Origin: Periconia sp. R9002
Lineage: Eukaryota; Ascomycota; Dothideomycetes; Pleosporales; Periconiaceae
DNA: 64,000 nucleotides
Direction: 5' to 3'
Assembly: GCA_023627715.1 (NCBI GenBank)
Contig: JAMAHW010000110.1
Coordinates: 1-64,000, forward strand
A model generated the notes under the pieces. It did not search any database. It worked only from the letters and a program-made list of their open reading frames with translations, and was not told the origin of the DNA. The position numbers and the translations under genes are program-made. Positions 1 through 64,000 of this stretch are shown here, one piece after another. Positions within the stretch are counted from its first letter, which is position 1; each line of letters begins with the position of its first letter.

Positions 1-75
1 TTCTTCTTCTTCTTCTTCTTCTTCTTCTTCTTCTTCTTCTTCTTCTTCTTCTTCTTCTTCTTCTTCTTCTTCTTC
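1..75. repeat. (TTC)n trinucleotide microsatellite
   Basis: An uninterrupted run of about 25 TTC units starts at the first base and passes into a short CTC/CCT run. It is probably longer to the left, because the window edge cuts it. No reading frame of interest crosses it. Confidence 0.97.
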
Positions 76-2018
76 TCCTCCTCCTCCTTTGAAACACAGA
101 CGTACACCATCCCATCCTATACCTGCGTGAATGATTCAATTATCGTACTACTTGCATACGTAGGTACATACAAAACTAAATCTTGATACCTAGCCTCCCT
201 CTTTCTTTTTCCTCTCTTTCTCTCTCTCTCTATCTATCCTACTTATCGATCTACATCTTACCCTCCTAAACCTTACCCCTTCTCCTTCCGACCCTAACCC
301 CAACCCTACTTCACAAACTACATGTACACACATTAAGGGTTTTGGCTGGGTTTAGAATAGGGCGTTAACAGCTTTCTTTATTTTAATACCTATTTAATAG
401 TATATAGAAAGTACGTTAAGAGGTTGTTTAACAGTATTTCAAAGTAGCAGGTGCGGTTGACGCTGTATTCTGAACTCGGCTAATAACTGTAATGCATGTA
501 CACAACACACAAACACAAACTTAGGCACTTAGTGATACATGCACATAATACACCCATTCTCTTCTTTCGTTTGAAACAAACAATTCTAAAAAAAGAGGGG
601 AAAGACAGCGTGTTCGGCCGTTTCCATGTAAAACCTCGCCAACGACAACAACAACAACAAAAATAACAAAAAACAAATGATATAGAAAAAGTAAAAGAGA
701 CCGACAAAAAAAAGAGACAGCCTATCCTACACTGCACCTACTTTAAATACCTCCTTAAAATATATATAAGCAAGTATAACAGTATAATGGTGTTTAGCAT
801 TCCTACTTTTCTTTCTTTTTCTTCTTCATTTCCCTTTTTTCTAGAAGTTTCATAACGCGTAGGCTAACCTACCCATCCTACCTTTGACACTAGGAAAGAT
901 AGGTAATGCTTTTGTTGCTTGCTAACTCTCTCTCGTCTCTCCACTTTGCACGTTCTACCTATACACACACGTACACACACGTACACGTACACACACACAC
1001 ACACCACCTAGGCACTAGTTGGTGCGCGGAACAGGTGGGAACGAGGGAGGGGCGAAACTCGAATTAAATATTTCATCATTCATACAACACTCAATCACGT
1101 CAATCACATCAACTAATCAATCTACTGACAAGAGAGAGAGAGAGAGAGGGGTGGGGGGAGGTGTTAAGTCATACGCGAACGCACACGAATCGCACGCTAT
1201 CTATATCAGTATCGGCATGTCTTCGTATTTCGACGTTGACGTACGTCAACATGTTGTAAAAAGTTGAGAAATATGCTACACACACACACACATGTACACA
1301 CACGTACAAAGAAAACAGAAAAAAAAAAAAGAAGAAATATATGAAAATTGGAATTTGATCCTCACAGAGTAATCGCAAAGAAGAAATATAATACATTTCG
1401 CTTTCTGTCTTCGAAACGATCGAATCTATATAATGTACATACGGCAAGGTGAGGTAATGTAACGTAATGTATATGTAGAAGTAAGAGTAAAACCTCCTCC
1501 CCCCCCCCCTCTCCCCTTTCCCCCATCGAGCAACGAAACCGCTAACCAGAACAAAACAAAAAAAAAAGTCAAGACACCGCAAGGAGGAACAGAACGGAGG
1601 GAGAGAAGGTTAGGTAAATAGTATAATACCAGGGCGGTGCCTACATACATATGTACAATCCCTTCTCCCCCCTTCTTCCCTTCATTCGATCAATCGCTCG
1701 TTCGCTCATTCGCTCGCTCAAGCACCAAAAAAAAAAGTAAAAGGTAAGAAAGTAATTACAACGCCAAACCAACTCTTCCCCCCTTCCCCAAACTTCTTCT
1801 ACTGCTCTGCTCCCACCACCATCACTATCACAATTGCCCTGTACATACACGACATACATACATGCCTTCTTTCCTTCCCTCATCTCACGCGATTCCAGCT
1901 TCCAGTATCATCTATGCATCCAAGCAAGCGCGTCCAAAACCCGGTACGAGAGCGTAGGAAAGCGTACCTCCCACTCCGCTCCGCTATGCTGAGATATATA
2001 TACACATACGCGAAAGCC
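76..2018. other. Gene-free, low-complexity intergenic region
   Basis: About 1.9 kb without a credible coding exon. It holds CT-rich tracts, a CA/GTAC tract near 960-1005, a GA run near 1129-1150, a C-run near 1500-1512 and several A-runs. The reading frames here are short and compositionally biased. The right end probably carries the 3' UTR of the SNF2 gene that ends at 2019. Confidence 0.7.
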
Positions 2019-5000
2019 TCAAGCGGCACTCATATCCAAGCCAGCATCGACGAGGCTTTCCAGGTACTGATCCTTGACATCCTTTTCCTTCTTTCCGCCA
2101 CCACTGCGGCCGCCCTTCTTCTGATTCTTGACGGGGCCGGGTTTCTTTTTGATCGTGGTTTTGTCCTCCTTTTCTTTCTTGACGAGGGCCTTCTCGTCGT
2201 CATTGTGCGCATCACTGCCATCGCCGTCGTCCTTCTTCTTCACACTCTTCAAAAGCATCTCCTCCACAGCCTCCATACCCTTCGCCTCAGCCGCACTAAC
2301 AGCAGCAGCGTCACCACCACCGCCCTTCTTCGCGCCCTTCTTCGCAGCGCCAGACCCCTCTGCTTCTTCACCCGCGACCATCTTGTCCAGCTCGAGCTTA
2401 CTGATACCCAGCGCGTGGATCTGCTCTTCGACGGTACCTTTCGTGACGAGCCTCACGACCTCGACCTCGCGCGTCTGGCCGACGCGATGGGCGCGGTTCT
2501 CAGCCTGGATGTCGTCTTGCGGGTTGAACGACGAGTCGAAGATGATGACTTTGTTCGCGCACGCGAGGTTGATGCCCGCGCCGCCCGACTTGGTGCTGAG
2601 CATGAAGACGGGGATCGACTCGTCCTCGTAGAATTGATCGAGGAGAGGCTGGCGGTCGCTGATGGCCGTGGAGCCGTCGATGCGCGAGTACGCAATGTCC
2701 TCTTCGTCGAGAACCCACTGGAGAATGTCCATGACGGACGTGAATTGCGAGAAGATCAGGGTGCGGTCGTTTTTGAAGCGCCGGAGGAGCTCCACGAGCT
2801 TGATGACCTTGCCAGAGTCCATCCACTCGTGGTTCTTGAGCTCGAAGCGGCTCAGGGCTGGGTATTTGACGGCGAGGGAGTGGCATTGGTAATCTTGATA
2901 GAGTTGGAGTTCCTCGAAGATGATGTCCGGGTTGCTGTCGCGGAATGTGTCCTCTTTGAGGCAGGCTTTTGCCATCTTGGCGATTTTGGTGTCGTTGTAG
3001 CGCTCGCGGAAGAGGAGGGGGTGAATGGCGGCTTGCCGGAGCTTCATGATGACGTTGGTGTGCTCTTTGGTGGGTTGGCCGGCGACGCGTTCCAGCCTCT
3101 TAAGCTGTTCATCATAAATCTTCTTTTGAATGGGGGTGAGTTCGCAGTACTCCACACGGCAGGTCTTCTTTGGCAAGTGCTTGAGCACCTGCGCCTTCTT
3201 CCGTCGCAGAACAAACGGCGTCATCATAGACCGGGCTCGTTCGATGCGCTGAGTAGATAGCAACGTGTCGTGCGAATCACTTTCCGTGACCTTGGCCTTG
3301 TGCTTAAAAGCAACCGCGACACCTTCTTTGACTTCTTCCGTGTTGAAGATATCCGGCATCAGGAAAGCCAAGATAGACAACAGCTCCTGAAGACTATTTT
3401 GGAGGGGTGTTCCTGTCAACAGCAGTCGGCAGCGTGCCGGGATCTTCATAAGGCTGGAGTACCGCTGTGTTGTCGAGTTCTTCAGCATGTGACCTTCGTC
3501 GAATATGCACAGTTTCGGGTTGATTTTGCGTAGGAACTTGCTGTCCATTGGTTTGAATGCAAGGTCGTATGTTGTGAGAACAACATCAACGAGCCCCGCC
3601 TTGATCTGGTCGTGAATCTCCTCCTGCTTGTACATGCGGTCATTTTGAGATCCGTAGTAGATCTCGAAGTTGACTGTCTCCGAGAAATGTCGGAACTCGC
3701 GGGCCCAGTTTTCGAGAGTGGAACCAGGGACAACGATCAAGTGAGGGCCCTCCTGCGACGTCTGCTTAAGGTGAGAGATGAGAGAAATGACCTGGCAAGT
3801 CTTTCCCAAACCCATGTCGTCCGCCAGTATTCCTGAGATCTGGTTATTCCACAGTAGATTTAGCCAATTCAAGCCCACGACTTGATAATCCTTTAATTCG
3901 ATATCATTGTTCATAATCGAGGGTTTTTTGATCAGCTTGGTTCGTTTCAAGGATTTTCGCAAACTGTCGCGGTCCGAGTCCGAGTCACGGTTACTACGAG
4001 AGCTGTGATAGCCCGAATCGCCGGCATCACTGTCTTCAACGAGCTCCGTGGCAGCAACTTCACCCTCAGTAGATCCGCCAAACATGTCGACACCCCAACG
4101 AGCCATGGTGGCTACAATAGGCCGGCCGCGCGCTTCGCATTGCTTGACAACAGAGTCGATGGTTTGATAGGCCTTCCACATATTCCTCGCTGACTCCACA
4201 AGCCTCTCACCGAGAGTGGATTTTGGCTTGCGGGCCTTTTTACCCGTCTCTAGTTGTCGGTGATCTACGTGGATCTTTTCAATGGCGGCCAAAGATCGGA
4301 AAGGTCGCTGCTCGAATATCGATGCAATGTCCTCCTCTTTGTGCCCGGAAAGATCGACCATTTCTTTCACTGTGCACTTGTTGAAGAACTCCAACAGCTT
4401 TCCTGCCTCAAAGTAGTCTTCCCCGTCGTCGCGGCCTGCTTCAGAGCCAGAGTCCGAATCAATGAGAATTGCCTCCTCTTCCTCATCATCATCTGGGAGA
4501 GTCTTGGGCTTCTCAGGCGATGTCTCTGGAGTGGGAGTGCGATTGGGTCGACCGCGAACCAGTTTACGCTTCCTTTTTGGCTTTTCAGGGCTCGGAGCAA
4601 CCTTGGGAGCCAGGGGTACTTGCTTATTCGTATAACGGTCTGCCAAGTTGGTGAGCCGTTGGTTGAGCGTACGCTGTGCTGTTTTCTTCGGCGCTGCCTG
4701 CGAGCTAGTTTTTGACAGCTCATCTTCCGAAGAATCGAGGAGGTAGTTATTCGCGTCGTCTGCATTCCCACGCGCTTTCATAAGCGCACTGTATACTTGC
4801 TTCACCGACTTGTCACTATGCACGACGCGCAATCTCCACACTTTATTCCTCATAACCATATCTTTGATGTCATCCAAAGTGGAAATGTCAGGCTCGTCGT
4901 CGGATTGGGTAAGATCCACGGGCATAGCGCGAGAAGGGCCAGTCTGCTTTGGCCGTTTCGCAGGCGGCGAAGCAGTTCGATCTGAAGGCCGCTTCCGGGC

Positions 5001-5549
5001 AGCATTGTATTGGAAGCTCGACAGATCAAATGAAGGCTTCTGTGGGGTTTCCTCAACCCGTGGCGACGAGAAGTGGTGCGATCGCGATTGAGTCTCGACT
5101 TTGGACGGTGGTATATTAGACCCTCGAAACTCCTCCTCTTCTGAATCGGGCTCTACAGGAGGGTCATCCGAAGTCAGGTCAACGGGTGCGCGGCGGGGAA
5201 CGGCTGGTGGCAACTGGCTGTACGTGCCCGGGGGTGCCATAAGATTGCGCGCCATGGGAGGTGGTGTTATAGCGGGCGAAGAGCGGGAGACTTGCACTTG
5301 CGAAGTGGGTTGCTGCGACGTGGGCTGTTGAGTTGGGTGGGCGGGGCGACTCGATTGCGGCGTCAGTAGCATCGTAGGTTGGGTGCCGGCGAAGAAGTGC
5401 GATCGACCGGCTGGAAGCTGTTGGGTAGGTTGAGTGACGAATTCGCTGGCTTGCTGCTTGTCGTCGTCGTCGTCGTCGTCGTCGCTGTCCTCCGCTGTTA
5501 TAGGACGCGGCGGCGGCGAAGAGGTAACTATTGGGTCGCGTTTGTACAT
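2019..5549 (-). CDS. FUN30: Fun30/SMARCAD1-type SNF2 chromatin remodeller
   Basis: Single-exon gene of 1176 aa. The N-terminal ~540 residues are acidic, Ser/Pro-rich and probably disordered, with a CUE-like helical segment at about 221-275 that would bind ubiquitin. The SNF2 ATPase follows: a DYQVVGLNWL motif near 554, Walker A DDMGLGKT at about 577-584 and a DEGH box at about 683-686. The helicase C half has an IFSQFTSVMDIL motif and ends with the motif VI-type sequence AENRAHRVGQ. The tail is Lys-rich. In yeast and human this family slides and evicts nucleosomes, promotes resection at DNA breaks and maintains silent chromatin; that role is inferred from family. The CUE segment plus the split-free ATPase favours Fun30 over Snf2, Iswi or Ino80. 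It lies head-to-head with VMA21 across 337 bp. A 448-aa open frame on the opposite strand (1914-3260) is a shadow. Confidence 0.95.
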   Translation of the reverse strand: MYKRDPIVTSSPPPRPITAEDSDDDDDDDDKQQASEFVTQPTQQLPAGRSHFFAGTQPTMLLTPQSSRPAHPTQQPTSQQPTSQVQVSRSSPAITPPPMARNLMAPPGTYSQLPPAVPRRAPVDLTSDDPPVEPDSEEEEFRGSNIPPSKVETQSRSHHFSSPRVEETPQKPSFDLSSFQYNAARKRPSDRTASPPAKRPKQTGPSRAMPVDLTQSDDEPDISTLDDIKDMVMRNKVWRLRVVHSDKSVKQVYSALMKARGNADDANNYLLDSSEDELSKTSSQAAPKKTAQRTLNQRLTNLADRYTNKQVPLAPKVAPSPEKPKRKRKLVRGRPNRTPTPETSPEKPKTLPDDDEEEEAILIDSDSGSEAGRDDGEDYFEAGKLLEFFNKCTVKEMVDLSGHKEEDIASIFEQRPFRSLAAIEKIHVDHRQLETGKKARKPKSTLGERLVESARNMWKAYQTIDSVVKQCEARGRPIVATMARWGVDMFGGSTEGEVAATELVEDSDAGDSGYHSSRSNRDSDSDRDSLRKSLKRTKLIKKPSIMNNDIELKDYQVVGLNWLNLLWNNQISGILADDMGLGKTCQVISLISHLKQTSQEGPHLIVVPGSTLENWAREFRHFSETVNFEIYYGSQNDRMYKQEEIHDQIKAGLVDVVLTTYDLAFKPMDSKFLRKINPKLCIFDEGHMLKNSTTQRYSSLMKIPARCRLLLTGTPLQNSLQELLSILAFLMPDIFNTEEVKEGVAVAFKHKAKVTESDSHDTLLSTQRIERARSMMTPFVLRRKKAQVLKHLPKKTCRVEYCELTPIQKKIYDEQLKRLERVAGQPTKEHTNVIMKLRQAAIHPLLFRERYNDTKIAKMAKACLKEDTFRDSNPDIIFEELQLYQDYQCHSLAVKYPALSRFELKNHEWMDSGKVIKLVELLRRFKNDRTLIFSQFTSVMDILQWVLDEEDIAYSRIDGSTAISDRQPLLDQFYEDESIPVFMLSTKSGGAGINLACANKVIIFDSSFNPQDDIQAENRAHRVGQTREVEVVRLVTKGTVEEQIHALGISKLELDKMVAGEEAEGSGAAKKGAKKGGGGDAAAVSAAEAKGMEAVEEMLLKSVKKKDDGDGSDAHNDDEKALVKKEKEDKTTIKKKPGPVKNQKKGGRSGGGKKEKDVKDQYLESLVDAGLDMSAA

Positions 5550-5886
5550 TATGGAACAAGGTGTATATGTCAGTGAAGCAAACTATTTCCCTGCTCGGTA
5601 GTTCGCTTTAGACAAAAGGTCGCGAATGGCTTTGTAGTTAAAAATGTTTCAAGAAACCAGACAAAGAGATGGGTGTTGTAACAAAGAAACGGCCATGCAG
5701 GTGGTTGGTGAAGTCAGTACCGAAAGACAGGGACGTTTTGTGGGGGGTGAGAAAGAAGTTGACGACGCGCAGGAGCGCGTAGAGTGGAAAAGAGAGCACA
5801 GACCATGCCCATTACATCGTTGATTGTTCTGTAAAAGGTGAACGTGAGCCGTTCTACCCAAGCCCCCCTTCACCTCCCCACCCACA
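5550..5886. promoter_or_regulatory. Shared divergent promoter region, FUN30 / VMA21
   Basis: 337 bp lie between the two start codons, so both promoters and 5' UTRs must fit here. I see no convincing TATA box and no other gene. Its role as a promoter is inferred from position. Confidence 0.55.
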
Positions 5887-6367
5887 ATGCAAGAACCACT
5901 CCCTCGTCTCCGGAAGACTGACCCATCTGAGGTCGGCAAAGATGGGCATGCATCTCAGGAGCCATCCAACATTGCGCCCGCAGTGCCTGCGTACGTTTCC
6001 CACTGTCTCCGCCTGCGCTCCAAGTAGCGAGGAATATCAATTTACCGTTACTCATCTTGCCCCTAGATCTGTGATTTGGACGCTGCTCTCTTTCTCTTTT
6101 GCCATGGTCACTCTACCACTGGGAACCTATTTCTTTACTGTGAAGTACGTCTTTAACGGTATGTATACATCACGTGGTCGCCGACGGTGTGTGGTGTGTA
6201 CCGTACTTTTGCTGATAGCTCGCGATTCACCAGGCAATTCAACCTACGCAGGGGGCTTGGCAGCCTTGATGGCGAATGTGGTCCTCATCTCCTACGTAAT
6301 TCTAGCATTCAAAGACGATCAAGCAGAGCAACGAGAGGAGCAAGAGAAGCGGAAAAAAGCATTGTAG
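5887..6367 (+). CDS. VMA21: V-ATPase assembly membrane protein Vma21
   Basis: Three exons by inspection: 5887-5990, 6067-6158 and 6234-6367, giving 109 aa. Both introns are GT..AG and the frame is continuous across them. The product has a short hydrophilic N-terminus and two membrane segments, roughly SVIWTLLSFSFAMVTLPLGT and GGLAALMANVVLISYVILAF, with the family signature LGTYFFTVKYVF between them and GNSTYAGG after it. It ends in KKAL, matching the KKXX dilysine ER-retrieval signal of this family. Vma21 escorts assembly of the V0 sector in the ER. Length and topology match known Vma21 proteins. I chose the ATG at 5887 because the next in-frame ATG would fall in the second exon, inside the first membrane segment. 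Confidence 0.93.
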
Positions 6368-6845
6368 CATGTGTCCACATATGTACGCATAGTCAGACTG
6401 GCGCGGCTTGGTCAAGCAGACAAAAAAATCTAGTGTCATTGAGCAGTGAGAGCGATGTGATTCCATCTCCCATTACTGATTACTACATACGTAGCTCCCT
6501 TCGATTTGAGCTCCTGACACTCGGGTTGGGGGTATAATGAGTGACATGTTCTGAATCCCCACTTCACTCTCGAATGCTCCAAACGCCCAATCCAGAGACT
6601 CCATGTGAAAGTGCGTGAGCGGTAACTGAAGCACACCACAATAACTCCGGACCTCTCCGCCTCCCGTTTATATCCAACTCGTGTTTATCGTCATCGTTCA
6701 TGCAAAAAAGTGTACCGTCTCTGTTAGATCCACGCTAACTCGGTTCCCAATGCTGCTACATCCAAAAAATCACCATAGCCCACATGCAATTCGCTTGTTA
6801 CACAACTGACGAAAAAGCGCTTTACGTTGCAATTTCACTGCCATT
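6368..6845. other. Convergent 3' intergenic region
   Basis: 478 bp between the stop codons of VMA21 (+) and the DUF2406 gene (-). Both 3' UTRs must lie here. No further gene or repeat was seen. Confidence 0.6.
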
Positions 6846-8427
6846 TTAATCCTTGCTGAACCGCCTCTTGAACCAACTCCGCCTCTTTTCGGGTTCCGGG
6901 CGAGCCTGCGAAGCGCCGTTCGCAGGAGGGGCTCCATTCGAAGTGTTGGTTTTGGTGAGCTTGATAGGCTGACCGTGAACCGGTGGTGGAGGCGGGCCGT
7001 TCTGCTGAGGGGGGGCGGGCGGCGAACCATATCCATTTCCGTTGGATTGTTGTTGCGGCGGCTGTACAAAATAGGAATTGCGCTGCCCATTTTCTTCCAT
7101 AATGGGTCCTCCGCCGAACCCATTGAATCCATATTGTTCACCCATGTCTGGCTGTCGTACGGGAGGAGCAGCGCGCTCAACAGAGCTGTTGTCGCTGCTC
7201 GGATCGGTCGAGTAAGGGTCGCTGTGACTGCCGTTGGATCCATTGGTGTTTACGGTATCTCGAGATTGATGGTACCCTTGATTGGGGTATACGTTGTGAC
7301 CATTGCTATAGCGGTTGTACTGCGAATCTGGTTGCATACGATTGTAGCGGGGTCGCGGTGGACCACCTACGGGACCTCCCATGCCCTGCGCATTGTCCAT
7401 CCAGCTGTCCCGGGCAGCTTGTCGGTTGCCGTAATATCCACTGTAGCGATTCTGTTCATGGCCTAATCAAACGTCAGTTACGTCCTTGGCATTGCATTGG
7501 AAAGTTCAGGTGGAAGAAGGAGTAAGCGGCTCTCAGTCGGTCAATCTCGTGAGATGTGGTATCACCCTACTCACTTGACGCAGATTGAGCTGATGCGCTT
7601 GTTGGGCTTTTGAGGTGATGATGTGGGGATTGGGTTGGCTACTGACCGCCATAGTAGCTGCTTCTCCTACTGGCGCCGCCGTATTGGCTGGCTATGTCTG
7701 TGTTGGTATCTGCCGATGAAAATTAGCGCGTGCGCATTTCATCATGTAAAAATCCACCTACCGGCTCTCATAGTGTGTGCTCTCCTCCTGTATTCGTTAT
7801 CGATGGCTGCTTCGAACGAGCGGATCGTGTCAAGCGGTCGCTCCCATTTTGAACGAGTGGGATTGGAGATGTCGGGTTCCTCTGCATCTTGTCAGACCAA
7901 ATACGCTCATGACACGACATACACGGACACAATGTACAACGACTGGGACACTAGGTATTCACTTACCGATGGGGTTACCTCGCATGTCGGTATGCGCGAA
8001 TGAACGAAGTGATTGAAGGGTGGGTTTCTCAAGCGCCGCAGCGACTAGTTAAGAGTCAGTAAACATGGACATGGAAGAACAAAAACGATCATCGAACGAG
8101 ACAAGACCAGTGCATTCCACCAGGAATGATGCAAAAGCACGAGGACGTGTTTGTACACGGCACTGCTCCGCGCGGGTGCAAGTAGAGATGAAGCCACCAA
8201 TACGTACCTGGCTGAGATTCCATCATGGCGGCGTTGGGATCGGCTTTTGTGTGGGCGTGCAAGTGTTGCTTCTCGTCGTGGCTCTCTTTTCTCGAATGAC
8301 CGCTCTTGCCGCTCCTGAAGCTGATTGTGCTCTTGGTTCGTGGGCGTGTTTCTGGGCGTGAAGAAGACTGTTGCAAAGGTTGCCCATCGGGCGAGGAAGG
8401 ATAACGGTTTTCCATGGCGACGGACAT
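6846..8427 (-). CDS. DUF2406-domain protein, fungal, function unknown
   Basis: Five exons read on the minus strand: 8427-8208, 8044-7967, 7881-7762, 7709-7647 and 7462-6846 (365 aa). The DUF2406 signature is spread over the first three exons: RPRTKSTISFRSGKS, then HTKADPNAAMMESQP, then LEKPTLQSLRSFAHTDMRGNPI, then SNPTRSKWERPLDTIRSFEAAID. This order and spacing is the standard one for the family. The C-terminal half (last exon) is Gln/Asn/Pro/Gly-rich, probably disordered, and closes with a basic patch, RRSWFKRRFSKD. Yeast members are uncharacterised peripheral proteins, so I assign no activity. The start at 8427 is the first ATG in frame; an open frame continues upstream but without an ATG. 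A 2.8 kb gene-free region precedes it. Confidence 0.9.
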
Positions 8428-11206
8428 GGCGGACCTTGCTGATCGCGGTAAGTGGCTGGGTCGGTTGCTGGATGCCGATGTGGGTAATGGGTTTCGGGAT
8501 GGCGTTTTAGCAATTGCAATTTCCCTCAAGCGCTGGAACGTGCAAGATCAAGGCGTGTGCACCGAATGAAATGGGGCGGGAGAGGGCGTAGCGCGGTGAG
8601 TTGCGGTATGGTTTCTCGGATGGATCGCAGGCTAGTTGACCGCAAACACCTTCAGGAGTACAGTGCGTAGGCGATATGGATATAAAGCTCGCGTGGGGCT
8701 CAGGGTTTAAGGTAAGAATTGGTAGGTTTCTGATAGTGAGAGTGGAGAACTGCAGGCAGGCTATGGGAAATAGTAGGTGGCAGGTCGCGATAAGACGGGG
8801 GCGGGTGTGCGATAAGTCGATAGCGCTTCCCAATGGAGGGCCCTTGTTTGCGGGAGGGTAGCAACGAGGGTGGTAGGTAAATGGCGAAAGACAGCAAACG
8901 GACGTGGTAGTGGACCGTGGTACAAGCAAGATGCAAACGAGGAGAGAAGGAGAGGACGGGATGGATGGATGGATGGGTTGGGAAAGAAGAGCAGCGTGGG
9001 TGGTAGAAGAAGAGGCGGGGGAGCGGGATGGTACGCGCGTAGATGCAATAGCCAAGTTGGCAAGAACAGGGCTAGGAAAGGCGGCGCTGGAGTGGTGATG
9101 AGCGGAGGTGGATCAAGCTGGGGGCAGGGTGGAGTGGTGTTGTTGAGGACATGCGGCGTGTGGTGCGTGTTACGTAGCGCTGGCTGGCTGGCTATAAATT
9201 GTACAGGAACAGTACGGGGGGATATACGATTGGGTGGGAGGCGCAGGCCGGTATGACGGGGGGCACAGTATTGATTGATTGATGATGATAGTCAGTCGTG
9301 TCAGAGCCTGGAGGAGGGATAAGACATTCAGTGAAGTGACTGCACCACCGACCTGAAACGTCGAGCGCCGGGCGAAGAGGCAGACACATGTAGAGTATGA
9401 CAGCGACGCGCAATCCATTGAATCGGATCGGCCGGATTCATCAGCTTCTTGCTACACTAGACTACACTAGACTACACTCTTGTCTGTCTCCCCGCTACCG
9501 TCCACCGTCCACCGCCTGCACCTGCGCCTGCACCTGTGTGTGTGCCTTGGTTTACAGACCTCTCTCCTCTCCGCGAACGTCATCCCCTTCAACTTTCAAA
9601 AAAAATGTAGACATTCGTGTACTCACAAAGGAAAAGGTGTGCTGTATGGCTGTCTGTGCGGCATGGGATGCCTTTGCCACGCTGTAGCATCTCGATCATC
9701 GCCTATATCCATCCTTCTTATATTTAGCAGCTGCCCACGTCCACTTGCTCCAAGAATCCTGATGACAAAAAATCCCGTTAAATCAGGATATTCAAACAGG
9801 CTATAATAAAAGCAAAGCACGTCCGTCTCTTCTCGCAAAGATAATAAATACTGCACGTAATCGTCCCCAATCCCCCGCGCAAACCAGAGGACAGAAATAC
9901 CCGTAGTACTTTTCGTAAGTGCATTCTAGCTCCAACCCGGCCATCTCATCGTCGCAAGCCCCAAAAGCGGTAAACCCACTCTCACCCACCAGCCCCCAGT
10001 TTGGAACTTTCCAGCCTTTTTGCCTCCCCCCCGGCCCTCTGTAGTATACGGTAGTCTCTCCCCACTCCACCCAGGCGACGCGACGCGCAAGCGCATGCGC
10101 ATCAAACTTGCATTGCATGTTCCACTGCTTGGCACGTCTACCTCAAACCACCATGAACAAGAAAAAAAAAAGAAAAAATAACAGAGCAAAAAACAAGGCA
10201 TACATCTACGACGACTGTCAAGTCAATTCACGCGAGACACACACACACATGTGATGTTTTTTGAACCAGAGAATGGTATTCATTGAAAAATGTCCCATAA
10301 CATGTAATTCAATAAAATACTGCATTCCCTCGGGTCCGGATTAGGGAATGTGCCAATAGCTTACTTATGCAGTGCTGAGTGAACACCACACCCACCACAC
10401 ACACACACACACACACATCCGAACCCTTCCTATCGCCATCCTAGCTGCAAACAAACAATTTCTTTAACCGTACGCTGTAGTAACAATCGACTTCCATCAC
10501 CTGCATTCACATATCCATCCAACTGGTTGACGCTTAGCAAACATCAAAAAAAAATTTAAAAATTCAAAAACATAAAAAACCAAACACAACAACTCCGTCA
10601 ATGACATCACATGCAGCTTGAAAAATCCCATTGACGTTTCGAGAAGCATCCACACCTACCCATCACACCCAGACTCGACACACACACACGCACACTCGCC
10701 CATCCGTTGATCTGTCACATCAGCCCTGTTGATCTTAATGTTCCTCTTAACTTAGCATTCTCTCCCCTTGCGGCCCCTTCGACTGAGTGAGTGAGTGAGG
10801 CTCCATCCCCCCCACACCGCACACACAGCCACCCCTTCCGTTCCGCCTCGCTCTATGCCCTAAATTAGTTCGTACGGTACGGTACAGGGCGGTACCGGTA
10901 CTTGTATCAAGGCACGCCCATGGTGATGTCTCTCTTTATTGCTCGGTTTGCCTGACGATGTTGGTTTGTTTTGAAGAATGTGTACGTACGGAAGGATATA
11001 AATAATTTTCTTTTCCTCGGGGAAAGATACTTGTACTATTTTTACTTCACTAACAATAGTCAAATATACCCAAAACAACCACCATTACCACAAAGTTTAA
11101 ATCTACGTCTGCAAAACAATACTCCTCCAAAAACACCAATATCACGATCTACAAACAACCCATCCAGATTCCAACTACACCACCACCATCCCCTCTTCCC
11201 CTCCCC
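8428..11206. other. Long gene-free region upstream of the DUF2406 gene
   Basis: About 2.8 kb between two minus-strand genes. It holds GA/GT-rich sequence at 8.6-9.3 kb, a three-unit tandem repeat at 9452-9479, CA dinucleotide tracts near 10236-10250, 10390-10420 and 10678-10695, and polyA-like runs. A 105-codon minus-strand frame (9801-10118) rich in Trp, Tyr and Cys is the only ORF of note. I cannot show that it is real. The 8.4-9.4 kb part may be 5' UTR and promoter of the DUF2406 gene. Confidence 0.55.
9452..9479. repeat. Short tandem repeat, 10-bp unit
   Basis: Nearly three head-to-tail copies of CTACACTAGA. No gene overlaps it. Confidence 0.85.
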
Positions 11207-14200
11207 TTACCCACCACCACCCTGCCTCTCCCCCGCCAACTGCCGCGGAAACCCACTGATGCTAAACGTCTTATCGCGCTCCAACTTGGTCGGGCTCGGG
11301 AACGAAAGCGTCACATTCGCCGCCGACCGCTCGTTCGGGAGATGCAAGCTCAGATCCGGGAGCACGAACGTGCCTTCGACGACCATTTGCTCGATCACGG
11401 CCGGCGTGATGGGGATCTAGATATTTATCAGCATTTTTCTCTCTATCCTCTATCTGTCTGCATGGAGTGATTGATTGATTGATTGATAGGGATTTGAGAG
11501 GAGGGTGAGGGAGTGGGGGAGACGTACGACTTTCCGCTCCACCTCACTATCTACTTGTACGACAAAATACGGCGCCGCAACACCCCTAACATGCCTCCTC
11601 AAAAGCTGTCCCAGCCCTCTCAAATCCGAAATCTCATTCGACACGGAATCAAACCGACACCGGATGGACCCATGGCACGTATACCCCCCCGCTCCCGCCT
11701 CATCCGCCGAGCAATTCGTCTTCTTGAAGTAAAACGTGCTCGCAATCAAATGCAGCGCGAGATCCTTGACCGTGTCTTCGAAGATACCTCGCGGTGTGTT
11801 GCGGCTGAGCTCGTCGAGCGCGTCGACGTCGTCGAGTTCGGGGACGCTGGTGAATTCCGGGTTGAGCCGGATGTAGCGGGCGTCGACGTCGAGGGTGGTG
11901 GTGCTTTGCGGGTTGGGTGAGGTGGTGGTGCCTGTGCGTTCTTCGAGGAAGACGCGCCAGGCGATTTCGGCGTCGATGATGTTTTTCATGCGGCTTGTCT
12001 GAAGAAAAGCAAAGTTAGCGATAGAATGGGGTAGGAGGCGTTGCAGTTCTGGAGGAAAACGTACTAATGCATCCCAACTTCGAGCCAGCCTCTTCACCAT
12101 GGGGATGATTTTCTGCTTTTTGGCCGCGCTCACGACGTGCCGGCGATTACTATCGATGCTGGATCTGCATCTCTAGTCAGCAAATTTCCCATAAACGGAT
12201 ATATGAGGTCTTCTTGCATATCATCAGCGGCAGTCGAATCCGCAGAGCTTTTCTGAAGTTGCCACTCCCGATCCGTCTCCTCATCCGTATCGCCCTGCTT
12301 CCCCGTGCCAATCGACACCAGAACGTCCGGCGGCAGTCTCGCTACATCGTGCCAGAGAAGCCGCGCCTCTCGATACGCCACCCTGGCGGGATTGTTGTTG
12401 TAAAACGCCCCGTCCAGGTACTCCCGATTCGTTTTAGAGTCCCAGAACGCCGTGAAGTAAGGTGGTGCGGCGGCGGATGCAGCCGCAGCTTCCCAGAGTT
12501 TGAGCTCCTCGTTGGGATCGCGGGGTCGACGGAAAACGTGGTGGGCGTAGTTTTCGCCCTGGCGGTTGTAGTTTGCTATGATGATTGCGTTGCGGGCGAA
12601 TTCGTCGGTGGATGTCACGGCGACTTTGGTGTCGTAGCAGCGACGGCTCTTGTGCTTTGTGCCGCCAAAGATGGCAGCTTCACCGAGCGAGAGCCTCAAG
12701 GATTTGTAGAGTGGCTCTGCCTTGTACATGCTGCCTCTGAAGATCGTGGCAGGGACCTTGGACCGCAGCGCGAGGTACGTTTTGCGCTTCGTGAATGCGG
12801 TGCGGCAAAGTTCTGTGAACTTGTCTATGCATTCTTCGACAGACCAGTCGAGCACCCCCAACGCGAGAGCAATAATCGATCCGGTACTGTACGATTGGTG
12901 AATACACGATTATGGCGGAAGGCGGTCTTTAACACGCACCTAGTTCCAACAATGAGGTCGAAGAACCTCTGGACAGGAACCGCATCACCGAGCTGCTTTT
13001 GAAGCAGACGAAGCACCTCCAGCTCGATAATACCGCGAATGCCGCCTCTATACTCATGTTAGAATAGCACATCCCAACGGAAATGCCGACATACCCATCC
13101 AAAGATAAGATCCTAACCCCTGCAAAATCAGGCTTCAACCGGATTCTACACGCACTGCGCCATGATTCATCATTCTCATGCAGCGGGCAAGACGTGAGCG
13201 TTAGTGTAGTGTCGTCTTCGCGTGTGCCGAAAGACTGCGCGCAGTCAGAACACAGCGTATGCGCGCAAGGCAGAGCATGTTCGGGTGAATTCATCAAGCA
13301 GCATAGACAAGCCCAATGGCTGACCACCCTATACCTAGCCTCGAATTTCTTGTAAAAAGCTCCCATCCTCTCTTTATGCAGCTTCTGAAGCTGTGTGTGA
13401 CCCGCTTTACTGCCCTCCGCGGCTTGGTCGATGCTGCTTTGAAGTTGATCCTCCATCTCAGTGAGCGACTTCTTGATAAGTTTTTTGAATTGGTCGCGAA
13501 ACCCTTTTATATTGAGCCCGCTGGATTGGTAACCCCCCGAACCAATGATTTTTCCTTTGCCGTTCTGGTGGCCTTTTGAACTGTGGCGGGTGTTTACGTT
13601 GACGCAGTATTCGCCCTTTTTCGTTCGGAAGCTGCAGGGCATTGCGGAGTTGCAAAACTCCTCCAAAGCGTAGGAAAAGTGCTTTTCGTATTCACTGAGG
13701 GAGTCCACCGCCAGACCTAATCGAGTAAGTTAAAATTTGCCAACGAGATGATACGGAAGTCTACCTTTGCGGTGTCTATGAACATCAAGCAAGACACACG
13801 ATGCCACCATCGAACTCATCTCCGTAAAAACCGCATCAGTCGTCGGCCTCTCCTGTTGCTTATCGTAGGACGCGTAAACCGCCTCCGCCAGTTCCAGTAT
13901 CCTCCCGCCGAAATTTGCCGGTATCGGATTCACCTGAAAAGACACTTTTTTAAAATCAAACGGCTCGTCAATCGTCTTTCGAAAGTGTTTAAACGCCGCC
14001 TGCAAGTAGACCTGCAGCGCCTCGGATGTGAATCGCAGCCGGGCCCTCTCCCTCGCCTGGCGGGAATCATTACAGCACTCGACAATCTGCCCGCGAAGAG
14101 ACTCCACCTGGCGCTGCAGGATGCTGTAACGCCCGCCACGAGGGATCGTAACGACGTGAAACGCGCCATAGTATCGTCGGATGAGGTCATAGACGGACGT

Positions 14201-15653
14201 GATCTTCAGACCTCGCTGTTTCCAGAACTCGGTGTAGACTTGGAACGATGGGACTCCGTGCTGTGGATGCAGTGCATTGCTGACGCTTTCGAGCAAGCTT
14301 GCCGTCGCCTTTTCAACGTCCCATTCGCTTTCGTCCACGTCGATCTCTGTGGCGTTTAGTGCTACGATTGCACGCGGTAAGGCCGGCTGGTTGGTAGACT
14401 TCTCAAGTGACCTGAATTCGCGGGGACAAAGTCAGTTTGACTCAACCAGGGGTAATGCAGTAGGCGGACGGAGGTCTCAAAACGCCACGCCACGTGGTGA
14501 CTTGATACTATCTCATATCCGGGAAAAAGTACATACCTATGCCCCCATTCGAGCAGGTGCTTCAACGCGCCAGTCTGAAATGTTCTATTCCCGAATAAAT
14601 AACTATTTCCTACCCTTATACGTGGGTCATCTTATCGGGCGGGAGCACTTACTTCGCATTCCTCGAAACAAAAACAACAACATCCGAAAACGTGTACAAG
14701 AGCCGTGGATACAGCTCCCGCACAGCGAATTCTCTCGTACATCGCTGCGGATCGCCAGCTTTGGGGTCCGCCCACGCAATCTCAAGATGCCCTTTGGTAC
14801 GTTCTCCAGCCAATTTCATCAACTCAATCGCCTCGCGTCCCAGCTTCTTGCGCTTCGCTATGGGCGTTTCCTCGCCGCCGTTGAGCCCCTCGCAGTCTGC
14901 GTAAAGAAGAGGCTTGTCGCTGTAGAAGGAATCCGGATCTGCATACAGATGGACATCCGCGGAGGTGGGTATTTTGTGGTCTGTACGCGATCCACAGACT
15001 GGCGCGGGGAAGGGACGGGTGTCTTCGTCTTTTCCTTCGTCCCAAGGGTCGTATAGTTTGATGAGCATGTTGATGAGCGTGCTTTTGCCAGCATCTGCAT
15101 CCTTGTCAGTAGTCATATAGGCCCAAGAGAGATCAATGTGCTCACTAGTCTCTCCTACAAAAGAAACAAGCTGCGGATACTTCGCATCAACATTCTCCCT
15201 CGTACTCTCCGCCATCAACGAGACATAAGCCCCAAAATCCTCTAGAACAGGACAATCCGTCTGATCCTTCGTCCAACCTACACACACACACCATCAGTTC
15301 GACACTCCACACCCTACCCCATCCACTTCAAAAAACTCACCAAACCAAGTCGACCCCTCATCAATCTCATGCAGCCTCCTCACCTCCTCATGGTCATTCG
15401 TCGGGCTCAAGATGGCCTCTAGCCGTTTCGCGACATGGTAATTGATCTTCTCATGCGATAAACCATCCCTCGCTGTCTTCCCCGCCTTGTGAGGGGGTTG
15501 GAATCGCCAGCACGATTCGCAGAAGTGGCAGGAGCAATCGACGCAGTACCACACTTTGTCGCTGGGGGTTTGGGAGCACCGCTCGTCTTCACAGCTTGGG
15601 GCTAGGACGGAAGAAGAGTGGTGGTCCTCGCCGTTCGTGGATTTCTCCAGCAT
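11207..15653 (-). CDS. Zinc finger-GTPase-RING-patatin phospholipase fusion protein
   Basis: I infer eleven exons on the minus strand: 15653-15341, 15277-15146, 15094-14653, 14584-14537, 14411-13765, 13716-13095, 13047-12940, 12886-12218, 12164-12065, 11998-11528 and 11416-11207 (about 1253 aa). Domains in order: a B-box-like zinc finger (about 20-60, WYCVDCSCHFCESCW); a P-loop GTPase with GETNAGKST at 146-154 and a DCEG G3 motif near 215; a mostly helical middle; a RING-like Cys/His finger (about 664-705, CCLMNSPEHALPCAHTLCSDC); then a patatin domain with oxyanion loop DGGGIRG (734-740), nucleophile elbow GTSTG (Ser771) and catalytic Asp in DGA (about 929). The catalytic dyad is intact, so lipid acyl hydrolase activity is expected. 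The P-loop resembles dynamin-like or AIG1-like GTPases. The junction between the exons ending at 12218 and starting at 12164 needs a GC-AG intron. The role (signalling, membrane attack or defence) is unknown. Confidence 0.85.
14427..14510 (-). repeat. Dispersed repeat copy A, inside an intron of the patatin gene
   Basis: It fills most of the 125-nt intron at 14412-14536, which is longer than most of the gene's other introns. A 35-nt block starting at 14427 matches 30 of 35 bases at 50170, and a 17-nt block (14484-14500) matches 15 of 17 bases near 50217. All differences in these blocks are transitions. Read on the minus strand it contains a CTGAC branch-site-like motif about 20 nt before the acceptor. 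Confidence 0.85.
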
Positions 15654-17041
15654 TGCTGTGTTTTCCTCGTCGTGGTAAGGACGGGGAAGAGGTCTGATTT
15701 TGTCGGGGACAAGGCTGGGATATATGTATGTATGTAGGTATACTTAGGTAGGTAGGTAGGTACGAGGCGAGGCGGGGGGAGGATCTCAGCCTTGGGGGGG
15801 ATACAAGATGCCGCATTTGCCTGAAAAAGAGCCTCAAGTAGGCCAGAACCATAGATCCCGACGTCATGCAGCCTGCTTTCTAAAACCTTTTAGAGAACGA
15901 CCCCCAGCCGTTCTGTTTGCATTCACCAATCAGCTCCATGTGTGCTGCGGGAGTGTGTGGCGCTTACATGGTGATTTGTACTGTAGCGAGGCACACGGGT
16001 GTTCATACATCCCGCGTTCGTAAGATACCTTGTTCTTAAGTAGCAATTGCTACTGTAGGAAAAGAACAAAACCGTTATACAGAAATGATTTCCTACTATT
16101 CTACTTACTTCTAGTAGAACTAAGTTCTCAAGACAAAGGTCCTCGAAGCATTATATGTGACGTGATAACTGTTGTGAGTGTCAAGGTTTCGACAAACACA
16201 TGGGGGCGATAGTCGTCCCCCGGGATCGTCTACCTATTCCTTTGATTAAATCGCGTCCAACCCCTACCTACATCCTGATATAAGGCATGCCGCATGACGC
16301 AACAAGCCAACAACACCATGTCTTCGTAATAAGTCTATTCTTAACATCTCAAATTAGAAGTAGTAGTCATACAAGAGAATTACCTCTTCTTCGATGGAAA
16401 GAACCCCCTCATTGTCAATCATCACTACCCATCCTTTCTGCCCCCGCGCCTCCATGCACAACGATTCAAGAGCAGGGTTGTTGGCCCAGTGCAGCCGGAA
16501 TAGGCAGCTCGCTCGACCGGATAGACCACTTTGGGCAGGGTAAGATGCGCATGGGGAGTTGGGTTGTGACGATAGGTAGACACGAGGTCGTTCGGTTTTG
16601 ATTGCAGAGATGTAGATGGTGAGATTCTAAAATCCTACTAAAGGTTCTTCTAACCAGCCAAAGTAGTGTAGCTTGGTAAAAGCTTGTTCGCGGCATTGTA
16701 CAGTAGACTAAGGAAGGAGGCCCAGATGGGTGGGGCGATTGGGCGGGGAGAGATATACCCACCTATCTATCGTATGTAGATAAGCGAGGGGCATAGCCTA
16801 AACTCACAGCGGTCGTCTTGAAACTGTGGATTGTAGAGTCATTATAAATTTTTTTCTTCTCTTACTATTTTTCATCGTCCTCTGTTAGACCTTTACTAAG
16901 AAGGCAGACAGAAATCAGTTGACGGGGGTACCCTTATATACAAATGATTTGCTTCATACATGCATCAACTTAAAGTGGTATATCTCTACCATATAGCATG
17001 AAAGAGTAGAAGAGACCAAAGATTCTACACGTGATATCAGT
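15654..17041. other. AT-richer intergenic region with palindromes
   Basis: About 1.4 kb upstream of the patatin gene and downstream of the dehydrogenase gene. It begins with a (GTAG)-like short repeat near 15725-15765. At 16032-16069 a perfect 14-bp palindrome sits inside a larger inverted repeat, and CTACTA/TAGTAG arms follow near 16093-16117. No coding exon was recognised. It may hold decayed mobile DNA, but I could not identify any. Confidence 0.5.
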
Positions 17042-18940
17042 TTAACTGTGCGTCGGCATGTTGACAGACGCTTTGCTCGCAACAGCATCCTCGCTCCTCC
17101 AGTAACTCGTCACCGTCTTCTGCTGCGTGTAGAATAGGATTCCTGGTTTGCCGTAGAATGTGTTCGCACCGCCGCCTGCAATCGACTTCTTGTTTCCTGT
17201 GAAGGAGAACATGGGGAGCTGGAGAACACATTAGACTCATATTTAAAAAAAGCGGGCGAAATAGGGTGGCTTACAGGCACGGGAATGGGTACGTTGATAC
17301 CGACTTGGCCAGCTTCAATCTTCTTCTGGAACATGCCAGCTGTGGCACCCGAGCGAGTGAAGATGGCAGTGCCGTTTCCGTATTCGTTGGCATTGATGAG
17401 GTCAATGGCCTCGTCAATCGTGTCCACGTTCAAGCAGACGAGTACCGGTCCAAAAATTTCCTCGGTGTAACACTTCATGTGCGGCTTGACGTTGGTGATG
17501 ATGGTAGGGCCGACCTTTTCAATCCGTTAGTGACTATGCAAATAAACAAGTGAATAATCTCTCGCATTGATGAGATAGATGCACGGAAATCCTTTGGTTA
17601 TGACCCTTGGCATATTTCTCACAATGAGAGTATGCATTCTGACTTACCCAATTGCCATTAGGATACTTTTCCGGCTTCTGACCACGACCGTCAAGCAGAA
17701 TGGTAGCACCTTCCTCCTCAGCACTGGCGATAAGATCCTCGATTCTCTTCTTCGATTCAGGGCTGATGACAGGTCCCAGGTCAGCGCCCTCCTCAAACCC
17801 ACCGTTCATCTTGATGCCCTTTGCACGCTCTGCAAGTTCCGGAAGCCAGTCCTTGGTCTCTCCAATCATGACCAAGGTGCTCAAAGCCATGCACCGTTGT
17901 CCGGCAGCACCAAATGCAGCTCCGGCGATGGCGTTCAGAGCGTGGTTCTTGTTGCAGTCCGGCAACACAGCGGCATGGTTCTTCGCGCCCAGGTTGGCTT
18001 GGACACGCTTGCCATTGGCAGAACCACGAGCGTAGATGTATTCGCCAGCCTTGTTGCTACCAACGAAGCTGATGGCCTTGATGCGTGGCTCGTCGATAAT
18101 AAAGTCCACCGTCTTCGCAGAACCGTGAATGATGTTGATAACACCGGCTGGGAAGCCAGCTTTCTCCGCCAATTCGGCGAGAATCATGCATGCTCCAGGA
18201 TCACGCTCCGATGGCTTAACGACAATGGTGTTACCTGTTACAGTAGCAATTGGAATGCACCAAAGGGGAATCATGGCAGGGAAGTTGAATGGGCAGATGG
18301 CAGCCACAACACCCAATGGCTCCTTGTAGCTTCTCGTCTCCATATCTTTAGAAACTTCCAACACCTCGCCCGTAAGCTGGGTGGTGATACCGCATGATGT
18401 TTCAGCAACCTGAAGTCCACGTAGGACATCGCCCTTGGCATCCGCAAATGTCTTGCCCTGCTCCAAGGTGATGCTAGCCGCCAACCGGTCCCAGTTCTCG
18501 CGGATCAATGCCACATACTTAAACATGATCTGCTGCCTGGCGAGCAGACTTGTGTCCCTCCATGCGGGAAAGGCCTTCTCGGCACTGTCCACAGCAGCCT
18601 TGAGTTCCTCATCTGTACTCTGGGGCACGCGAGTGACCAAGTTGTTGGTGGCTGGATCATGCAAATCAATCCATTGGGTGGCATTGGAAGCGACAAACTT
18701 GTTATCGAGGAAGTTTTGAGTATCGGGTGGCGACTGGATGCGTTCGTGGGTTGTGGGGTAGGACTGGGCGACAGCTGCGGCGGCGGGCTTGAGCTGTTGA
18801 GCGGTGGCGTGTAGCCGCCTCATGGCAGTCTTATTGGCATTGTGAGGCGAGGACATTCTGGTGGCGAGAGGAGCAATGCGGATGGCGGGAGTGCGAGTAG
18901 TTATGGTTGCGATGCCCCGAATAGCATGGCGAGCGGCCAT
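17042..18940 (-). CDS. Methylmalonate-semialdehyde dehydrogenase, mitochondrial (ALDH6 family)
   Basis: Three exons: 18940-17648, 17514-17275 and 17218-17042 (569 aa). The enzyme oxidises methylmalonate and malonate semialdehydes to propionyl-CoA and acetyl-CoA, using NAD and CoA, in valine and pyrimidine breakdown. The ALDH fold is complete: [13 protein letters not shown] substrate and NAD region, KPSERDPGA, the [15 protein letters not shown] loop, and the catalytic Cys near residue 350 in [11 protein letters not shown], which is the MMSDH version of the motif. The C-terminus has EEIFGPVLV and NMPTHSQ-like ends. The first ~60 residues are Arg/Ser/Thr/Ala-rich and lack acids, as in a mitochondrial presequence. 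The start at 18940 is the first ATG; the upstream open frame begins with a non-ATG codon. Confidence 0.95.
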
Positions 18941-19632
18941 TGCGTCGTGGGTGAGGTGTGGAGGCAACTGCCGATGTGGGAGGAGTCGGGACGAATAGAT
19001 TGGGACAGTGCGCAGATGTGTGATCAATGGACAAAGTAAGTGGGTGACTGCATAAGATATGGAGAGACCAAAGAAGAGACTCTGTCGTGTCCCCCGGAAA
19101 AGGAGCTCTACAAATATAAAGCTACCTCATACCTCGGGAGAGGGGAGCAATGGAGACTCCATCAACAGCCGAAGTTCGGATATGCCCGCCTCTTCTCGGC
19201 GTCTGTAGCGTCTACCTGTGTACTTGTGGGGCCCCAAACCGATGCTTCTCCACAAACAGCGAGGTAATCCGGCCAATACTCCACCCCAATCGTTGCTTTC
19301 TCACATATCCATATCATTGAACAATATCGTCAACTTCTGGCTGGGTACAGTGACCTTGAGCCAAGATGCTTACAGACATCTCTCCAAATGTGACACACAA
19401 CAACCATGACTTCATTATTTCATTCTTGTGCACAAGCCTATAATACACTTGAAGCGCCATGTCCTAAATCAATATATGACTATTCCCAGATCCAAGATAT
19501 CAAAGCATTCGAAATTGGTCCCAAACAAGCTAGCAAGCACACGGGAAATTTTTGCATGGTCCTCTCTGCACCATCTGTACTGCACTCTCTTTCTGTCACG
19601 CTCTACCCTCACTCCCAGAAACTAAACATCAT
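18941..19632. other. Intergenic, upstream of the MMSDH gene
   Basis: 692 bp between two minus-strand genes. It must contain the MMSDH promoter and the calnexin 3' UTR. An AT-rich stretch with AAATATAAAG near 19112 could be TATA-like in the opposite orientation. No further gene was recognised. Confidence 0.5.
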
Positions 19633-21573
19633 CTATGAAGCGTTGGATCGGGTGGTGCGCTTGTTGACCTCGGCCTGCGCCTTCTCAGCGCCAGTAGCGA
19701 CAGCTGCAGCGGCCTTGTCCTTTGCGTCAACAGCAGCGTCCTTGGCCTTTTTGCTCTGGGCCTTGACCTGCTCCTTGGAAGGAGCGGCCGCACCACCACC
19801 AATAACAACGAAGATGAGGCTGATAAGCACGGCAAGGACAGCACCAGCGGCACCGGCAACTTCGGGAACAAACTTGACGGCCTCAACAGGTCCATCACGC
19901 TTGAAGATCTCGATGAAGAGGTTGACCTTCTCCTGGACGTAAGGGACAGGATCCTCCAAGAACTTAAGATCAGAAGTAGACTTGATGGGGTCCTCGGGCT
20001 TGGGCTTGGTAGCCTCCTCCTCTGCCTTCTCGGCAGCGACCTTGGGGACAAAAGTCTCTAGCCTCAACGCCTCGGCGTCTTCAACAGAGTGACCAATGTA
20101 GATGTTGTCAAAGAGGATGTTGTTCTGCATAGTCCAGATTTCAAAACCGAGCTGCCACGCATATTAGTTTATTTCCTTACTAGGTAAAAATGTATTGTTC
20201 GGGCGAAACTTACAGCTCCAATGGGTTCAAAGTTGGATGGGGTCTTGTCCTCGAAGTAGTCTGGGTTCTTGATCTTGCGAGGAGCCCAGACACCCTTGTA
20301 GGCAGGGTTGTCGATCATAGGAGCAGACCATTTGCCCTTGTACGCGGGGTTCTTCTTCATGGGGGGTTCCCACTTGCCGCAACCGGAGACCTCGTCACAC
20401 TTGGGGTTGGGGACAGATGGGGCGACCCAGTCACCGTCCTCCTCGTCATCCCAATCTTCGGGCTTCTCAGCCTCGGGGTCGGGAATGGTCTTGGGCTCAT
20501 CCTCAAGCCAGTCTTCAGGCTTTTCAGCCTCGGTGTCAACAATCTCAAAGGGAGCCTCCTCATCCCAATCCTCAGGCTTCTTGGCCTCGGGGTCGGCAAT
20601 CTTGGCCTCATCAACCCAGTCGTCGGGCTTTGAGTCCTTGGGGTCATCAATCTCCTTCTCGGGGTTGACGGAGGGAGTAAAGTCCTCAAGGAGGGTACCG
20701 TTACGGGTGGACTCGCCATCGATCTTGAGCTCGAAGCTGTTGTCGGGCTTGACAATGAGGGTGTAGAGGGTGGTGGTCTTGACGATGCGGGCCATGGGAG
20801 GGTTCTTGAGGTGCTTCTCCTCGTACTCGCCGGTCTTGGGGTTCTTGTGGCGGAAAATGAAGTGAACCTGAGCCGTCAGAAACGTATCTTGTGAAATGGA
20901 AAACGCGTCTGCCTTACCTTGTTGGTAGCACCGCACTTGTCGGGACCAAACATGATCACGTAGGGGGAGCTGTTGGAGAACTCCTCGGCGTGCAAGGCTT
21001 TGTTGTCCTGAAGAAGCTTCATGTACGCACCACCGCACTCCAATCCGTCTAAAATATTGTCAGCAGGGACATGAGTAGTCGGGAAAGCAACAAGACTTAC
21101 CCTGAAGCTTGACTTCGTACTGAACAACGAGGGTCTTGCCCTTGTTGTCCAGCTTCTTGGGGAATTTGGCGGAGATGGCGTGGTGGGCAGCCTTGTCCTT
21201 GATCACCAAACCCTTGTCTCCCTCCATACCCTTCAGCACCGTAGGCTCCTCAACAGCCCACTTGCCAACGTATGCCCATTCTTCCTCGGTAGACTTGTCA
21301 TCCTTCTTGGCAGAAGAGACCTTCCAGCGGGATTCCCAATCATCGGTAAATTGCTCGAGCAACGGGGCCTTGAGCTTGGTGGGCTATTTGCAGACAGAGA
21401 AGTCAATGATGGAGTTCACAGTACCACGGACGGAGACAGGAGTGTATACTCACAGTGAAGGTGGGCTTGACAACAGCCGTGGACGAGGCGGCCTCGGAGC
21501 TAGAGCTCGAAGCATCCTCTGCGCGCACGACGGCGGCGGCGAGGAGGGTAGTAGCGCCAATTGCGAAACGCAT
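19633..21573 (-). CDS. CNE1: Calnexin, ER membrane lectin chaperone
   Basis: Five exons: 21573-21454, 21383-21101, 21048-20918, 20867-20214 and 20151-19633 (568 aa). A signal peptide ([20 protein letters not shown]) is followed by the lectin domain with the C-G-G-A-Y-M-K-L-L and MFGPDKCG signatures and HFIFRHKNP. The Pro-rich arm then has repeat-1 units of the KPEDWD type (four copies) and repeat-2 units of the NPAYKGKW type. The C-terminal transmembrane helix ([19 protein letters not shown]) is followed by a Lys/Ala-rich cytosolic tail. Calnexin holds monoglucosylated glycoproteins in the ER during folding. Length, arm repeats and membrane anchor separate it from soluble calreticulin. An AT-rich TATATA stretch about 110-125 bp upstream of the start (near 21690) could serve as core promoter. 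Confidence 0.97.
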
Positions 21574-23208
21574 TGTGCTTGCTTGCTATCTGAACCTCGA
21601 GCAGGTACTGAAGGCCAGAGGAAAACAAGGTCCAGAGTTGTAGAGGTGGAGCAGAAGTACAGCGAACGGAACTGGTGCGAGGTTAGGTTATATACATCAT
21701 TATATAACGCGGGTGCTTTGGCAAGTGCAATCTGGCATTAGGGAATCAGCGCCCCACCCCATTGGCCCGCTGGCTTTCTCGGCCTCTGCACCGACCTCTA
21801 GCTCCACATGGCACATGGTACATTCGAGAAGCACTCCTACCTAAACAATGCGTCCGATCCCTCTCCTCAACCACCACATGCGCCGCACTCCCGTTGCTGG
21901 CAACTTGACAGCTGGCATCTTGTGTCCGTCCTTTGTTTGCGACATGTATATCTCCCGTCTCGTATATATCTCCCCACTAGTCCAACTCGTAACAAACACA
22001 ACGTGCCCCATGCTTCACAATCATATACGACCTTCTCACGTAATTCATGCCATCATATTCGCCTTGGCCGCAACATGGCCGACATGTCGTCTCTCGTTTC
22101 ACTTGATTCATGCTCAATCAATCGCCAAAGAACATCCTGATGCAGATGATGCTGCACACTAATCTTGAGCTGATTCCTATCTACATGTAGGTATATGCTT
22201 ACCCCACTATATTCATTCAGCCGGAGCTCTCTCCACTCTACCACACGCGGGACCTCCATCGCTATTAATCTTGGTTGATTCGGCTCAATCCCTCGCAGGA
22301 GAGGTTGAATGAGGCCGAGATTTGTAGAGGTTGGGAACCAACTTTCTTTCTAATTCTACTGGAACAAAGAAGAATACTACATGTAAGAGATTAACATGTC
22401 AAACAATTAATTGCTGGCGACTGCAATGGAAACAACTCGTGAAACTGGTCTACATACCTCTGCAATAAATACGATTGCACTGATCCAACACTTGAAAATG
22501 CTCCAAAGCAGACTACGGCCAGAGATATCAATGGCAGGCACTCTACGAGATTGGATGCTCTAAGGGCAGTGAGACCGCAACATCCACTCTATGGGATCAT
22601 TTCAAAAACGACTACACGATCGCGTACCGCCAACAGCTGCTCGATTCGAACGTGAACAAACTCAGCAGTCTGGTATGGTGCAACTATGGCTCCATAGAGA
22701 CCTTTTGAATTCCAGTATTTAACGGTAGACACTATCAAAAGCATGCAGATATCACACTCAGACACAATGTGCACCTACCGACCTCTTTGCACATTACCTA
22801 GGAATGACTTAGGTTACATCCTCACGTCGCTGTTACCCCCGACTAATCAAAAACATCGGAATTGAGTGGAACCGAGCTTGGAAAAAGGCTAAGAAACAAT
22901 CTTTTCAAAAAGTCCATTTCAACAGGGTCTTCTCACTGTCAGGTAGTTTCTAGTAGCTAATCTCAGATTCACTACAACTACACCCTACTATTAAGCTTGC
23001 CGCTTGTGATACACCTCCTACACATTTTTCTTTGACAAATCAATTCCAGCAGAGTTATCCTGGCGTGGTGTATGGAGACACTGATCATGTCCTGTAACCG
23101 CCCTACTTATCTTTCACTAACAATGTTCGCAACTACAATCCAAAACCCCCCTCACGAATCCAACACTACCACTTCTCAACGCCAGATACCCCTCACCCCA
23201 TCTCCCCC
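21574..23208. other. Gene-free intergenic region
   Basis: About 1.6 kb between calnexin and the P450 gene. The first few hundred bases contain the calnexin promoter. The rest is mixed sequence without a coding exon, tRNA or obvious repeat that I can support. Confidence 0.55.
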
Positions 23209-24911
23209 CTACGCAAACTCTACATGGCAATGATGCCCCCTAGGCGTGATGAGGAAAAAGTTGTCAAACTCCATAGTCTCAGGCGTAGTATTTTTAGACA
23301 ACTTCAAACCCTTGCACTCTCTGAAGAGGAAAGCAACCGCGTACCGCATCTCCATACGCGCAAGGTGAATCCCGACGCAAGACCGCGATCCCGCGCCGAA
23401 AGGATGGAAGGCGATTTTGGCGTCCGTGGAAAGTGCTTCGGCGGGGGAGCCGTCTTTGCCTGGGAGCCAGCGGTACGGGTTGAACCTGTTGACCGTGATT
23501 AGTTTTGATGTTTTGAAGGGAAGAGGGACTGACTTACGTCAATGGATCAGACCATATTTTGGCATCACGGTGGAAAGTAAACGCTTGTGTCGAAACAGTT
23601 GTGCCGCCGGGGATAAAGTGGTCAGCAAAATGACACCCGCCCTCCGGAACAACACGCGGCAGACTGCTGGGAGCAGCGCCATACAAGCGATGTGTTTCCT
23701 CGACAATGGCGTTGAGCAGCGGCAGCTCCGTCACTTCCTTTTCTGTGAAATCCCGGGGTAGAGTGTCGACCTCTTCTTCCAAGGCTTTTTGGAGTTCGGG
23801 TCGCTGGAGCACTGCCCAGGTGAGGTACGTGAGGGTACAGCCAGTCGTATCAGTGCCTGCGATGATGATGTTGGATGCTTCGACCCGGACGTCCATATCG
23901 TCAATGTGGCCATCGCCTTCTTTCTCGCTGTCTTCGATGACTTTGGCGAAGATGTTGGTCTCCCCTGTGCGCGATCGTGCTAGCTCCACGGCTCGGTCGG
24001 CTCCTTTGAGAATGTACTCGTTTCCGTTGAACATTTCTTGCATGTTGGGGGTAGGGATGTAGCCGAGGAGTCGAAGGAATGGAAGTTCAACCATGATACC
24101 CGCTCCCATGGTGAGTTTCTTGAGGACACGCATGAATTGATTTGCCTGTTGAAAGCGTAAGTTTCTTTTCGATTATTTGAAACTATCGAGAGAAAGTACG
24201 AGAGTCTTACCTGACCAGCTTCCAACATGCCGAATGGCTCTCCAAAGGACAAATGAGCAGTAACATCCGAAGCCAGCAACATCCACCAATTGTACACATC
24301 AGCCGTACCTTTCTTACTGGCATCGTCCTTGATCTTCGACACGCAAAGATGAGCTTTGTTGCGAACCGTAGATTCCCAATGCGTCATCAAATACGACTTG
24401 CTAAACGACCCAGCCAACAGTTTTCTTCTCGAACCGTATTCCTTGGGATCAATCATGGTGAAAATGCCCTTCTTGGGGAAATTGGCAAGACGCTCATACC
24501 ACGTGCTCTTAAGAAACTTGGTTCCGACCCTGTGGATTTCCTTGAACGCATTCAGGTCTGCGACTGCGACCTCGTGAGGCGATATACGGACAATGGGTCC
24601 GTATTGCTGGTGGAGTTCGTGGATGTAGAAAGAGCGACGTCCCGTTACGACGGCGCGCTTCAGGCGTAGATGGGTAAACCGCGTATGCCATGGCCCAGGG
24701 AGATGCCTCGTACGACATGTCAAACCAGTGTAGAGAACCTAGCACACATTGGCGATGGTCCTCAGGCGTGCACATGGACCCACAGTGAAGGAGGACGGAA
24801 AAAGAGAGAAGTCAGACGTACCTTCAACAAAACAAACCCGACAGCCACCAGCGGTAGGAGCAGCAAGGCGCTCACGCCTGTCGCTTTTTGAATGATATCT
24901 AATCCTGCCAT
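23209..24911 (-). CDS. Cytochrome P450 monooxygenase, ER-anchored
   Basis: Four exons: 24911-24822, 24738-24211, 24145-23538 and 23485-23209 (500 aa). The first exon encodes an N-terminal membrane anchor (VSALLLLPLVAVGFVLL), followed by a LPGPW-type Pro hinge. The I-helix has AGTDTTG, the K-helix ExxR is in EETHR, the PERF-like motif is FNPYRW, and the heme-binding loop is FGAGSRSCVG with the axial Cys. All canonical elements are present, so the enzyme should be functional. The family subgroup and substrate cannot be read from sequence alone. No polyketide, peptide or terpene synthase, transporter or cluster regulator lies nearby, so a role in a secondary-metabolite cluster is not supported. 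It is flanked by 1.6 and 2.7 kb of empty DNA. Confidence 0.95.
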
Positions 24912-27569
24912 GCTGCCTCTGCAGATATGCTACAGTCCAGTCAGAAAAGAAGTTGTAAATTGTTCGTGGCAGGAAAAGTCCGAATAAAGAAGAAATCTAG
25001 ATTCCCCGAGAATTTTCGATTTAGCTTTAAGAAAATGAAGAGCGTGCGTGCGCCGTCGAGGAAGAAGCTCTCGAAATACAATCCCGTCCGGCCGAACAGG
25101 TCGCTTTCGATCTCAATCTAACTAATCCAAGGGTCCAGCAGAAATCTCGATGCTTGGGGACCCGAGAGTGGTCAACACTCCTCGCCCTAGCGCTCGCAGG
25201 TGACAAAGGCCAGAGAACGATGCAAGCGATGCTTATTCCCCGGCTCTATCCAAATAGATGATGGTTTGATCGGTTTCGTTTCCACTGGCTGTACAGCTAC
25301 GCGTGTGCGCCGTCGTCCAATCCCGAAAGCTTATATCGACCCTACGGATCTTATTTCCCACTCTTCAAGTGGGAGCAGAGGGGGATCGAATGACAAGATG
25401 ACGGAGGGTTATATCAATAAGTAAAGTTTGAACAACGGCGGCTTGCTGTGCCTTGCATTTCCACTTCGATAGACACGCCCCGTGTGCGAGAAAACGCTTG
25501 TATTTATAGACTACGGTGACCTTTCCGATCGCTTCCGCTGGTCTCGTACAATGCCCATCGCGAGGATCGTGAAACTTGACTGAATGTGAGAGCGTGCATT
25601 GAGCACTGTATGCGGATGTTGGTGTTGAGCCAATCGCGTGCGAGAGACATACAACTTCACGAAAATGTACAAGGGGGAGCGGTGGAGACAGAGCGCAGCT
25701 GGTTCGCCATCATTCGCGCGAGTTGTTATTGAAATCCTGCCTAGCAGACGGACAAACGACGGGAGGTAACAAGAAAGGAAGTTGAGGTGTTCAGTTTTCG
25801 TAATGGTGTATGTCGACGTTGATTTTGTGGATGGTTGGTAGCTTTGTGCATGGTCCGTCGATGTACGATGCTTTGCTTACAACATGATGCAGAAACGGTT
25901 AGTCAAGAGCGGATATTTTCAGAACTATTGGATAATTCCGCGATTCGGGACAGGGTGACTCTCCTACAATGGGGTAAGGAAATTAGTCGTGACCAAGGCA
26001 GCGCAAAGCGACACAGCTTCAACCTACCGCTTTTATTCAACAACTGACACACCAAACAGGGGGAGTGGACAGTACATACTCATTCGAGGACACACAAACC
26101 TTAAACCTCCTCACCAACCAGAAAAGTCTGATTATGTGCAACATCGCAATATCATAACCGCAGTGCCCTGCATTCTTTATTTTATGCGAGAAGAGCCAAT
26201 GCAAAGCAAGCAAAGCATTGTCAACCCCCAACCCCACTCTTTGCTTCAATACATCAAAACATGCCTTCCATGCACTCATCAAATATATGAATTTCCTGTC
26301 CTGGTTTACGGGTAGCGAAAGGCATTAAAAGCATATCTGCATCCAGTTACATACATAAGTTGCCGTTCTTCACATCTCACAACAATAAATCAATGTCAAA
26401 AGCTGCTCGTCAACGAAACCTTTATGTTTCTCGCAACGTCACACCATGAACTGCCCTCCTATTTCAAAAAAAGCGAACAGCGCTCGGGTGAATGCACATA
26501 TATTTAAGAAGAACGCTTAGTTCTGTCCGCAGCTCTAGAAGATATCCCATTGGTATCATAAGGATGCCGTACCATACATGGTTCAGTGTACCAGAGTCGT
26601 CAGTCGCTCTCAGCTCCTCCTTCTATTTGAGACATATATTTCCGGTACGCTTCCCCACGGACTTTGTGGGGATCCAGCGGCCTCGGTTCTCGGAAAATTT
26701 TCTTTCTTTTTTTATTCTCATTCCATGTTGAACCAAAAAAACGGCAGTGGCCCTATCTATCAGTGATTTATGATATGGGATGTTTCGTGCGACACGCCCG
26801 CATTGGAGATTCGGGCTTATGTCGTGAAACCACATGCAATTATGTGGTTTAAATCTCAGAAATTCCGAGTCGATTATTCCGGGGTTGTTGGCATGTTGTT
26901 CTAGATCGAAACGTGTCCGAGTGGGTGGGGGACACATGGTAGAGTGGATGGTAATGGGAAGGCGAGAACAATTGTTATAAGCACATGGTGGAGCATTAAT
27001 GGATGCCTCGATGATTGGGTGGTTATTGCTCATCTGTTGGTACTAGATTCCGCTGATGTTAAGAATGTTTTTCCACTGGAATATAGCTCGTGAAAGGGAA
27101 CGTGGGAGAAGGAAATTGTATACACATACAGAAGATATTCCATTCCGATTGTACGTGTGCATTGTTCACTTAATAACTCCACAACTACGCCGCGGAGGCT
27201 TGAGCATGTAAGGAAATGTACCAAGACTGTCATCGTAACCTTTCACTTCAATCCATAAACGTTATTGAGCGCCGCTACCGCCACGATCGACAGTTCAAAT
27301 CGACAATAAAAAGCTCCAACGTCCAAATCAAATAAAAAAAAAGCCCAGCATATAAATCGTACGCCACGACGTTCGTGGAACGTGTAAATTTTATATGGCC
27401 GCCTTAATTCCGACCTAACTTCTCCATTGGGAAAAACGTGCTTGACTCCGGATAAGTCACATCCCACCATGAATGACTCCACCTGTTTCGAGCAGAGATT
27501 GATCTCTTTGCTCCTACTCCAATTTCATCAGAAGAAGGGAGCAACGAGAGCGTGCGACGAACCTCCGAG
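24912..27569. other. Gene-free intergenic region
   Basis: About 2.7 kb between the divergent P450 and GNAT genes. Promoters of both genes must lie at its ends. No coding exon, tRNA or inverted-repeat element was recognised. AT-rich stretches occur around 26.3-26.8 kb. Confidence 0.5.
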
Positions 27570-28589
27570 ATGAGCATCTACGAACATCCAGCGACATCGC
27601 CGAACCTTCAGCAGGCGCTCAAAGCTGCGCTGCCGTACTCCATCGGCCTCACCTGTCGGACCAAGCATCCCAACCACACTCAATGGGCGCACGTCCTAGC
27701 GACATTCCCAACAGAAGAAACTTCCATTCCAGAATGTTGGGCCGCCGCGTACTTTGACGATTCAAAGCGGCCAGAGACCGACCTCTGGATCTTCGCAGCG
27801 GCTGAAGTACCTGGCCACGCGGGCACTTCTCCAAATGGCGAATTTTGCCCAAAGTGTAAACAGCTCGTGCTCACACTTCTAGACTATTTGTCTAGGCTGG
27901 AGATAGCGCCTCTGCGCGCTGAGAACGAAGTCATATTTAATGTACTAAACGGGGGAAGGCATTCTGAACAGGAATCAAAGATTAAATCAGACGCCGACTT
28001 TTACAATCATATGCTAGTTCCTCACGTCGTCGTGCTCGGGGCTGCACAACAGCAAGTGGTTGGAATATGTAAGGAGATAGGAATAGTGCGTCATGATTTC
28101 CCTGGGCGGGAGTCTAGGTTGAACAAGTTCTTCTTTAAGATATCAGATTTGCCCCTAGAAAAAGAACTCCCACCAGGACTGCGATGGGGCGACATAAGAG
28201 CGGAAGATATTGCGATCGTCCGATCGTCTACATCCATACCTCGGGCGGAGAGTACGCTACTATCATTGGAAAGTCTAGGGATTTTTATTGAGGAAACGGA
28301 CAAGCCGGTCTCATGGGCATTCTTGGGGCTAGATGGATCGTTGACAACATTGACCACGGATCCAAAGTATAGAGGGAAAGGGCTAGCGAAAGCGCTCGTA
28401 ACCAAGCTTTTCAAAAGCAAAGCAGCGAAGCTCGCAGTGGATGAGAAGGGCAACGCGTGGGCACATGCAGATGTATATGAAGGGAATACTCAAAGCGAAA
28501 GTGTGTGTAGGAGTTTAGGTGGGGTCGCTGGAACCAAAATATTTTGGGTTAGAATCGACCTGGACGCTGCTCGACAAAAGACTGCGTAG
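27570..28589 (+). CDS. GNAT-family N-acetyltransferase-like protein
   Basis: Single exon; the first ATG is at 27570 and gives 339 aa (an open frame extends 18 nt upstream from a GTG). The C-terminal third has the GNAT acetyl-CoA loop in TTDPKYRGKGLAKALV (R-x-x-G-x-A type), followed by a WAHADVYEGNTQSESVCRSLG segment that resembles the end of the FR47-like fold. The N-terminal 200 residues carry a conserved-looking KHPNHTQWAHVLATF stretch and a Cys pair (CPKC). The substrate is unknown. It could act on a small molecule or a protein. Two-part proteins of this kind are common and uncharacterised in filamentous fungi. Confidence 0.85.
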   Translation: MSIYEHPATSPNLQQALKAALPYSIGLTCRTKHPNHTQWAHVLATFPTEETSIPECWAAAYFDDSKRPETDLWIFAAAEVPGHAGTSPNGEFCPKCKQLVLTLLDYLSRLEIAPLRAENEVIFNVLNGGRHSEQESKIKSDADFYNHMLVPHVVVLGAAQQQVVGICKEIGIVRHDFPGRESRLNKFFFKISDLPLEKELPPGLRWGDIRAEDIAIVRSSTSIPRAESTLLSLESLGIFIEETDKPVSWAFLGLDGSLTTLTTDPKYRGKGLAKALVTKLFKSKAAKLAVDEKGNAWAHADVYEGNTQSESVCRSLGGVAGTKIFWVRIDLDAARQKTA

Positions 28590-28990
28590 ACTAGGTGACA
28601 ATGGACATCACATATCATAGTGGCTGAAAAGAGTTACTGCAGCTATGTTAGCATTGATTCAGCGTATGAATGTTTCTAAAGATAGCTTGTAGATTGTGTG
28701 CTCATGAAAAAATTAGAGTGTTGCGTTTTTAATCTTCATTGAAGATCTCGGGGTTAAAAATGTATAATCACAGCGGTAGAGGATGAAGAGAAATATGTGC
28801 TTACCTGGGGGAATGATTTGACTGTAGCCGCTCGAATCATCTGCTGTAAGCATCACGAGATGTCGACAAAGTCATTTTGCGTCATATTTCTTTTTCATGT
28901 TCTCGTCGATTATTCTAGATCGTCAAATCGTGATCGACATATGAGATACGATGCCGCACACAAGGCGAAACTTGCGATAGCGCCAATAGC
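28590..28990. other. Convergent 3' intergenic region
   Basis: 401 bp between the GNAT stop (+) and the P0 stop (-). It is AT-rich with polyadenylation-like signals and no gene. Confidence 0.6.
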
Positions 28991-30052
28991 TTAGTCAAAA
29001 AGACCGAAGCCCATGTCCTCGTCAGAAGCCTCCTCCTCTTCCTCCTCCTTGGCATCGGCAGCGGGGGCAGAAGCGTCACCGCTTCCACCAGCCGCGGCGG
29101 CCGGGGCGGCGGCAGCATAGGCATCAGGGTTAGCGATGCGGTCCTTGAGCTCCTTGATCTCCTCCCAGTCGTAGTCGGTCTCAATGGCAACAGCGAGAAC
29201 GTTCTTGTAGGAGTTGACAACGGAGTGCATGACGGATGGCAGGGTGGGGTATCCGACAGCCAGGGAGATACTGGCAATGGCAGTGATGGCCGAGCTGAAA
29301 GCCTTCAGGAGCTGAGACTCCTCGATATCCAAAACGGAAGATGCGAAGGTCTGACCCTGGTCGTAGATCTGGGCAATACCCATACCGTACGTGAAGGGAG
29401 AGATGTTCAACAAGTTAAGAAGAGTGGCCTCGGAGGCACCGACCTTGTTACCAGCCTCAATGAGCTTCAAGTCGGTGGTAATTTCAATGGTACCACGGGC
29501 AATCTTGGTGGGGACACCGAGGGCCTGGAAGAAAGAGGTCTTTCCGGGCTCCATACCACTATGTCCTCCGTCAGCGTTTGTTGAAAGGATTCCGAATCAT
29601 AGATTCATGCTTACGTGTTTCCGGCAGGGACGAACACATCGCCAGGAGCGACAGCACCGGCACGGGCAGGGGCGGCGACACGGTTGGCGAGGATCTTGTC
29701 ACGGGTCTCCTTGAGGTCACCGTTGGTGAAGACGAAGCCGACGTTGCCTGTGCGCTGTTAGCAAGGTTGATGCCAAGTCTCCTTGATTTTTTCTGATTGT
29801 AAACGCACCCTTGACGTGAGGAAGGAGACGCTCGTACTGAGGGAAGTCGGCGAGGAAACCCTTCAAAGCACGGCGGACCATGGTGTTCTTGCCCATAAGG
29901 ACGACACCTTCACCGCGGAGGGACATGCGGATTTCGTGCATCTGCTGGGAGGAGACATTGTCGACGCTGACGATGAAAATGCTCTTGTACTCCTCGAGGA
30001 GAGTCTTGAGCTTGTCGAAGTAGACGGCCTTTGATTCTTTCTTGCCCCCCAT
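28991..30052 (-). CDS. RPP0: 60S acidic ribosomal protein P0 (uL10)
   Basis: Three exons: 30052-29809, 29747-29615 and 29558-28991 (314 aa). P0 anchors the P1/P2 stalk on the 60S subunit and recruits translation factors. The rRNA-binding N-terminus begins [28 protein letters not shown] and includes [10 protein letters not shown]. The middle has the [21 protein letters not shown] signature. The C-terminus is an Ala-rich hinge followed by the acidic [11 protein letters not shown] tail shared by all stalk proteins. Length is as expected. It is head-to-head with TRM82 across 230 bp. Confidence 0.98.
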
Positions 30053-30282
30053 TATGTTCGTAGTTGACACAATAGGATATTTAAGGACTTAATGGGTTTT
30101 TTGTTGTGAATTGTAGTATGCAGGAAGTTGAGCGTTGAGAAAATCGCGTCGGTGGTTTGTGAGGACGCACAGGCCAACAGGTTAACCGAGGCGCTAACGT
30201 GAAGTTGGAAAGGTGCCGATTCATCCTTTCGAGAAGTTCTCTGCTGAGCACACAGGTAAGGAGCTCTGCATCACCGTTAATA
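30053..30282. promoter_or_regulatory. Shared divergent promoter, RPP0 / TRM82
   Basis: Only 230 bp separate the two start codons, so the promoters overlap. T-rich stretches lie near the RPP0 side. The function is inferred from position. Confidence 0.55.
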
Positions 30283-32021
30283 ATGGCATTCCCATATCAA
30301 TGTCTTACAGCACTCACTAGGCCAGGTGCCAGCGGCGAAGATTGGGCTGTGTTTGGTGCAACAGGTTCAACACTCGTGGTTCAATCTTCAAATGGTGCAA
30401 AGTCTGTGTGGCCCACAGAGCAAGATGTGAAAAAAGTGAGTCCTTTGCAATTCGTACAGTCGTACGGTAATATTGGCGCAGACATCATGTGCTGTTGTTA
30501 GCCGATATGCTGAAAGTGTTAGGAAACGGAGCAGGCTGACGAGAGTCAAGAGCCCTCTGGAAAAAGAATCAAGCTATCGCATCCTGCTGGGGAGAAAAAG
30601 AATTTCTCAACTCTTAAAACGACGAATAATGGAAATTACTTGATAGCAGTTACTGCTGAAGATAAATGCATTCGTGTGTTCCAGATAGCTTCGGATTGGC
30701 GTTTACAACAGCTCAGTGAGAGGTTGACTTCCTGGTCGTCATGATTTCCCATAATATGTAACTAACATTTTGTAGATGTATGACGCGAAGGCCATGCTCT
30801 ATCGCCTTGAGCGCCGACGACTCGACCATCTTATGTGCTGATAAGTTTGGTGATGTTTATGCGTTACCATTGATACCGTCTCCCGAGGATGAGCAGAACG
30901 TCAGCCCGCAACCCGCCGAAGAGCCAAAAAAGTTCATGCCATCAGCTAGTTTAAGTACTGTTCATTCAGGACGGAACAGAAAGGTTTTGGAAGAACAGCT
31001 CAAGCAGGCAGAAAGAGGACGCCCACAGCCCAAGGATGCGCCGACCTTCAAACATGATCTATTGCTAGGCCACGTATCGATGCTCACAGATATTGCCTCT
31101 GTGACAGTTGGCTCACGCAGTTACATCATCACAGCAGACCGAGATGAACATATCCGGGTATCACGTGGTGTTCCTCAAGCACATATCATCGAAGGCTTCT
31201 GTCAGGGGCACGAAGAGTTTGTAAGTCGACTGTGCATCACCAAATCGAATCGTCTCGTATCTGGCGGCGGAGACACGCACCTGTATATCTGGGACTGGAT
31301 TTCCTATCGCCTGCTGGAAAGATTGCCGCTTCAAACCGCTGTACTGGATATCTATCGAAATGACTCATACTTGAAGTCGTTGCTCCCGGAAAAAGACGAA
31401 GACTTGAGAATTGCAGTGTCTGGAATTTGGAATATTCCATCTTCGGAGGATGACGTACGTTGGGATTCCATTACGCCATTGCTGAATAGTATACTAATCT
31501 GCCACAGGTGGATGAGATTGTAGTCACCTGCGAAGGCGTGCCCGCTCTGTTGAAATTCAAGCTTGGAGAGCCATCAGAACCGACACAGGTGCTGCCATTG
31601 AGGGGAAATGCGCTCGATATCGCTTTTATCACTACGGCAGGTGCAGAAACAGCAGTCGTGTCAATCGACCACGTGCACAAACCGGGCTCCATCACAGAGA
31701 TGCGTGAGAATCAGGTATGAATCAAGAATTAGATGGAGGGTGTTTAATCAAGCTGACGAAAGACGGCAGGAAACATCACGATTGCAACTCTTCTCGATAC
31801 AACAAGATGGAAAATGGACGGATGACGAAAAACTAGCGCCAGCTCTAGAATGGTTCAGCAAGCATGCGGAGGGCGCAAGAGGCCCCGATATGGATACGGG
31901 GGACTTGGCCCGAGAAAAGTTTGGAAAACAAGTCCAAAATGTTTTGTACGGAGTGGAGAATTTGAGGAAAAGGCCGGGGGCAGAGGCAGAGGCAGAGGCA
32001 GAGGTGGCCGTGTCTGGTTAG
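30283..32021 (+). CDS. TRM82: tRNA (guanine-N7)-methyltransferase non-catalytic subunit Trm82
   Basis: Five exons: 30283-30435, 30523-30722, 30776-31454, 31508-31714 and 31770-32021 (496 aa). Trm82 is the WD-repeat partner of the catalytic subunit Trm8, which makes m7G46 in tRNA. Family features are the SIALSADDSTILCADKFGDVYALPL blade, the HVSMLTDIASVTVGSRSYIITADRDEHIRVSR blade (typical of Trm82) and the GHEEFVSRLCITKSNRLVSGGGDTHLYIWDW blade. The C-terminus has a GAEAEAEAEV run encoded by a GAGGCA hexanucleotide repeat. The second donor is a non-consensus GTTGAC, needed to keep the frame. Confidence 0.93.
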
Positions 32022-33006
32022 TCAGCTAACATGAGGCTGGATTGAAAGGATTCTCGAAAAACGGTGATGACGGGTAAAAGAACAGAGGATTATTAAGCGT
32101 GAAAGGAAAGAGAAGGTCCATGACTGTTGGAGTTTGAAGTGTGACGGCCAGAGAAGGTCTCGGCGCCGACTCTTAGAAATGGACTCGGTCTGATCGCAAA
32201 TCGCGTCCACAAGCGGCCGATGGCGTGGATTCCAAGGTTGCTACTAGCAGCATCCACCCAGCAGCGCAAGCAGGACTTTGTCCTCTGTGCTTGAGTGTGA
32301 TTACAGTAAAAGGTGGTTAAGTGTGCTCCTATTATGGTCCGGACTTTGATTCATCATCTGTGGACTTGCTGGTTGCTGTGATATTAATAAGTCAATAAGT
32401 AGATCCTCGGCATTGGCAGTTTCTGCGCCCCTCCATTGTCTGTTTTTTTCGGCACGCAGCGCAGGTGTCAGGGTGGTGGATCGTCAGGGTTGTCCGTCCC
32501 ACACAGGACAGGCCCAGGACAAGACAGGACCCAATGCCCGAGCATCTGCGCTTGCGCTCCATCGCCGAGTGATGCTTTTACTGTCCCCATCGCCGAAAGC
32601 TTTTCGTCTTCCAGGCCTTTCTTGGAAAAGAACTCGATTTGGAAAATAGAAGATAAACGCCCGTGTCGCCCCGACGCCGGTTGCCACAAAACACCCATCT
32701 CGTCCTGCAACGGTCCCACCGTCATCGTCATCCCCACTACCCAGTACTACCGCCGCAGCTACTTTTTACCCTCCACCTACCCGCTCACCTGCACGTCCAT
32801 TGCAAACCCACACTTCTACCACAACCACCGCCAAAGTGTTCGCTTCAGCCTTCCGACGAGCCTCTTCCCCACGCTTTCTTTCTCTTTTCTCTGTTCCCCT
32901 CGCCGCCGCGTCCGCCGCTTCTCCTAACCAGCGCGTATCGCCTGCCGCCGCGGGGCTTTCGTCCGTCTCGAGGAGTGTCTCGACGCCCAGAACAGACTCG
33001 CGGAGG
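32022..33006. other. Intergenic and 5' leader region of thioredoxin reductase
   Basis: 985 bp from the TRM82 stop to the thioredoxin reductase start. The right half is C/T-rich (32.65-32.95 kb), as in many fungal promoters and 5' UTRs of highly expressed genes. No gene was recognised. Confidence 0.55.
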
Positions 33007-34406
33007 ATGCATTCAAAACTAGTCAGTGAGTTACACCCCTAATCTGGTCGCTCATTGCTTTTGCTAACATGTTTTGCAGTCATTGGGTAAGTCTCGTGCT
33101 CTCCTACTCGCGTATCGTCCGCCTACACGCTTCACCACCCCGTGCGGTTCAGGGTGTCATACCATATTCGTACTCTATACTGACTTCGATATTTAAGTTC
33201 GGGGCCTGCGGGTCACACGGCCGCCATCTATGCTGCGCGAGCAGATCTGAACCGTAAGTGCAGTGGCATGGCATCTAAGAGGCAAACACTAACAATTGGC
33301 AGCCGTCATGTACGAGGGTTTCCTTGCGCTCGGAATCGCAGCTGGCGGTCAACTTACTACCACGGATGAAGTTGAGAATTTCCCCGGTTTCAAGAACATC
33401 CAAGGTGGTAAACTTATGGTACGTTTCCATGCATACGGTTCCCTATACCGCGAGCTAATATTTTGTAGGAGCAAATGCGTGAACAATCAGAAGCGTGTGG
33501 TACCGAGATCATTTCCCAGACGGTTGCTAAAGTGGACTTGAGCCAGCGCCCCTTCAAATACTGGTTACACCCTATGGGAGACGATGAGGAAATCGAAGAG
33601 GAGACACACACTGCCGACGCTTTGATCATCGCTACTGGTGCAAAAGCTCGCAGATTGGATCTTCCTGGCGAGACCAAATACTGGGGCAACGGTGTCTCGG
33701 CATGCGCGGTTTGCGACGGATCTCTCCCCATCTTCAGGGACCAACCCCTAGTGGTGATCGGAGGAGGTGACTCAGCCGTAGAAGAGGCGCTCTACCTTAC
33801 AAAGAAAGCGAAAAAGGTCACTGTCCTGGTGCGAAGAGACAAGCTTCGAGCCAGCCGAACCAACGCGCGCCGATTAAGTACCCACCCCAAGATCGAAATC
33901 ATGTACAACACGGGCGCTACGGAAATCAAGGGCGATGACGAGAAGTCTGGTCTCATGACACACCTGGTAATCAGGAACAACGTGACCAAGGAGGAGCAGA
34001 CGATCGAAGCCCGAGGACTCTTCTACGCTGTTGGCCACGATCCTGCGACCAGCCTGTTCAAGGGCCAGCTCGACATGGACGAGGATGGCTACATCATCAC
34101 TGAACCCGGCCGCGGCCTGACTAGTGTAGAAGGTGTTTTCGCTGCCGGCGATGTTCAGGACAAGAGGTATCGACAGGCCATTACCAGTGCTGGTTAGTAC
34201 CTTCCCCTTCCCATGTTCAATGCAAAATGCACAACATTCATTAACACTTTTCTACAGGATCTGGCTGCGTAGTCGCCCTCGAAGCCGAGAAGTTCCTCGC
34301 CGAGCAGGACGAGACCGTAGGCAACGAGCTCGAGACGGAAAACCAGGCCGAGAAGTCCCAAACCAACGGCGTCGTCCCCGAATACCGCTCGAATCCCCTT
34401 TTGTAG
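33007..34406 (+). CDS. TRR1: Thioredoxin reductase, low-Mr NADPH-dependent type
   Basis: Six exons: 33007-33025, 33080-33086 (a 7-nt micro-exon), 33198-33253, 33303-33418, 33469-34192 and 34258-34406 (356 aa). The enzyme passes electrons from NADPH through FAD to thioredoxin. The spliced N-terminus reads [20 protein letters not shown], restoring the FAD-binding GxGxxG exactly, which supports the micro-exon. The redox-active CxxC is CAVC, the NADPH site is [13 protein letters not shown], and the second FAD motif is GVFAAGD. The length fits fungal cytosolic thioredoxin reductases. It is central to peroxide defence and ribonucleotide reductase function. Confidence 0.95.
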
Positions 34407-35024
34407 TATCGAGGTAGAAGACAAAAGTGATTCCAAAACTTTAGACCAAGGAAAGTCGAGCATATTTTTTTTTGCATTTTCAACCAGCGTCCACAATGTG
34501 AGGGAGAACTCTATCTTGTTATACGAGCACGCATTGGGACTTATCTCCCGTGTTTATACATGTGGGTGGCATAGACTTTTTTTTTGTTATTACCTAGGTT
34601 ATCTTTTGAGTTGGCCTTGTTTTAGTTTCGTCGCCACTTGCTTGTGGCCGTGGGATAGTGAATTATCGTTTGGAACTGAAAGATCTTTGCTCCGATTTGA
34701 CTTGCCATGCTTGGGACACTCTCAGGCATACATCAGCGTAAGGTTTCGAAAATTTGATAGATGGACATTGAACAATTAGGGGTATCATGCGTGGCTAAGA
34801 AACATATTGCCCTTAATTCATCAACTTCCAGATCAACATCCCGTGTGTGTAAGGAACTGTTGATACATGGGTAAAGGAACAGCCTCCACCGGACTTCCCA
34901 TTCATCCTACATCAGCGAACATCGCGCCGACTGTAGACTTTGTGTAGCACATGTTGGTCCTTGAGGGGTGGACGACATGGCAGCAAGGTCGCGAATGTAT
35001 ATGGCGCCTAGGCCAATGAGCAAA
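34407..35024. other. Convergent 3' intergenic region
   Basis: 618 bp between TRR1 (+) and the next minus-strand gene. T-rich 3'-UTR-like sequence. No gene was recognised. Confidence 0.55.
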
Positions 35025-35842
35025 TCAACGACGTATTCCGGCATTTTTGAGAAGGGCAAGCGCACTCTCGAAAGCCTTTACCACTTCGATATCTGCAACA
35101 GTAACACGTTAGCAAAGACCGGAAATCAATTCTCGATGGGATGAATCTGGTCTGCGTACAATGGTTCCGCGTCTTTTCGAGATTGTGCTCCGCATGCTGA
35201 ACATACGCAGCACGGGTTTTGAGGCTGCAACGGAACAAACAACATTAGCTTCGTGCTCTGTTCTGAGCATATTAGAGTGGTTATGGATGTTCAAGTACCG
35301 TGAGAAGGAGCGGTCGGTTTCGTGACTCCAGCCAGCATCAGCCCAGATCCTGAAAAACTTTTTTGGGATAAATCAGTCAACACTTTACAGTTCTTACTGC
35401 TCCCCAAACTCAAGACAAGAAGTACCTTCATAAGCTGAACCCACTCATCAAGAAGTTGGGTCTCGTCGTTGGTGGCCTGGTCCATGGCGTTGTGGTAGCG
35501 AGTAAGCATCTCCGTCCAAAGGAAGTCTGGGATTCTGTCCGCAGGATTAAACTCCTCTTCTCCCTCGATACTGTGTTCCTCGGGCTCTTGTTCTTTGCCT
35601 TGGTCAGAGACGTCGCTTGTCTCGGCGTTCTTATGCTGCTGTGCAGAGGGCGGCGGCTCCGTGCCGTCTTGAGCTTCTGAAGACCTAATCTCGACGGGTG
35701 CCTCGCTGTGTCCTTGATTATTTCTAGGGTCCATCTCATCTAGAAAGCTGTCCGAGAATAGTTGTAACGATGATGGAATGAAGTTCTCTGGCTTTGCTTC
35801 TTCGGGAAGGGACACGGAGGTGGACGGCTCGCGGACTGACAT
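35025..35842 (-). CDS. Small acidic helical protein, unrecognised
   Basis: Four inferred exons: 35842-35426, 35357-35299, 35224-35160 and 35092-35025 (202 aa). The N-terminal ~95 residues are acidic, Ser/Pro/Glu-rich and probably disordered. The C-terminal ~105 residues look helical and conserved: DFLWTEMLTRYHNAMDQ, LLDEWVQLMKFFRIWADAGWSHET, then RLKTRAAYVQHAEHNLEKTRNHYIEVVKAFESALALLKNAG. The acceptor of exon 2 is uncertain: a CAG eight nt downstream looks better, but only the AAAAAAG site keeps the helical frame open. Charged helices with this spacing would suit a small subunit of a complex. I do not recognise the family. Confidence 0.7.
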
Positions 35843-36353
35843 CGCTTCGATTTGGGATCACGTCGCAGTGGTTAATGCCACACAACTTCACGTAACCTCA
35901 TTGAAGATCATGAGAAGAATTCAAGGATTCCACTGCAGCAGAACAGCTTTGAATCTCGTCATTTACATTTCACGTGGAATGGTGGAATGGTGAGTCGGGA
36001 AAGAGCGCTAACCCGTTTTGACAATGGCTCCATGACCGTGGAAAGAACGTCACACGCCGCGCGGGTGCACCGGTGCCTGACTCGCGCTTGAGCTTAACAT
36101 TCACCAGTGTAACCTACACTTTCCTCCTCACAAACACTCCCCTTCACATCCTTTACCTCATATCTTAGCAAACTTTATATGTTTTTCACCGAACACGCCT
36201 CTAATTTCCTACAGGTCTACTAGCCTCCAGATGGAGTGTTGAATGAGCCTTCTCCACCCCGTGTGACCGACGAAGATGACGCCCCTCGCCCGCTCGCTCC
36301 CACCACAACCTTATTTACCAAGGGCAGGAGAGGTTACTTGATCGATTTACGCC
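35843..36353. promoter_or_regulatory. Divergent upstream region, small acidic protein gene / ATG14
   Basis: 511 bp between two divergent start codons. It contains CT-rich and CCAC-rich tracts before ATG14. Promoter role is inferred from position. Confidence 0.45.
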
Positions 36354-37976
36354 ATGAGTTGTGATATATGTGGAAAATCCGCCAGCCAGGCCGACGCGTT
36401 CCATTGCATTACTTGTGCCCGAAGCTATCTTGAACAACCCCGCATCGACCTCGTCAGGACGCTGATAGAAGGGGAGCAAATAGGGAAACACGTCGCGGCC
36501 GTCGTAGAGGGCTCAGAAGATAAGGAGAGCCAGCATGTATCGCTGGTGGACTCCAAGGGAGGCTTACTGGTCGATCGACAAGAATGTACAAACAATATCG
36601 AGCTTCAACGCACCCGAGCCGAAATCGCGGAGACAAATGAAAGGATGGAGACCATCGGCGAACAGGTTGACTTTCTGAGGGCTCAAATGGAAGATACTCG
36701 ACTGAGGGTCGAAGCCCTGAGGGCTCGTAACGCCCAGCGGAAGTCAGACATGTCCTCTGCAACTTACGGCGTGGATTCTAGGCGAGCGAACGAGTTGAAC
36801 AAGGTGCAGCAGATCATCAAGAAAACGGACTACGAATCGAACAAGACGCATATGGATACCGTTGAGATACGAAACTACCTGTGCAGTACAGCGGCCCGAC
36901 TGGCTGGCTTGAAAGTTACAAGGAGAAGAGTCAAGGAAGACGGTAGCATCAAGGAGGTTTACTGCATTGGGCCTGGCACGCGTATCAAGATTTTTGATCT
37001 CCGAGATCTGAATGATGCACCTCCCGACCAAGTCTCTGCATCCCTGGCTGCAGTTGCCCAACTTGTCGTGCGTGTTGCGGGCTATCTCGGCGTACGTCTA
37101 CCAGCAGAAATTACTTTGCCACACAACGACTATCCGCAGCCTACCATCTTCAGCCCTACCTCGTCATATCAAGGCAAAAGAGTCCCCTTTCCCGGGTCTA
37201 CTCCGTCTCATTCGTCAAGTAATAGCCCGGAAGCATCCCGCACGTTAGACCCCCGAGTGCATGTCCCCAAACCGAGGACCTTGTACATTGATCGGCCACT
37301 CAATCAACTGGCAGATGAAGATGCACCGGCATATTCCAATTTCCTCGAGGGTGTTACGCTGCTTGCCTACGATATTGCCTGGCTTTGCCGGAGCCAAGGT
37401 ATGAAAGACCAGTTCAAAGAATGGAGTGATGTCTGCTCTATCGGCCAGAATCTACATCGATTACTGGTCCTGCAGGAGACCAAGTTCCCCCAACGGCCGG
37501 AAAACCCGCTCGACAAGGACATTGCACCAGCGAAGACAAGCTCTAGGATTCCGATCAAGAGAAACCCCGTGGGATTCGGTGAGCTGTCACATGCCACAAG
37601 CCACTCCTTTTTGAATAATGCGGAGAACACACAATATCTGGGGGGGTGGGGCTTGACACCCATCAAAATCACAGATGAACTTAAGAAGTATCTGTACACG
37701 GAGCAGCAGAACCTCGAATGGGATAGACTAGATACAAAAGAATGGGAAGGTATGGACAACCTGATTACGGACGATCCGGTGCTTGTGGGCGAGAAACGAC
37801 GAGACAAGGCGGGAATTGATGCTGATGGACGGAGCGTTATGACGAGTACAACGGCGACTTCGAACAAGAGCAAGAGTCGGCATTCGGACGCGGGCGAGGA
37901 CAGAGCTCGAGGGGTGAATGGATGGACGAGGGTAAAGAGTCGCAGCAGTGATGATAAGGCAAAGATACCCAAATAG
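36354..37976 (+). CDS. ATG14: Atg14-like autophagy subunit of PI3-kinase complex I
   Basis: Single exon, 540 aa. The N-terminus carries the paired Cys motif typical of Atg14/Barkor (Cys3, Cys6, Cys18, Cys21: CDIC..CITC). A coiled coil follows at about 80-130 (RTRAEIAETNERMETIGEQVDFLRAQMEDTRLRVEALRARN), the region used to bind Vps30/Beclin 1. The Atg14/UVRAG domain continues with LCSTAARLAGL, RIKIFDLRDLN, LAAVAQLVVRVAGYLGVRLPAEITLP, and FLEGVTLLAYDIAWLCRSQG. The tail is Ser/Lys-rich. The role is to direct Vps34 to the autophagosome assembly site. UVRAG/Vps38 is the alternative, but the Cys pairs favour Atg14. Confidence 0.88.
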   Translation: MSCDICGKSASQADAFHCITCARSYLEQPRIDLVRTLIEGEQIGKHVAAVVEGSEDKESQHVSLVDSKGGLLVDRQECTNNIELQRTRAEIAETNERMETIGEQVDFLRAQMEDTRLRVEALRARNAQRKSDMSSATYGVDSRRANELNKVQQIIKKTDYESNKTHMDTVEIRNYLCSTAARLAGLKVTRRRVKEDGSIKEVYCIGPGTRIKIFDLRDLNDAPPDQVSASLAAVAQLVVRVAGYLGVRLPAEITLPHNDYPQPTIFSPTSSYQGKRVPFPGSTPSHSSSNSPEASRTLDPRVHVPKPRTLYIDRPLNQLADEDAPAYSNFLEGVTLLAYDIAWLCRSQGMKDQFKEWSDVCSIGQNLHRLLVLQETKFPQRPENPLDKDIAPAKTSSRIPIKRNPVGFGELSHATSHSFLNNAENTQYLGGWGLTPIKITDELKKYLYTEQQNLEWDRLDTKEWEGMDNLITDDPVLVGEKRRDKAGIDADGRSVMTSTTATSNKSKSRHSDAGEDRARGVNGWTRVKSRSSDDKAKIPK

Positions 37977-38861
37977 ATGACGAGGCTGCTTCTAGAGCAG
38001 AATAGGTGCACTAGGTATAGATTTGCATGCATGCGTGTATAAGAATAGACAGGGGTCATGCGGGTGTTAATACAAATGTATCTATCCTAAGAAAACCTCC
38101 AAGCGTTGTATGTGTTTAGAGTGCGGGCTGTTTGAGGCCTGGGTGGCAATGCAACTCACTTGAACATTGAGAGTACCAGTCGTTATTCACAAATCAGATA
38201 ACTGTACTAGACACCCTACGTAGGTCGTAGAGCTTCTGACTCGTAGAAATTATTAATCCTCCCGATATGTGACTTCCCGGCGTGTCACCCCTCTGTAGGT
38301 AATCAGTGCCAGAGTCAGTCACAGGGCTGATAAGTAATAACCTTACAGGCGTGAACGGTGAGCCGACGTCAGGATTCCAAAGCCGCTGCAAGGCGTTCGG
38401 ACAATATTATCACACCATCCGCGCTAACCCCGGATTCATCATCACTTCTGGACTGCAACTCCATCCATTTCCATCGTCTTGGGCATTTCTCAGCTTCTCA
38501 GATTATTCAGACCGCCCCCCGGGCGCCCTGCCTTTATCCAGAAGGTATAAGATGAAGCCGCCATTCCCCGTAGTCGCGTGGCCCGTCAGATACACAATAT
38601 CACACACAATAAATCCCTGATCGCGCCATTTCTTGTGGTCAGGACAAAGGATACCCACCCTTCCCAACCAATTTTTTACATAAATCCTCTGCACGCTAAA
38701 ACTCTATTTTTTTTGCAACACATCACAAGGCTGTCTTTTCGTCAGTCAGGAATTGTAGCTGCTTCTATATCTCTTCTTCTCCCTCGACGGTTTTCCAGCG
38801 CAAATCCCACTTTCTTTTTTCTACACAGACGCCAGTTGAAGTTGAGCGAGCCCTAAAAATC
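37977..38861. other. Intergenic, upstream of cystathionine gamma-lyase
   Basis: 885 bp between two plus-strand genes. It holds the ATG14 3' UTR and the CYS3 promoter. No gene or repeat was recognised. Confidence 0.5.
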
Positions 38862-40217
38862 ATGACGTTTGCGGAGCACCCAATTGAGACCCCGCCACGG
38901 GCGCCATCGCCAGTTCATCGTTTTGGTACGCTTGCTGTACACGCTGGAAGCCCTCACGACCCGGTTACTGGCGCTGTCATTGAACCTGTACGTGATATTT
39001 CCCGTCTTTGTTGAAATCATTCTTGCTGACTCAATTCGAAAAGATCTCACTTTCTACGACATTTGCGCAAACCAGTGTTGGAAAGCCAGTCGGCCTGTAC
39101 GAATATTCGCGATCTTCGAACCCCAACAGGTATTTTCGCGACTCCGCAGACCATTGCATGATTTGAAGCTAACAACCCTCCCAGGGATAACTTTGAGAAA
39201 GCTGTGGCTGCTCTCGAGCATGCTCGCTACGCTCTGGCCTTCAGTTCGGGTTCCGCGACCACAGCCAACATTCTCCAGTCCCTTGCCGCCGGCTCCCATG
39301 TCATCTCAGTATCTGACGTGTACGGTGGAACCCACCGATACTTCACCAAAGTCGCGGCAACCCACGACGTGCTCGTGACCTTCACCCCCAACATCGACGA
39401 CGACATCGCCGACCTCATCCGCCCGGAGACCAAGCTGATCTGGATCGAATCCCCCTCTAACCCAACCCTCCGCCTCGTAGACATCCGAAAAGTCGCTACC
39501 ACGGCCCACCAACATGGCATCCTAGTAGTAGTCGACAACACCTTCCTCTCCCCCTACGTGCAGAACCCGCTGGACCACGGCGCCGACATTGTCGTACACT
39601 CGGTGACCAAGTACATCAACGGACACTCGGACGTGGTCATGGGCGCAGCGGCCTTCAACTCAGAAGACATCTTCAACCGACTCTCGTTCCTGCAAAACGC
39701 CATCGGTGCCATCCCTTCCGCGTTCGACTCGTGGCTCGCCCACCGCGGCCTCAAGACGCTACACCTGCGCGCCCGCGAGGCCACAAAGAACGCAACCGGC
39801 GTCGCCACCGCCCTCGAGGCCTCCCCCCACGTCATCGCCGTAAACTACCCGGGCCTCCGCTCCCACCCGCAACACTCGATCGCGCTCAAGCAGCACCGCG
39901 ACGGAATGGGCGGCGGCATGCTGTCGTTCCGCATCCGCGGCGGTCACGAGGCCGCTGAGCGCTTCTGCCAGGCTACCAAGATCTTCACCCTCGCTGAGTC
40001 TCTCGGTGGTGTCGAGTCCCTTGTTGAAGTCCCCAGCGCCATGACGCACGGTGGCATCCCCAAGGAGCAGCGCGAGGCCGCCGGCGTGTTTGACGATCTC
40101 GTCCGCGTGAGCTGCGGTATTGAGGACGAGGCGGATCTCGTTGCCGATGTGCTGCAGGCGCTGGAGAAGGCCGTTGTCGTGGGTGGTAAGATCTCGAATG
40201 GGAATGGCCTTGCTTAA
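38862..40217 (+). CDS. CYS3: Cystathionine gamma-lyase
   Basis: Three exons: 38862-38987, 39044-39129 and 39185-40217 (414 aa). The PLP enzyme splits cystathionine to cysteine, 2-oxobutyrate and ammonia. Key features are HAGSPHDPVTGAVIEPISLSTTFAQ at the N-terminus, YEYSRSSNPNRDNFEKAVAALE, SSGSATTANILQ, VVDNTFLSPYVQNPLDHGADIVVHSVTKYINGHSDVVMG with the PLP Lys in SVTKY, and AMTHGGIPKEQREAAGVFDDLVRVSCGIE at the C-terminus. These fit gamma-lyase better than cystathionine beta-lyase or gamma-synthase. A 330-codon open frame on the opposite strand is a shadow. Confidence 0.93.
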
Positions 40218-41079
40218 GAGGAGCAGCTGTCCAATTCTCCAATCATCTTTTTTTAACGTCTGCGAAACGTTTCTTACGACTTCTTCTGCCCAACATTTTT
40301 TTATCTCTTCCGCCTGCCCCCTTTGTCCGCCCATGAAAAAAAATGATAAGAAGGGTGGACGGGGAGGTTGCTTGACGACCGTTTTTATGATGGGAAAGGA
40401 AGGAACCCTCTCGAGATTTCCTAAGGAGAGACTTGCATGCACGAAAATTGTGCTTTTTTCTTTTCTCCAGTTTTTAGCTGTCAGAAACAAAACCCCTAGC
40501 CCTAGCATTTTAGATACCAAATACCACCTCACGACGGAACATGTTTGAACCCCACATCTTATGTCCGTCTCTTTGTATACATATGCATACATTCTCTGCT
40601 CCCTCATAGAAACCCGAAAAACAAAAAACCGACTCAACGCAATCGTGGCGTTCGCTGGTTTTCTTGCTACGCAAATCTCAACGAACGTTGTCCCTCCTGA
40701 GTCAGGAAAAAGACATCTCGCACATCTCAACGTCGATACTTCTACGTACAAGCCTCAGTGATGTACTGGTTAGTTCAGGTGGAATGAATGGTAAGGGCTA
40801 CGCATGTATAAGTACACAGCACACAAGACACAACAATAGAGAGAATAGGGCATAGCAATGATAGTAACAGCATACATATCGCAGCCCCAAAAAAGGGAAG
40901 CAAGAGGGTATCATTCAACAGAAGGGGCGGGGGGAGAAGGAAGGTAAGAGGGCAGGGAAGGGGAGATGCCAAATATGACACCAATGTAAACCGTCCAAAA
41001 ACCAAGTCAGAAGAGTGGAAAAAAATCGAGTGATCCCCAGTCTAAAACCCACACAATTCATCAACAAAACAAAACAACA
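40218..41079. other. Convergent 3' intergenic region
   Basis: 862 bp between CYS3 (+) and the phosphodiesterase gene (-). It contains 3'-UTR-like T-rich and A-rich stretches and no recognisable gene. Confidence 0.55.
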
Positions 41080-43322
41080 TCACCCACCCTCTTCCTTCCC
41101 CTCCCCCTTACCTTCATTACCACCCTTCGCACCCGGCATATGTGTTTTCAAAAACTGACTAACCCACTCCTCAATATGATCCGCCTTATGCGTAAGGACC
41201 TGCCACCAGGTCAGCTGCGCTTCGCTCGACTGCGTAGCAGCAGCAGCAGTCGGGCTGCTCTGCGTTGGGGAGGCAGAAGTAGGTGTCGAGGAAGCCGGCG
41301 ATGGTATGGAGGGTGGTGGAGGAGGATCAGAGGGCGTTTCGTTGGCCGGGGTGTCGGGGTCGGTGTGCAGACCCACGGGTTTGAGGGGGAGCCGGAGGGT
41401 GCCGTTGTTCGGGGCTGGAGTGATGGAGAGGGAGTCGCAGATTATGTTGTAGAGGTGGATGTTTTCTGATTAAGAAATATTAGCGAAGAGTTCATGTTTA
41501 AGATTGAACAGACGTAGGGTGGGTAGGTACTTACGGAAAGGCTCGACACGACTGTTGGGTTGGTGAGGGAAAGCAGGACCCCTGGCGACGAAAATGGCTC
41601 GCATGAGCGGGTGTTCATGATCGTATCCGTGAATTCCTCGCGGGTGGTACACCTCGCCGTTCTTCTTCATCTCCTCTACATCGCCGGAGCTCTTGTCCAT
41701 GATGGCCCAGCCGGCTTTGGGAATGATCCAGAGAGGCGCAATGCGGTCGTTTTGCGAAAAGTGGTAGCGCTCAGGCATGTCCTTGTCGCGCAGGTATACT
41801 TCGACGTTGGTCATGTTTTGGGTTTTGTCGAGAATCTGTTTGTGAAGTCGCTCGATGTCGGAGGACTTCTTTGGACGCAGGCCGAAATGTGGCCAACCAT
41901 CAATGTGCTCGATCTCTGCTGGGTCAACGAGATTTTCCAACTGTATGAGACGGGATGTATCGGTGGTGGCCATGCCGTGATCTGATACGACGACGACGTT
42001 TACTATATCAGTGAGGTTGCGCATTTGGAGGCCCTTGAGAATACCACCCAGCATGGTATCGGCATCTTTGATTGTTTGGCGAATCTCAGTGCTGTTTGGT
42101 CCAAATTCATGTCCATCAGCATCGACATTGGGGACGTAGGCAGCAATAAGCTGTGGACGTGGTTGGTCCATGTTAGCCCCTATATCTTCAGGCCCAGGCA
42201 GGTCTAGCCAGCTCATGATGCGGTCAACCTTTCGAGACAGGACTTCCGAGCCGTTGTATTTGTCCACATATGCTGGCTCGATGACAGGGTTGCGTACTTC
42301 AGAACCAGGCCACATGTGCACTGCAACCCGTACGTTCTGTCTCTCCGCAGTTTGCCACAACGGTTCTCCTCCCCACCAAGACGCCTGCAGGCTCCGGGTT
42401 GGATCTGTGTAGAAGAACTCCTTTTGCATGTCCGGGTCCCAGAATGAATTGCCTACAATTCCGTGTGCCTCTGGATATAACCCAGTAGCCATAGTGTAAT
42501 GATTTGGAAAGGTAACCGAAGGGAAGCTAGGAAGCATGTACTTTGGCGATACGCCCTCCTCTATAAACTTGTTGAGGGTTGGTGTGAGGCCACGATAGAG
42601 GAAATCGGCGCGGAAGCCGTCGAGAGATATCAAGATGGTCGTCGGAGCGAATAGGGATGTACCGTTGGATACTAAAGTTGCCGCCGACGTTGTATGCTTA
42701 GACTTCGAGACTCTGTATGCTGCGAATAATAGGATGAGGAAGAGACCGATTATGCTCAGATATATGATCACTCGACGCCAGGTACGTCTCTTTTGAGTCT
42801 ATTGTACTTATTAGCTTTGCACGCGAGAAAGGCCAAGGTTTCCGTCATTCATATGAAATAGTTGACTGTTATCACCCATGTCTTCACACGTACCTTTCTC
42901 TGTATGTTCATCGCTTGGGGGCGTTTCTCGTCCCCGTCATTCGACGAAACAAGACTATCGCTCGATAGCGAGATTCCCTCCTCCATCTCATACATCAGCG
43001 TGCTTTCTTCTCCGGCCTCTTCTCTTCTTTTAGCCCTATTTCGCATCCGCTTTGTTTTTGTCTTTTGTTCATCGCTATAAGGCTCTGTCTCTTTGCCGCC
43101 TTTCCTATTGAACAATCCTGCCGCACCTTTCTCCTTCCCTTTGCCGCTGGTAAGCAGACGTTCTCTCTCATCTTCTGACTCTAGCAAATCATGGTCATCT
43201 TCTTCTGTGCCGTACTCATCGTCCTCCTCAGATGAGAGCTCGTAAAGGGTTTGTTCGTCGGCGCTCCTAGGGGATTCTGGCTCCGGGGCCCGGGGGATGG
43301 TTTCGCGTCGCATTGTGCTCAT
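41080..43322 (-). CDS. Nucleotide pyrophosphatase/phosphodiesterase, type II membrane protein
   Basis: Three exons: 43322-42894, 42798-41535 and 41465-41080 (692 aa). The N-terminal ~150 residues are acidic and charged, presumably cytosolic, followed by one membrane helix (VIIYLSIIGLFLILLFAAY). The alkaline-phosphatase-fold NPP domain lies outside. Metal and nucleophile residues are present: LISLDGFRADF, the nucleophile Thr in PSVTFPNHY, VDADGHEFGP, and VVVSDHGM. NPP enzymes cleave phosphodiester and pyrophosphate bonds in nucleotides and nucleotide sugars. The C-terminal extension is Pro/Ser/Thr-rich (about 70 residues) and ends Gly/Lys/Glu-rich. Yeast Npp1/Npp2 are the nearest named relatives. 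Confidence 0.93.
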
Positions 43323-43664
43323 TTTTCATAAAAGGAGTGAACGTGTACGCTCCTACTATGAGGTTTACATCGTCAGTACGAAAGGTGGAAGGAGCTACGT
43401 GTTGCGGCGGTCCGGAGGTTCGGTGGTTTGAGTGCTGCTGATTCAGGGCTTGGCAGTAACAGCGCGTCAGGAGGTATGTGCAACATAGAAATAGTGAGCG
43501 GCATTGCGAGAAATTATAATATTCTATTGCACATCCGGAGTAATACGGCTGGTGCCAAGATGAAATAAGGAGAAAATCTATCGTAGTTTGGGTAAGATAT
43601 GCATGCATCCTCTCGATGAAGATTGAAGAGATGAAGTACTTATGTACAATGAGCTGATAACAAC
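43323..43664. other. Intergenic, upstream of the NPP gene
   Basis: 342 bp between two minus-strand genes. It holds the NPP promoter and the 3' UTR of the preceding gene. Nothing else was recognised. Confidence 0.5.
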
Positions 43665-44942
43665 TCAAGACATAGTAAGAATAACTTCTTCCCCAGCATC
43701 CAACCATTGAGATCCCGACTTCACTATTCGACCGTTCGAGCACAACCAAAGTAATATCCAAATGTGCTCCACAATCTCGCCCCAGCAATACGCACGTACA
43801 ATATCCAATCCATGCGAAGGTGTTTCGTCACGATAAAGACCCACACCCCATCCAATCCGGCCACTACACACATAGTCGCCAAATGAAGCCCAGAACTGAA
43901 GTTGAAGGTCAAGAGGCCAAGTGCGGCAGTTCAGCATCCAGTGCTCGCGCTCATCATGTCGTAATCTTCGGCGAGTATGAAGAGGTTTGAATCTTTTGGG
44001 ATTCTGGTGTTTAATTGCAGCGAGGAAAGGTGTGATCTGCGATGGGAGAGTCTCTGGAGTATCCATAGTCACTTTGGGTGGAGGAGGAAGAATCTCGAAA
44101 GGGAGGTCGCAGAAATCCGGGGTCATACGGGAATCCTTAGTAGCTACCATATCTGTCACATAAGGCAAGGGGTGAGAAGCCTCTGCTACTAGAGGCGGGA
44201 TTTGACTATTTTCTAAGTGTCCCGAAGCACTTGAAATGGCCTTCTCCCCAGGGGAGGGGCTTCTGACCTCATTTTTCGAACATTGTTCAGCTGGACGTGT
44301 TTCTTTCTGGGGCTTCTCAGGTATACGTGGGGTCTCAGGCACAAGCTCGTCTTCTTCCGTCTCTTCTCCCGCATCTTCTTGCGTATCTTCTGAGGTAGTA
44401 GAAAGGTTGTCCATCACTTGGCTTTCCATACACTGAAGAGCAAGTTGAGTATCGTCGATGATGGCCTCATCCCAATTCATGGACGATTCTGTCCCAGTGA
44501 AGAATGATCTGGAGCTCTTAAAGTTCGACCTTTGACGCTGATCCTCTCTCCATTTAGTTTGCAGACGCTCAAGTTGTTCTAGCCTGCTCGAGGACGGAAT
44601 CGAATCCTTCTGGGTTGGTGCTCGAGGGTCCCGTTGCGTTTGGACTCCGATCCAATCCGCAGAATCAACTTGAGAGGGGAAGCTACCATAACTGTCTCTG
44701 CTGGTATTTGAATTTTTGGAGGTAGACGATATTGTTTCGTTCGCGTTGGTTGGCGTGGGCCGTTCGGTTTCGGTTGAGAGATGAGTTAATCCATGTTTTT
44801 GATTGTGATGCTTAGCATTCCCATCATCATGTACTCGATAGGGTTCAAAGTGCAAATAATCTTCGGCTACGGCACGATAAATGTCATCGTTCTGTTTCGT
44901 TGTAGGAGCAGATATGTGAACCAAAATTTCCGAGGTGTCCAT
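43665..44942 (-). CDS. Unrecognised protein with a Trp-rich C-terminal domain
   Basis: Single exon, 425 aa. The first ~300 residues are hydrophilic, with Ser/Thr/Glu-rich low-complexity parts and no clear domain. The last ~110 residues are compact and Trp/Arg/Cys-rich, beginning with FKPLHTRRRLRHDEREHWMLNC, then TWPLDLQLQFWASFGDYVCSGRIGWGVGLYRDE and IVEHIWILLWLCSNG. This block looks like a conserved fold, because it is dense in aromatic residues and glycines. I do not recognise the family and assign no function. It sits divergently 302 bp from eIF3d. Confidence 0.8.
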   Translation of the reverse strand: MDTSEILVHISAPTTKQNDDIYRAVAEDYLHFEPYRVHDDGNAKHHNQKHGLTHLSTETERPTPTNANETISSTSKNSNTSRDSYGSFPSQVDSADWIGVQTQRDPRAPTQKDSIPSSSRLEQLERLQTKWREDQRQRSNFKSSRSFFTGTESSMNWDEAIIDDTQLALQCMESQVMDNLSTTSEDTQEDAGEETEEDELVPETPRIPEKPQKETRPAEQCSKNEVRSPSPGEKAISSASGHLENSQIPPLVAEASHPLPYVTDMVATKDSRMTPDFCDLPFEILPPPPKVTMDTPETLPSQITPFLAAIKHQNPKRFKPLHTRRRLRHDEREHWMLNCRTWPLDLQLQFWASFGDYVCSGRIGWGVGLYRDETPSHGLDIVRAYCWGEIVEHIWILLWLCSNGRIVKSGSQWLDAGEEVILTMS

Positions 44943-45244
44943 GGTTGAGGGTAAGTACGGGCGAGGTTATTGATGAAGCCATAGCTGCAAGTAGAATATA
45001 TCACTGTGCGGGCCTAACAAGCCAGGTGCACACGGCGAACATAGATTCACTTACTTGAACAAGAACGGTTGTCATGTGAAGTTAGCGCTTTGTTCCATCC
45101 ATGGACGCGTTTGAAGGCAAGATGCCTCGGTCAAACATTTCGCCTAGCGCAACTGCGCCAAGATTTCTTGCCCGCACTTCGAAGTTGTTCAGAATTGTTC
45201 GCGAAAGTAAAGGTTGCCCCACCCAGAAGACAACCACAGACACA
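44943..45244. promoter_or_regulatory. Shared divergent upstream region, unknown gene / eIF3d
   Basis: 302 bp between the two start codons. The eIF3d 5' leader must be here. An open frame extends upstream of the eIF3d ATG, but homology begins at 45245. Confidence 0.5.
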
Positions 45245-47103
45245 ATGGCGCCTGCATCACTTCTCGACCTCGTGTCGGCTTTGCCGACCAACGATCAATG
45301 GGGACCTCCAATTTCGACCGAGACCATGCTTGATGGTGTGCCCTATGCGCCCTACTCCAAGGCCGACAAACTGGGTCGCATGGCAGACTGGACTGAGGGC
45401 AAAGGCGGGGACAGACAAGGCCGCCAAAACTACGGAAACCGAAACTACAGAGGTAAATATTTGATTGTAGTTTCTTGATTTTGTGTTCCTTTATGTTTCG
45501 AGAGAATCATGCGAAAATGCTAATTATTGTGCCCCGCAGATCAGCAAGTGTATGGTGCGAATCAACAGACGAACCCCTTCGCTATCCAGGCCGCCGAAGA
45601 AGAAGCCACTTTCTCCGTTGTCGACAACACCCGCACATCGGCCAGGACCCGAGGCTTTGGAAGGGGCGGCGGCACCGTATTTGGCCGTGGTCGCGGTCAG
45701 CGCGGAGGTCAAGCACAGCGTGGAGGTCGTGGAACTTTCCAAAGGGTTGGTGGGCGTGGTGGCCAGCAATATGACAACCGTGGTGGACGAGGCGGAAGAG
45801 GAGGTCGACGATTCGGCTGGAGGGATGATAAACCCCAGCGCAATCGCGATGCGTCAGTTCAAGTCAAGCCTGATTGGCAAGTGCGTGAGGAGATTGATTT
45901 CGCTCGCCTGGCCAAGTTGAACTTGGCTACGGGCGATGGCGAGGACCTCGACAGCTATGGTTTTCTCTACTACTACGATCGCAGCTACGACAAGCAGCCT
46001 GGTGCTGTCACGTCTCAGCGAAAGCTCAATGTTCTCGAACGCGCTGCGTACAACGTTACCACCTCGAGCGATCCCATACTACAAGAGTTGGCCGAGAAAG
46101 ACGAGGCTACGATCTTTGCCACCGACAACATTCTCTCCATGCTCATGTGCGCCACCAAATCAGTTTACTCCTGGGATTTGGTCATCACAAAGAGGGGCAA
46201 CAAGCTCTTCCTGGACAAGCGAGAGGGATCCAACCTGGACATGGTTACTGTCAACGAGAACGCCACTGATGCGCCTCTGGAGATTTCCGAAGGCAACAAG
46301 GACTCCATCAATGCTCCTGGCGCACTAATGCTGGAGGCCACGCACATCAACAACGTTTTCCCTCTCCAGGTGGTTAATGAGTCACAGAGCCTGAAGGTGA
46401 ACATGCCACATGAGCATCCATTCTATAACGAGGAAGAAGAGAGCGACCCCCCGGCTTCCAAGGCCTACAAGTACCGAAGATTCGATCTTTCTCTAGACCA
46501 GGATGAGGAGCCTTTGAACCTCATCGTGCGAACTGAGCTTGATGCTGTAGTCAAGAACAATATCAACGGGGAGGACCAGTACATGACTATCAAAGCACTC
46601 AACGAGTTTGACAACAAGGCGCAGGGTAGCGGTGGTGCACTTGACTGGAGAACCAAGTTGGCCAGCCAGCGAGGTGCCGTTCTTGCCACGGAGATGAAGA
46701 ACAACTCTTGCAAGCTGGCGCGCTGGACAACGCAGAGTATTCTTGCCAAGGCTGACACCATGAAGCTCGGGTATGTTTCCTTCTAATCTGTCGCAATATG
46801 CTCATGCTAACATACCATAGTTTCGTCTCTCGTGTTAACCCGAAGAACAACAACGACCACGTGATCCTTGGTGTTCTGACCAACAAGCCTCGCGATTTTG
46901 CGAACCAAATGGCACTCAACCTCAACAATGGTTGGGGTATTGTCCGTACCATCGTCGACATGTGCTTGAAGATGGACGAGGGCAAGTATGTGCTTGTCAA
47001 GGACCCGAACAAGTCTATTCTCCGCCTGTACTCTGTTCCCGAGCACACCTTCGAGGAAGACGCCGATGAGGGTCAGATCCCTGAGGAGGATGCTGAGGAG
47101 TAA
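45245..47103 (+). CDS. MOE1: Eukaryotic translation initiation factor 3 subunit D
   Basis: Three exons: 45245-45452, 45540-46770 and 46821-47103 (573 aa). eIF3d is a peripheral subunit of eIF3 that binds mRNA and, in other organisms, the cap. The N-terminus has NDQWGPP and [17 protein letters not shown], both typical. An RGG-rich linker follows (about 105-165, many GRGG and RGGR units). The core includes [44 protein letters not shown], and the C-terminal [16 protein letters not shown] and [25 protein letters not shown]. It ends in an acidic tail. Moe1 is the fission yeast name. Budding yeast lacks this subunit, consistent with a filamentous ascomycete. Confidence 0.96.
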
Positions 47104-47982
47104 AGTTGAAAAGTTCCTTTCAGTTTAACATTCATGCATGTTCTTATGAAGGTCATATGGGCTGCCATGGGCGGGAAATAGAGTAAATGCGATACGATTT
47201 GAAACGTTATAATTCATACCAACCATTTCAAAAGACTGCCTTCCGTACTATTCCCATTATAGCGTTTGTGTCTGCCAAACATCTCAACATTCCTTTCGTT
47301 CAAGCTTTGTTTAACGTTGAATCTCAAAGAGGAGAGTTTATGAGGGGGATAACTTCGGTAAGTATTTTCATTCACCTCTACATGTACATGGACCCGCTGG
47401 CATTCCGCCCCCAATACTCACATGCATACCATCTGGAGACAGCCACAGAATAATCCAATGGGCCGCTCAACCACCTGAATCGTTCCCTTAGCGAGAACCA
47501 CATACATACAAGCAACGCTAAGCATCGCGACATCCTTGGCAATATCGAGTGCTCCACCATCTCCAACCATCATAGGCCATTCTACCTTTGGCTCAGAATG
47601 CGGCGTAATTCCCACAAATCACGAACCAGAACGAATCGTTTAGAATGGAATTTCGTCAGAATCAATGGAAATGCACAAGAATCGGATGTGGATGGGTGGA
47701 GAGATCTGCAGGTACTTGGGTCAATCAATCAATTAGAGCGGGTAAATGGGACAAGGATGTGGGGGAAGCTTGATTTGGGGGGATGCATGAGCTTGACGCG
47801 TCCACAATGTGCTTGAGAGAGCTCTGAAGGCGTTTGTAAGGTGGTCTCATGACGGCATAAAGGTTGTTGCGGCTTGTTTATAAAGGAGGTGGGTGGAACC
47901 GATTCTGAGCTGTCGAAGTCGAGTTTGTCCACTGCTTGATCCTGTTCGATTGCTTCTTTCAATCCAAATACGACTCCCCAAA
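47104..47982. other. Intergenic, upstream of the bicupin gene
   Basis: 879 bp between two plus-strand genes. It holds the eIF3d 3' UTR and the bicupin promoter. TTTATAAAGG at 47877-47886, about 100 bp before the bicupin ATG, could be a TATA box. Confidence 0.5.
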
Positions 47983-49638
47983 ATGAAGCTGCCGACAATC
48001 ACAGCAGCTTTGCTCTCCGCTTCGCTCGGCTCGAGTGCCATTGTCAAGCGCGATGGCTTCAAGGACGGTCAGCCAATTGACAGTACAGGCAAAGGCGCGC
48101 CAATACTAGGTACCGACAACCCATCCTCCAACAAAAACATCTCTCTCTACCTCTTCAAACAAATTTCAAACTCTCTGACGGTGATCTTAAGGCGGAACCA
48201 ACCACCAAATCGACCTCTCCAACCCCTCCAACCTCGGCGAGCAAAGCACCGACGCAGGCACAGTCCCAAACCTAAAGTGGCGCTTCTCCGACTCCAAAAC
48301 AAAGATCTTCAACGGAGGATGGGTTCGCGAGCAAGTCATCCAAGACTTGCCGCAGAGCCACGACATCGCGGCGGCTCAGCAGCACTTGAAGAAGGGCGCA
48401 ACGAGAGAGCTACACTGGCATCGAGTGGTATAACGTCCCTACCCTAACTTCATTTTTCAAGATGAGTCAAGCTGACATGAGTGCTTTCAGGCTGAATGGG
48501 GTTTCGTGTACCAAGGTCGCGTTCTCGTTTCCGCCGTAGACGAGAACGGGAAGTATCAAGTCGACGAATTGACATTTGGCGATATTTGGTACTTCCCTAA
48601 AGGACAGGCACACACGATCCACGGGCTCGATGACGAAAACGAATATCTGCTTGCCTTTGACGACGGAGACTTTGATAGGATCGGGTACGTAAAATACATA
48701 CCCATGAAACTCCCATCAATTCCCTCTTCCAAACATCCTCCCTCTCAGCAGCAGCATCATCAGTGTTGCATCTCCGATTCCAACAACCACAAAAAAACAA
48801 CCCCCCATCTGACCCCTCCACAGCACAACCTTCAACATCGACGACTGGCTCTCCAAAACCCCCAAATCCATCCTCGCGCGCAACCTCGGCGTGCCCGAAT
48901 CCACCTTCGACCAAGTCCCCAAAACAAACCCCTACATCTCCAACGGCACCGTCTCGACTTCCACCGTCACGGGCGGGAATGGCGAACTCACGGGAAACAG
49001 CTCGTACGTGTACCACACGCTCCGACACCCCGCGGAGAAGGTCCCCGGTGGAGGCGGCACGTTTTACAAGATCGATTCTACGAATTTCCCCGTGTCGACG
49101 ACGATTGCGGCGACGTTTGTTACGTTGGCGCCGGGGGGGTTGAGGGAGTTGCATTGGCATCCTACGGTATGTGTGAAGTGAGGAGTTTGGGTGGGAAGGG
49201 GAGGATGGTGATGTAGGGAATCTGATGACTGACTGACATTGGATAGGCTGAGGAGTGGCTATACTTCCACTCGGGCACCGGCCGCGCAACCGTCTTCATC
49301 GGCGCAGGAAACGCTCGTACGTTTGATTTTTCCGCGGGCGACACGGCTGTTTTCCCTGATAATAGTGGTATGTTTTCAACGTGTTTCCCTCTCCATCTCC
49401 TTTCTGTCTTGAATACTGACATGTGCCCATATCAGGACACTACATTGAAAACACGAGCACGACCAAGAACCTGACCTGGATCGAATTATACAAAGCGGAT
49501 CGCGTGGCCGACATCCCGCTGACGCAGTGGTTGGCGCTCACACCGGCGGATATCGTGGCGAACGTGTTGAAGATCCCGATCGATGTGGTGCAGAAGTTGA
49601 AGAAGGAGAAGCAGATTTTGATCAAAGGTAGCGCATAG
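47983..49638 (+). CDS. Secreted bicupin, oxalate decarboxylase/oxidase family
   Basis: Six exons: 47983-48109, 48192-48427, 48491-48684, 48824-49166, 49247-49367 and 49436-49638 (407 aa). A signal peptide (MKLPTITAALLSASLGSSA) precedes a KR site. Both cupin domains keep the Mn ligands: ELHWHRVAEW with the later His in GQAHTIHG, and ELHWHPTAEEW with GHYIEN. The second domain ends with QWLALTPADIVANVLKI. The lid loop of the first domain, DGNFSENSTF in Bacillus OxdC, reads DGDFDRIGTTF, so the Glu known to be needed for decarboxylation is absent; an intron splits this loop. Oxalate is the likely substrate by family, but oxidase rather than decarboxylase activity, or another acid, is possible. The protein is probably extracellular or in the cell wall. 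Confidence 0.88.
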
Positions 49639-49879
49639 ATCGGCTGGAACGTTTGGAAATGTGGTGGGAAGAGGGTGATGTAGATAATGCTAATACTACA
49701 TAATACTACATGTCCTTGTTTGTGCATCACATAAGAGTGTTGTTGGTAAAAACAAATGGTGAAGCTATTTTTGCATGGAAATCTGGTTCTGGATTATTTC
49801 ACATATTGTGATTCATCAGGGAGACGGCAAATGATGTATCATGGAAACGATTCTTCGCTAGCACGCCGGTGTCAAAATA

Positions 49880-50086
49880 TCCCGCACTTATAAACCACTA
49901 TAAGGACCTATAGTATAGCAACAAAAGAAATCTATTTTCTCTAATAGTAAATTTAGTAAAAGAGTACTAAAAATATACTATAGAAATACTCTCTTAGTAT
50001 CCTACTTACTATTAAGAAATCTATTATTTTAGGGGGAAGAGACCCTTAAAGAGTTGTACGTAGAGGTAAGTATTATAAGTGCGGGC
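49880..50086. mobile_element. MITE-like element with 13-bp inverted ends and TA flanks
   Basis: A perfect 13-bp inverted repeat, CCCGCACTTATAA at 49881-49893 and its complement at 50073-50085, bounds about 207 bp of very AT-rich, non-coding DNA. A TA dinucleotide lies just outside each end (49878-49879 and 50087-50088), as expected for the target duplication of Tc1/mariner-type elements. There is no transposase frame. The insertion lies in the intergenic space beyond the bicupin gene. Confidence 0.65.
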
Positions 50087-50169
50087 TATTTCTACACCCG
50101 CGTGGGCTCTCTACCTTGATATGGAAAGACTGCTAACCACAAAATTAAATGGCACCTATATCGTAGGCG

Positions 50170-50240
50170 CAAAGTCAGCTTAACTCAACCAGGGGTGATA
50201 CAATGAGTCTTAATACACCACGCCACATGGTGTCTCAATA
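50170..50240 (-). repeat. Dispersed repeat copy B, downstream of SEC9
   Basis: It shares 30 of 35 bases with the start of copy A (14427) and 15 of 17 bases in a second block around a CACCA..TGGTG hairpin. On the minus strand it carries GCTGAC followed about 20 nt later by ATAG, resembling an intron 3' end. It is in the same orientation as SEC9 transcription and about 260 bp past the SEC9 stop. Confidence 0.8.
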
Positions 50241-50500
50241 ATAAACGACTCTGTACTTGGAGTTCAACGCATCAAACATCAAAAATAAATATTCGTCATA
50301 TCTTTATTCTGCTATCTGCGCAAATACTCAAAACTTGAAACGGCATAAAAATATGCACACAACGCCCCTGAAAACCCCACAAGGCAGACAATCCTAGAGA
50401 AAACATCCACACGTCTTGGTTAGTGACAATACATGTCACTCTTACACACCACGGCGCAAATGCATTTTTTAGGTATATATACCACACCAATTCCAAGGTT

Positions 50501-51836
50501 TTAGCGGATGACTTCCAACTTCGCGCGGTTGGAAGCAATTTGGTCGTCGACGTGGTCGGTTTTCTTGGTGATGCGGTCGATGTGTTCGTTCTGCCTGGTA
50601 ACCTCTTCGCCCATAGCCCGACCAAGGTGGTTCAGTCGCTTGGCAGCGCCATGGAGAGCGTCCAAGTTGGCATCAATCTCATTTTCCATATCTTCATCTT
50701 CCGAATCAGCCTCGAATTGATATTTGGCCCGATCGGCCAGGGTTCCCCGTCCGGCTCCTCCTCCTATCGACTTGTGGGCCTGGTCGAATTCGTTTCTACG
50801 GGCAGAAGACTCCCAAGCGGCCTTTCGTGTGGCGTCTCGCTGCTCACGCTCGGCACGGTGAGTTTCCAAAACCTTTGCATCGCGCTCAGCGGCTCGGGAT
50901 GAGCTTGCTAGATACTGTTAACGAAAGTTGCAGGGAGCTAATCGAGGAGGACTTACTGAAGGGGTTTGACACATGCATAGCGAACATGGAGCGATTGACA
51001 GTCTTGAGCTCCCTCGTTTTCTCTGCAGCAATTCTGTTCTGGTTGGAAGCTAAGTCGAGATTCCTCTCCGTGTTATGAATACGCTCTCCTTGTGCCCCAA
51101 GGCGAGCCAAGGTGTCGCGACCAGTCTCTTCAGCTTGTTGTGCTAATCGAAGGGCGTTACGAGTGCTGGATACATCTTGCTGCTTCATGAATTTGATCTC
51201 ATTCTTGGTGGCGTTGATGTCTTCCTCTTCCTGCTCTTCTTCAGTGAGTTGGCGGTCTCCGTAGGCAGGTCCGCTTCCGTAGCCGCCTGGGGCACCGTAA
51301 CCTCCTGCTTGATCGCCATAGGCTCCACTCTGAGGGGCTTGGGGCTGTCGCTGCTGCACACGTTCTCGCGCATTTCCGAACAGTTGGTCGCGGCTGACAT
51401 CTTCATTTCTGCGTCAGTGACATGAATGCATGTGGCGAGATTGAACTGGCAACATACCGTCGTCTGCGGGACCCAGGCCTCCATATCCTCCCTGGCGCTG
51501 AGGAGCACCGCCCCCGCTACCATAGCGGTCACCGCCATATCCACCGCCAGAAGCATAAGAACCGCCTTGGGCACCATAGCCTCCACCTCCACCTCCCTGG
51601 TGACCATAGCCTTGACCGGGGCCCGTTACAGCAGGGCTCTTCTCTTGCCTGAAAGAATTGTTGCCGCCTGAGTATGGTGGAGGTGCGTTGGCATAAGGGT
51701 CGTTACCCGGGGGTTTCGCATAGGGATTGCTGTCTTGAGCGGCTGGGCTGGACTTTCCTTTGCGGCTACCGAAGAGGGCGGATCGGTTTGCATCGTCATC
51801 GCCGGCAGCATCTTTCTTTTTAGAGAGGAAACCCAT
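50501..51836 (-). CDS. SEC9: SNAP-25-family t-SNARE Sec9
   Basis: Three exons: 51836-51458, 51400-50957 and 50907-50501 (409 aa). Sec9 pairs with Sso and Snc SNAREs for fusion of secretory vesicles at the plasma membrane. Two Qb/Qc SNARE coiled-coil motifs are present: the first around TKNEIKFMKQQDVSSTRNALRLAQQAEETGRDTLARLGAQGERIHNTERNLD, the second at the C-terminus, DANLDALHGAAKRLNHLGRAMGEEVTRQNEHIDRITKKTDHVDDQI. The N-terminal ~125 residues are Gly/Gln/Pro-rich and disordered, longer in Gly runs than usual. There is no membrane anchor, as in other SNAP-25 proteins. The acceptor of exon 2 is an AAG; the nearer CAG would break the frame. Confidence 0.93.
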
Positions 51837-52500
51837 GGCTGTAGTGTAGGGTAGTGTAGGGTAGTCTAGGGGGTGAAAGTTAACGAGCTGTAGGTGCGCA
51901 TAAAGCTACAGGGTAGGATCATCACCCTGCAGTTTACATCCGTAAACACCTACCTGCTACTCAGTAATGTAGTGTGGGAGAGCGTATCGTCAATGAATGA
52001 AGAAGTTAGAACGGGACTTGCAGGTGCAAGACTGACAGATCGTATGCGGAAGAGAAATCTGCAGGTGTTTTGGGACGGTGAGATGGTTCAATCAACGTTT
52101 CAACAGCGGAGGCTCGTCCCTTGTGACAGGGAGGGGCCAGGGCAGGCGCGCCAACTCGACTAGTTCTAATTAGTAATAACACCCTATTGGCGGGGGCGGG
52201 GGAGGGCTACACAGCCATACTCAGCCACTACACACGCCATCCACCGACGAGTCCAGCCCTTTAATGTGTCACTGCACTGAATACCGAGTTCAAAGCCAAA
52301 AAATTCAGTCATGGCAAATTGTTCTATTCAATTACTATTTCTGGAAGCCTTCACGCAACTAGCAATTACACGCAGCCTCGTACGTTACGCATAAGCTAGC
52401 CTCGAGATAAACGAGCTGCACATGCCTCATATTCAAACTCCGACATATGCAACACGAACAAAATAAGCCGCCTTGGGGGTATCGAGACTTTCCCGCTTCA
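51837..52500. other. Intergenic, upstream of SEC9
   Basis: 664 bp between the SEC9 start and the dehydratase stop, both on the minus strand. It begins with a short tandem repeat (51841-51870). No gene was recognised. Confidence 0.5.
51841..51870. repeat. Short tandem repeat, 10-bp unit
   Basis: Three copies of GTAGTGTAGG (the last with one change) in the 5' leader or promoter of SEC9. Confidence 0.85.
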
Positions 52501-54020
52501 CTAGTGAGAAGCATCTTCTTGTTTAACTGTTCCTCGCACCTTTCGAAGATGATCCAAGGCTCCTGTCGTCCAGGAAGGTTCTTGCTCTCCGTCAAACTCA
52601 TCGCTTCTGCCCTCATCATCCGAAGGCAAAGCCTCATGCTCTTCCTTGGTCCATATCTCTGTTCCCTCGACCACTGGGAACGGTGTAAGCACGCGACTGA
52701 TATCGCCCCACCACACCTCTCCAAATCTCCGGTACCAGTCAACTGTCACCCGTAAACCATCATCAAATTCTGTTTTTTGTTTCCAACCTAATGCTGCTAA
52801 TTTAGATCCGTCTGTCGCATATCTTTGGTCGTTGAATGGGCGGTCCTCGGTGTAGTGTACTCGCTTGTCTAAGTCTTCGCTCGTGAGGTGAGGCATACCG
52901 AACATATCTAGTAGTTTGTGGCATATTTGTGTATTGGATATTTCGTCTTTGGATGCGATATTGTAGATCTGACCAATGTCACCTCGATGGAAGATGGTAT
53001 CCAATGCATCAACTATGTCTCCAGCATACACATATCGTCGCGTCGGCGATCCGTCGCCATGCACAAGTAATTTGCTCCTCCGCTGGAGCAGCATTATGAA
53101 CTTGGGGATAATTTCTATGGTTAAGTCAGAGGCTGATGGTTACGGCATGAAGGACATGTGCGTACTTTCAGGGAATTGGTGTGGCCCATAGACATTATTA
53201 CTCCGCACCGTGATAAGAGGCAGCTTGAAGCTTTTCCGATATGCACTAACCATCATCTCCGCCGCAGCCTTGCTCGCTGAATACGGATTTGTAGGTGCGA
53301 GCAAGCTCGTCTCACACAAATCCGCCGCACCAAGGGGCACGTCTCCATAGACTTCGTCGGTTGAGATGTGTATGAATCTAGTGATGCCATGCTCCCGTGA
53401 ACTCTCAAGTAGGACATGCGTTCCGTAGACGTTGGTATTGGTGAATTGGTATGAATTGCCGAAACTCAGGTCGACATGCGATTGTGCGGCGAAATGGAAG
53501 ATGGTATCGATCTTGTGCTTGCGGAGCACTCTCCTCACATCTGCAGGCAGTGTGATGTCGCCCTGCTCGAAGGTGAAGTTGGTGCGGCCATCCAAGATGC
53601 GGGTATTGTTCAGAGTCGCGCAGTAGTCGAGCTTGTCGAACGAGATGACATGGTAGTGCGGGTATGTCAGGGTCAGGTGGCGCACAAACCAGCAAGCTCT
53701 AGTACATGAAAGAGCCGTCAGTTGCGTTCTCCCTCTTCTTCAAGATTGTGACCAGTGCGACTCCGACGTACATAAAGCCTGCCCCGCCAGTGACGAGGAT
53801 GTTCTTCGCATTATCTAACGGCTCGAATTTTGTGCTCCCCGTTAAGATAGGTGCTTGTGTCCATAGATCATCGGTGAGATAGCCCCGGGGGTTTAGAATG
53901 GTCGAGTTCCTCCTGTCTGTTGCGCAATCAGCCTGGGTGACGATTTACTAGTCCGGCGGCCGTACACTTGACACCGTTGGTTTCGATGGGCGCGCAATCA
54001 GGGCTCTCGACGGCTGACAT
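52501..54020 (-). CDS. NDP-glucose 4,6-dehydratase (RmlB/UGD-like)
   Basis: Four inferred exons: 54020-53975, 53916-53772, 53698-53166 and 53114-52501 (445 aa). The extended short-chain dehydrogenase fold begins with the NAD-binding GGAGFI at 59-64. The active site has THE-type residues STDEVYGD and the catalytic YxxxK in PYSASKAAAE. SNNVYGPHQFPEKIIP and GDGSPTRRYVYAGDIVDAL are hallmark 4,6-dehydratase motifs. The first 57 residues and the last ~70 (acidic, after WWGDISRVLTPFP) are extensions beyond the usual core. It makes the 4-keto-6-deoxy sugar nucleotide on the route to NDP-rhamnose. UDP-glucose is the likely substrate in a fungus, dTDP-glucose the alternative. A partner epimerase/reductase is not in this window. 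The first exon is predicted only from frame and splice signals. Confidence 0.88.
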
Positions 54021-54541
54021 GTTATTCGTGGCCAACGCGGCGTCAGTGGATATGAGCGCCCGGAAAGTGCTTGTCGGTTGGCTGGTAAGCACATGTCGAC
54101 GGAGGTTAGAGGCATTGCCCTGTAGTAATATGTTCTCATATGGTCGATGTTCGTTTGCCGTTGCATCAATGTTCTAATGCGGTATCGCTTCCGCGAATGC
54201 TTAGTCATGATTGGATGTCACTCTCGTGGGCATGAGGACTGTGAGACAATAGCTTACACTTAACCTAAAATTAGAAACTTTTTATTAGCACTCCTAGTAC
54301 CCTGCATTGTCTTACGTAGTGGATGACTGCTGCCTATTGAGTTGGGTGAGGAGTTTATCACGGATTTGATCATAATCATCATTGACTATTTGATACTCGA
54401 GGTTCCTCAGTTCGACTGATCATCATGAGATAACCTGCTTCAGTTCAACGTTGCGAGGAAACAGAGTTATTGGATCTCTGTGTATTTCTGCCTTGATTTA
54501 CCAACAAGAGATAATTAATAAACTTATGTAGCATGCTCATC
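54021..54541. other. Intergenic
   Basis: 521 bp between two minus-strand genes. It contains the promoter of the dehydratase gene. Nothing else was recognised. Confidence 0.5.
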
Positions 54542-55714
54542 TCACCCTGGCGGTATACTGCCTATTGTAAACCCCAAGAAAGCCTTGTATAAACACTCTT
54601 TGCTGGTTTGGAAAGGTCCAGCATCCTCCAAATACGAACGATCTCTCATCTCATACTGATTCGTGAGGAATGGGAACCTACATTCGAGGAATAAGTAGAT
54701 TCTGGCTCCTATGGCAATGAAAAGGAGGAATACCAGCGCGCCTTTGACAAAGATGCGGCGTACTTCAACTTCCAGTTGATTCTCTATGTACTCCATTGCC
54801 CGTCCCAGGAGTACAGATTCGGATGGTAATTGTAGAGTGCCCTCTGCTGTTGCAGGTCTGCCTTCTCTTCTTATCCCAGTTCCTCTGAGGACTTGAGGCC
54901 TCCCTTCTGTATGCTGAGACAGCGCAAGATCTAGTGATGCTGTAGATCCATCTGGGTTTGACCTTCCGCTGCTGACTCCTGAAATGTCTGGTGAGTTCAT
55001 GCCAACTACTTGCCACCCCTCGCTTTCCCTTGCCTGATCCTCGTGTTCCTCTGACTTTTCGATTGTTGTTCTGAGCTCAGCGCAGATCCTGTCAGCTTCT
55101 TCTATAGGGATCCACTTTGTGGCGTCGTTCAGCGATTCTTCCATCTCTCTGCAGATCTGGTTGACTGCTTGTAAAGCTGGCTGCCATTTCTCTAGAACCT
55201 TGGCAAAAAATGGTGTCCAGAACTGTTGGACGGGGTTTTCCTCGATTGGTTGAGAGATCATATAGAGGTCCAGTTCTTGATCCATAATACCAGCATTTCT
55301 GACATCATGCTTGTCAGCACACCAATTTTTCCCGCATGATTGTATGCAATCGAGAAGTTGTGCCCAATTTTCATGGAATTTTGGGTCGATATTCCATATT
55401 TTGTCGGCTTGATATCCGTGATTGAAGACCGTCTCAGATAAGGAGAAGATTCGCATTATGATTGCGTCTTTGGCATTCAACCTTTCGATGTCTTCCGCAC
55501 TTAGCTCATCCATTCCGAAGTATTGGTATTCGATGTGATCATCCTCCCCTTCGGTTGTATCGAGCTCATGATGATGTATTGACTCAACGGTTGCGTGCAT
55601 CATGGTACGTATGCACTTGAGATGGCCGAGCGAAATATGTAGAGACTTGTAATCGAAGGGTTCATTGAAAATAAGAGCCTGTTTGCCTGCTGTTTGAAAC
55701 GAAATTCTGCTCAT
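54542..55714 (-). CDS. Unrecognised protein with a C-terminal membrane helix
   Basis: Open frame of 390 aa from the ATG at 55714. The body is hydrophilic and mostly helical in appearance, with Cys residues at CIQSCGKNWC. A Ser/Gly-rich linker lies at about 240-290. One strong membrane helix follows near residue 325-345 (GALVFLLFIAIGARIYLFLEC), leaving a ~40-residue tail. An upstream exon is possible: 56114-56024 encodes MTAIISNTTSFSGLIAKPEAF and, if spliced to an acceptor near 55692, continues in frame into GKQALIFNEPF. That intron would be about 330 nt, unusually long here. No domain was recognised. Flanks are AT-rich and gene-poor, so it may be a lineage-restricted gene. Confidence 0.65.
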   Translation of the reverse strand: MSRISFQTAGKQALIFNEPFDYKSLHISLGHLKCIRTMMHATVESIHHHELDTTEGEDDHIEYQYFGMDELSAEDIERLNAKDAIIMRIFSLSETVFNHGYQADKIWNIDPKFHENWAQLLDCIQSCGKNWCADKHDVRNAGIMDQELDLYMISQPIEENPVQQFWTPFFAKVLEKWQPALQAVNQICREMEESLNDATKWIPIEEADRICAELRTTIEKSEEHEDQARESEGWQVVGMNSPDISGVSSGRSNPDGSTASLDLALSQHTEGRPQVLRGTGIRREGRPATAEGTLQLPSESVLLGRAMEYIENQLEVEVRRIFVKGALVFLLFIAIGARIYLFLECRFPFLTNQYEMRDRSYLEDAGPFQTSKECLYKAFLGFTIGSIPPG

Positions 55715-57775
55715 GATGACAACGATGAAAGGATTTCGTCCAAGCGTGAGGTATGGTATGATGATCAGTCAATAATTTGGGACGAGCTCGATCGCGGAGG
55801 CGCGATGGACTCTTTCGAAGAGATGTAAGGACCTCGATGGATGGAATATGCGGAACTTAACCGATAGGGTGTGTGAAACTCAATCGGGAAGGCGTGATGC
55901 GCTCTATTCGTGGGATAGAGTTGGTTCGGTGATGTGTGATAATGAATTTGGTGAACAAGAAAATTGAAGCAGTTGAATCGATGAAGTAGAAAGAAGAGCA
56001 GAAGAAACGTTTCTGGGTCTGACCTTCCATGAGCAGGACGATAACCTCTTGAAATGCTTCTGGTTTGGCTATTAATCCCGAGAACGAGGTAGTATTGGAA
56101 ATAATTGCAGTCATGATCGTGGTGTTGATTGTTAATTGGTCGACGATAAGTAGTATTTAGAATTCATCAATTAAGCTACTCGTGAAAAGGTGCTCTAGGT
56201 GGTGGGCGGAAGTAGAAACAAAAATTCATTTATATGTAATTGAGTAAATTTCATTGAACGACAAAAATGCTACCATTTTTTCCGTTGAAATCCACTAAGA
56301 ACAGATGTAGTCATTGCCTACATAACTATGTAGTTGTATCCATTATTCTCCAAACACCTGGCCGAGAACATTACTGTGTTTTTCTGCCTGTGTCGATACC
56401 CCGAGTAGTACAACACTCTGCGATGATTTATTCAATCTTTTCATTCTCCAAACACATTCCACCGAATGGTAACCAGCATCATTTTATCTAAGTTTTGTGG
56501 ATACAAAACTATTGGCTTCAGGCATGTGAACATACATGTACATCAATTGATATGTACATACGGGTTTAGCTGGGTTTGGAACAGTGTGTCAACCGCACTT
56601 TCTACTTTGAATTACTCTTTAACAGGCTCTCAAAGAACCTTCTATATGCTGTTACCAGTCATTCTAGATATTGGTTTCTGTTAGCCAGCAATCTCAGGAT
56701 GCAACAGACCCTATTAAAAGTTTCTAAAAGTTTCTTCTTCTTCGCAATTGATTGGTGAAATCAGTCACGGTATCAGTGCCAGACCCCATAATGTATTCTT
56801 CCATTAACAGCCACCGCTGCATGCAAAATATAATCCTCGATTTCTCAACGCCAACGACTAATCAGAACAATCCAATTCACTTAGATAGACCAGAGCATCT
56901 ACCTCGTTCCACCAGGCGGAATCCCCCCACGACCCAGCTGCTCTTAACTCAAGAAGATATGTCTAGTTCTATATCACGTATGCAATGATTTACTATTTAT
57001 GCGCGTCCCGACCGAGGTCGTCTTTATGACATTTCACTGCAAGTCATTCGTTTACTAATATGACGCTATTCTTCTTCTTTTATCCCTGATTCCCCTGTCC
57101 TCGTTCCTAGCACCATAGCTCTACAGTGCAATTTGGTCAGACAACAGATCGACTTCCGCCTATGCTGTACATATTTTCCCTGGCAACGGACACGGGAATA
57201 AATCTCACAATAGATAAAATCAAACTGTAACACCCTCAACTAGCAGAACCTGATACAAAGCAAAAAAAAACACGTCTAGAATTATCTACGTATGCCCAGC
57301 CAAGCGCAGTACACCGATTACATCAAAGTAACGTTATATCAATATGCTGCTAATTCTATATAGAATAGCAGATTAACAAGGCTAACTAAGATCTAGGGGA
57401 TGATCAGGATCATATACGCGACCGTACTATCTACACAGCATGCCTGCTGATAAGAGAGTCGCGAAAAGCGAGGAAAGCGAGATCCATCTCCCCAATCAGT
57501 CAAGGGACCGGCTTCGCTTCGCTACCCGCTCTACAAAAAAGATAGGTAATCCTCTTAAGCTTACCGTTCCACTGCCAGGCTTGCCCGCATATCTGATGTA
57601 GCTCAAGAACGCTCCCATTAACTAGATCCTGCAGGCCAGCGTAGTTCTAGGCAGCACACTTTGACGGTTAAACATTGGCGAGCTCGCTTCTTCAACTGCT
57701 GTCCTCGCCATTTACGTACAGCCCGAGAGAATCCATCGTCCTTTCATTGAGTGCAGGAAAACCGAGACGAGCGGA
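55715..57775. other. Gene-poor AT-rich region
   Basis: About 2.1 kb. The left 400 bp may contain a first exon of the preceding gene (56024-56114). Elsewhere I see no coding exon. A near-perfect 25-nt palindrome lies at 57347-57371. The right end must contain the promoter of the GH32-like gene. Confidence 0.5.
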
Positions 57776-59636
57776 ATGTTCTCTGACGAGATACTTCCAC
57801 CCTGCACATCTAGTACCAACTGGGATTTGGAAAAAAGACCCAAGGCAGACGAACATGGCAACGATGTCCCAAGACTGCGCAATCCAAAAACGCATTTGTA
57901 CCGACCACAATCAAATTTAAGGAGGATTCTCTTGGGAGGGCTCTTGTTAATCTCCTTTGTGATGCTCCACCATGGTTACCCTCGGCCGTTTTTGCTACGC
58001 AAGGCTACATGCTCCAGGCAGACCCCGTCTCTGCACTTTTCAACCCCAGGCAGTTCTCGCGGAGCTCCATCTGGCTTGTTCATAGATAGTGACAAAATAT
58101 GGCATCTTTATTTTCAGTGTGAGTGGACGCGCTCTGATGCGCCAATGCACATCTAACCATTTCACAGCTTCTCCAGGACCTAATTCGGCAACACATTGCG
58201 CGAGTTGGGGACACGCAACTTCTCCTGACCTCTATACTTGGAGCATACACCGTATTGCCCTGCAAGATGCCGAATCCGATATCTGTGGCGGTTCCGTTGT
58301 GATAGACAGAAACAATACGTCAAGATTGTTCCCCAATCAAACGAACGGCGTTGTCGCGCTTTACACAGAGCGTCATCTAGGGAGTACCCTGCAGCAGCTC
58401 GCCGTGGCATATTCTATCGATGGAGGCTACACATTTACCAAGTCGTCCAAACTCCCACGACTGTCAGTCTCAAACGACCTGCGAGCTCCGAAAGTAACAT
58501 GGCACGAGCCGACTCAGCGCTGGACCATGACGGCTACAAAAAGGACAGGTAGTGCAATTGGAATTTATACTTCTCCCAATCTCCTCGAATGGGACGCAGC
58601 ATCCGAATTCACAGCTCGAGATCTCGGGATTCCTATCCAGCAATTTGAGTATCCAAGCCTAGTCTCCATCCCACGGATCAACTCGACCGGTGCCGAAAAC
58701 CTCAATCACCCTACCGTCCCAGGGGGAACGCTCAAATACATGAACGACTACATATTTATCGCCTCGTCGAAGCAGAGCGACGACGCTCACACGCGTTACT
58801 TCCCAGGCACATTCAACGGCACACACTTCCACGCCATGGACACCAGCACCGACCAATTTCTCGACTTCGGCCCAGACAACTACGTAAACCAATTCTTTTT
58901 CGGCCTTACCAACGAAAACCCCATCATCAGCTTAGGCCTCAGCACAAACCCTCACCATCACAAAACATCCCTTCTTTCCTCCTCCCCCTCAACCCAACCC
59001 AACACCATCCTCACCCTCCCCCGCGAAAGCAACCTCATCTACGGCCCCAACGAAGGCGACCTCTCCTACTTCAGCCGCCCCTACCACCTAAACTCCCTCC
59101 GCGACGTCACCCTCGCCACGTTATCCGCGGCCAACATCTCGGATTTCCACATCGCGTACGACGGGTCCGACACCGCAACCCTCATCGAAGTCAACCTCGA
59201 AATGCAACCTCCAGACGACGAAACCGTAGAGTTCAACGTCGATTTCATCTTGGGGTTTTCAAAGGGTGCAGGAGGAGGAGGAGGACCCATACTGTGTACC
59301 GCCGTCTTCCGCACCTGGGACGCCGATTTTGGGTGTGATCGTAGTCTGGTTCGCGCGCAAAAGGACGAAGACGATAACATGCGAAGCAGCAACAGGATGG
59401 CCGCGCGTGGCGTCCGCCCCCTCCTCCCGTTCCACAATCCGGCTGTGAGGAGGTGGCTCGTGCACATTGTGCTCGACGGGCCTCTCGTGGAGGTGTTTTT
59501 GAATGGCGGGGTCAGGGTTGGGACTATGAATACGTTTGCGGATGATGCTGCGGGGATTGATGAGGTAAGGTTTCAGAGCGGCGAGATACCTGCTTGGGCT
59601 GTTTTGAAGGCGGGGGTGCAGAGGTTGAGAGCGTGA
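57776..59636 (+). CDS. Membrane-anchored GH32-like protein, probably inactive
   Basis: Two exons: 57776-58118 and 58168-59636 (603 aa). A cytosolic N-terminus of ~50 residues precedes one membrane helix (ILLGGLLLISFVMLHHG, about 51-67), making a type II protein. The GH32 five-bladed propeller is recognisable from LHFSTP (about 86-91), SWGHATSPDLYTW (127-139), the APKVTWHE strand and FEYPSLV, and the C-terminal beta-sandwich is present. The catalytic motifs are altered: the nucleophile Asp of NDPNG is Ala (GAPSG, residue 97), the Asp of the RDP motif is Ala (RAP, residue 221), and the EC motif is EY (Glu275 kept, Cys lost). Active invertases and inulinases need both Asp residues. I infer a non-catalytic, perhaps sugar-binding, surface protein. 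The frame is intact with no stop codons, so it is not an obvious pseudogene. Confidence 0.85.
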
Positions 59637-60421
59637 GTGGGGGGCGGGTGGTGGAGAGGTGTGGAGGGCGTGCGTGGGTTAGCGACGCTCGCGTGGTACG
59701 GGTGTGCAGTACGACTTTGGTGTGTGTGTTTCTTTGTTTTGGGGAGAAGAGTACACAGTGGTGTGGGGATGGGTCCCTAGTGTTAGAAGTTGGGACTGGG
59801 CGATGCAAGCACAACGGCGTGGCCGAAGTCGTGTGTGAGAGCGTACACGACCGTTAAATTGGGAGCATGGGGAGGAGTGGATGTACGTTTCAAATGTTAT
59901 GCTTTGTTCTGGGAAATGGCGCACAGCGGCGTATTTGTGTGGAACACATGTAACCTTGTTTATCGAATTTATTTGGCTATGTTTTTCAACATTCTTGCAA
60001 ACTAGTTTAACCTGGGGACTCCCTTTCCGAATGCATACCAATCCCAAGCCCTCGGTTTTAGAAGATGTCTCAGGACTTTTGGTACGTCCTTCCTCTTTTG
60101 CGAGGAAAATGTGGAAACGGAGAGAGTAATTAATCGTACATGCACCGACCGACCGACCGACCAACCAACATTTGAACTTTGTTGTAGAACAGGGGGTGGG
60201 GAAAGAACGCCTCGCTAATCATATGCATAGAAGACGACGAGGAAAATAGGGGAGAAAGAGAAAACCGCCGGTCATTCGGCGTGAAGTCTGCAATTTGGTG
60301 CAAACGATACAGGTATAAAAGGAACCAAAGTGGGAATATAATGTTGAACCACGTGACGAAGGGGTATGATTAGGTAGGTAGAGATTTCGAAAAGGGAGAA
60401 ACGAAAAAAATAGAGAAAACA
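59637..60421. other. Convergent 3' intergenic region
   Basis: 785 bp between the GH32-like (+) and GT8 (-) stop codons. It contains a GT-rich stretch at 59.64-59.78 kb and a (GACC)n run at 60146-60163. No gene was recognised. Confidence 0.55.
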
Positions 60422-61540
60422 TCATTTTACGATTGTATCTCTCATTTCAAAAAACCCCTCCATCCGCCACCGCCACGAAGTCATCATATCCTTCAACCGG
60501 TCATCCAAGGGATGCCACCACTTATCGTGGATGCTCTTGACGCCGCCCTCGACATCCTCCCACCGCGGGAAATGGATGTTCCACGTATTCTCCAGCAACA
60601 TCCAGGACATGGCGCCTTCGCGCCTGTGCGCGTAGTTGAGCAAGTTCTGCTCCTGCATGGCCGGGTTGAAGCGATCGGGGATGGCGAGGATAGAGAGGTA
60701 GTAGTCCAGCATCTCGATTGAGGGTTTGAAGACGAAGAAGCCAGCGTTGAAGTAGTTGTAGTTTGGGTAATCGTTGTTTTCGATCGAAGGGGGGAAGCCG
60801 TGCTCGGCCTTCATTTCCGTGACGGCGGCGAAGGCGTAGGTGGGTGGGAGGGGGCGTTCATCGGGTTTGATGACGGGGTCGTCCGGGTGCGTTTTGTTGA
60901 CCTGGGTTTCCTGGATGGCGACGGCCGGGTCGGTGAAGATGCCGTCGAGGGGCTGGGTGAGGATCGTGTCGCCGTCGAGCAGCGCGATGCGCTCGAACTG
61001 GGTGAGTTCCCAGATGCGGAGCTTGGTGAGGATGCCTTGCCAGTTTGCGACGTCGGTCTTGGCCCAGTCCGAGGTGATGGATTCGGCGACGACGACGAGG
61101 GCGCCGTCGCGCTTGAGGCGTTCGCGGAGTTCCAGTGGGACTTTGTCGGTGCAGAGGACGACGAAGGGGATGGTGGGGTCGCGGGAGCGGGTTTCGTTGG
61201 CGTAGAGGAGTTGGTAGGTCAGTGTTCGGACGGCGACGAAGTAGTGGTCGGTCACTTTGGCGTCTTCTTTGCCCGAGAGGAAAGTAGCGAAGGCGTATTT
61301 GGATTTTACATGGGATAGTTCTGGGTATTTTTCGTCTTTATGGGGTTTGGATTGGAAGTGGCTCTTTGCTTTGTGGGTGACCTGGCAAACGACGGTGTCT
61401 CTATTGGTATAACATGAGGAAGGCGGTGGGATATAGAGGAGGAGAGTGAAAACTATAACGACAGTAACGGCGAGGAATAGAAATTTGGTCCGGACGGATG
61501 AGCGACTCCATACCGGAGCAGACTGTTGGTAGTATGCCAT
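60422..61540 (-). CDS. GT8-type glycosyltransferase, type II Golgi membrane protein
   Basis: Single exon, 372 aa. A short cytosolic N-terminus is followed by a membrane anchor (FLFLAVTVVIVFTLLLYIP). The luminal domain has the GT8/glycogenin-like order: KYAFATFLSG, YFVAVRTLTYQLLYA, FVVLCTD, NWQGILTKLRIWELTQFERIALLDGDTIL with the metal-binding DGD, then NYFNAGFFVFKPS and EQNLLNYAHR, and an HDKWWHP near the end. Golgi anchoring points to protein or lipid glycosylation rather than glycogen priming. GNT1-like N-acetylglucosaminyltransferases are the nearest kind, and donor sugar cannot be decided. Confidence 0.9.
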   Translation of the reverse strand: MAYYQQSAPVWSRSSVRTKFLFLAVTVVIVFTLLLYIPPPSSCYTNRDTVVCQVTHKAKSHFQSKPHKDEKYPELSHVKSKYAFATFLSGKEDAKVTDHYFVAVRTLTYQLLYANETRSRDPTIPFVVLCTDKVPLELRERLKRDGALVVVAESITSDWAKTDVANWQGILTKLRIWELTQFERIALLDGDTILTQPLDGIFTDPAVAIQETQVNKTHPDDPVIKPDERPLPPTYAFAAVTEMKAEHGFPPSIENNDYPNYNYFNAGFFVFKPSIEMLDYYLSILAIPDRFNPAMQEQNLLNYAHRREGAMSWMLLENTWNIHFPRWEDVEGGVKSIHDKWWHPLDDRLKDMMTSWRWRMEGFFEMRDTIVK

Positions 61541-63009
61541 GCCAGCTAGGGAGAAAGAAAGTTTTCAGACGCTGTGATTGTAGTGGGCGTGCAAAGTCTT
61601 TGACCACGAGCGGCCGCACACCAAGGTAATAAGACACAGACCGGAGTGGAGGGGATTCAACGAAAGTGGTCGTAAGACGTAAACTAAGAGTAAATAAAGA
61701 AAAATTCCTAGTCCCTAGGCAGCAGACACGATACCTAATGATAAGACATCCCAGACGGTAACCCTCGGATCATCAAGGCGCAGACACGCAAGCACTGTAA
61801 CATTGCCTTTATCTCTCCCACCCCTACCCTCGAACGCCCAATCTCTTCTTGCCCCCCTAATCATGCGCCTTGCTAAGGCCAGCGTAGGATGAGGGACAGC
61901 ACCACCCAAAACCGGAGCACGATGCACCGAAACCAAAACCTCAGCTGCGCCTCTGGCTCACACAACAACAAACGGCTGAACATGCCCTACACGGGTATGA
62001 CAAGGGCGCACGTTGCGCCACTAACGGCTTGAATAATCATGACGATGAGCATAGCCCTAGACTAAGAACTGCTGAACCGGCGTAGGCAATTGTACGTACG
62101 TACATAAATTCGTTAGCACCCACGCTTGACACGCATGACACGAAAGTGATTTTGCTCAAAACCTGTAAACGACTCGACTTGCTCCAACGTGCATCTATTG
62201 GCATTATGCTGTGGCGAATGGGGTGAAAACGGATAAGAGGTCTGGTGGCATTGACAATGGAATGGACGCACGCGGTGAGGAGATGGTATGATATCTCTGT
62301 AAGCTGAGCCCACTAACTCATTTAGGGTTAAGGTGTCGCCGCCACATTGGCTAAAGATTTTAGCTTAAATCTATTTCTGGCAATGTAGGGCGTAAGAAAT
62401 CCGCGACGCGTAGTTTTGAACTACACTGGGCAATAAATTACGATAAATCGAAGAGACCAAAAACGCCCGGGAACGGGAATGAAGCGAATCGAAACCCTGA
62501 CTGGACTGGAGGGAATAAAGCCAGCGCTCCTAATCCGTTTTGGCGCTTACATCAGTCCAATAGCGACCACGAGAAATCAATATAAGCTCACATTAGCGGA
62601 CCAGCGTCAAGCTTCAGCCGTTGCCAATAAATTTGCAAGGTACTTGATCAGACAACTTCATGGCGACATTTGGTGGGAAATTAGAGATGGCATTACTCAG
62701 TCGGTTTACGAAGTGGATTATCAATCCCCTATCAGTATAACAGCCCTTGATTTCAGAGAAGAGCATAATGTCGATTCCTTCTTGGATCCTCATTTTTCAA
62801 GAGTAGAATTGTATCCGGCTGTCCGCGGATCCATGATGCAACGCCAGGTACCGAAATGGTCTGCTTAAACAGATAGATACGGTGTCCAGCAGAACCATCC
62901 ACTTCAAATTCGCCATTTGAAACGACACCACAATATGTTGTCTATTCATGTGATCAGAATGCCAGCGAAACAGCGAGGTCATTTCAAAACACGACGTCTG
63001 TCACATCGC
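61541..63009. other. Intergenic region with one doubtful ORF
   Basis: About 1.5 kb. It contains the GT8 promoter on the left and a 129-codon ORF (62479-62868), listed separately. An ACGT-repeat lies near 62092-62103. No other feature was recognised. Confidence 0.45.
62479..62868 (+). CDS. Doubtful small ORF, 129 aa
   Basis: Open frame from an ATG at 62479 with no recognised domain or signal peptide. Its composition is protein-like (IWWEIRDGITQSVYEVDYQ) rather than low-complexity, which is why I list it. It could be a chance ORF or a fragment of a lineage-specific gene. Confidence 0.25.
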   Translation: MKRIETLTGLEGIKPALLIRFGAYISPIATTRNQYKLTLADQRQASAVANKFARYLIRQLHGDIWWEIRDGITQSVYEVDYQSPISITALDFREEHNVDSFLDPHFSRVELYPAVRGSMMQRQVPKWSA

Positions 63010-63606
63010 TTATGACCCATTTTCCACTTCTCCCGTCGCGGCCCCCACGTTCGGCGTACTAACACCGTCTGCGCTCTTCGCCGCTTCGACTTCAGCCGCA
63101 GTGGGATACTGAGGCACGTCGACGATGACGCCAGGGTCTTTGCTTCGATTCGCAAGCATATCGGCACGTTTCTTTCCATGTACGTCAGCCATAGCACGTT
63201 AAAAGTAGCAAACGAGATGAAGAGTGTTTATGCATCCGATCGCCTGAACAGGCAATGCATGAAAAGATGCACGCACCTGTTTGACCTGTGCGCTCTCCTC
63301 TACGTTCCCTTCGCCAAGAAATTCCCGCTCAATCTCGCCTTCGACGTCCAGACCGGGACTCACGACCACACTGCCTTTGCGCTCTCTACCCAGGGCTGGC
63401 GCATCCTTGCTATCGGCAGCAGCTTTCCGACTTGCTTCTTCCGGGCTTGTGGGTATGCCGTCGAGCTCTACGGGAGCTGCGTTGATCGCAGGCGTGTTGG
63501 TGTCTATAAAGGGCGTTGAGGTAGCGACTGCTGTCGAGGTCTTGTCAGGGAAAGTCGTAGACTGGGTGGGATCGCTCGTGGGAGGGGACACGGGGGTTTC
63601 GGCCAT
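63010..63606 (-). CDS. Small disordered protein, unrecognised
   Basis: Two exons: 63606-63277 and 63171-63010 (163 aa). The N-terminus is Thr/Pro/Ser-rich (TPVSPPTSDPTQSTTFPD). The middle has EEASRKAAADSKDAPALGRERKGSVVVSPG, a possible phosphosite region, then DVEGEIEREFLGEGNVEESAQVKQ. The second exon adds KRADMLANRSKDPGVIVDVPQYPTAAEVEAAKSA, which looks conserved. The acceptor is AAAG preceded by a GGCTGAC branch-like site, and no other site keeps the frame. No function is assigned. Confidence 0.65.
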
Positions 63607-64000
63607 GATCTTCACAGAGCAGCGAGAGAGCGCGGTCAAGTCAAAGTGTAAAAAGGAAGCGGAATAGAAACAGAGAGAAATAGAGAAGGACAGAGAGAGA
63701 CAGATGAGGGGTAGAGAAGCACCGAATCTTGCCTTGCAGAAGGTCGATCTTGTTGGTGTTGTTGCCTTGATACCTACCTAGGTAGTTATCAGCCTTCAGC
63801 TTCAGCCGCGCCCGACCCCTCGTGAGCCTGGCACCACATAAATAAAGCAAGCAAGGTGGAGCGGTCAAATATATCCCCGGCGGCGTAGTCAGCCACGGGG
63901 TAAAGACAAGGATCTAGCTACGCCGTTGACGTACATATGCCTGAAATCTACGCACCAAAGACGCCGAATCGTGCGAAAAGACGGCGCATGTTTGCAGCAG
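63607..64000. other. Upstream region at the window edge
   Basis: 394 bp with a GA-rich stretch at 63.65-63.70 kb. It would contain the promoter of the gene ending at 63010. Nothing else was recognised. Confidence 0.5.

What the first reader, a model, noticed from the sequence alone, without database searches (positions are those of the whole stretch)
11207..15653. Zinc finger-GTPase-RING-patatin fusion in one fungal protein
Seen in sequence: a B-box-like finger, a P-loop (GETNAGKST) with DxxG, a RING-like finger and a complete patatin catalytic set (DGGGIRG, GTSTG, DGA) in one inferred 1253-aa frame. Known: patatin phospholipases serve as effectors in several immune-type systems in bacteria and fungi, and nucleotide-binding domains often act as switches there. 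Inference: this may be a self-contained sensor-switch-effector protein in which GTP binding and ubiquitin-type signalling gate a membrane-damaging lipase. Related multidomain patatins occur in fungi, so the novelty lies in its role and in the GTPase-RING pairing.
Basis: partly seen in the sequence, partly recalled or inferred. Interest (0 to 1): 0.8.

Follow-up and report, generated by a model that had tools for sequence, protein, structure and literature searches.

The report
Fungal GBP-like GTPase, RING, lipase fusion
This fungal gene encodes one large protein that joins a GTPase shaped like the animal immune protein GBP, a ubiquitin-type RING finger and a phospholipase shaped like a bacterial anti-phage effector; it belongs to a widespread fungal family in which the lipase active site has been lost several times while the GTPase and RING sites have stayed intact.

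The parts
11207..15653 (-). whole gene, 11 exons, 1259 codons plus stop
   Evidence: exon joining; relatives of the same architecture
15341..15653 (-). exon 1; B-box-like zinc finger (C21 C26 C37 C40 C45 C48 H55 H67) at 15593..15453
   Evidence: ligands kept in 93-113 of the 97-113 relatives with a residue there
15146..15277 (-). exon 2; start of the G domain, first part of P-loop GETNAGKST (15155..15146)
14653..15094 (-). exon 3; rest of the P-loop (15094..15078) and DCEG switch motif (14897..14886)
   Evidence: K152 118/120; D215, E217, G218 120/120
14537..14602 (-). exon 4; G domain, short exon
13765..14411 (-). exon 5; Asn337 of the G4-like motif NAT[DE] (14356..14345) and helical region
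   Evidence: (N337 120/120)
13095..13716 (-). exon 6; Cys/His site C561 C571 H578 H583 (13636..13568), RING C670..H713 (13309..13178), start of patatin
12940..13047 (-). exon 7; patatin glycine loop to the first two bases of the Ser777 codon
12218..12886 (-). exon 8; patatin from the last base of the Ser777 codon; Asp935 of DGA at 12414..12412
12065..12164 (-). exon 9 (preceded by a GC-AG intron, uncertain)
11528..11998 (-). exon 10; conserved C-terminal region
11207..11416 (-). exon 11; conserved end with ISGFPR motif
   Evidence: S1244 108/109, P1247 109/109

Best explanation
The gene encodes a multi-module protein of a Pezizomycotina-wide family. Shown by sequence and predicted fold: an N-terminal B-box-like finger, a large GTPase of the GBP/atlastin/RNF112 type followed by helices, a conserved Cys/His site, a RING, a patatin domain of the iPLA2/CapV type with an intact catalytic dyad in this member, and a conserved C-terminal domain. 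Inferred mechanism: GTP loading makes the GTPases dimerise or polymerise, probably on a membrane; the assembly brings RINGs together for ubiquitin transfer and presses the patatin onto lipid, where members with the Ser (window included) cut phospholipid. In the Ser-less clades the patatin would serve as a lipid- or ligand-binding scaffold, so GTPase plus RING is the conserved core and lipolysis an optional output. Paralogs in one genome may mix into hetero-assemblies. A role in response to intracellular trouble (non-self, endobacteria, damaged membranes) is a guess.
Against: No biochemistry. The canonical G4 [NT]KxD (recalled) is replaced by NAT[DE], so guanine specificity is unproven. SMG9 scores as high as RNF112, so the fold alone does not single out a membrane-remodelling GTPase. 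RNF112's E3 and GTPase activities are reported as unrelated. No membrane anchor was looked for. In dead clades the patatin diverges more at equal GTPase identity, which also fits partial relaxation. One paralog of the same genome has an altered P-loop (GKSGVRKST) with intact patatin motifs, and the eighth RING ligand is His in only 168 of 196 relatives (E in 17). The 177 were picked by similarity to the window protein.
Confidence: 0.5

Rival explanations
1. One reading: a self-contained sensor-switch-effector in which GTP and ubiquitin gate a membrane-damaging lipase that kills the cell.
For: The window protein has the full catalytic set. The patatin NLR PLP-1 of Neurospora drives cell death and needs its patatin (PMC12881547 and PMC10197012 passages); a patatin-like protein is a het gene in Aspergillus fumigatus (PMC11138114 passages); patatin genes are enriched among those up-regulated in Podospora incompatibility, 6 of 9, P 0.0045 (PMC3689799 passages).
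Against: Catalytic Ser absent in 70 of 177 relatives with the other sites kept; no NB-ARC, NACHT or repeat domain in the window protein; 20 scanned ORFs of the window show no HET or NLR match; I could not tell whether the Podospora or Aspergillus patatins belong to this family.
Confidence: 0.25
2. A lipid-homeostasis or oxylipin-signalling enzyme (iPLA2-like) in which GTPase and RING control location and turnover; nothing to do with non-self.
Against: Repeated catalytic loss with GTPase and RING kept is odd for a metabolic enzyme; this genome holds several divergent paralogs.
Confidence: 0.25
3. Annotation accident: a GTPase-RING gene next to a separate patatin gene.
For: The window gene needs ten introns removed and has no transcript data here.
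Against: Paralog L009 carries finger, GTPase, RING and patatin up to GTSTG in one 814-codon frame; most listed relatives carry the patatin; of ten inspected that lacked the precomputed patatin match, four end at or near the DGG intron, as truncated predictions would.
Confidence: 0.02
4. A decaying gene of no present function.
For: Paralogs on C52 and C72 show degenerate sites.
Against: The window copy has all motifs and no break in frame once spliced and 69% identity over 89% to its Lindgomyces relative.
Confidence: 0.03

Closest known systems
RNF112 (neurolastin), vertebrate RING plus atlastin-like GTPase
   Different: RING lies before the GTPase in RNF112 (PMC12012479 passages), after it here; patatin and B-box-like finger are extra here
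GBP family (interferon-induced guanylate-binding proteins)
   Different: G4 is NAT[DE]; no GBP family among the Pfam matches up to E 1; carries RING and patatin
CapV / CapE, CBASS phospholipase effectors
   Different: CapV is cGAMP-activated (PDB titles); here a GTPase and RING are fused to it; many relatives lack the Ser
PLP-1 type fungal NLR (patatin-NB-ARC-TPR)
   Same: fungal patatin joined to a nucleotide-binding switch (passages)
   Different: STAND ATPase and TPR repeats there; GBP-like GTPase and RING here
Database proteins named FabD/lysophospholipase-like, patatin-like serine protein, calcium-independent phospholipase A2-gamma (some with Pfam PF28431)
   Same: these are the family itself
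   Different: named mostly from the patatin alone; PF28431 is not among the matches of the Pfam copy held here, so its content is unknown to me

Membership tests
Patatin-like phospholipase (PF01734) | glycine loop DGGGxR, GxSxG nucleophile, DG[AG] | tested here: met
   for the window protein
Patatin-like phospholipase (PF01734) | lipase activity | not testable with these tools
   needs an enzyme assay
GBP/atlastin/RNF112-type large GTPase | G-domain fold | tested here: met
GBP/atlastin/RNF112-type large GTPase | P-loop GxxxxGKS and DxEG | tested here: met
GBP/atlastin/RNF112-type large GTPase | sequence-profile match | tested here: not met
   Pfam GTPase matches below cut-off; no GTPase in the PDB profile search
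GBP/atlastin/RNF112-type large GTPase | RD-type G4 of GBP and atlastin (recalled) | tested here: not met
   NAT[DE], N337 120/120. I therefore call it GBP-like in fold, not a GBP
GBP/atlastin/RNF112-type large GTPase | helical middle domain | tested here: inconclusive
   helices follow the G domain in both models; alignments that extend into them have rmsd of about 6-16 A
RING E3 ligase | eight zinc ligands, CP before the last | tested here: met
   C670 C673 C684 H686 C689 C692 C710 H713; P711 119/119; TRIM34 and RNF141 profile hits. In the wider set the last ligand is His in 168 of 196
RING E3 ligase | E3 activity | not testable with these tools
   needs an assay
B-box | eight-ligand pattern and Pfam match | tested here: inconclusive
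   ligands conserved; best zf-B_box score seen, in relative P0211, 22.7 against 24.1; PDB profile hits to KAP1, MID1 and p300 ZZ at E about 0.02
Fungal NLR | NACHT or NB-ARC plus repeats | tested here: not met
   no such Pfam match up to E 1 in the window protein
TRIM | RING, then B-box, then coiled coil (recalled) | tested here: not met
   order is B-box-like, GTPase, RING

The most novel reading that the evidence does not exclude
A fungal cell-autonomous defence family working as GBPs, RING ligases and CapV do in animals and bacteria, but in a single chain: GTP-driven coats form on invading or abnormal membranes, mark them with ubiquitin and cut or bind their lipids, with catalytically dead relatives (lost at least three times on this tree, if Ser is ancestral) co-assembling as regulators or targeting subunits. 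Ubiquitin made by the RING may switch on the patatin in cis, as ubiquitin does in trans for ExoU.
Probability: 0.18. Interest if true: 0.87.

Novelty: new variant of a known kind. Interest (0 to 1): 0.62.

Why it matters
The fungal-immunity papers in which I looked (passages) speak of NLR, HET and HeLo-type proteins and hold no 'GTPase' or 'RING'. A large family joining a GBP-like GTPase, a RING and a CapV-like patatin would add a different kind of switch. The recurrent loss of the lipase site, with GTPase and RING sites kept, is a natural experiment that separates the scaffold role of a patatin from its enzyme role and makes clear predictions for mutants.

Tried and rejected
Separate-gene reading: rejected on the single-frame paralog. 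GTPase-RING proteins that truly lack patatin: 25 of the 120 listed have no precomputed patatin match; I inspected ten of these (nine of them also by Pfam): four end at or near the DGG intron, one shortly after the RING, two are fragments without RING, two hold patatin remnants, one (P0211) has a degenerate patatin. I found no clear patatin-free family; fifteen were not inspected. Bacterial origin: a scan of the prokaryote genome collection with three peptide patterns gave 10 stretches and one relative, L016, in a Deltaproteobacteria MAG; its frame breaks right after GTSTG, as in fungal paralog L009, and changes again before the RING, so I take it as fungal contamination. Plasmid collection: no match (only the exon-8 frame was given). 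Linkage to incompatibility genes: no HET or NLR match among 20 ORFs scanned of 76 listed; the other 56 frames, many of them overlapping or parts of this gene, were not scanned.

The architecture in print: seven paper searches aimed at it listed no paper that I recognised as describing it; three more had other aims (75 RNF112, 85 inactive patatins, 86 CapV). The library is open-access only; I read passages of eleven papers and listings with abstract starts of the rest, no whole paper. VdPLP of Verticillium (PMC5867883) and Trichoderma PLP1: the passages do not give their domain make-up, so membership is open. A family not seen in the fold lists is not excluded. The C-terminal domain (after about residue 1055 of the model) got no fold search of its own.

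Caveats on counts: relatives are those listed, 120 of 324, 120 of 216, 120 of 302; 299 distinct ones are held. The 214 of the first two searches were aligned; 177 had residues at both the P-loop Lys and Ser777 columns, 37 were set aside for a gap. The tree has 185 rows (window included), quick method, SH-aLRT support only, midpoint root; its eleven single Ser-less rows may include gene-model errors, since an intron splits this codon in the window gene; one of them, P0007, joined the Gly clade in the smaller tree. A regular-expression count on the 299 gave S 156, G 60, D 14, N 6, no match 63. The regular-expression tallies (for example GxSxG 72, B-box 85, all motifs together 29 of 120) use strict spacings; I rely on the alignment columns.

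Full report
What is there. The gene lies on the minus strand, 15653..11207. Joining 11 exons gives 1259 aa. Introns are 47-125 bases; nine have GT-AG ends, one GC-AG. The protein holds a B-box-like eight-ligand finger (C21 to H67), a P-loop GETNAGKST split by an intron, DCEG, a G4-like NATE, a Cys/His site (C561, C571, H578, H583), a RING (C670 to H713), DGGGIRG, GTSTG and DGA. The Ser777 codon is itself split by an intron (AG|T).

It is one gene. The window's own genome (42.9 Mb, 267 contigs, unnamed) has 21 patatin matches. Besides the window, three loci match nearly the whole protein: two on contig C72 (L009 and L010, about 8 kb apart) and one on C52 (L015); a fourth, on C14 (L012), matched from the RING onward. 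L009 has an 814-codon uninterrupted frame that runs from the finger region through GTPase and RING to DGGGVRG and GTSTG. This shows the fusion without any splicing inference, for a paralog; the window gene itself has no transcript data here.

It is a widespread family. Searches listed 120 of 324, 120 of 216 and 120 of 302 relatives. The nearest is P0001 of Lindgomyces ingoldianus, 69% identity over 89%; it lacks about the last 115 residues. Looked-up examples lie in Dothideomycetes, Orbiliomycetes, Eurotiomycetes, Lecanoromycetes, Geoglossomycetes, Leotiomycetes and Sordariomycetes; the other names that I recognised were Pezizomycotina too (recalled), apart from a Quercus suber record. Source names come mostly from the patatin; three records carry 'B box-type' or 'RING-type' domain names. 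At least four listed relatives carry extra domains (SPRY or SH3, one also ankyrin).

What is conserved. Among 120 relatives the P-loop Lys is kept in 118, D215/E217/G218 in 120, N337 in 120, RING ligands in 115-119 of 118-119, and the Cys/His site in 118-119 of 118-119. In contrast the catalytic position is Ser in 74, Gly in 35, Asp in 6 and Asn in 4 of 119. In the 214-protein set 177 have both sites aligned: 107 with Ser, 70 without. All 70 keep GKS/T, 69 keep the seven core RING ligands, 68 keep the Cys/His site; of the 107 with Ser, 105 keep the P-loop. The eighth RING ligand is less firm: His in 168 of 196, Glu in 17.

Dead-lipase clades. On a tree built from residues 76-600, outside the patatin, Ser-less rows fall in one group of 40 (Gly; Asp935 kept in 36; includes Hortaea, Friedmanniomyces, Pseudocercospora), one of 16 (Asp or Asn; Asp935 lost in 16 of 16; Xylaria, Nemania, Hypoxylon and others) and one of 5 (Gly; Asp lost; includes Lindgomyces P0175), plus eleven single rows. 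Fewest changes 14 against a shuffled mean of 57.0; the tree of the 120 listed first gave 4 against 36.6. The glycine loop DGGG and R745 stay invariant in 40 of 40 and 16 of 16, but not in the 5 (D740 in 3, G741 in 2). In the window's genome the C52 paralog reads GEGTG at the DNA level, with an intron at the codon that in the window is Ser, so at least this loss is not a gene-model error in a database. At GTPase identity 0.6-0.7 the patatin identity is 0.510 in the Gly clade (195 pairs) against 0.611 in Ser-Asp rows (183 pairs): weaker constraint, not none.

Mechanism. RNF112 dimerises through its G domain in the GTP cycle (PMC12012479 passages). Patatin effectors of bacteria are switched on by a GTPase partner, ubiquitin or on oligomerisation (PMC12871566 passages). 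The fungal protein carries a GTPase and a ubiquitin-type module in cis, so assembly-driven activation is the simplest idea; this step is inferred, and RNF112's E3 and GTPase activities are reported as unrelated. Because the lipase site is lost repeatedly while GTPase and RING sites persist, I place the conserved function in GTP-driven assembly plus RING, with the patatin as enzyme in some members, window included, and as lipid or ligand binder in others. Paralogs of the window genome differ in which site is damaged: window and L010 intact in the motifs seen, L009 with an altered P-loop, L015 with a dead patatin; mixed assemblies are possible.

Immune role. Support is indirect: the patatin NLR PLP-1 causes cell death in Neurospora; a patatin-like protein is a het gene in Aspergillus fumigatus; patatin genes are enriched among up-regulated genes in Podospora incompatibility, and non-NLR patatin genes are marked as enriched among those responding to bacteria, 5 of 9 (PMC4835503 passages). 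I could not tie those genes to this family. The five papers in which I searched for the words have no occurrence of 'GTPase' or 'RING'. The 20 scanned ORFs of the window look ordinary.

Verdict. Observation confirmed; interpretation partly supported; a new variant of a known kind, with the recurrent loss of lipase catalysis as the most surprising result.

Noticed in passing
L016 (NYXK01000209.1): A Deltaproteobacteria MAG contig carries a relative of this family whose frame breaks look like fungal introns: probable fungal contamination of the MAG.
   Followed up: partly
P0026: A protein filed under Quercus suber sits inside the fungal Gly clade: probable fungal contamination of a plant assembly.
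   Followed up: no
L009 (G000:C72:36500-46000): Paralog with the P-loop changed to GKSGVRKST but intact patatin motifs; a second family member, L010, lies about 8 kb away on the same contig.
   Followed up: partly
L015 (G000:C52:151500-161400): Paralog with intact GTPase motifs and RING but degenerate patatin (GEGTG, no DGA), resembling P0211 of Lojkania enalia.
   Followed up: partly
window residues 561-583 (13636..13568): Nearly invariant C-x9-C-x6-H-x4-H site with the motif KGHQ between GTPase and RING; no Pfam match there.
   Followed up: no
window 11207-12164: Conserved C-terminal domain ending in ISGFPR (S 108/109, P 109/109) with no Pfam match; not searched by fold on its own.
   Followed up: no
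relatives listed: Pfam accession PF28431 is assigned to many but not all members; it did not show up with the Pfam copy held here even for members that carry it, so which region it covers is unknown.
   Followed up: no
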